From a virus: a stretch of DNA of 29,557 nucleotides. The translations under genes and the position numbers were made by a program. The stretch is taken from positions 1 through 29,557 of IMG/VR virus record IMGVR_UViG_3300009164_000253, one strand, 5' to 3'. The notes under the pieces are model-generated. The model was not told where the DNA came from. It saw only the letters and a list, made by a program, of their open reading frames with translations, and made no database searches. Numbering within the stretch: the stretch's first letter is position 1; each line of letters starts with the position of its first letter. This document shows positions 1-29,557 of this stretch, one piece after another.

Positions 1-201
1 AAAGCAGACGAAGAAGCCGACAACGTGCTGAACATGAAAGGTGAGTATCACCCAAACTGGCATCAAGTTCGTGATGAAGCCTTTGCCAAACTGGTAGCAG
101 AGCGTGAGCGTGAGGCGTGTGCAGTTGATGCTGATTGGTGCATCCAAAATCATATCGAACAACATATACCTGAACGCATTCGAGCAAGGAAACAATCATG
201 A
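1..201 (+). CDS. Hypothetical phage protein, C-terminal part (cut by window edge)
   Basis: Frame 1 is open from the first base to a TGA at 199-201, giving the last 66 residues of a protein whose start lies outside the window. The visible part is charged and predicted helical, with a run of alternating Glu and Arg (AEREREACAV) and an ending in RIRARKQS. Small phage proteins with an 'EREACA...IRARG' pattern are common, but I know of no function for them. The stop overlaps the next start (ATGA, 198-201), so it belongs to the rightward operon. Confidence 0.7.
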   Translation, partial: KADEEADNVLNMKGEYHPNWHQVRDEAFAKLVAEREREACAVDADWCIQNHIEQHIPERIRARKQS

Positions 202-329
202 GCGAACAACAATTCTTATTGTTGGTATCTGTCATGTGGGTAGCACCGCATGTACCTAAAGACTATGCGTTTATGGTGGCGATGGTGTGCCTAATTGCAG
301 CGTGTGTGAAAGGCACAGGTTTACTATGA
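198..329 (+). CDS. Small membrane peptide, 43 aa
   Basis: An ATG at 198 overlaps the stop of the upstream gene in an ATGA arrangement, and the TGA at 327-329 overlaps the integrase start at 326 in the same way. The peptide begins MSEQQFLLLVSVMW and has a second hydrophobic stretch (FMVAMVCLIAACV), so one or two short membrane segments are likely. I recognise no family. Its main value is positional: the coupling on both sides supports 326, not 287, as the integrase start. Confidence 0.5.
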   Translation: MSEQQFLLLVSVMWVAPHVPKDYAFMVAMVCLIAACVKGTGLL

Positions 330-1408
330 CCATGCCTAGATACTTGATGCGTGTAGACAAGGCAGACAGGCACGTCACCTACCGTTACAACCCTCCGCAG
401 GATGCTGTAGATGCTGGTGTTGTACGTAGAACTGTGCTGGGTAACAACAAAGTTGTTGCTGTTAAGTATGCAGACGATAGCAACAAGTTGCTGGATGAAT
501 GGCGCAAGGAACGTAGCATATTAAATAACTTGAGCAACAAAGCTAGGGTCGAAGACCTTATCAAAAGCTACAAACAAAACATAAGCTACACCAAGCTGTC
601 AGTTAAGACACGCAAAGACTATGACTACTACCTGTCAGTATGGCTTAGTAATACTTTACGTTACACCAAGCTAGCTGAGCTATCAACACCAACATGCCAA
701 CGTATATACGAACAGCATGCTGAGAACAGTGTTAGCTTAGCTAACCATAGCCTTGCTTGCTATCGTTTGCTATTCAACTATGCCATAAGGCATGGCTTCA
801 CCCAGCACAATCCCTTTAGCAAGGTGCTTAGAAGGGCTGACAAGCAACGTAAAACGGTGTGGACTAGGGTAGATATCAAGGCGTTCTTAGACGTGGCTTA
901 CAGCGAGTTTAAATGGCGCAACGTAGGACTCATTGTGCAGATGGCACATGAATGGGGACAACGATTGGGTGATATGCGTATGCTTAAATGGGACAGCTAC
1001 AACCTAGACACTGGTGTGTTGACGCTGGAGCAGAGCAAACGTAGAGCCACTGTCACCATACCAACGTCTGAGAAGCTACAGCTTATGCTTAAGCAACAAC
1101 ATGACACCTACGGTTGGCAAGCCTTTGTTGCACCAACAAATATACCTGACAGAAAAGGTGGGCTAAAGCCTTTCACACCTGTTAAACTTGCCATCGTGGG
1201 TGGTGATGTGATGAAGAAGGCAGGGTTACCTGCTGGGCTACGCTTGATGGATCTTAGACGTACTGCTGTGAGTGAGATGCTTGAGGCTGGTGTACCTATC
1301 ACCAACATCATGTCATGCACTGGGCATGCGACACCTCAGAGCTTGGCTCCCTACCTGAAACACACCCTGCAAAGTGCAACGTTTGCACAGAGCTTTCGCA
1401 ACTTGTAA
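326..1408 (+). CDS. int: Tyrosine recombinase / phage integrase
   Basis: Site-specific recombinase of the tyrosine (lambda integrase) family, which would integrate or resolve the phage chromosome through a covalent 3'-phosphotyrosine. Counted from the ATG at 326 (360 aa), a core-binding SAM-like domain spans about residues 75-170 and the catalytic domain about 180-350. Visible catalytic residues are Arg213 (EWGQRLGD), Lys238 (EQSKRR), Arg311 (MDLRRTAV), His334 (TGHATP) and Tyr343 (PYLKHT). The position normally held by His in HxxR is Met308. The reading frame extends up to 287, but 326 is chosen because it overlaps the upstream stop (ATGA) and has a weak AGG 6 nt before it; 332 is a second possible ATG. 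No repressor is visible nearby, so lysogeny is inferred from this gene only. Confidence 0.9.
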   Translation: MTMPRYLMRVDKADRHVTYRYNPPQDAVDAGVVRRTVLGNNKVVAVKYADDSNKLLDEWRKERSILNNLSNKARVEDLIKSYKQNISYTKLSVKTRKDYDYYLSVWLSNTLRYTKLAELSTPTCQRIYEQHAENSVSLANHSLACYRLLFNYAIRHGFTQHNPFSKVLRRADKQRKTVWTRVDIKAFLDVAYSEFKWRNVGLIVQMAHEWGQRLGDMRMLKWDSYNLDTGVLTLEQSKRRATVTIPTSEKLQLMLKQQHDTYGWQAFVAPTNIPDRKGGLKPFTPVKLAIVGGDVMKKAGLPAGLRLMDLRRTAVSEMLEAGVPITNIMSCTGHATPQSLAPYLKHTLQSATFAQSFRNL

Positions 1409-1418
1409 AGGGTGATCA

Positions 1419-1667
1419 ATGGAATACTTAAAGGCTGATGGGTTTGATGAATCAATGATTGGTGTCGCTGCCATATGGCGTGATGGAACTAGGGTGGATG
1501 TGCTGGTCTATGACGCTGACATTATGGTGGACATACTGATGAAGCGTGATGGCATGACGATGGAAGAAGCGTATGAGTATGTTACATACAACGTTGAAGG
1601 CGCATACATGGGGGAGATGACACCTGTGTATGTATGGAAACAAAAACTAGAGGATTTATATGACTAA
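1419..1667 (+). CDS. Conserved phage hypothetical protein, 82 aa
   Basis: The start at 1419 follows a good SD (AAGGGTGA) that overlaps the integrase stop. The protein is acidic, with the pattern 'GVAAIWRDG...VLVYDADIMVDILMKRDGMTMEEAYEYVTYNVEGAYMGE' split around a central helix. Small proteins ending in 'MT.EEA.EY..(F/Y)NV.GA..GE.TP' recur in tailed-phage early regions, but their role is unknown. Nothing suggests an enzyme. It overlaps the next gene by 8 nt. Confidence 0.75.
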   Translation: MEYLKADGFDESMIGVAAIWRDGTRVDVLVYDADIMVDILMKRDGMTMEEAYEYVTYNVEGAYMGEMTPVYVWKQKLEDLYD

Positions 1668-1980
1668 TAAAGACGAAGAGTTTAGTTCACTTGAACAAAA
1701 TAGTACGGTAAGAAAAGAAACTATTAAATCAACAATGAGTTTGTGGCGCAAGAGAGGAACTCAGGACACTAATGTGTCGCAAGAATCGGATGAACTTAAA
1801 GCTTGCGTTAAAGAATTCTTTGAAGACTATCTAAACATTCGTGAGTGCTCTGACTCAGGGTATATGTTTGCACCTATAGCTGTAAGCTGCGGTCGAGTGA
1901 TGAAGCTGGAACCATTGGGCATCTTGTTAGAACGGATGCGTGTTCTTAGTGGTGCTGAGAAAGCGCATGAGGAAAAGTGA
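1660..1980 (+). CDS. Conserved phage hypothetical protein, 106 aa
   Basis: A soluble protein with a polar, probably disordered N-terminal half (residues 1-45) and a compact C-terminal half. The latter contains FFEDYLNIRECSDSG, then SCGRVMKLEPLG and a closing helix LLERMRVLSGAE. The second half resembles short phage hypotheticals with the pattern 'LN.R..SDSG..F.P..ISCGR'; no function is known to me. The start overlaps the upstream stop by 8 nt and the last base is the A of the next ATG. It is transcribed with the integrase and replication genes. Confidence 0.7.
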   Translation: MTNKDEEFSSLEQNSTVRKETIKSTMSLWRKRGTQDTNVSQESDELKACVKEFFEDYLNIRECSDSGYMFAPIAVSCGRVMKLEPLGILLERMRVLSGAEKAHEEK

Positions 1981-2126
1981 TGATAGAAAGAAAACCAATT
2001 GGTGTTGAAGCACCATACAGAAACAACATGTACGAAAACAAAAACGTTTTGTTGGAACGCATCAAACAATTAGAAGCTCTTGTTGTTAAGCTTGAACAAC
2101 GCATAATTAAATTGGAGAAGACATGA
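1980..2126 (+). CDS. Small coiled-coil protein, 48 aa
   Basis: This ORF fills the gap between two coupled genes: its ATG at 1980 uses the last base of the upstream TGA, and its own TGA (2124-2126) overlaps the next start in an ATGA. The second half is a clean heptad-like helix (VLLERIKQLEALVVKLEQR), so a small dimeric or trimeric coiled coil is likely. I know of no family. The tight fit on both sides is the main evidence that it is real. Confidence 0.6.
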   Translation: MIERKPIGVEAPYRNNMYENKNVLLERIKQLEALVVKLEQRIIKLEKT

Positions 2127-2323
2127 ATAAAATATGGGTTGACCCGCCTGAGGGTTGGAAGTTTGGCTTCCCTGCCATCTATGATCCCGCTATCGATGGT
2201 CAGTTAAGCGAATGGATAATTAGTAAAGGTTATCCAAGACAACTAATTCAAGAGTATGGGGATGTGTGGGCAGTGCGCTGCTGGTCTGCAGAAGAACCTG
2301 AAGGAGACAAAGATGAAACCTAA
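2123..2323 (+). CDS. Conserved phage hypothetical protein, 66 aa
   Basis: A small aromatic-rich protein beginning MNKIWVDPPEGWKFGFPAIY and containing WIISKGYP and WAVRCW. The 'W(V/I)DPP.GW..GFP' opening with a later 'GYP...VRCW' recurs in early-region hypotheticals of tailed phages. The function is unknown. It starts in an ATGA overlap with the upstream coiled-coil ORF and overlaps the next gene by 11 nt. The acidic, lysine-containing end (EPEGDKDET) is encoded where the next SD (GGAGA) lies. Confidence 0.75.
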   Translation: MNKIWVDPPEGWKFGFPAIYDPAIDGQLSEWIISKGYPRQLIQEYGDVWAVRCWSAEEPEGDKDET

Positions 2324-2498
2324 ACCGCTTCCTGTCTTAGAGATGTGCATAGAGAACGGCATCGAAAGAGGCTGGCGTGTTGCACACAAACACAACGACA
2401 CACCTGATGAGCATGCAATTAAAGATGCAATTTCAACCTGCATAACGCAAGAGTTGTACGATTGGTTTGACTTTGAACCAGACAAGGATCTGCTGTGA
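2313..2498 (+). CDS. Conserved phage hypothetical protein, 61 aa
   Basis: Begins MKPKPLPVLEMCIENGIERG at an ATG (2313) preceded by GAAGGAGACAAAG, a strong SD. A longer reading of the frame from 2256 has no ribosome site and overlaps the upstream gene heavily, so I reject it. The helix 'CIENGIERGWRVAHKH' and the C-terminal aromatic, acidic segment (LYDWFDFEPDKD) resemble a small phage family of unknown role. It is followed by a GTGA overlap with the next ORF. Confidence 0.7.
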   Translation: MKPKPLPVLEMCIENGIERGWRVAHKHNDTPDEHAIKDAISTCITQELYDWFDFEPDKDLL

Positions 2499-2593
2499 TT
2501 GAAACAATATTAAACGTAATGTTCTTAGGCTTTGGTGCTATCGTTATAAATGCTGTTATAATGATAGCCCTTTTCAAATGGTGGTCGAAATGA
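2495..2593 (+). CDS. Single-span membrane peptide, 32 aa
   Basis: GTG start at 2495 overlapping the upstream TGA (GTGA), and TGA at 2591-2593 overlapping the next ATG (ATGA). The peptide is almost entirely one hydrophobic helix of about 20 residues (MFLGFGAIVINAVIMIALF) ending in the cationic tail KWWSK. This predicts one transmembrane segment with a positive cytoplasmic end. No family assignment; its existence rests on the coupled junctions and the well-formed membrane helix. Confidence 0.45.
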   Translation: MIETILNVMFLGFGAIVINAVIMIALFKWWSK

Positions 2594-2748
2594 AACGTGA
2601 AGAAATTGAAGACGTAGTCTTAGACGAGCTTGATTTTTTAATTGGCTTTGAGAACAGGGCGCATGAGCTACACAAAGATCAGTCTTTGATTGATGCTTTG
2701 CTTCTTGTGCGTAAGCAGTTCTCCGAACATACATACCCACAGCGATGA
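2590..2748 (+). CDS. Hypothetical protein, 52 aa
   Basis: A short acidic helical protein (MKREEIEDVVLDELDFLIG...) closed by an ATGA overlap with the next ORF at 2745. No SD is obvious just before the start, so translation probably depends on termination of the upstream ORF (translational coupling). No recognisable domain. The unbroken chain of overlapping starts and stops from 1980 to 2891 supports it as a real gene. Confidence 0.55.
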   Translation: MKREEIEDVVLDELDFLIGFENRAHELHKDQSLIDALLLVRKQFSEHTYPQR

Positions 2749-2891
2749 GTGCTAATCTAATTGCCATCATAGGCGTGGTGTATGCATACATAGCAGGTGA
2801 ACTGATATGGAAGGGCAACATAGGGCTAGGCATTGCCTTTGCTGGCTATGCACTGGGTAACATTGGTTTATACATGGAGGCTTTGAAATGA
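2745..2891 (+). CDS. Small two-span membrane protein, 48 aa
   Basis: Starts in an ATGA overlap and ends in another (TGA 2889-2891, next ATG 2888). Two hydrophobic helices are visible, residues 4-20 (NLIAIIGVVYAYIAG) and 26-44 (IGLGIAFAGYALGNIGLYM). The 'AGYA.GNIGL' motif occurs in short membrane proteins of other phages, without known function. Its last codons include GGAGG, the SD of the following gene. Confidence 0.6.
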   Translation: MSANLIAIIGVVYAYIAGELIWKGNIGLGIAFAGYALGNIGLYMEALK

Positions 2892-3124
2892 ATCGCTTTG
2901 ATTTAGAGAAAGAAATAATGCAAGCATGGATGACGTGCGAAGATATCAATCTCATACTGTGGCGATTGATGGACTGCACTGAGGAACCAACAGAAGATGA
3001 ACTTTCTAATTTGTTAATTGGATTGAGCAGCTTGCATGAATCAAGAATGCAAAAGGTTTGGGATTGCTTCACACAAATTATTAAACGCAATGGCTTTCAT
3101 CAAGATACATCAACCCTGCTCTGA
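2888..3124 (+). CDS. Hypothetical protein, 78 aa
   Basis: An acidic, helical protein with two Cys and several Trp residues (AWMTCEDINLILWRLMDC). It starts at an ATGA overlap after a strong GGAGG SD and overlaps the primase-helicase start at 3090 by 35 nt. I do not recognise it. Its position just before the helicase is that of accessory early genes in T7-like phages, but no specific role follows from the sequence. Confidence 0.65.
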   Translation: MNRFDLEKEIMQAWMTCEDINLILWRLMDCTEEPTEDELSNLLIGLSSLHESRMQKVWDCFTQIIKRNGFHQDTSTLL

Positions 3125-4706
3125 CTGCGGAAGCAGCGATGGCTTATCAATCAACCAAGACTTTTCAACAAAGTGTTTTGTCTGCGACACTTTTACACAA
3201 CCAACCCTAGAGATAGAGGAGAAATATACAGTGATTGATGTAGACAATGAGGTGAAAGACTCTTCCTTTTTAAAACACTACAGAGCAGGTACTGTCTGTG
3301 CTGTTACTGAGAGGCGTATTAGTACAGCAACGATGGACAAGTATGCTGTTGTTCTAGAGAAGGACAACTGGTACTTCCCATACTACGATAAGGACAACCA
3401 ACTTGTTGCAGCCAAGGTACGTAGCACTAAGGATAAGACCTTTGCCACTGCTGGCGTATGGAGTAAGGGTACATTGTTTGGACAAAACTTATACCCAAGT
3501 GGTGGTAAATATTTAACCATTACCGAAGGTGAGTTTGATGCATTGGCTGCATTCCAAATGATGGGCAGTAAGTATCCTGTTGTATCCATCCGCAATGGTG
3601 CATCGTCTGCATTGAAAGATTGCAAGGCACACTACGAATACATCAACAGCTTTGACAACATCGTGCTGTGTATGGATGGTGATGCACCGGGGCAGAAGGC
3701 ATCGAAAGAAATTGCTGAACTCTTTGGTAGCAAGTGCAAGATATTTAAACCGTTGCCTGAGTTTAAAGATGCATGTGATTGGTTAGCTGACAAAAAAGAA
3801 TCACAGTTTTTAGAACGCTGGTGGAGAGCAGAAGCTTTTGTACCCGATGGCATTGTCTCTGGTGCTAGCTTATGGGCAACAGTGTCAGAGCCTATGGCTC
3901 CAGCAGATTGCAGCTATCCTTGGCATGGACTCAATGAGCTAACCTATGGTATGCGCTTAGGTGAGTTGGTTACAGTGACAGCAGGTAGTGGACTAGGTAA
4001 GAGCCAAGTGTTGCGTGAGATGGTGTGGCACTTGTTACAGAAGACCAATGACAACATTGGCTTGCTCTTCTTAGAAGAGAGTGTTAAGAAAACTGCACTG
4101 TCTATGATGAGCTTAGCTGCCAATGCACCATTGCACCTGCCTGATACGGTGGTGTCTGATGTACAAAGGCGTGATGCTTTCGATAGCACACTTGGCACTG
4201 GTCGTTTATATTTGCTTGATCACTTTGGCAGCACCTCTGTTGAGAACATCATCAACCGTGTACGCTACATGGCTAAGGCTGTCAATTGCAAATACATATT
4301 TGTAGATCACATCTCCATCATTGTGTCTGCACAAGAGAATGGTGATGAGCGTAAAGCTATAGATGAAATTATGACTAAGCTTCGTATGCTTGTACAAGAA
4401 ACAAACATTGGTTTAGTTGTGGTGTCACACCTTAAGCGTCCGTCTGATAAGGGGCATGAAGAAGGTGCAGTGACTTCATTGGCTCAACTACGTGGCTCTG
4501 GTTCTATTGCACAGCTTAGCGACATGGTGATTGGACTAGAGCGTAACGGTCAAGCTGATGACATCATCATTCGTAACACAACCAAGGTGCGTGTGTTGAA
4601 GAACAGATTCTCTGGCATCACCGGACCAGCAGGTAACCTACTGTACAATAAAGAGACAGGCAGGATGTTTGAAATTGAAGACCAACCAGAAGGAGAACTT
4701 TTATGA
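3090..4706 (+). CDS. T7 gp4-like bifunctional DNA primase-helicase
   Basis: Replicative helicase with an N-terminal primase, by analogy with T7 gp4, which unwinds DNA at the fork and lays down RNA primers. From the ATG at 3090 (538 aa): a zinc-binding domain with Cys10, Cys13, Cys29 and Cys32; a TOPRIM primase core with Glu147 (TEGEFDA) and the acidic pair Asp196/Asp198 (CMDGDAPG); a linker around 250-285; then a RecA-like DnaB-family helicase with Walker A GSGLGKS at 299-305, Walker B IFVDH at 403-407, SHLKR at 446-450 and a QLRGSGSIAQLSD segment. Length is close to T7 gp4A (566 aa). The frame runs up to 3036, but the zinc finger family normally begins just before the first CxxC, so 3090 is preferred. 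The stop overlaps the next gene (ATGA). Confidence 0.95.
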   Translation: MAFIKIHQPCSDCGSSDGLSINQDFSTKCFVCDTFTQPTLEIEEKYTVIDVDNEVKDSSFLKHYRAGTVCAVTERRISTATMDKYAVVLEKDNWYFPYYDKDNQLVAAKVRSTKDKTFATAGVWSKGTLFGQNLYPSGGKYLTITEGEFDALAAFQMMGSKYPVVSIRNGASSALKDCKAHYEYINSFDNIVLCMDGDAPGQKASKEIAELFGSKCKIFKPLPEFKDACDWLADKKESQFLERWWRAEAFVPDGIVSGASLWATVSEPMAPADCSYPWHGLNELTYGMRLGELVTVTAGSGLGKSQVLREMVWHLLQKTNDNIGLLFLEESVKKTALSMMSLAANAPLHLPDTVVSDVQRRDAFDSTLGTGRLYLLDHFGSTSVENIINRVRYMAKAVNCKYIFVDHISIIVSAQENGDERKAIDEIMTKLRMLVQETNIGLVVVSHLKRPSDKGHEEGAVTSLAQLRGSGSIAQLSDMVIGLERNGQADDIIIRNTTKVRVLKNRFSGITGPAGNLLYNKETGRMFEIEDQPEGELL

Positions 4707-4948
4707 ATGACTATAGTAACTTAATAGATTTTTATAGCAAAAGGCTGTATCAATATTTATCTTTAAGTCTTGCACAAGATTTTTTCAAAGAAAAAGATGA
4801 GCATAAAATGTATGAACAGTTGTTTGAAGCAACGATGGCTATGCATGAATCAAGAGATATGTTCAACAACTTTGATGAGAAAGATATTTATATCTTGTGT
4901 GACAATCGTACTCCCTTTGTCATCATTGAACTAAAAGACTATGAGTAA
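4703..4948 (+). CDS. Hypothetical protein between helicase and polymerase, 81 aa
   Basis: Starts at an ATGA overlap with the helicase stop, after a GAAGGAGA SD inside the helicase gene. The protein is acidic and mostly helical with many aromatic residues (SLAQDFFKEKDEHKMYEQLFEATM). Its C-terminal end is strand-like (IYILCDNRTPFVIIELKDYE). No family recognised. The codons are noticeably more AT-rich than the helicase, as in many small phage accessory genes. It overlaps the next gene by 8 nt. Confidence 0.65.
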   Translation: MNDYSNLIDFYSKRLYQYLSLSLAQDFFKEKDEHKMYEQLFEATMAMHESRDMFNNFDEKDIYILCDNRTPFVIIELKDYE

Positions 4949-5147
4949 TACAGCGACTGATGGTGGAAAAGGAACCACACAACGTCCACGATCTATAGCC
5001 GATGAGGAATGGGCTAATAGATGGAATGCCATCTTCGGTAGGGACAACATAGACCAGTACAAAATGTCGGTAGATGTTGATAAAGACAAACAAAATCATA
5101 AGGACAATGAAGATGGATTGGGTCTACGATCTGGAGACATATCCTAA
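4941..5147 (+). CDS. Conserved phage hypothetical protein, 68 aa
   Basis: The opening 'MSNTATDGGKGTTQRPRSIA' followed by DEEWANRWNAIFGRD matches a small family often seen beside DNA polymerase genes of podoviruses ('ATDGGKG..QRP..V...E(F/Y)A.RWDAIFGRD'). No activity is known. The C-terminal 20 residues are polar and probably disordered, and encode the polymerase start region: the two genes overlap by 35 nt. Placement suggests an accessory role in replication; that is inference. Confidence 0.75.
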   Translation: MSNTATDGGKGTTQRPRSIADEEWANRWNAIFGRDNIDQYKMSVDVDKDKQNHKDNEDGLGLRSGDIS

Positions 5148-7182
5148 TTGCTTTACTTGCACCATCATTAACACTGATGGTGAAGAAGCACAAACCTTTG
5201 AATGCTCAACACGCAAGAATGAAATAGCTGAGCTATTCACTTTCCTAGACAAGTGCAAGAAGAACAAGAGCTACATGATTGGCTTTAACAATCTTGGCTT
5301 TGACTACCCCATACTGCATGACATACTCTCTGTACGTGAGAAGGCTTTGTCTGTATCAGGTAAGGCAGTGGCACTGAGGGCATACAAGAAAGCACAGGCA
5401 CTGATTGAAAGTCAGAACAGGTTTGACAATGTTGTCTATGACAGAGAGCAGCATGTCAAACAGATTGATCTGTATAAGATACATCACTTCGATAACAAGG
5501 CTAGGTCTACATCATTGAAGATGATTGAATTTAACATGCGCTCTGACACCATTGAAGACCTGCCATTTCATGTTGGCACAATGCTTGAAAACAATCAGAT
5601 GGATGCTCTTATTAAATACAACATGCATGATGTTGTCAAAACCCTAGACTTCTACAACGCATCACTTGACCTAGTTAAATTCCGTAAGGAATTGACAGCT
5701 AAGTACAAGCGCAACTTCCTCAACCACAACGATACCAAAATTGGTAAAGACTATTTCATCATGCAGCTTGAGGCAACCATGCCTAATAGTTGCTACAAGA
5801 TGGACAGCCGTGGCAAGCGTAAGATAAACCAGACTAAACGTGATGTTATAAACATCAACGATTGTTTGTTCAATTACTATGACTTCCAATCTCCTGCATT
5901 TCAAGCTGTGCATGCTTGGTTCAAACAACAAAGCATCACTGAAACCAAGGGTGTATTCAGCGCCATAGCTGAGCACAACTTAGGCGATGTTGCTAAGCAT
6001 GCAGAGATGAACACCATGCGTAAGAAGTTTGTAGGCGAACCAACACCTGAAGCAATTGCTGCATTCAAAGAAGAGTATCCACTAGGATGGGTGGATAAGG
6101 TGGAGCTTAAGGCTAAGAAGAAAGGCGAAGCACAGTACAGCTATTGGATGTGCTGGAATGAAGCTGATACATTGAATGTAAAGATTGATGGCTTTCGCTT
6201 TGACTTTGGTACAGGTGGTATTCATGGATCGCTTGAGTCTCAGGTGGTTACAGAGGACGATGAGTACATCATCATTGATGCTGACGTGTCATCCATGTAC
6301 CCAAACATTGCCATTGCCAACCGTGTATTCCCTGAGCATTTGTCTGACAAGTTCTGTGACATCTACGAGGACGTATACCAACAGCGTAAAAGCTACCCCA
6401 AGGGAAGCGCAGAGAACGCCATGCTGAAGCTTGCATTGAATGGGGTATATGGAGATAGCAACAATAAGTTTAGCCCCTTCTATGACCCCAAATACACCAT
6501 GTCAATCACGATTAATGGGCAGCTTAGCCTGTGCCTTTTAGCTGAGAAGCTAATGGCTATTGATGGGTTGCAGATTATTCAGATTAATACGGATGGTGTG
6601 ACAGTGAGGATGAGTCACCGGAAGGTTACACTTTATGAAACCATCTGTGCAGAATGGCAGAAGCAGGTAGGTCTTGAGCTAGAGTATGCACACTACAAGA
6701 AGATGATTATACGTGACGTAAATAATTACATTGCACTGTATACGGATGGTAAAGTTAAACGTAAAGGTGTATACCAATACGAAGGACTAGGCTGGCATCA
6801 AGACCAAGGCGGTTTGGTAATACCTAAAGCTGCTGAAGCTTTTATGTTACATGAAACAGACATTGCTAAGTTCATTAGAAACCATAGTGATGGATATGAT
6901 TTCTTAATGCGTACTAAAGTACCACGTAATAGTAAGCTGGTGATGGTGATGGTTGATGGCACTGAGGTGGTGCAGCAAAACATCTGTCGTTATTATGCTT
7001 GCAATGCTGGTGCTGAGCTTGTTAAAATCATGCCTCCTGTAGAGGAAGACAAAGAAGATAGAAGAATATCTATCGGATCTGATTGGAAGATGTGGGTTTG
7101 TAATGATATCAAAGACTTTAATAGGCGTGATGTAGATTATAATTTCTACGTATCTGAAGCTAACAAACTTATTGTTTGTTAA
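5113..7182 (+). CDS. Family B DNA polymerase with 3'-5' exonuclease
   Basis: Replicative DNA polymerase. From the ATG at 5113 (689 aa): exonuclease motif I Asp6-x-Glu8 (YDLET), Exo II around Asn60-Asp64 (GFNNLGFDYP), Exo III Tyr169...Asp173 (YNMHDVV). The polymerase part has a YxGG-like GTGGIHG (366-372), motif A with Asp391 (DVSSMYPNIA), motif B Lys439...Tyr446 (LKLALNGVYG), motif C NTDG (492-495) and a palm/thumb KVKRKG near 547. These are family B signatures; the family A O-helix pattern of T7 polymerase is absent. Motif C has Asn in the first Asp position of the usual DTD. A start at 5107 is possible, but AAGGA at 5100-5104 is 8 nt from 5113 and only 2 nt from 5107. No clear terminal-protein-type insertion was identified, so protein priming is not supported. 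Confidence 0.93.
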   Translation: MDWVYDLETYPNCFTCTIINTDGEEAQTFECSTRKNEIAELFTFLDKCKKNKSYMIGFNNLGFDYPILHDILSVREKALSVSGKAVALRAYKKAQALIESQNRFDNVVYDREQHVKQIDLYKIHHFDNKARSTSLKMIEFNMRSDTIEDLPFHVGTMLENNQMDALIKYNMHDVVKTLDFYNASLDLVKFRKELTAKYKRNFLNHNDTKIGKDYFIMQLEATMPNSCYKMDSRGKRKINQTKRDVININDCLFNYYDFQSPAFQAVHAWFKQQSITETKGVFSAIAEHNLGDVAKHAEMNTMRKKFVGEPTPEAIAAFKEEYPLGWVDKVELKAKKKGEAQYSYWMCWNEADTLNVKIDGFRFDFGTGGIHGSLESQVVTEDDEYIIIDADVSSMYPNIAIANRVFPEHLSDKFCDIYEDVYQQRKSYPKGSAENAMLKLALNGVYGDSNNKFSPFYDPKYTMSITINGQLSLCLLAEKLMAIDGLQIIQINTDGVTVRMSHRKVTLYETICAEWQKQVGLELEYAHYKKMIIRDVNNYIALYTDGKVKRKGVYQYEGLGWHQDQGGLVIPKAAEAFMLHETDIAKFIRNHSDGYDFLMRTKVPRNSKLVMVMVDGTEVVQQNICRYYACNAGAELVKIMPPVEEDKEDRRISIGSDWKMWVCNDIKDFNRRDVDYNFYVSEANKLIVC

Positions 7183-7200
7183 CATAGACAATGTTACAAT
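7172..7200 (+). promoter_or_regulatory. Candidate sigma70-like promoter
   Basis: TTGTTT (7172-7177) and TACAAT (7195-7200) are separated by 17 bp; the -10 matches 5 of 6 consensus bases and the -35 only 3 of 6. It lies over the end of the polymerase gene and would transcribe the SSB-exonuclease-reductase group. The overlap with an inverted repeat (7194-7210) would allow repression there. The prediction is by eye and weak. Confidence 0.3.
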
Positions 7201-7217
7201 GCAATTGTAATGTTACA
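7190..7217. promoter_or_regulatory. Inverted repeat with direct repeats, operator-like
   Basis: TTACAAT (7194-7200) and ATTGTAA (7204-7210) form a perfect 7-bp inverted repeat around GCA. The 9-mer AATGTTACA occurs at 7190-7198 and again at 7209-7217, giving a symmetrical and repeated site in 28 bp of otherwise noncoding DNA. This looks like a protein-binding operator or a small hairpin. No T-run follows, so it is not an intrinsic terminator. Confidence 0.45.
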
Positions 7218-7223
7218 TAGGAA

Positions 7224-7248
7224 GTTTCCCCCTATTGAATTGGGAAAC
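7224..7248 (+). promoter_or_regulatory. Leader hairpin upstream of the SSB gene
   Basis: GTTTCCC (7224-7230) pairs perfectly with GGGAAAC (7242-7248) across an 11-nt loop. It lies in the leader, 22 nt before the SSB-like start at 7271, with the AAAGGAAA SD just downstream and outside the stem. No U-tract follows, so it is more likely an mRNA 5' stabiliser, processing site or translation control element than a terminator. Confidence 0.5.
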
Positions 7249-7270
7249 ATTTGACTTAAAGGAAACTCAA

Positions 7271-7693
7271 ATGAGTGACGAAAAAACTGTAATCAAAATT
7301 AAATGCGACATTTATTGGGCGCAACACAACAAGGTGAATGATATGTCTGGTAAGTACCAGCTTAATCTTTGCAACCTGTCAGAGGCTGCTTGTGCTGCTC
7401 TCGAAGAGATGGGTATCACTGTTCAAATTGGTGATGATAAGAAGGCTGAGATGGGCAGATACATTACCTGCAAATCTGAGAAGCCAATCAGAGTGTATGA
7501 CACTGATGGTGACGAGATCAATGAGAACATTGGTAATGGCAGCAAGGGTAAGGCGATGGTTGGTTCATACTCTTGGACATACAAGAACAAGAAAGGCGTT
7601 AGCCCTTCATTAAAGAAGCTGGTTGTAACCGACTTGGTTGAGTACAACGCAGCAGGTGGCGGCTTGTCTGCTGATGATGAGGACGTTCTGTAA
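7271..7693 (+). CDS. Probable ssDNA-binding protein (T7 gp2.5-like role)
   Basis: A 140-aa protein beginning MSDEKTVIKIKCDIYWAQ after a strong AAAGGAAA SD; the longer frame from 7235 lacks a ribosome site and runs through the leader hairpin. The body alternates beta-strand-like segments, consistent with an OB fold (KYQLNLCNLS, GRYITCKSEKPIRVY, VGSYSWTYKNK). It ends in a flexible Gly/Ala stretch and an acidic tail SADDEDVL. Acidic C-terminal tails are typical of T7 gp2.5 and bacterial SSB, where they contact polymerase and helicase. Its place between the polymerase and the gp6-like exonuclease matches the SSB-exonuclease order of such modules. Assignment is by position and features, not by a diagnostic motif. 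Confidence 0.65.
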   Translation: MSDEKTVIKIKCDIYWAQHNKVNDMSGKYQLNLCNLSEAACAALEEMGITVQIGDDKKAEMGRYITCKSEKPIRVYDTDGDEINENIGNGSKGKAMVGSYSWTYKNKKGVSPSLKKLVVTDLVEYNAAGGGLSADDEDVL

Positions 7694-7848
7694 TGACTAC
7701 AATTACCTTGTCACTATCTGTTGACGCTGTCAACATTGTTCTTATGGGGCTAAGCAAATTACCTTATGAGATGTCTGCACAACACATCAACACCATTCAA
7801 CAGCAAGCTTTAGAGCAGATGAAACCTGCTGAAGATAAAGCTGATTGA
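7693..7848 (+). CDS. Conserved small phage protein, 51 aa
   Basis: The ATG at 7693 shares the last base of the SSB stop TAA, and its TGA at 7846-7848 shares a base with the exonuclease start (TGATG). The sequence 'MTTITLSLSVDAVNIVLMGL' then SKLPYEMSAQHINTIQQQA fits a short phage family with the pattern 'L.V..VN.VL..L.KLPY..S...I..IQQQA', of unknown function. A beta strand followed by two helices is likely. It is probably co-translated with the flanking genes. Confidence 0.75.
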   Translation: MTTITLSLSVDAVNIVLMGLSKLPYEMSAQHINTIQQQALEQMKPAEDKAD

Positions 7849-8564
7849 TGATTGCCTTAGTCGATAGCGATATCATTGCTTATCGAATCGCCTTTGCATG
7901 CAAGGATGAAAACATCAACACTGCTAAGCACTCGCTTGATAGTTATGTTGTTGACATTCTTGTACGTGGAGTTGATAACACATTTCCGTCTTGCTATGTT
8001 GACGATTGGAAACTCTACCTTACAGGTAAAAATAACTTTCGCATCGACATAGCTAAGACAGCAGTGTATAAAGGCAATAGAGTGGCTCCAAAGCCTGAGC
8101 ATCTTGCTGCATTACGTCAGCATCTTGTGAAGCACTGGGGAGCCACCGTTGTTGATGGACAAGAAGCAGACGATGCCATTGCCATCCATGCTACATTGCT
8201 TGCATGCGAGAACAACATTGTTGTTTCCCTTGATAAAGACTTAGATCAAATACCCGGATGGCATTACAACTTTGTAAAGAACATTGGCTATCACATCACA
8301 CCCCAAGAAGCAACCTATAAATTTTATCATCAGATATTAACTGGTGATGCTGCCGATAACATCATTGGTTTATTTAAGGTTGGTCCTGTTAAAGCTAACA
8401 AGATATTGCAAGAGTGTGAAGATGAACTTGCTCTTTACAAAGCATGTGTGGATGCCTATGATGGTGATGAAGAGAGAGTGTTTGAGAATGCACAACTATT
8501 ATGGCTTCGTAGATACGAAGGACAAACATGGGAACCACCAAAGGAATTAATTAATGGAAGATAA
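7848..8564 (+). CDS. T7 gp6-like 5'-3' exonuclease (FEN/PIN-type)
   Basis: Flap/5'-exonuclease of the FEN superfamily. In T7-type replication gp6 removes RNA primers and degrades host DNA; here the same role is inferred. The 238-aa protein carries the metal-binding acidic set Asp6/Asp8 (LVDSDII), Glu106, Asp108, Asp109 (QEADDAIA), Asp129/Asp131 (LDKDLDQ) and Asp167/Asp170 (TGDAADNI). A helix-3-turn-helix region follows (LFKVGPVKANKIL). The ATG at 7848 is used because it overlaps the upstream TGA; the frame also contains a TTG one codon earlier. It overlaps the next gene by 11 nt. Confidence 0.88.
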   Translation: MIALVDSDIIAYRIAFACKDENINTAKHSLDSYVVDILVRGVDNTFPSCYVDDWKLYLTGKNNFRIDIAKTAVYKGNRVAPKPEHLAALRQHLVKHWGATVVDGQEADDAIAIHATLLACENNIVVSLDKDLDQIPGWHYNFVKNIGYHITPQEATYKFYHQILTGDAADNIIGLFKVGPVKANKILQECEDELALYKACVDAYDGDEERVFENAQLLWLRRYEGQTWEPPKELINGR

Positions 8565-8892
8565 ACAACTTAAACCAAACGATGTTGCTGTAATCCTACG
8601 TCCAACGTTTGAGAATGGTGAATGGACTCAAGAGTTTGAAGTGTTGGTCACAGGCTTTGGTCCAATCGCTATGAAGAAAGAAGATATGGATCAGATGATT
8701 GGTATGGGTGTATTGCTTGCCTCTGTCATTCCATTGATGGACACTGACGAACAGTTTACTAAGATGGTTACAGACCATTGCCATAAATTCTATGGTGATC
8801 TTGGTGAGTTTGAATATAACCCAGACCATGACAGCTTCAATGACAAATTCACTTTGTCTGTTGATACTAAAACTCATGGGGGAATACAATGA
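8554..8892 (+). CDS. Hypothetical protein, 112 aa
   Basis: An acidic soluble protein with an N-terminal beta hairpin (DVAVILRPTFENGEW, EFEVLVTGFGPI). A Met-rich helix follows (MKKEDMDQMIGMGVLLASVIPLMD), then a mixed C-terminal part. The start lies inside the end of the exonuclease gene after AAGGAATTAATTA (SD AAGGA). The layout resembles small phage proteins of unknown function. It is followed by an ATGA overlap with the zinc-ribbon gene. Confidence 0.65.
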   Translation: MEDKQLKPNDVAVILRPTFENGEWTQEFEVLVTGFGPIAMKKEDMDQMIGMGVLLASVIPLMDTDEQFTKMVTDHCHKFYGDLGEFEYNPDHDSFNDKFTLSVDTKTHGGIQ

Positions 8893-9299
8893 AACCTAGA
8901 GTTTGTACCACTTGTTTCTATGGTGAACTTGAAACCAGCAACAAGCCATGCATTGCATGTACTGGCTTTAGTAAATGGGTAGACGTTGATACGTTTATTG
9001 AAAAGCCAATTGATGTTGGTGTCAAGTATGACAACGACAAACCCCAGTGGACTTTGCTTCCATTCAAATCTGTAACGCAAGTTGTTGAAGTGTTGACGTA
9101 TGGTGCTAAGAAATATGCACCAGACAACTGGAAGAAAGTTCCTAACGCACGTCAACGCTATACCGATGCTGCATTCAGACACATCACTGCATATGTTGGT
9201 GGTGAAAAGAATGATAGTGAAACAGGATACAACCACTTGTCACATGCCATCTGTTGTTTGCTATACTTGCTAGCATTTGACTTAGGGGAAGACAAGTGA
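8889..9299 (+). CDS. Zinc ribbon plus dATP/dGTP diphosphohydrolase-like domain (DUF5664 type)
   Basis: Residues 1-30 form a small zinc ribbon, with Cys6, Cys9, Cys21 and Cys24. Residues 44-133 match the phage family called DUF5664, or 'dATP/dGTP diphosphohydrolase N-terminal': VKYDNDKPQWTLLPF, then VVEVLTYGAKKYAPDNW, RYTDAAFRHITAY and a polar, metal-binding-like segment with Glu106, Asp109, Glu111, His116 and His119 before a hydrophobic helix (CCLLYLLAFDLG). All-alpha NTP pyrophosphohydrolases of this kind act on (d)NTPs, so nucleotide-pool control is a reasonable inference beside the reductase gene. The substrate cannot be told from sequence. Starts in an ATGA overlap and ends in a GTGA overlap. 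Confidence 0.72.
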   Translation: MKPRVCTTCFYGELETSNKPCIACTGFSKWVDVDTFIEKPIDVGVKYDNDKPQWTLLPFKSVTQVVEVLTYGAKKYAPDNWKKVPNARQRYTDAAFRHITAYVGGEKNDSETGYNHLSHAICCLLYLLAFDLGEDK

Positions 9300-9502
9300 A
9301 TGATTTAAAAGTCACCGTTACTCAGGTGGTCAATGGTTACATCGTTAGTTATTCTGAGTATGTTAACGATGTAGAAACCAGTGCTGAGTTTGTAGCCCTA
9401 GACCTTGATGAGGCTCTAGAAATTGTCCGTGATTGTTATGAACAAACAATTGATGGTGCTGATCTATCAAATGTTTTAGATGAAACAATCCCTAAAGACT
9501 AG
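9296..9502 (+). CDS. Hypothetical protein, 68 aa (GTG start)
   Basis: GTG start at 9296 overlapping the upstream TGA, with AGGGG (9284-9288) 7 nt before it, which supports this start. The protein is acidic with a three-strand opening (LKVTVTQVVNGYIVSYSEYV) and a closing helix (LDEALEIVRDCYEQTI). The 'V....NG(Y/W)IV......E.(V/F)A.....AL......' layout is common among small phage proteins of unknown function. Its last 23 nt overlap the HNH gene. Confidence 0.65.
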   Translation: MNDLKVTVTQVVNGYIVSYSEYVNDVETSAEFVALDLDEALEIVRDCYEQTIDGADLSNVLDETIPKD

Positions 9503-9857
9503 GAACGGTGGCGAGTGGACGGATGCTAGGTTCAGAAGCTTTGTCATCTCAGCTTTGAGAGCAGCATCAAGACGCTATCCCCCAAAATATAAGGCACTTA
9601 AGAATGCCTTTGTAGGTAAGAAGATAAATGCAAAGAGTAATAAGATGGCAATGCACTACAAGTGCGCTGCTTGCAAGAAGATCTTTGTTGCAGTGGATGT
9701 ACAGGTAGATCATATTGAACCCGTTGTAGACCCCATAGAGGGCTTCCAAACGTGGGATATATTTATCAACCGACTCTTCTGTGAGATTGAGAATTTTCAA
9801 GTGCTATGTAAACCTTGCCATAAAACCAAAACTGAAAACGAAAGGAAACCTAAATGA
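9480..9857 (+). CDS. HNH endonuclease
   Basis: HNH nuclease with a zinc-binding frame: Cys62-x2-Cys65 and Cys110-x2-Cys113 flank the beta-beta-alpha core containing Asp77-His78 (VDHIEPV), Asn105 (IENFQVLC) and His114 (CKPCHKTK). The N-terminal helix region GEWTDARFRSFVISALRAA is conserved in phage HNH proteins of this size. Because it begins at residue 11, the start must be the ATG at 9480. Free-standing HNH genes may be homing enzymes or packaging/processing nucleases. Here it is embedded in the early operon with overlaps on both sides, so it may be a normal phage component and not an insertion. No SD is evident; translation may rely on coupling. Confidence 0.88.
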   Translation: MKQSLKTRNGGEWTDARFRSFVISALRAASRRYPPKYKALKNAFVGKKINAKSNKMAMHYKCAACKKIFVAVDVQVDHIEPVVDPIEGFQTWDIFINRLFCEIENFQVLCKPCHKTKTENERKPK

Positions 9858-10213
9858 TAAGTCTTAACATGTATGAAGAGAACGAAGACGGTAGTGCCAA
9901 CTGTATTATCAATATGGACAAACAAGATGTTGAACATCTGATCAACTTTGCTGTTGTTAAATTGTTAGAGAAAGGTATTAAAGAAGGCGAAGACCTTACA
10001 CCTACCGCCAAGGATTTAAACAAAGAAGATGCCATTGTTATTAGCAGTTTAAAGAGACAGCTTGTTAACACCTATACACCTATCAGCAATCACATTGAAG
10101 ATGAAGAGACTAGGTTCCGTATCCGTCAATGCTGCAAGGACTTGCTAGGGTATTACATGATTCCATCAGAGGCAGAAAGTTATATTAAACAGATAGAAAA
10201 CATCCACGAATAA
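9854..10213 (+). CDS. Hypothetical protein, 119 aa
   Basis: Starts at an ATGA overlap after AAAGGAAA, a good SD. The protein is acidic and helical: an N-terminal strand (ANCIINMDKQDVEHLINFAVVK) runs into a helix, followed by a charged linker around residue 50. Two helices close the protein (RFRIRQCCKDLLGYYM, EAESYIKQIENIH). I recognise no enzyme motif. It is the last gene before the terminator at 10283-10306. Confidence 0.65.
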   Translation: MISLNMYEENEDGSANCIINMDKQDVEHLINFAVVKLLEKGIKEGEDLTPTAKDLNKEDAIVISSLKRQLVNTYTPISNHIEDEETRFRIRQCCKDLLGYYMIPSEAESYIKQIENIHE

Positions 10214-10246
10214 TACTATCTTATTAGATTAACAAAGGAGATAGTA
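10214..10246 (+). repeat. 8-bp inverted repeat upstream of the reductase
   Basis: TACTATCT (10214-10221) and AGATAGTA (10239-10246) are perfect inverted repeats 17 nt apart, right after the stop of the 119-aa gene. The right arm contains most of GGAGATAGTAA (10237-10247), an 11-mer that recurs at 12267-12277 on the other side of the reductase gene. Function unknown; it could be an RNA hairpin or a binding site. Confidence 0.4.
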
Positions 10247-10257
10247 AGCCATAGCAT
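10229..10257 (+). promoter_or_regulatory. Weak promoter candidate upstream of the reductase
   Basis: TTAACA (10229-10234, 5 of 6 to the -35 consensus) is followed after 17 bp by TAGCAT (10252-10257, 4 of 6 to the -10). A transcript starting here would meet the terminator at 10283-10306 before the reductase gene, which would be an attenuator-like layout. Found by eye; low certainty. Confidence 0.25.
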
Positions 10258-10282
10258 TTTTCTGTATAACTACTATTCCGTT

Positions 10283-10306
10283 GGGAGCCATGTGCTCCCT
10301 TTTTTT
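10283..10306 (+). terminator. Rho-independent terminator
   Basis: GGGAGC (10283-10288), a 5-nt loop and GCTCCC (10294-10299) form a 6-bp GC-rich stem, followed by seven T residues (10300-10306). This is a textbook intrinsic terminator for + strand transcription. It ends the early gene string before the reductase, whose TTG start is 22 nt downstream, so the reductase needs read-through or its own promoter. Confidence 0.85.
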
Positions 10307-10327
10307 CCCCCTCAACTGGAGCATTAA

Positions 10328-12244
10328 TTGCAAAACATAACAACACCTTGGTCAACCATAGGATACATCACTTACAAACGTACATACTCTAGACGCTTAG
10401 ATGATGCAAACCCCAATAGCCGTACTGAAGAATTCCCTGACACCGTCAATCGAATCATCAAAGCATCTAACGATCAGCTTGGCTGCAACTTTACCGAAGA
10501 AGAACAAGACAAACTACGCAGCTATTTGCTGGGCTTAAAAGGCACTGTGGCTGGACGATTCTTGTGGCAGCTAGGTAAACCTACCGTAGATCGTTTGGGG
10601 CTGTCTAGCCTTCAAAATTGTGCCTTCACTGTGGTTGATAAACCAATTGAACCATTCACTTGGGCTATGGATTTGTTGATGCTTGGCAGCGGAGTAGGCT
10701 ATAACATACAGAATGAAAACGTTAATAAGATTCCCCCTGTCAATCCAAATTTTGTACCTCCTACTCGCACTGATGCCAATGACGCTGACTTTATTGTTCC
10801 TGACAGTCGTGAGGGATGGGTCAAGCTTCTTGGCAAGACGCTTAAGGCAGCGTTACTTAGCGATACAAGCAAGACGGCAACGTTCACGTACAGCGCACAA
10901 CTAATTCGTGGTAAGGGTGCTGCCATCAAAGGCTTTGGTGGTGTTGCGTCTGGTCCAGAAGATCTGTGCGAAGGCATTGCCAAAATCTCTACAGTGCTAG
11001 AGAAACGTGCTGGTAAGAAGCTACGCCCCATTGATTGTCTTGACATCATGAACATCATTGGATCCATTGTTGTTGCTGGTAATGTACGTAGGTCTGCACA
11101 GATTGCCATTGGTGATCCAGATGACATTGAGTATTTGCTAGCAAAGCGTTGGGACTTGGGCAACATCCCATCATGGAGAGCTATGTCTAACAACAGCGTT
11201 GTGTGCCATGACATTGGTGACTTGCATGACTTCTTCTGGGATGGCTATGAAGGTAAGGGTGAACCGTATGGACTCATCAACCTTAAGTTGTCTAGGAAAG
11301 TTGGCAGACTAGGTGAGACACAATACCCTGATCCAAAGGTGCAAGGATATAACCCATGTGCTGAACAGTCTTTAGCAGATAAAGAAACCTGCTGCCTAGC
11401 AGAAATCTATTTGCCTAACATTGAAAGTGAAGATGAGTTGTACGATGTAGCATCATTGCTCTATCGAATCAACAAGCATAGCTTGGCATTGCCTTGTCAC
11501 TTAGAAGCTACAGAAGCCATTGTGCATGAGAACATGCGTATGGGTATCGGTGTCACTGGTGTATTACAATCCACTGAAGAACAAAAGAGTTGGCTTGATA
11601 AGACGTACATGAAGCTACGTAACTTGGACGAGTGGTATAGCCAGAAGCATGGCTTCAATAAGTCTGTAAAGCTAACCACAGTTAAGCCATCAGGTACGTT
11701 GTCTTTGTTACCCGGTGTAACACCCGGCTGTCACCCTGCTTATGCACGTCATATGATTAGACGTATCCGCATTGCAGCAAACCACAACTTGGTGCAGGTG
11801 TGTCGTGACAAGGGATACCCTGTAGAGTATCAGCAAAACTTTGATGGCACTGAAGATCACAGCACAGTGGTTGTGTCATTCCCATTCCGTCATCCTGACC
11901 ATGCTGTGCTTGCTAAAGACATGACTGCCCTCCAGCAATTGGAAACAGTGAAGTGGTTGCAGGAAGTGTGGAGCGACAACAGCGTAAGCTGCACTGTGTA
12001 CTACCGCAAAGAAGAGCTACCTGAGATTCGTAAATATCTCAAGAAGAACTATCGTAACAACCATAAGAGCCTGTCATTCTTGCTGCACTCTGAGCATGGA
12101 TTTAAACAAGCACCATTGGAAGAAATTACAGAAGAGCAATACAACCAACTGGTTGCTAGCACTCAACTAATTACATCCATTGATGAAGCTAACATTGGTT
12201 TAGATGACAGCGAATGTGCAACTGGTGCATGTCCAATTCGGTGA
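10328..12244 (+). CDS. nrdJ: Class II (B12-dependent) ribonucleoside-triphosphate reductase
   Basis: Monomeric adenosylcobalamin-dependent ribonucleotide reductase of the Lactobacillus RTPR type, which makes dNTPs from NTPs without a separate radical subunit. The 638-aa protein has the redox pair Cys98 (SSLQNCAF) and Cys355 (ETCCLAE), the thiyl-radical Cys344 with Asn342 and Glu346 (YNPCAEQ), and the C-terminal shuttle pair Cys630/Cys635 (ECATGACPIR). The VKPSGTLSLLPGVTPGCHPAY block is also diagnostic. It is about 100 residues shorter than the Lactobacillus enzyme. The start is a TTG at 10328: GGAG at 10318-10321 lies 6 nt upstream and no ATG fits the conserved N-terminus (TYKRTYSRRL). It is flanked by a terminator upstream and a hairpin downstream, so expression is probably separate from the other early genes. 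Confidence 0.93.
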   Translation: MQNITTPWSTIGYITYKRTYSRRLDDANPNSRTEEFPDTVNRIIKASNDQLGCNFTEEEQDKLRSYLLGLKGTVAGRFLWQLGKPTVDRLGLSSLQNCAFTVVDKPIEPFTWAMDLLMLGSGVGYNIQNENVNKIPPVNPNFVPPTRTDANDADFIVPDSREGWVKLLGKTLKAALLSDTSKTATFTYSAQLIRGKGAAIKGFGGVASGPEDLCEGIAKISTVLEKRAGKKLRPIDCLDIMNIIGSIVVAGNVRRSAQIAIGDPDDIEYLLAKRWDLGNIPSWRAMSNNSVVCHDIGDLHDFFWDGYEGKGEPYGLINLKLSRKVGRLGETQYPDPKVQGYNPCAEQSLADKETCCLAEIYLPNIESEDELYDVASLLYRINKHSLALPCHLEATEAIVHENMRMGIGVTGVLQSTEEQKSWLDKTYMKLRNLDEWYSQKHGFNKSVKLTTVKPSGTLSLLPGVTPGCHPAYARHMIRRIRIAANHNLVQVCRDKGYPVEYQQNFDGTEDHSTVVVSFPFRHPDHAVLAKDMTALQQLETVKWLQEVWSDNSVSCTVYYRKEELPEIRKYLKKNYRNNHKSLSFLLHSEHGFKQAPLEEITEEQYNQLVASTQLITSIDEANIGLDDSECATGACPIR

Positions 12245-12263
12245 TATACTGGTTGATAAGGAT

Positions 12264-12289
12264 TGTGGAGATAGTAACTTGTCTCCACA
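12264..12289 (+). promoter_or_regulatory. Hairpin in the intergenic region after the reductase
   Basis: TGTGGAGA (12264-12271) pairs perfectly with TCTCCACA (12282-12289) around a 10-nt loop. No T-run follows, so it is a poor terminator; it could be an RNA stabiliser or processing site. The left arm and loop contain GGAGATAGTAA (12267-12277), identical to 10237-10247 upstream of the reductase. Confidence 0.5.
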
Positions 12290-12317
12290 TCATTGCTAAC
12301 ACATGGAGACATTGGTA

Positions 12318-12500
12318 ATGCGTCATTTCATTATGTACTATGTAAGTCAAGACAACATCTTTAAAGGACAGATTCACATCTCAGCTATGACAGTGTCAGA
12401 AGCACAGGATAAATTCTTTAAATGGTTGAGAGATCAACATGACTACGCACACTTGTGGTCATTAGAAATTAAACTTGTAGAGATTGAATGTAGTTTATAA
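12318..12500 (+). CDS. Hypothetical protein, 60 aa
   Basis: The ATG at 12318 is chosen because GGAGA starts at 12305, 9 nt before it; an in-frame ATG at 12303 has no SD and sits on that site. The protein opens with a beta strand (MRHFIMYYVSQDN), then GQIHISAMTVSEAQDKFFKWL forms a strand-helix pair. The end is a further strand (HLWSLEIKLVEIEC). This beta-alpha-beta layout resembles small phage proteins of unknown role. It is likely co-transcribed with the next two genes. Confidence 0.65.
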   Translation: MRHFIMYYVSQDNIFKGQIHISAMTVSEAQDKFFKWLRDQHDYAHLWSLEIKLVEIECSL

Positions 12501-12519
12501 TTAATGATAAGGAAAAAGT

Positions 12520-12705
12520 ATGAAACCAGAACGTAGCGCACCACTTCGTATTCAGTTTGATCAAGGCTACTATGCCTTCACTAGAGGATGGATTAATAAC
12601 CAATACCATCCTGACAGTGTGGCAGGTAAAGAATGGCAACGGGGTTTTAATCGTGGCTACTTTGATAATCTAACTAAGATGTCTGATGCAACGCAAAAGG
12701 TTTGA
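12520..12705 (+). CDS. Small RMF-like protein, 61 aa
   Basis: Starts after AAGGAAAAAGT, a strong SD. The core 'FDQGYYAFTRGWINNQYHP' followed by AGKEWQRGFNRGY has the spacing of ribosome-modulation-factor/CrpP-like small proteins: G..A...G....P, then a W..G(F/W) helix at residues 39-47. In bacteria RMF dimerises 70S ribosomes, but phage proteins with this pattern have no established role, so this is a resemblance only. The gene overlaps the next one by 20 nt. Confidence 0.6.
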   Translation: MKPERSAPLRIQFDQGYYAFTRGWINNQYHPDSVAGKEWQRGFNRGYFDNLTKMSDATQKV

Positions 12706-13120
12706 TAAAGAACTCCACGACATATACGACAAACTAGGAAGAGACACAGTTAAAAGCTTTGTCTCTTCTTTTTGGGATATGCAAGCTATAGACAATCCTA
12801 ATAGGTATGGTATTGACCTACACCTATACAAAGAAGATGTGTTGATTGGGTATGCAGAGGTTGAGGTTAGGCTTGCATGGAAGACTATTGAGTTTCCATA
12901 TGAAGACTTGAATGTACCTGAAAGAAAGCGAAAGCTTTTAGTGCAGAAACTGCCAACAACTTTCTTTTCAATCAATAAAGATGCAACAGCTTTGTTTCAT
13001 TGTGATGCAGCAGAGGTGTTAGCTTCTGAGGTGAAGGAATGCTACAATAAATATGTTGCCAAGGGAGAATACTTCTTCAAGATTCCCTTAGACAAACTCA
13101 CTCACGTTGTCTTAAACTAA
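12686..13120 (+). CDS. Hypothetical protein, possible PD-(D/E)xK-like nuclease fold, 144 aa
   Basis: The N-terminal helices (RFDKELHDIYDKLGRD) are followed by a strand block YGIDLHLYKED...GYAEVEVRLAW. Asp44, Glu58 and Glu60 are arranged like the GxD and ExE acidic residues of restriction-endonuclease-like folds. The usual Lys/Glu partner is represented only by ExE, so activity is uncertain. Later segments (FPYEDLNVPERKRKLL, TTFFSINKDATALF, YFFKIP) look like beta strands with a conserved-looking 'VP.RK' turn. No T7 gp3-like resolvase is visible in this window, which makes a junction or DNA-processing role attractive but unproven. Its last 23 nt overlap the opposite-strand gene. Confidence 0.6.
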   Translation: MQRKRFDKELHDIYDKLGRDTVKSFVSSFWDMQAIDNPNRYGIDLHLYKEDVLIGYAEVEVRLAWKTIEFPYEDLNVPERKRKLLVQKLPTTFFSINKDATALFHCDAAEVLASEVKECYNKYVAKGEYFFKIPLDKLTHVVLN

Positions 13121-13331
13121 CATAGGTTCCACAGAATGCACCAAGGCAAGCAGGTATCAGCAGCCAGTGATTGGTTGTATATTCTATGACAGCTACACTA
13201 GCAATCAAGAACACCATCACAGCCAGCACACTTGCTCTTAAAGCATTACGTTCATTCACTGACTTAATATAATGTGTGTACAAAATATCAGTGAAGAACA
13301 GGGCAAAGAAAGTTAATAACCAGTCGGTCAT
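13098..13331 (-). CDS. Small membrane protein, 77 aa
   Basis: The last gene of the leftward strand, starting one base before the stop codon of the amidotransferase-like gene and converging with the rightward 144-aa gene over 23 bp. Three hydrophobic helices are visible: residues 3-19 (DWLLTFFALFFTDILY), 33-50 (ASVLAVMVFLIASVAVI) and 56-71 (WLLIPACLGAFCGTYV). Similar short membrane proteins ('FFTD..(Y/W)..YI..V.E....AA......L..IEY......(L/I)PA.LGA..GTY') are found in phages and bacteria without a defined role. No terminator is seen between it and the opposing gene. Confidence 0.75.
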   Translation of the reverse strand: MTDWLLTFFALFFTDILYTHYIKSVNERNALRASVLAVMVFLIASVAVIEYTTNHWLLIPACLGAFCGTYVSLRQRE

Positions 13332-13988
13332 TTATTTATCATACATAAGTTTATTAACAAAATCTAACAGCAAGCTATGGTGTCTTCCACCATTCCAATG
13401 CTTGTTTATATACTTCCATTTACCCTCATACCAATACAATGGTGCTTCAGGGTGACAGCCTATTATACCAACCCTATCCTTGATGATAGCCATTGGGTCC
13501 CCATTAACATACCTTGCTACGGTTTTAAAGCTAGTCTCATCCCCTATCAAAGCACAGCCATCATAGAAGTATAGCTTCTCTGGTTGCCCTTCCCACATCA
13601 CCGAAGCCACTGTAGCGTAGCTTCTCTTCACCTCTGCGTTTGGTCTTTTAATATACTGGACAGCACGAACATCCCCAATCAAATCAAAGTACCACTGATC
13701 AGCCCAGTATGCACCCATGCATATGCCTAGATAATGTCCACCTTCTTCTATAAACTTAGCTATCCTGTTGCCTGTTCTTCTGCTAAACAATCTATACAGA
13801 AAACTACTATCTCCTATGCCACCGGGAAAGGCAATGATGTCTATGCCTATAAAGAAATCTTTGCTTTCAATATCGTCTTCGTTGAATGTTTGTATGTTGT
13901 AGCAAGGCGATAGTGCAGCAATCATTGCATTGGTGCAATCTTCTGAGCACTCAGGGTGATGTAGGAACAGAGCTATTGTTGGTTTCAT
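13332..13988 (-). CDS. Class-I glutamine-amidotransferase-like protein (BPL_N type)
   Basis: A 218-aa flavodoxin-like protein of the DJ-1/GATase-1 superfamily. The nucleophile elbow GGHYLGICMGAYWA puts Cys90 at the sharp turn, His179 and Glu181 (GCHPEA) complete a possible Cys-His-Glu triad, and the oxyanion-type loop is FPGGIGD (54-60). The overall pattern resembles the biotin-protein-ligase N-terminal (BPL_N) domain, without any ligase part. Free-standing phage versions exist, but I know of no proven substrate. Hydrolysis of an amide, or amide transfer during modification of a cell or virion component, is only inference. It starts 3 bp past a strong terminator with no visible SD, so its expression is unclear. 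The next gene follows directly. Confidence 0.8.
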   Translation of the reverse strand: MKPTIALFLHHPECSEDCTNAMIAALSPCYNIQTFNEDDIESKDFFIGIDIIAFPGGIGDSSFLYRLFSRRTGNRIAKFIEEGGHYLGICMGAYWADQWYFDLIGDVRAVQYIKRPNAEVKRSYATVASVMWEGQPEKLYFYDGCALIGDETSFKTVARYVNGDPMAIIKDRVGIIGCHPEAPLYWYEGKWKYINKHWNGGRHHSLLLDFVNKLMYDK

Positions 13989-13990
13989 AA

Positions 13991-14019
13991 AGTAAAAAAG
14001 CCAGCGTTGCTGCTGGCTT
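13991..14019 (-). terminator. Rho-independent terminator of the virion operon
   Basis: AAGCCAGC (13998-14005) and GCTGGCTT (14012-14019) form an 8-bp stem with a 6-nt loop. On the minus strand the stem is followed by a run of T residues (complement of the A-tract at 13994-13999). It lies 15 bp past the stop of the 1,746-aa gene and ends the late transcript. It touches the start region of the amidotransferase-like gene, which would be reached only by read-through. Confidence 0.8.
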
Positions 14020-14034
14020 CTTTGTTTTTGCTGC

Positions 14035-17000
14035 TTAGCGTTTAGATACTAAGCCACCGGAGTTAAACTTTTGTGTAAGCTTTCGTATATTATCCGTTGT
14101 TTTAACTGTAGTTTTATCAGTGCCAAACCTAATCTCATCAAGATTTTTGTTCAGTATAGTTAACATTTCTGCTTTCTGTTTAGCACCAGCCTTCTCTAAA
14201 GCAGTTGCAACATTTGAAATAAAATCACTAGTAATTAATACTTTTGTTTCAGGGTATGTACCAGTGACAATAGAATCAGCAAAGCCTTGTAAGAAGTTTT
14301 GATAGCGTTGTCCAATACCTGTCTTAGTTGATGTAGCAAGACCACGCTCTGCTGCTGTGTTCAAGAGAGAACGAATGCTGTCGTATGCTTTATAAGCAAC
14401 ACGTTTCTGCAACGCTGCCTCTTCAGGTCCTTGTGGAATAGATTTAAGTTGTGTACTTAATTCATACATCTGTGCTTTAAGTTCTTCTTCTTTTGTTACA
14501 CGCTTAGAAACACCAGCAAATCTTTCAGTAACTTCTTGTTCACCAGAATACAAAGGAACCTGCTTACCCGATGCCTTAGATGAAGGGATGAGCTTGTCTG
14601 CTTCTGTGAATATGTCTTCAGTTTCTTTAAAGGTTCTTGTCCGTGGTAAAGATACAGGACGTACCACATTGTCTGAACCGTTAAGTGATTGAGCTATGAC
14701 GTTCAAGTTCTTTCTATCGTATGCTTCAGGAGCCATGTTAATACGCTTGAATATATAGTCAGCATATGGCATCTCTGTATAGACAAACTTGTTTGGATCT
14801 TTACCACCAAAGCTACCAGTTTCGTAATTGAGGTTTATGTCCTTAGTGAATGACACACCACCAACATCTAGTTCCATATGGTAACGGCTGTGTTCCTGTG
14901 GGTTTTGAAAGCCTCTAGTCTTTAAGCCTTGAACATCACCAGTTGTTGTATCAGAACCATGAAAGAGTTTCACTGGTGGTTCATTTTTAAACTTCTCACG
15001 TAACACATTAAGTCTGTTCTGATATTCTTTTGACATCGATACAAACTCTGTTACATCTTTGGTATTCTTAGGATCAAACTCTCTACCTCTAACCACACGG
15101 AAATCACCCTGCACCACAGCAGCAACATCCTCAGCATCAGGTAATGCAGCAATGTCTTTATTAGACATAATCTTATCGAAGTTGAACATACGTTCTTCTC
15201 TTATAAGCTGCAATGTATTCTTACGCTCAGTAACACCCTTAGGTGTTTTAACATTTAAATCACCAGCCATTACCTGACTGTTCTTAACCTTTGGCTCCAT
15301 CAGCGATGTGCTTGCTGGACCTATAGGATTGCCAGCATCGTCATACTCAATTGGCGTTGGTTTGAAGGATGTAACCTGCTCAACATTTGTTGGCGTTGGC
15401 GCTATCTCACTAGCTTTTTTATTCAAACTATTAAGATAGTCAGTAGGATAGTCAGCCTTAAACTTATCTAGTTGGTACTGACTTCCCATGCTAGTCTTCA
15501 AAAGCTTCTCAGCTTCTTGCAATTGATAGGGTGTAAATTCTGTCTGTAATGTATCTGGTGTAGTCTTAAGCTCATCAAACAGGTTAAGCTCAGTAGACGG
15601 GGTAGGTGTAGGCTCAACAGGAATAGGCTCCTTGCTGACCGTTTTAGGGGTTTCTATGGGCATTGCTTGCTGAGCAGGACGTGCCACAGGAGCAACAGGT
15701 AAAGCTCTTGTTGTTTGTTCTGCAACAGGTAATACTTCTTTCTTAACAACAGCTTGCTGCATTTCTTGTAACAGTTCTGTTGCTCCTTTAGTTACCCCTT
15801 TACCCAATGTTTTACCAACAATGTCAGAGATTAAACCACCAGCAGCAAAGCCGGGAAGCTCACGTATGGCAGCAGCATAAGCTAATGCTTCCACGTATGC
15901 CTTAGTTGAAGCAAGGTCTTGACCTGTTTGTTGCTTGTACATCTCTGCTGTAGCTCTCTTCACCTCAGGTGGTAAAGCAGAATACTTCACCTCAAAGATA
16001 CGAGCTTGTTCACCCTTAGCAAACGCATCAGCCTGTGATGTATCAACAGCAATTTCTTTAGCATTTTTCTGTGCAAATGCTAATGTGTTTTGCAGAGCAA
16101 TCTTCTTCATATCTGGAGAAGAACCCTTGTACCAATCGGTATTGGAGACAGCCTCATATGCTTGCAGCAATAGAGGAGCCATCACCTTACGTGCTGATGC
16201 ATCAACAATCTTGTCACCAGTGGAGGTGAATACTTTGTTTGATGGGATATGAAGCTGAACAATTTCATTCTCAAGCGGTGTTGGATTACCCTTGATAGTG
16301 ATACCAGTAAACATCTTCAATGGACCAGCATCGTTGTATACAGCTTCTTCTTTAACAGCAGGTTGATAGACAGGAAGTTCTTGTTTAAGAACAGGAGTAC
16401 GCTTCATCAATTGCTGTTTAGCCGATGAAGCAAAACCTTCTTCACCCGGTGCAATTTGATAGGCATCACGTGGTAGTGTTTCGTCACGGTCAATAGCACC
16501 AATGATGTCACTAAGTTGTTGAACAGGAACTAAGGCACGACCAAAGTATTCACCAACCCATTCACCAAAGAATGTTGCAACCTTTTGCTCAGCCATTCCT
16601 TCACCAGTTTGCATACCAGATGATGCTTCAGCAAACTTATCACCCAGCCATGCTGTTGTACCAGCAGGAGCTTTAAAACCAATCAATGCTTCTACAAGTT
16701 CTTTAGCCTTGAACTCATCAGTGCGACCCTTCTGATACTTAACCAAGTAATCACCAATAGCTAGGAATGGAGCCATAGGAAACAATGCCCTAGCATCTAC
16801 CAAGCTACCATCAGGATTCTTAACGTCATACCAGTTGGTGTCTTGATTCTCTTGTCTGTATTTGAAAGCCGCATAAATTGCTGCTGTACCAACAGTTCCT
16901 TTAGATATATTCTCAAGACCCTGCACCATCTGACCAACGCCAGCATCTGCAGTTTCTTTATTCATTTGTTTAGCTGCACCAACAGCAACATCTGTAGCAC

Positions 17001-19275
17001 CAGAGAAGATACCCATTGGGCTGTGCTTGTATGTCCATGACATAGCATTAGCCATGAAACGAGGGAATGGTATTAGTGTAGAACCTACAGGACCAAGCTC
17101 TTCAACAAGCTTAACAGCATGGAACATTGGACCTTTGGTAGGCATCTTGCTGAATGTAGCAGTGAGTGCTTCATCTGTTGCGTTCTTTAGCACATCAAAC
17201 GGAACATTCTTTCCTTGTGCCATTACATCATACATGTTGATACCAACACGGCTTAGTTGTTTCTCAACAGACGCAGTGAAGATTGCTTTACGGAAGAATG
17301 CATCCTGTGCTACGTTTAATGTATTAGCTATACGTGCAGGAGCAGACAACGCTTTATCACCAGCATCACCTGCTGTCTTCAATATCATGTTCTGTAGTGT
17401 TGGTGAACCAGACAATAGTTTCTCAGCAACATCAGAAGATAGTTGTGATTGACCTAAGTAGAATGTTGTACGAACAGCATCATCGTAAACACCTTTAATA
17501 CCATTGGTAAAGCTACCAGTGACAGGCTTACCTGTTGTAAGTTCTGATGCTGTCTTACCCATACGGTATAGAGCAGACTCAATTGCTTCTGATGCAGCAC
17601 CAAAGGTAACTACAGCAGCACCAGAGAATCCGTTGCGGATGGTTGTTGCAACCTGTGACACCATGAGTGCTTTCAACTCACGATCTAAACGCATACCGAA
17701 ATCTCTCAACCCAGTGAATGCAGAAGTGATGGCACTACGATTACCATACATTGCATCAACTTCTTTAGCAGCAGCAGGATCAATGCTCTTTAGTTTGTTT
17801 TGGATACGAGCTAATACAGAATAGGCTTGTAGAGTACGACCAGCATCACCAGCAGTGGTGCGGTTCATACGTGCAAACTCTTCAGCAGTGATGCCAGCTT
17901 TACTTAAGCTGTCTTGTAATACGATGTCATCAATCTGATCGATGTTCATGAACACATTTTTAACAGCATCACTAATCTTTTGATTTGCTTGTGGTGCTAG
18001 CTCAGGAACACGTGACCAAACTTCTTTAGCAACCTGTGCTGCCTTCTGATTGACATCGTTTCTAATTTGCATCTCAGCAACAGATGTTGGATCGCCTTGA
18101 TCATTGAGAAGCTTACGACCTTCAAAGATATCGTATTGATCTTCCAAAGCTTTTTGTGTTGGATCAGCAGGTTTAACATTCACCGTTGGTGCAGGTGCTG
18201 CCCCTGTAGCAGACGTTGGTTTACGTGCAGCAAGGATGTCTTCAAGCTGTGTTGAAGCACCACTCTTTGATATCTTCTTAGCAGCACCAACCAATGTGGC
18301 AGTTTCAAGAGCACCTGTAATAGCACCAATACCACCAGCAATGGCTGCTCTCTTACCGCTTACACCTTCAGCAAGCTTGGCTTCTAGCTGATCTACCTGT
18401 GGTTTAAACTGAGCTTGTTGTGATGGTGTAAGTTGTGGTAACAACTCTTTCATTTGTTCAAGCTGTGCTTTGCCTGTAGTTAGTTCTATCTTCTGGGATG
18501 TGATGTCAGAGATTGCAGCACCACCGCCTTCAACAGCAGGTACTGCAGCAAGAGTCCCAAGACGGGACTTAATAGCAGCTTGTAGACCCTTCTCTGTAGC
18601 TGTCTTCATGAATGTAGATGTGGCAATCTTACCTGCACCTAAAGAGATGGCAGTGGTAGGATCGCTAATGATAGCGCCAAGCGTATCTAGTACAGGCTTA
18701 GCACCACCTTGTCCACCCTTCTCAAAGTAGCCAGCAGTTTGATCAAACAAGTCATATGCTTGTTGAGCTTTTAATAACTCATCACGTTTAGCATTGTTTA
18801 GATATTGAAGCTCTTGTGTACCAGATATTAAGTTCATGCTAGTCATACGCATATGGCTAGCCCAACGCTTAACATAGTCTTCTGAAGACTCACCTTCTTT
18901 TGGCACACCTTCTTTACCAAAACGAGCTTGAGCATAAGCTTGGATTGTCTGAAGCTTCTTAGGGTCTGTATAGAGTTCTGTGAATGGAGCTTGTTTAGCT
19001 TCTTCAGCTTTTATTTCAGCGGCTCTAGCCTCTAATACTTTAGCTGGTTTAGTCTTAAAAACAATTGCTGCCTTTTCTTCGGCAGGTGTAATGGCAGGTG
19101 GTTCTGTAGGAACAGCAGCAGGTGTTGTAGGAGCAACAGGAACCTGTGCTGTCTGTACTGGTGCTTGATCTTTCTTTGCTGGAAGCTGTTTTAATGCTGC
19201 AGCCATGTCATCTTTTGACATGCCATCAGGAAAAGTTACAGGTCCATAACCAATAACATCAACTGTTTGTGCCAT
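14035..19275 (-). CDS. Giant internal virion protein, 1,746 aa
   Basis: A very long, Ala/Lys/Gln-rich protein at the end of the virion operon, probably carried in the capsid and ejected with the DNA, like the large core proteins of podoviruses. Seen by region: an N-terminal 'VIGYGPVTFPDGMSKDD' element typical of large phage virion proteins; coiled-coil and Gly/Ala-rich helical parts (190-330); helical domains including LKALMVSQVATTIRNGFSGA; a FAAGGL motif at 1143-1148; a Pro-rich linker near 1180-1230. An ADP-ribosyltransferase-like patch with KLFHGSD (His1439), GGVSFTKD (1472-1479) and Glu1501 follows, then a C-terminal FNSGGLVSKR. No lysozyme or transglycosylase motif was recognised. The ATG at 19275 follows a weak GGGAA. 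The enzyme-like patch is only a resemblance. Confidence 0.8.
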   Translation of the reverse strand: MAQTVDVIGYGPVTFPDGMSKDDMAAALKQLPAKKDQAPVQTAQVPVAPTTPAAVPTEPPAITPAEEKAAIVFKTKPAKVLEARAAEIKAEEAKQAPFTELYTDPKKLQTIQAYAQARFGKEGVPKEGESSEDYVKRWASHMRMTSMNLISGTQELQYLNNAKRDELLKAQQAYDLFDQTAGYFEKGGQGGAKPVLDTLGAIISDPTTAISLGAGKIATSTFMKTATEKGLQAAIKSRLGTLAAVPAVEGGGAAISDITSQKIELTTGKAQLEQMKELLPQLTPSQQAQFKPQVDQLEAKLAEGVSGKRAAIAGGIGAITGALETATLVGAAKKISKSGASTQLEDILAARKPTSATGAAPAPTVNVKPADPTQKALEDQYDIFEGRKLLNDQGDPTSVAEMQIRNDVNQKAAQVAKEVWSRVPELAPQANQKISDAVKNVFMNIDQIDDIVLQDSLSKAGITAEEFARMNRTTAGDAGRTLQAYSVLARIQNKLKSIDPAAAKEVDAMYGNRSAITSAFTGLRDFGMRLDRELKALMVSQVATTIRNGFSGAAVVTFGAASEAIESALYRMGKTASELTTGKPVTGSFTNGIKGVYDDAVRTTFYLGQSQLSSDVAEKLLSGSPTLQNMILKTAGDAGDKALSAPARIANTLNVAQDAFFRKAIFTASVEKQLSRVGINMYDVMAQGKNVPFDVLKNATDEALTATFSKMPTKGPMFHAVKLVEELGPVGSTLIPFPRFMANAMSWTYKHSPMGIFSGATDVAVGAAKQMNKETADAGVGQMVQGLENISKGTVGTAAIYAAFKYRQENQDTNWYDVKNPDGSLVDARALFPMAPFLAIGDYLVKYQKGRTDEFKAKELVEALIGFKAPAGTTAWLGDKFAEASSGMQTGEGMAEQKVATFFGEWVGEYFGRALVPVQQLSDIIGAIDRDETLPRDAYQIAPGEEGFASSAKQQLMKRTPVLKQELPVYQPAVKEEAVYNDAGPLKMFTGITIKGNPTPLENEIVQLHIPSNKVFTSTGDKIVDASARKVMAPLLLQAYEAVSNTDWYKGSSPDMKKIALQNTLAFAQKNAKEIAVDTSQADAFAKGEQARIFEVKYSALPPEVKRATAEMYKQQTGQDLASTKAYVEALAYAAAIRELPGFAAGGLISDIVGKTLGKGVTKGATELLQEMQQAVVKKEVLPVAEQTTRALPVAPVARPAQQAMPIETPKTVSKEPIPVEPTPTPSTELNLFDELKTTPDTLQTEFTPYQLQEAEKLLKTSMGSQYQLDKFKADYPTDYLNSLNKKASEIAPTPTNVEQVTSFKPTPIEYDDAGNPIGPASTSLMEPKVKNSQVMAGDLNVKTPKGVTERKNTLQLIREERMFNFDKIMSNKDIAALPDAEDVAAVVQGDFRVVRGREFDPKNTKDVTEFVSMSKEYQNRLNVLREKFKNEPPVKLFHGSDTTTGDVQGLKTRGFQNPQEHSRYHMELDVGGVSFTKDINLNYETGSFGGKDPNKFVYTEMPYADYIFKRINMAPEAYDRKNLNVIAQSLNGSDNVVRPVSLPRTRTFKETEDIFTEADKLIPSSKASGKQVPLYSGEQEVTERFAGVSKRVTKEEELKAQMYELSTQLKSIPQGPEEAALQKRVAYKAYDSIRSLLNTAAERGLATSTKTGIGQRYQNFLQGFADSIVTGTYPETKVLITSDFISNVATALEKAGAKQKAEMLTILNKNLDEIRFGTDKTTVKTTDNIRKLTQKFNSGGLVSKR

Positions 19276-19278
19276 TGT

Positions 19279-20604
19279 TTATTCCCAGTTACCTGTTTGA
19301 CGATTCCATACTAAGGGACGTGCTGGTGTTGTTGGAGTTAAGTTAGTTGCTGGTGCAGGTGCTGCTGCTGGTGCAGTGCGTGTTGGTGCTGGCGCAGGTG
19401 GTGGTATGTTTACACCAAGTCCGGGTGCAGCAGGTATTGGTTTTCCTGTTTCATCAAAGCTAACACCAATAGAAATCAATGCGTTCTTATGCATTTGTGA
19501 AATTGGCAATCCTGTCTTTGGATCTGTCATCTCTTTAATCACAGCCTTACGACCTGTCTCCATTGCATCTTTGTACAACTGAGCAGAAGTGGTAGCCTTA
19601 GGAGCAAGCGTTGTAGATCCATCTTGGTTCTGTGTAATAACAAAACTGCCGGGTGGCAATGCATCACTAACAGCAGATGTAACTGCTTTGCTAGCAATGA
19701 CAATAAGATTGGCTTGTGTAACTTTTTCTTGACCTTCACCGGGAAGTCTAGACAAGATTTGACGTTGACGAAGCTCAGCAGTAAGAGAATTTTGCAACGC
19801 TGTGTCTTTCTTATTTCTAGCATCAGTGATTTTAGTAATAAGCTCAGACTGAATCTGTGGCTCTGTCTTATCTTTGATGAGGAAAGCTTCTTCAGTCATT
19901 TTAAAGCGTGTAGCATCTTCAGAAGCCAATGCAATCTTAGTTCGATCACCACTAGCCTTAGCTTCTTGCAGTCTAACCATTGCTTCATTCTTCTGAGCAT
20001 TAAAGTCTTTCTGTTTATTGAACAAGCTCATGTTGTATTCAGCAGTGATGCCAAAGTCTGGTGTAGAAGAAGTTGTAGTGACACCACGTAACACATCAGC
20101 AGAAACACCCAATGCTTTGGCTGATCTCTCAAAAGCTTGTTGTTGAAGTTCAACTTGTCTTGATCTAAAATAACCAAGACCTTCTGGTACGGCTGTAGCA
20201 GGTACAATGTTCTGCTTATCATAAGCACTACGAATCATCTCTTCAGCTTTCTTACCAGACGGTGCTGTATCAGAAACCTTAACAATGTTGTCAATGCCAA
20301 ACTTAGTTGGATCAAAGTTTCTATCTTTAACAAAGGTAGAAAAGCCCTCCATAACACCCTTGTTTGTTGAAGCAGCAACAAGCTGTGCTTCACTGGCGTT
20401 TGGAAAGTAGGCTCTTAATGTATTTACATTGTCTGTAGCTTCTTTGATTTGAATTTCATTTCTTTTCTTATTCTCTTCATACACTTTATGTAAGTTCAAA
20501 GCGCTAAGTTTGCCAGCTTCTTCAGCTTGCTTCTGATCAATATCAAGTTTTTCAGAGACAGCAGTAGCTGCCCCCATCAAAAATCCTTTTAATGCAAAGC
20601 CCAT
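19279..20604 (-). CDS. Internal virion protein, 441 aa
   Basis: A mostly helical, charged protein beginning MGFALKGFLMGAATAVSEKL, with a long coiled-coil-like middle (residues 20-60 and 195-290). It ends in a Pro/Ala-rich region (about 385-430) and a short tail VWNRQTGNWE. The composition and place between the 164-aa and 1,746-aa genes fit a podovirus internal or ejection protein that assembles with the giant protein. No catalytic motif is visible. The start lies just after the stop of the preceding gene, and the stop is 4 bp before the giant gene start. Confidence 0.7.
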   Translation of the reverse strand: MGFALKGFLMGAATAVSEKLDIDQKQAEEAGKLSALNLHKVYEENKKRNEIQIKEATDNVNTLRAYFPNASEAQLVAASTNKGVMEGFSTFVKDRNFDPTKFGIDNIVKVSDTAPSGKKAEEMIRSAYDKQNIVPATAVPEGLGYFRSRQVELQQQAFERSAKALGVSADVLRGVTTTSSTPDFGITAEYNMSLFNKQKDFNAQKNEAMVRLQEAKASGDRTKIALASEDATRFKMTEEAFLIKDKTEPQIQSELITKITDARNKKDTALQNSLTAELRQRQILSRLPGEGQEKVTQANLIVIASKAVTSAVSDALPPGSFVITQNQDGSTTLAPKATTSAQLYKDAMETGRKAVIKEMTDPKTGLPISQMHKNALISIGVSFDETGKPIPAAPGLGVNIPPPAPAPTRTAPAAAPAPATNLTPTTPARPLVWNRQTGNWE

Positions 20605-20605
20605 G

Positions 20606-21100
20606 TTACATCACCTCTTTTTGTTTTCTACTACCTAGCCCTGTTGGTTTAGCTTCTGGCATTGGTTCTTCTTCTACCACAGGGTTTTTATTCATTGCTT
20701 TTTCTACAGCAAGTTTGGCTACACGATTGGATACAGAAACTTGTTTGTCATAGTCATCTGGATAGACAACATACTTCACCTTGTGTGATATTGCTAAAGA
20801 CTCTAACATCTCAATGATGACAGGCATTACTAAGATGCCAGCATCAAGCGTATGAACACCGTTAGATACACCATTCATCATCATTGCTTGAGCAATGACA
20901 GCAAGTGGTATAGATGTCTCTAGCGAGTCAAGCATATCATCCATCATCTCTTCATCAGAAATAGTGGCAATATAATATAAAGCAACTCTTGAAATGTCAG
21001 TGAGTTGTGGCGGTTGTAACCAAGGTCTACTCTTTTCAGGAGCAGTCCATGAAATACCCGGTGCTGTATAGCTAACTAAGTCTGCTGGATTACTTGCCAT
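20606..21100 (-). CDS. Virion-associated hypothetical protein, 164 aa
   Basis: The N-terminal 40 residues are Pro/Trp-rich (SYTAPGISWTAPEKSRPW), then come several hydrophobic helices (ALYYIATISDEEMMDDML, IPLAVIAQAMMMNGV, GILVMPVIIEMLESLAI). A polar C-terminal tail of about 30 residues follows, with Pro/Glu and a basic end. It sits between core-protein candidates, so a virion role is inferred from position. The start overlaps the 56-aa gene by 11 nt. I recognise no family with a known activity. Confidence 0.65.
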   Translation of the reverse strand: MASNPADLVSYTAPGISWTAPEKSRPWLQPPQLTDISRVALYYIATISDEEMMDDMLDSLETSIPLAVIAQAMMMNGVSNGVHTLDAGILVMPVIIEMLESLAISHKVKYVVYPDDYDKQVSVSNRVAKLAVEKAMNKNPVVEEEPMPEAKPTGLGSRKQKEVM

Positions 21101-21260
21101 TTGACAATCCCTTTCGTGCTTCTCTTATACCTTTAACATAGCTTGCAATTACTTTTAAGCTTTTATCATTGTCTTGAGGCATAGCATTCTTTTTAGACAT
21201 AGTCTTACCACCATCAATGATGGCATTAATTTTATCCATGTATGCTTTAATGTGTTGCAT
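21090..21260 (-). CDS. Small basic protein, 56 aa
   Basis: This short ORF fills the gap between the 867-aa and 164-aa genes: its ATG is at 21258-21260, one base beyond the upstream gene's stop codon, and its end overlaps the next start by 11 nt. It is basic and helical (MQHIKAYMDKINAIIDGGK ... VIASYVKGIREARKGLSNGK). A weak GGA lies 7 nt before the start. No known family. The perfect fit in the operon is the argument that it is real. Confidence 0.6.
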   Translation of the reverse strand: MQHIKAYMDKINAIIDGGKTMSKKNAMPQDNDKSLKVIASYVKGIREARKGLSNGK

Positions 21261-23864
21261 TTAAATTCCAATTTTACTTAACATTCTATCAATGAAACTA
21301 TTGCTACTACTTGTTGTCATCTTTGCAATGGTGCTACCAACAGCAGCATAGAACTGAGCGTCAGCATTTTGTTCTGCCGAATACTTAGTTGCATTAGCAG
21401 TAATTGTAGTTTTAGCAATGTCGTTAGCTCTAGTCAAAGTATTGTCTGCTGTCTTCCAAGACTGTTCAAGTTGATCACGATAACTCTGTGACAGTTGAGC
21501 ATACGTAGAAGCTGACAAGTCTGTAGCATTCTTAGCATTCACTGCAGCTATTGCATTCACTTCCCTTGTATTAGCAGTGGAAATGTCAGCAAGCACTTTA
21601 GCATTAGCCAAGTTAATTTGTGCAGAAAGATTAGCATTGAAGTCTGCTCTGTCGTTTGCTTCTGCTGTATTAAACTTCATAATTTCATCAGCAGCTTGCT
21701 TGTTAAATATGTTTGTTTTATTTATCTCAGCAGCATTGAATTGTGAAGAGGTTAAAGCAAGCTGTGCATTCACCTTCTCAGCATCTAATGCATTGGTAGC
21801 ATTGACAGCCTTAGCTGCATTAACTGCAGCAGTGTCACTAACAATGGTGCTAGCAATTGTCTGTGCTTTAAACATGTTTGTTTGTTGCTCAGCATTTAAG
21901 TTTGCCATATCCATTTGCAAGAATGCTTGAGCATTTTGCACAGCCACCTGTTGACGATTGTTTAAGTTGGTTGTTTCAAGGTTTGCAATTTGTGCAGCGT
22001 TAGCTAACACCAACGCATTCTTTGCAGACAAGTTTGCAACATCCATGTTGCTAGTGATACGTGCATTCTCTAAAGCAATTTGCACTGTAGCATCAAAGTT
22101 CTTATTAGCTATGTCGCTAATCTTTGCAGCATTCAACACTTTGGTTTGGAAGTTTTGATCAAACTCTTGACCTAAGAAAGCAGCACGTTGTTGTGCTGTG
22201 GTAAGAGCCAATGCCTGTCTATTAGACAAGTTGGTCAACCCCATCTGCTCATACACCTTGGCATCAGCAGCAGCAATGGGCGTAGCAGCCTCTAGAGCAG
22301 CTTGAATGATAGCCTGACCAGCTAAGCTACTTGCTCCCAATCCACGGGCTGCTAGGGTAGCCATAGCCGTTCTCATCGTACCTGCTGCCCAAGGAGGTGG
22401 GTTACCAGCATCAAAGTTGGTAAGCAAGGTGTTAAGTTGACCTTGTACAGTCATCTCAGCACTAACAGTTCCTTGTGCTGCTACGTTCTTAGCAAGAGCT
22501 TCTTCAACCTTTGCTTGATCAACGGTTGCACCAGACACCATTTCACCAGCCTGTGCTACACGCTGTGTAGGAGCAACAACCTGTCCTGCTTGTCCCTGTG
22601 CTGCTGTTAATTTGCTTACAGCAGTGGATGTAGGTTCTGTTGTTGCAGCCTGTGCTTGTGCTTCTTTAGACACTTCACCCTGTGCTGCTGTTACACCAGC
22701 CAAAGCTTGTTCAACACCAGTTTGTGCTGTTGCTGGAGTAATTTGTTGTGCTGCCACTGTTGGTGCAGGTGCTGCTGTTGTTGCAACCACACCAGTAGTT
22801 GGTACTGCTTGTTGTGTTGTACCAGCAGTGGGTGTTGCTGCAAGCATTCCGGGAGTGACAGCAGTTTGCTGTGCCACACCTAATGTTGCTGTTGGTGAAG
22901 TTGGTTGAACATCTCCACCTGCAGCAAATTGTTGGGTTGTAGCATCATATCTTGCTGAAGATTCACTACGTCTTTTATAAATTAAAGACAATATTGCAGC
23001 AAGAGTTTGTGGATTATCCACTTCTTGTTGTGTTGGTTGTTTTGGTTTACCAGTAACAGTGTCTAGTCCACCCTTAGCAGCAAGAGCATCTGTTGTTGAA
23101 TAGCCTGATAGAGAAGAACCTACAGTGGTAGCAGCAACAGGTGCTGTTATACCAGCAGCGCTCAATACACCAGTGCCACTAGCGGCTGGCATTGTCAATC
23201 CTTGAGCACCACCCATACTTGTTGCGCTGTTTAGCCAACTAGTTGGTGATGTTAATGTTGGTCCAGTTAAATTAGCTGCTGATCCAGCAGTGATTCCAGA
23301 AGCACCAGTAGCATTGGTAACTGTAGGAGCAAGAGAGTATCCTTCTGTTGCTGCTATGGTTCCTTTTAAAGCACCGCTTTCTGCTGCCAGTGTTTGTCTA
23401 AAAGAACCTTCAGCAAAGTTGCTTGCAACTTGTTGATTAATAGCACTGCCTGTAGCACCACCAGCACCAGAGCCAGCAGTGGCATTAGCTAAGACACTAT
23501 CTGTAGCAACAGGAGCAGTGGTAGTTACAAGCGAACCTGCTTCAACACCAGTTGTTGCAGATGCAGCAGTGGTTGCTGTGCCTCCTGTAGCGTTAGCACC
23601 AGCAGCAGCTTCACTACCATAGTAACCAGCAACAGCAAGCCCTACAGTGATCCATCCACCGGGAATGCTTTCATTTACAAAGTCATCAAGTTGAGCACCA
23701 ACGCTTGATATAGCGTCAATAACTCCTTGCCCGGCTTTGCCAATGCCGCTGACAACATCTTCAACAGCACCGCCAACACCGCTGACAACATCTTCAACAG
23801 CACCGCCAACGTTGCTAATTATTTTACCAGCGCCACCTAAAACACTACTTACAAATCCACTCAT
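21261..23864 (-). CDS. Ala/Asn-rich internal virion protein, 867 aa
   Basis: A probable core or ejection protein. Regions seen: N-terminal glycine-rich hydrophobic segment with two copies of an 11-residue unit (VGGAVEDVVSG, residues 19-40); a Gly/Ala/Thr-rich low-complexity part to about 290; a FAAGG motif at 313-317; an Ala/Gln/Thr-rich stretch to about 460. From about 470 to 830 runs a long alpha-helical array with recurring NL-N-x-Q/A units such as NLSNRQALALTTAQQ, NLSAKNALVLANAAQ and NLNNRQQVAVQNAQ. Such arrays are typical of phage internal virion proteins and could form a rod or channel. No enzyme motif recognised. The stop abuts the 56-aa gene. Confidence 0.75.
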   Translation of the reverse strand: MSGFVSSVLGGAGKIISNVGGAVEDVVSGVGGAVEDVVSGIGKAGQGVIDAISSVGAQLDDFVNESIPGGWITVGLAVAGYYGSEAAAGANATGGTATTAASATTGVEAGSLVTTTAPVATDSVLANATAGSGAGGATGSAINQQVASNFAEGSFRQTLAAESGALKGTIAATEGYSLAPTVTNATGASGITAGSAANLTGPTLTSPTSWLNSATSMGGAQGLTMPAASGTGVLSAAGITAPVAATTVGSSLSGYSTTDALAAKGGLDTVTGKPKQPTQQEVDNPQTLAAILSLIYKRRSESSARYDATTQQFAAGGDVQPTSPTATLGVAQQTAVTPGMLAATPTAGTTQQAVPTTGVVATTAAPAPTVAAQQITPATAQTGVEQALAGVTAAQGEVSKEAQAQAATTEPTSTAVSKLTAAQGQAGQVVAPTQRVAQAGEMVSGATVDQAKVEEALAKNVAAQGTVSAEMTVQGQLNTLLTNFDAGNPPPWAAGTMRTAMATLAARGLGASSLAGQAIIQAALEAATPIAAADAKVYEQMGLTNLSNRQALALTTAQQRAAFLGQEFDQNFQTKVLNAAKISDIANKNFDATVQIALENARITSNMDVANLSAKNALVLANAAQIANLETTNLNNRQQVAVQNAQAFLQMDMANLNAEQQTNMFKAQTIASTIVSDTAAVNAAKAVNATNALDAEKVNAQLALTSSQFNAAEINKTNIFNKQAADEIMKFNTAEANDRADFNANLSAQINLANAKVLADISTANTREVNAIAAVNAKNATDLSASTYAQLSQSYRDQLEQSWKTADNTLTRANDIAKTTITANATKYSAEQNADAQFYAAVGSTIAKMTTSSSNSFIDRMLSKIGI
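23746..23810 (-). repeat. Two-copy tandem repeat, 33-bp period
   Basis: Positions 23746-23777 and 23779-23810 are identical over 32 bp with a period of 33 bp, inside the 5' end of the 867-aa gene. The repeat encodes VGGAVEDVVSG twice in frame. Complete DNA identity suggests a recent slippage duplication and a site likely to vary in copy number. Confidence 0.9.
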
Positions 23865-24181
23865 TATCTACTCCAAGAATAAATATGAGCAGTGTCTCCA
23901 TTATTCAAAACAATCTGCTCTTCTTTTTCCCAATGTGTAACCAAACCAAACTTAGCCAGTTTCTTATTGTTATCATTAACAAGCGCTTTAACTGGAAGCA
24001 TTACACTCTTACTTATATCTTCTAAATCTTGTATAAACAATTTCTTTATTTCTTTTGTCCAACTGTATATATCAGTATGAAACCAAAGAACACCATTAAA
24101 AAATTCAAGATACATTACATACTTGTCACGCTTGATGACAGGTATCTTGGACGGTATTCTTTTAGATAGTGCTTCAATCAT
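23864..24181 (-). CDS. Hypothetical protein in the virion operon, 105 aa
   Basis: A basic, compact alpha/beta protein with aromatic strands (YVMYLEFFNGVLWFHTDIY), a helix (KKLFIQDLEDISKSV) and C-terminal strands ending in HIYSWSR. It shares one base with the stop of the 183-aa gene and overlaps the 867-aa start by one base, so it is tightly coupled. More AT-rich than its neighbours. I do not recognise the fold; a virion or assembly role is inferred from location. Confidence 0.65.
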   Translation of the reverse strand: MIEALSKRIPSKIPVIKRDKYVMYLEFFNGVLWFHTDIYSWTKEIKKLFIQDLEDISKSVMLPVKALVNDNNKKLAKFGLVTHWEKEEQIVLNNGDTAHIYSWSR

Positions 24182-24732
24182 TATTTAACAATTACACGCC
24201 ATGCATAGTCTGTAATATCAGATGCCATCACTTGATAGTTACGTTGCATAAACGCTTGCTTTAAATCTTCATTTTCTTTTACACCATACACCATAGATGT
24301 ACCTGCATCACGTACCTTACCAATCAATACATCAAGAGAAGCATTCAAAGCTTGACCACTATCTGTAGTTGCCATCATGATAGCTACAATGCGTGGCATA
24401 TGCTTATCAATAAAGAACACAGTATTCTTATCTTGCAACAACAAAGCATTACCAGACTTAAGCAACACTGACATTAGTTTTACAACATCATCAGGCTTAT
24501 CATAAAACTTTGAAGCATACGCTTTGATAATTGCTGTGGCAGAAGCTTTCTTTACAACACCACCAGCAGCAAAGGCTGGAGCTTTGTCAGCAAGCTTAGT
24601 GGCAACAGCAGCATATTGATTTGCTGTGGCAGGTGAAGACATTAAGAACTCACCGAAGTTCTGCATAGGACCATCGAAGCCCATCTTACGAGCTACGATT
24701 TCCCTTTGTTGTTCTGTGAAATTATCTTTCAT
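24181..24732 (-). CDS. Virion-associated protein, 183 aa
   Basis: Begins 'MKDNFTEQQREIVARKMGFD' followed by GPMQNFGEFLMS, a pattern I associate with small virion proteins of T7-like and pelagic podoviruses. A FAAGGVV motif (residues 54-60) is followed by helices and a compact C-terminal part (VFFIDKHMPRIVAIMMATTDSG ... YQVMASDITDYAWRVIVK). The FAAGG motif recurs in the 867-aa and 1,746-aa proteins, which suggests a shared assembly or processing feature. The start overlaps the stop of the metallopeptidase-like gene by 4 nt. Confidence 0.7.
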   Translation of the reverse strand: MKDNFTEQQREIVARKMGFDGPMQNFGEFLMSSPATANQYAAVATKLADKAPAFAAGGVVKKASATAIIKAYASKFYDKPDDVVKLMSVLLKSGNALLLQDKNTVFFIDKHMPRIVAIMMATTDSGQALNASLDVLIGKVRDAGTSMVYGVKENEDLKQAFMQRNYQVMASDITDYAWRVIVK

Positions 24733-25028
24733 TCTTTAATTGCCTTATACAAATATTCTAGAAACTCTGGATTGTCCTTCAATGCTGCTATCAACCCTGT
24801 AGCTACACAATGCACCTGTCTCTCATTCATCTTCAATTGCATCGCATCATCAATACTATGCACCACCTCATGTAGCAAAGTGTCAGCTTCCAAGAAAGGA
24901 TGCTGCCCACTCTTTATATCAATCTTCAAGTTGTCATAGTCACATTGACCACAAAGCTCTTGCAAGTCTTCTTTGATAACTACTTGATACTTTCTACCTA
25001 ATATAGTTATAGCTGATGGGAGAGACAT
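24729..25028 (-). CDS. Mini HExxH metallopeptidase-like protein, 99 aa
   Basis: A short protein with a clear zinc-protease signature: LLHEVVHSIDDA puts His53, Glu54 and His57 in an HExxH, and Glu69 in the following helix (NERQVHCVATGL) could be the third metal ligand. Two beta strands precede it (ITILGRKYQVVI, NLKIDIKS). This layout is common in tiny phage and prophage metallopeptidase-like proteins. It lies directly after the endolysin gene and before virion genes. It could process a virion protein or assist lysis; neither is shown by sequence. Confidence 0.75.
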   Translation of the reverse strand: MSLPSAITILGRKYQVVIKEDLQELCGQCDYDNLKIDIKSGQHPFLEADTLLHEVVHSIDDAMQLKMNERQVHCVATGLIAALKDNPEFLEYLYKAIKE

Positions 25029-25034
25029 ATTATA

Positions 25035-25493
25035 TCACTTTGTTTTATATTCTGTTTCATTCCATAGTCCAATCTTATATTTATTCTCTGGACGGAATAT
25101 GGTTAGCTTTTGACCACGCATCTCAGGAGCAAATGACAGATGGGTCCAAGATGAGAACTCATGTATCATTTGATCAAACTTAATTCCTGCAGCTTCAATA
25201 GCTTTACAAACTGCTAAAGGAGTGCCAAATTCTTTACAAACAAAATCAATTGCCCAGCCATCCATATGACTAGACACCTTGCTACCACCGACAGCAACGT
25301 TAACCTCAGGTAAACGCAGCCATGAATTAATATAGATGGGTTTGCCTAGTAAAGCACGAACCTGCTCCATACCAGCAGCAGCCTTCTTCATGTTCTCTAG
25401 TTGCTGTGGGCTAGGCTGGTTGTTAATACCTAGACGTACAGCAGTTTCAGAGAACGTTGCTTCTTCAATAGTAAAGTGTTCAGACAGTTGCAT
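25035..25493 (-). CDS. Endolysin, peptidase M15 family (D,D/L,D-carboxypeptidase-like)
   Basis: Peptidoglycan peptidase of the M15/VanY-like group. Counted from the ATG at 25493 (152 aa), zinc-binding His76 and Asp83 lie in SSHMDGWAIDF and His118 in SWTHLSF, with Glu112 (HEFSSW) as the likely catalytic base. The opening MQLSEHFTIEEATFSETAVR matches the usual N-terminus of phage M15 endolysins, so 25493 is preferred over TTG/GTG codons further upstream (25517, 25514); no start has a clear SD. No signal peptide is seen, so release needs a holin, and the gene directly upstream encodes one. It cleaves peptide cross-links and not glycan. Confidence 0.88.
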   Translation of the reverse strand: MQLSEHFTIEEATFSETAVRLGINNQPSPQQLENMKKAAAGMEQVRALLGKPIYINSWLRLPEVNVAVGGSKVSSHMDGWAIDFVCKEFGTPLAVCKAIEAAGIKFDQMIHEFSSWTHLSFAPEMRGQKLTIFRPENKYKIGLWNETEYKTK

Positions 25494-25494
25494 A

Positions 25495-25956
25495 TTAATG
25501 TTTATGGCTTGCACCAAAGTAATAGCTAAGCACCATAACTAAAGCACCATCTAATGTACCCAATACACGGATAATGATTTCACGCATTTCAGTTGCAACT
25601 ATATTTGTTAGCAAGTGATACTGAATGAATCCCCATGCAACAACTACAACCAAAGCAAGAATAGGTGTAACCGACTTGTTTAACAAAGGTGTATCTGAAC
25701 TTGTGGCTAAAGCAACTTCGTTCTTACGAGCAGAGTCACGATCAGCAGCATCAAGCTTTGCATACTCAAGTTCTAGTTCAGCAATCTTTTGAGCAGCCTG
25801 TGGATCACCTGCAATCGCTTTTGCAACGGACTCGACAGTATCGGAGACACCAAATTTAGAAGCCAGAGCGGACACCGCCATCCCACCCAAAGGACCAGCA
25901 ACAGCAGTTGCCAGCGTGGGCGCAATGCCCTTGAGTAATCCAAATAGTTCATTCAT
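25495..25956 (-). CDS. Holin of the 3-TM (GTA-holin-like) family
   Basis: A 153-aa protein with a hydrophobic N-terminal helix (residues 8-34), a polar middle with AKLDAADRDSARKNE, and two C-terminal membrane helices (95-115 and 127-147) ending SYYFGASHKH. This order, with the 'ADRDSAR' element and the final 'S.YFG.S', fits the phage family named holin of 3TMs for gene-transfer release. It would form the membrane hole that lets the M15 endolysin reach the wall. It starts in an ATGA overlap with the 48-aa gene and ends next to the endolysin start. Confidence 0.8.
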   Translation of the reverse strand: MNELFGLLKGIAPTLATAVAGPLGGMAVSALASKFGVSDTVESVAKAIAGDPQAAQKIAELELEYAKLDAADRDSARKNEVALATSSDTPLLNKSVTPILALVVVVAWGFIQYHLLTNIVATEMREIIIRVLGTLDGALVMVLSYYFGASHKH

Positions 25957-26099
25957 TTATTTCTCCAACATATTTCTGCTTGCTTTTTATAGTAGTCTGC
26001 TTTCTTGTCATGCTCACGCACAAACCACGAAGCACACACTATCACCACGACAATGAGTAAAGTGATGGCAAAGGTAACTGCCCAAACTAATAACCCCAT
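25953..26099 (-). CDS. Single-span membrane protein, 48 aa
   Basis: The ATG at 26097-26099 lies inside the end of the 190-aa gene, and the stop overlaps the 3-TM holin start (ATGA), leaving no noncoding gap. One strong membrane helix (residues 2-26, LLVWAVTFAITLLIVVVIV) is followed by a charged tail FVREHDKKADYYKKQ. This looks like a small lysis-region inner-membrane protein. A spanin-like subunit is possible, but the tail is much shorter than in known inner spanins. Function unknown. Confidence 0.6.
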   Translation of the reverse strand: MGLLVWAVTFAITLLIVVVIVCASWFVREHDKKADYYKKQAEICWRNK

Positions 26100-26659
26100 C
26101 GCCATTCCCTCTCATACCGTATTAACCAAGTTAAAAACCACATAGATGTGTACACATAAACTATTGCAACTACTAATGCTATGTAAATATGTATCTTCTC
26201 TTTGATCCTTCTAAGCTTCTCTTCTCTCTTTAAACGTTCCTGTCTTTCAGCTTCTTGTTGAAGTTTAGTTATTATTTTGGCTTCTTCAATTAGCTTGTCT
26301 CTCTCAGCCTGTATCTCCACCCACAAGTCGGGCATACCCAACTCATATCTAACCATGTGTTCTAAGTCTTTGTAATATTGCCTGATCTGCCTAACGTGCA
26401 TCACGTTATCAATCGCTTGCATGGTTACATTCTTAACCTTCCCCTGCTTAGCAAGCTCCTTAGTTTCTTCCTGCTTCTTCTTATAGTCTTCTTCTAGTTG
26501 TTCTTGACCGTGAAAAAACCTCGACAAAAGTCCACCAACTTCACCAGCAATACCCGCCACTTCACCACCAGTGCTTTTAATATCTTTATAAGCTTCAACA
26601 ACAGACTTGATACCTTCATATGCAAGTTTGCAAGCTCCAAAAATAAGCGTTGGATCCAC
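26087..26659 (-). CDS. Coiled-coil membrane protein in the lysis region, 190 aa (GTG start)
   Basis: A GTG at 26657-26659 begins the protein; an ATG two bases upstream is out of frame. The N-terminus is helical and Gly-containing (about residues 1-48), then a long charged coiled coil follows (about 52-75 and 115-155, rich in Glu and Lys). A single C-terminal membrane helix lies at 158-180, followed by a basic tail RYEREWRWGY. It sits between a small holin candidate and the 48-aa membrane protein. A spanin, pinholin partner or virion membrane role are all possible; none is proven. Confidence 0.65.
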   Translation of the reverse strand: MDPTLIFGACKLAYEGIKSVVEAYKDIKSTGGEVAGIAGEVGGLLSRFFHGQEQLEEDYKKKQEETKELAKQGKVKNVTMQAIDNVMHVRQIRQYYKDLEHMVRYELGMPDLWVEIQAERDKLIEEAKIITKLQQEAERQERLKREEKLRRIKEKIHIYIALVVAIVYVYTSMWFLTWLIRYEREWRWGY

Positions 26660-26660
26660 A

Positions 26661-26843
26661 TCACTTCTTCACTTCTTTATAAATTTGGTACAGCTTTAAA
26701 CCAATCATCAAGACGGTGTAGACAAGGGTAGCCCATAGCACTATCTCACTCACCTGATAGCCATACGCCGTTGCTAAAGACACACTTACAGGCGGTGCTA
26801 CCTTGGCTGCAATAGCCCCTACGGTTTCATCGTGGTGTGTCAT
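26661..26843 (-). CDS. Small holin candidate, 60 aa
   Basis: A short protein with the opening 'MTHHDETVGAIAAKVAPPVS', a Ser/Ala/Gly-rich middle and one clear membrane helix (residues 33-53, IVLWATLVYTVLMIGLKLY) closed by a basic tail KEVKK. Small phage proteins with 'T.....AKVAPP.....A...G......V.....(V/I)Y..L..G' are usually annotated as holins. The second half of the first 30 residues could form another weak helix. Its position in the lysis block supports this. It starts in an ATGA overlap with the upstream gene. Confidence 0.7.
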   Translation of the reverse strand: MTHHDETVGAIAAKVAPPVSVSLATAYGYQVSEIVLWATLVYTVLMIGLKLYQIYKEVKK

Positions 26844-27244
26844 TTGAGAGATAGTTGATATAGAGTGTCTAAGAAGAAACCAATGATTTCATCAATGACA
26901 TTTTGAATGGCACTATCAGATTGATCTGCCACAGAATAACGACAACCTTCAATTTCATCTAAGATTTGTTTCAATATGCTAGTGATGTCACCAGTGTATT
27001 CATCTTCACAAACACAGATATCTAAACGCTGACCAGTACGTCCTTGATATTTCTGAGCTAAGCTATCTGCTAATGGAACAATACCATCGTAGAAATTGGC
27101 TAATGTTTGATGCTCAGCAAAGCTAGTTGTTTTTAAATGAGCATTGTGTGCAAGAGTACGAGCTAAGAATAACGTACCAATGACTTCACCCATGTCATAG
27201 TCTATTTCTTCTTGCATGTTGCGTTGTGGTCTTTGTATTAACAT
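26840..27244 (-). CDS. Conserved helical phage protein (DUF5856-like), 134 aa
   Basis: An ATG at 27244 with AAAGGAAA upstream is preferred over a longer frame from 27295, which overlaps the previous gene without an SD. The helical core 'MGEVIGTLFLARTLAHNAHL', TSFAEHQTLANFYDGIVPLAD and a Gln/Gly element KYQGRTGQRLD resemble a phage family of ferritin- or Dps-like helical proteins, which I believe is DUF5856. His and Glu residues are spaced in helices, but no metal site is certain. The remainder is acidic helices. The role is unknown. Confidence 0.7.
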   Translation of the reverse strand: MLIQRPQRNMQEEIDYDMGEVIGTLFLARTLAHNAHLKTTSFAEHQTLANFYDGIVPLADSLAQKYQGRTGQRLDICVCEDEYTGDITSILKQILDEIEGCRYSVADQSDSAIQNVIDEIIGFFLDTLYQLSLK

Positions 27245-27281
27245 AATGTTTTCCTTTGTTACTCCGTAAGGGTAATGTCGC

Positions 27282-27497
27282 TCATGCTGATGCATCCTCT
27301 AGCGGTGTCATGTTCTCATTTGTCCAAAAGTCCTTGGCAAGCATAATCTTTAGATGCTGTTTGTTACGAGCCAAGCAGTCTGCCCAATCTTCTGCTGTCA
27401 TGCCTTCGGGCTGTCCAGCGTTAATCAGGTTTACTGAATCCATTGCGGCAGAGTAATTCTGTGCAATTTCTTCTGGGGTGATGGTGTTTTCTGACAT
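27282..27497 (-). CDS. Conserved phage hypothetical protein, 71 aa
   Basis: Starts after a strong AAGGAG SD just past the tail-fibre stop. The protein 'MSENTITPEEIAQNYSAAMD' with SVNLINAG, AEDWADCLARNKQHLKIMLAKDFW and a Pro-containing end resembles small proteins encoded after tail fibres in other phages. A possible role is tail-fibre assembly or an unknown late function; the sequence alone does not decide. It is acidic and mainly helical. Confidence 0.72.
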   Translation of the reverse strand: MSENTITPEEIAQNYSAAMDSVNLINAGQPEGMTAEDWADCLARNKQHLKIMLAKDFWTNENMTPLEDASA

Positions 27498-27507
27498 GGT
27501 TTTCTCC

Positions 27508-29490
27508 TTACTTTGCTTTGAGTTCCGCTATCTCTGCGGCTTGTGCGTCAACGATTGTCTTTAGTTCTTGGATGGATGCAATCATCAATGGAATTAGTTC
27601 TGTGTAGCGAACAGTTAAATATTCTTCAGCACCACCTATTTCTATACTTAATGATTCCACTGCCTCTGGCACTACTGACTGAACAGATTGAGCCAAAACA
27701 CCAACTTGAGATTTATTTTCTGTATCAGATTTCCATGTAAATTTAACAGGTTGAATTTGAGCAATATCTGCTAATGCACTTGTGTATCTGCCAGTTATAT
27801 TTTTAAGTCGTTGGTCTGAAAAAGATGCCCAAGATGTAGCACCACCAGTTAACTGAACACCGCCACTTGCGCTGTTATAAGATATTTGAAATGCATTGCC
27901 TGTGGTGATATTTCCAACTCGTCCTAACCCGCCAGTACTTGGCATATGCATAACTTGGTTAGAACCACCAAAATACATAGACCCTGAATTATTCCAATAC
28001 GCCCAAGGATTCCCATCCCCATCAGACAGCACAACATAGTTTGATGATGTGCGAATGTCTAAGCCACCTTGGTTGCCTGTGTATTGACCAATGATGGTGT
28101 TCTTAGCACCAGTGGTTACATAATATCCAGACGCATATCCTAAGAAAGTATTTCCAGCACCTGTAGTTACAGCAGTTCCAGAGAAAGCACCAATAAATGT
28201 TCCATCATTTACAGTTGTTACTTTAGCGGCTTGATGACCAACTGCAGTAATAGTTGCTCCAGTAGCATTTGTATAAAGTGCTTGATAACCTACTGCTGTG
28301 TTGTTAGAGGCTGTGGTGTTGCCGTAAAGGGCGTAAGTTCCTAATCCAACATTTGAACCGCCAGTAGTATTTGAGCCTAAAGCATTGAAACCAAAAGCAT
28401 CGTTGTTTGTGCCAGTAGTATTAGCGTACAAAGCCCATTTTCCAAATGCTTGAATTGGTGTTCCCGTGGTGTTGCTATACCCCGCATAATAACCTACTGC
28501 TGTGTTGTTGGAGGCTGTGGTGTTTAATGCTAAAGCATAATTACCTAAAGCAGTATTGTTACTACCAGTAGTATTGTTATAAAGTGCATTAGAACCATAC
28601 GCAGATATTTGTGTACCAGTAGAGTTTGAATATAAGGCGGCATTGCCTGTGGCTGTATTTTCACTGCCCGTAGTGTTTGAATAACCAGCCTGTCTACCTA
28701 AAAATACACCATAAGCACCTGTGCTGTTTGTATACCCCGCCTGATAACCTACTGCTGTATTGTTAGATGCTGTGGTGTTGGATTTAAGTGCCAATGCGCC
28801 TACAACTGTGTTGTTGCTTCCAGTTGTGTTGTAACCCGCTTGGTTTCCCATAGCAGTATTACCTGAACCTGTTTGGTTTGCATATAAAGCCTGATAACCA
28901 AAAGCACAAACTTCACCAGATGTGTTGTTATATCCCGCTTGATAACCAACAGCAGTTTGACCGCCATCTGTGTTGTTATATAAGGCTTGTACTCCAACAG
29001 CCACATTTAAATTGGTAGTTTGTAAAGCACTTGCTTGATAGCCAATAGCCACATTATTTGCGCCTGTGCTATTTCCATTTAAAGCACTAACACCCACAGC
29101 CGTGTTAGTAGATACAGCACCACCGCCTTTACCTACTGTTAGACCTGAGATAGACAAGTCATTAGTAATCGTAGAACTAGATGCACCCAATGCAATGGCT
29201 GTTCCACCAATCGTCACACTTGAGTTAACCAAGCCAGCGTTAGGCAAGCCTGTGCAGTTTGTCAAAGTACCACTAGAAGGAGTACCCAAAACAGGCGTAG
29301 TCAGCGTTGGGCTAGTCAGGGTCTTGTTGGTTAGGGTATCTGTCGTTGCTTTACCAACTAGGGTGTCGGTTGCCGCAGGAAGTGTGATGGTGGTAGTACC
29401 AGCCACCGCAGTTGCTTGCAATGTGGTTGTCCCTGAAGTAGAGCCAGAGAGGTCAATCGCATTAGGTTTTAGGGTTACTGTCGTTGCCAT
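27508..29490 (-). CDS. Tail fibre with 17-residue repeats and S74 intramolecular chaperone
   Basis: A 660-aa receptor-binding fibre. Residues 1-130 are a Thr/Ser/Gly-rich beta region with a repeated 'TLTNKTLTSPTL' type element common in phage fibre shafts. Residues about 135-470 are roughly 17 copies of a 16-17-residue unit (consensus A-G/L-Y-x-N-T-T-G-x-N-N-T-A-x-G-x-x), like the trimeric YadA-type left-handed beta-roll. Residues 475-555 form a knob with variable loops. Residues about 556-660 form the Peptidase_S74 self-cleaving chaperone, opening with SDQRLK (Ser558, Lys563) and ending in a coiled coil. In this family the chaperone trims itself off after trimer folding. A strong AAAGGAAAAA SD precedes the ATG. 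Confidence 0.88.
   Translation of the reverse strand: MATTVTLKPNAIDLSGSTSGTTTLQATAVAGTTTITLPAATDTLVGKATTDTLTNKTLTSPTLTTPVLGTPSSGTLTNCTGLPNAGLVNSSVTIGGTAIALGASSSTITNDLSISGLTVGKGGGAVSTNTAVGVSALNGNSTGANNVAIGYQASALQTTNLNVAVGVQALYNNTDGGQTAVGYQAGYNNTSGEVCAFGYQALYANQTGSGNTAMGNQAGYNTTGSNNTVVGALALKSNTTASNNTAVGYQAGYTNSTGAYGVFLGRQAGYSNTTGSENTATGNAALYSNSTGTQISAYGSNALYNNTTGSNNTALGNYALALNTTASNNTAVGYYAGYSNTTGTPIQAFGKWALYANTTGTNNDAFGFNALGSNTTGGSNVGLGTYALYGNTTASNNTAVGYQALYTNATGATITAVGHQAAKVTTVNDGTFIGAFSGTAVTTGAGNTFLGYASGYYVTTGAKNTIIGQYTGNQGGLDIRTSSNYVVLSDGDGNPWAYWNNSGSMYFGGSNQVMHMPSTGGLGRVGNITTGNAFQISYNSASGGVQLTGGATSWASFSDQRLKNITGRYTSALADIAQIQPVKFTWKSDTENKSQVGVLAQSVQSVVPEAVESLSIEIGGAEEYLTVRYTELIPLMIASIQELKTIVDAQAAEIAELKAK
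28081..29088 (-). repeat. Coding tandem repeat array, about 51-bp period
   Basis: About 17 diverged in-frame units of 48 or 51 bp encode the fibre beta-roll, with the residue pattern A-(G/L)-Y-x-N-(T/S)-T-G-x-N-N-T-A-(V/F/L)-G-x-(Q/N/Y). Units such as ASNNTAVGY recur nearly unchanged at residues 241-249, 327-334 and 394-401. The array could change length by recombination between units. Confidence 0.85.
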
Positions 29491-29499
29491 ATTTTTCCT

Positions 29500-29557
29500 T
29501 TATGGTGTTCCATTTGCAATAATATTAGTTGCTGAAGTAATCACTCCAGTTGAAGAC
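29500..29557 (-). CDS. Structural protein, C-terminal end only (cut by window edge)
   Basis: On the minus strand the frame is open from the window edge to TAA at 29500-29502 and encodes 18 residues, SSTGVITSATNIIANGTP. The Thr/Asn/Gly-rich, beta-like tail looks like the end of a tail or fibre protein. It is 9 bp upstream of the fibre gene, whose SD (AAAGG) overlaps the stop. Too short for a firmer call. Confidence 0.5.
   Translation of the reverse strand, partial: SSTGVITSATNIIANGTP

Follow-up and report, generated by a model that had tools for sequence, protein, structure and literature searches.

Why would a phage close its virion arm with an amidotransferase-like enzyme and a small membrane protein? 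The question arises from a 29.6 kb record of a freshwater phage (the window, the whole stretch of 29,557 nucleotides analysed here), and it extends beyond this phage: BPL_N domains carry an intact catalytic triad without a known reaction, even in yeast biotin ligase, and a compact, highly conserved phage BPL_N protein with a recurrent membrane partner offers a tractable route to that reaction. The features of the window that bear on the question are as follows.

13332..13988, minus strand: BPL_N-family protein, 218 aa, stand-alone, with a class I glutamine-amidotransferase fold
13719..13721, minus strand: codon of the nucleophile Cys90 (GICMGAYW motif), Cys in 85 of 85 aligned relatives
13452..13454, minus strand: codon of His179, His in 84 of 84 complete relatives
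13446..13448, minus strand: codon of Glu181, Glu in 84 of 84 complete relatives
13098..13331, minus strand: 77-aa membrane protein predicted to have three helices, start codon directly after the BPL_N stop
13994..14023, minus strand: hairpin resembling an intrinsic terminator, located between BPL_N and the 1746-aa gene, judged by its stability against shuffles
14035..19275, minus strand: 1746-aa protein, upstream neighbour of BPL_N in the virion arm, synteny anchor
12686..13120, plus strand: 144-aa ORF that ends the early arm and converges with the pair, second synteny anchor

A mobile two-gene module behind the late-arm terminator

The plus arm of the window encodes an integrase, primase/helicase, DNA polymerase, exonuclease and ribonucleotide reductase (RNR); the minus arm, whose upstream end shows matches to tail fibres, is closed by BPL_N and the membrane protein gene. 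These two genes abut without a gap (TAA-ATG), and the structure prediction for the smaller product consists of three helices (pLDDT 93). Upstream of BPL_N, the minus-strand hairpin (14023-13994; -17.4 kcal/mol, z -4.0 against shuffles) is followed by a U-tract that ends about 6 nt before the start codon, and its plus strand also scores as a terminator, making it usable in both directions. At the other end, the 3' ends of the membrane protein ORF and the plus-strand ORF overlap by 23 nt, so that the minus and plus arms converge. The architecture described in the earlier note, with a three-helix membrane protein directly after BPL_N and the pair lying beyond a late-operon terminator and converging with the early arm, is borne out at each of these junctions.

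Two related phages (L238 and L239) have no such pair between the same two flanking genes, with 51% and 68% identity, respectively, in the 1746-aa neighbour, and L239 retains a similar hairpin despite the missing pair; in this lineage the pair thus counts as accessory, although the nearest relative, L001, has it. About 470 nt of L239 at this site (L239:4880-5400), without the pair, hold a repeated inverted-repeat-like unit (CCAACACGGCTGAG ... CATGCGTGTTAGTTGTTGG). Positions 287-1408 of the window encode the integrase (phrog_1, E 1.3e-35); the window phage may be temperate, and the two genes could then be among those expressed in lysogens.

Together, BPL_N and its membrane partner make up a phage module of two genes that is mobile and, in the window phage, inserted behind the late-arm terminator; the accessory cassette proposed in the earlier note holds in this form. 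Many uncultured phages that are not related to one another carry it as well. With the membrane protein as sole query, 59 loci were obtained, some of them near-copies of each other; BPL_N is present in 25, and in 22 it adjoins the membrane protein gene on the same strand within about 135 nt, with short overlaps or gaps; BPL_N comes first in 12 of these and the membrane protein in 10. Of 18 large records chosen because they encode the membrane protein, 13 contain BPL_N, and the two genes lie at most 1.1 kb apart in 6 of the 16 records that hold both (0.35 expected), pairing counts that are inflated by kinship between phages. The two opposite orders cannot both have been inherited unchanged from a single arrangement. 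In other phages the pair sits beside replication or nucleotide genes.

The membrane protein is 43-73% identical among different phages and has an invariant Asp15 in helix 1 and a GAFxGT motif across relatives; a fold search with its model returned no similar solved structure. An identity as UbiA was dropped, the match being weak and below cutoff for a 77-aa hydrophobic protein. One bacterial genome (G147) carries two distant copies of the membrane protein gene (L245:1477-1758 and L246:1462-1740), neither with a BPL_N neighbour.

BPL_N relatives are encoded in at least 587 viral stretches, and no homologue of either protein was found among 50,697 records of named phages. In the tree the window copy is nested, with support, among 19 other viral copies, and its nearest relatives lie on contigs with large-phage replication and nucleotide genes, which we read as T4-like by gene content rather than by formal classification; the closest relatives of the pair are in large-genome freshwater phages. 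Bacterial copies (42-51% identity) come mainly from freshwater Burkholderiales, with some from Rhizobiales metagenome-assembled genomes, and are solitary chromosomal genes whose neighbourhoods show neither a consistent partner nor consistent lipid neighbours. A close copy occurs in only 1 of 300 Burkholderiales genomes, and in the tree the copies from this order form one supported, long-branched clade.

Putative lipid-operon neighbours of the homologues

In many of these phages BPL_N lies in or beside an operon that consists of a gene for a PlcP-like metallophosphoesterase and, after it, one for a glycosyltransferase, either GT4 (Agt-like) or GT2. At 78 distinct viral loci, the commonest families found no more than 5 kb from BPL_N are metallophosphoesterase (23 loci), the membrane protein (21), RNR subunits (14 and 13), GT4 (13) and GT2 (12); a GIY-YIG nuclease (12) is also near. 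The phosphoesterase gene, hereafter plcP, occurs together with BPL_N in 20 records, and in 13 of these the two are at most 5 kb apart (expected 2.1, p <= 5e-5). In at least 10 loci the BPL_N gene comes after that of the glycosyltransferase, GT2 or GT4, and overlaps or touches it; elsewhere BPL_N is upstream, between plcP and GT4, or divergent, giving at least six gene orders overall. When loci were instead selected by the partners, BPL_N was inside the fetched stretch in 17 of 67 plcP-selected and 21 of 58 GT2-selected loci; most plcP loci have no BPL_N nearby, but many of these contigs are incomplete. The earlier note had named homologues consistently linked to an unrelated known pathway as grounds against its inference; such a link exists in part, to lipid remodelling, being recurrent but not universal.

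The plcP-glycosyltransferase operon is itself very common in freshwater viral contigs, with at least 588 stretches (e.g. L272-L350, L351-L423). Of the 67 distinct phage loci selected by plcP, 65 have a GT2 or GT4 gene, in nearly every case immediately downstream of plcP, and no locus among them has both. Only one of 39 large records has both, in two cassettes: this 525 kb viral record (L054/L296 contig, G312) carries two separate BPL_N/plcP/glycosyltransferase sets, with GT4 in one and GT2 in the other. Bacterial homologues of the phage phosphoesterase occur in 58 of 120 Burkholderiales genomes, and a GT4 homologue follows the bacterial plcP homologue in 15 of 25 loci. An identity as LpxH was rejected because the curated NCBIfam cutoffs are far from reached (46.6 against 134 and 35 against 190 bits) and because the bacterial homologues show plcP-agt synteny.

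In the bacterial plcP-agt operon, PlcP cleaves diacylglycerol off phospholipid, and glycolipid synthesis falls to Agt (PMC4796936, PMC9804370), the glycolipids being MGDG and GADG (PMC9804370). The neighbours of phage BPL_N resemble that operon (PMC4796936) in having a PlcP-like gene and GT4 in the same order, many with Pho-box-like elements; they differ from it in being phage-borne, in often having GT2 in place of GT4, in being repeatedly extended by BPL_N, alone or together with the membrane protein, and in being absent from the window phage, where no ORF matches PlcP, GT4 or GT2. Phage PlcP and Agt are assigned by homology and synteny, which makes the phospholipase C and diacylglycerol glycosyltransferase activities putative. 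The GT2 beside BPL_N weakly matches a PHROG of GtrB-like O-antigen conversion proteins (2.2e-08) and so recalls phage O-antigen modification genes; unlike those, it follows a PlcP-like phosphoesterase, with no gtrA or gtrC seen, and it probably acts on lipid rather than on O-antigen. In a literature search that covered mainly open-access papers, we found no prior report of phage plcP, of phage glycolipid operons or remodelling, or of a function for stand-alone BPL_N. The pathway is known in bacteria; the phage plcP-glycosyltransferase lipid operon looks like a new member of the auxiliary genes with unrecognised extra parts, and membrane-lipid remodelling would, if this is true, be a common phage-driven process in fresh water.

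A Pho-box-like repeat (TGTMAY-N5-TGTMAY) is found upstream of 27 of 111 phage plcP genes versus 16 of 734 control genes, mostly 38-52 nt upstream, and many phage plcP operons do without it; nearly all control-gene matches in the wider set belong to phage pstS, a positive control, and to one uncharacterised family. Among operon leaders, the element is present in 24 of 50 for plcP, 1 of 42 for the membrane protein and none of 39 for BPL_N, and a BPL_N gene beside plcP does not alter its frequency at plcP (9 of 35 versus 17 of 78). A role of BPL_N as a phosphate-starvation gene is therefore not supported; the contrast between its leaders and those of plcP suggests that it was recruited to the lipid operon. 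The half-sites at phage plcP (L281, L283, L291) and pstS (L008, L117, L278) are usually TGTAAY, not the classical TGTCAT. A phage family starting MR(F/L)EDLA(A/V)RLVAVEAKLA also has the repeat (L289:9700, L292:9984, L317:9694, L320:9800, L323:4880) and, judging by this motif, may belong to the phage phosphate response.

With these neighbourhoods in view we tentatively favour, while holding it at somewhat less than an even chance, the reading that BPL_N and its membrane partner accessorise phage modification of host envelope lipids, acting as a Cys-triad hydrolase or transferase. Envelope modification was among the roles suggested in the earlier note; the clustering of homologues with the plcP-glycosyltransferase operon makes it the favoured one, and it stands as a candidate role. 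The most serious competitor, which we consider possible if rather unlikely, is that the pair is a genuine unit that has nothing more in common with the plcP-glycosyltransferase operon than its insertion hotspots and serves another process, for example as a metabolite or host-takeover enzyme. Phage hotspots can gather unrelated accessory genes, which counts against the lipid reading, as do the near absence of Pho-box-like elements from BPL_N and membrane protein leaders when phage plcP and pstS have them, the presence of RNR and GIY-YIG nuclease genes near BPL_N, the lack of plcP and glycosyltransferase genes in the window phage, the solitary state of the bacterial homologues, and the absence of BPL_N from the vicinity of most plcP loci. 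Distance argues the other way, in that BPL_N lies within 150 nt of GT2 (8 of 12), GT4 (6 of 13) and the membrane protein (19 of 22) more often than of the other hotspot genes (RNR large subunit 4 of 14, RNR small subunit 3 of 13, GIY-YIG 4 of 12), and the partners stay constant across many gene orders.

The enzyme and its candidate roles

The 218-aa protein matches the Pfam BPL_N family (PF09825) above its curated cutoff (1.8e-13, 50.5 bits, cutoff 24.2), with good alignment to the profile limited to residues 13-97. Its AlphaFold model is confident (pLDDT 95) and has a class I amidotransferase (GATase) fold: the nearest solved folds found by Foldseek are PdxT/YaaE, HisH and the gamma-glutamyl peptidase GGP1 (2nv0: E 1.4e-10, TM 0.66/0.74). 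Sequence identity to such class I GATases is about 15%. The DJ-1-type label in the earlier note did not survive, since DJ-1/PfpI is absent both from the Pfam matches and from the 50 best PDB fold matches. Among viral models, Foldseek matched generic amidotransferase-domain proteins only, and searches of PHROGs, NCBIfam, PADLOC and PDB sequences gave no functional match.

The Cys90-His179-Glu181 triad reported earlier is encoded in full, in the linear order Cys...His-x-Glu shared with class I GATases, and it is as constant among relatives as the counts above indicate. Without exception in the alignment with 84 relatives are Cys90, Gly56-57, Tyr94, Trp95, Gln111, Trp132, Asp143-Gly144, Tyr160 and Asn162, and comparison with the nearest phage, L001, gives a dN/dS of about 0.05. 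An intact, invariant triad under such strong purifying selection argues for catalysis.

Under the favoured lipid reading, the PlcP-glycosyltransferase operon would turn host phospholipid into diacylglycerol and then glycolipid during infection, and BPL_N, a hydrolase or transferase working by way of an acyl-enzyme on its Cys-His-Glu triad, would take as substrate either a product of this envelope-lipid chemistry or one of its precursors, probably an amide, ester or gamma-glutamyl-type compound other than glutamine. The three-helix protein, if the two products pair physically, would recruit or activate BPL_N at the inner membrane. In the window phage the pair would act alone, using lipids of the host or glycolipids that the host makes. 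What the phage gains would probably be altered envelope properties (for example in superinfection, adsorption or the timing of lysis) rather than a saving of phosphate in itself, a preference suggested mainly by BPL_N leaders without the Pho-box-like element. A bolder form of the proposal, to which we give about one chance in four, is that phages carry a full membrane lipid-remodelling system, with PlcP and an Agt-like or GT2 enzyme under a Pho-box-like element, and that BPL_N and its partner jointly add a new step of glycolipid or precursor modification, the window phage having that step alone.

An improbable alternative is that the protein gives the phage control over the acetyl-CoA carboxylase of its host and, through it, over the supply of fatty acids. 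It draws on membership of the same Pfam family as the BPL_N domain of biotin ligase, and it is compatible with the lipid neighbourhood. The yeast domain keeps a Cys-His-Glu triad (C89, H215, E217) yet shows no glutaminase activity, and in eukaryotes the N-terminal extensions make contact with the substrate to be biotinylated (PMC12582158). The phage protein shares with yeast biotin protein ligase the above-cutoff family match and the GATase fold; it differs in standing alone, with a membrane-protein partner that regulation of the carboxylase leaves unexplained, and without a ligase domain, none being found by Pfam in the protein or recognised among recurrent neighbours of homologues. The similarity to the BPL_N profile spans only part of the protein, and every copy, phage or bacterial, keeps the whole triad and the residues around it unchanged, which suggests catalysis.

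Class I GATases have the active-site signature G-x-C-x-G-x-[QEH], in which the Q, E or H fourth after the Cys contacts glutamine. Class I amidotransferases such as PdxT/YaaE and HisH are the closest in fold, and with the linear triad this could make the protein a glutaminase or amidotransferase subunit that gives ammonia to a synthase, an everyday metabolic helper in nitrogen or cofactor pathways; we regard this as very improbable. The signature is broken by Tyr94, with Tyr at this position in all 85 sequences; the Pfam GATase match (PF00117) is below cutoff (16.6 against 22.8 bits); no synthase partner is linked; and the yeast BPL_N domain made no glutamate from glutamine (PMC12582158). Glutaminase activity of the phage protein is thus unlikely, as far as the residue at the glutamine-contact position and the negative yeast domain can tell.

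Equally slight is the chance that the pair counters a host defence, with an enzyme that degrades a defence signal or metabolite and a membrane partner, as the earlier note had also suggested. An accessory, mobile pair at a variable site in many phages would suit such a role, yet the protein matched no PADLOC model at E <= 1, no defence or anti-defence genes were recognised in the recurrent neighbour clusters examined, and the bacterial homologues are solitary and chromosomal, so this suggestion found no backing. Least probable is a lysis pair at the end of the late arm, with a holin-like pore former and BPL_N as its helper: a small three-helix protein does close the virion arm, but related phages manage without the pair, which in other phages sits beside replication or nucleotide genes, and holins evolve fast, unlike this membrane protein with its conservation across phages and invariant helix-1 Asp.

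No signal peptide is apparent in the window BPL_N protein. Distant bacterial BPL_N proteins (L241, L242) have apparent signal peptides and a His-Leu-Glu motif, and an exported branch of the family therefore exists.
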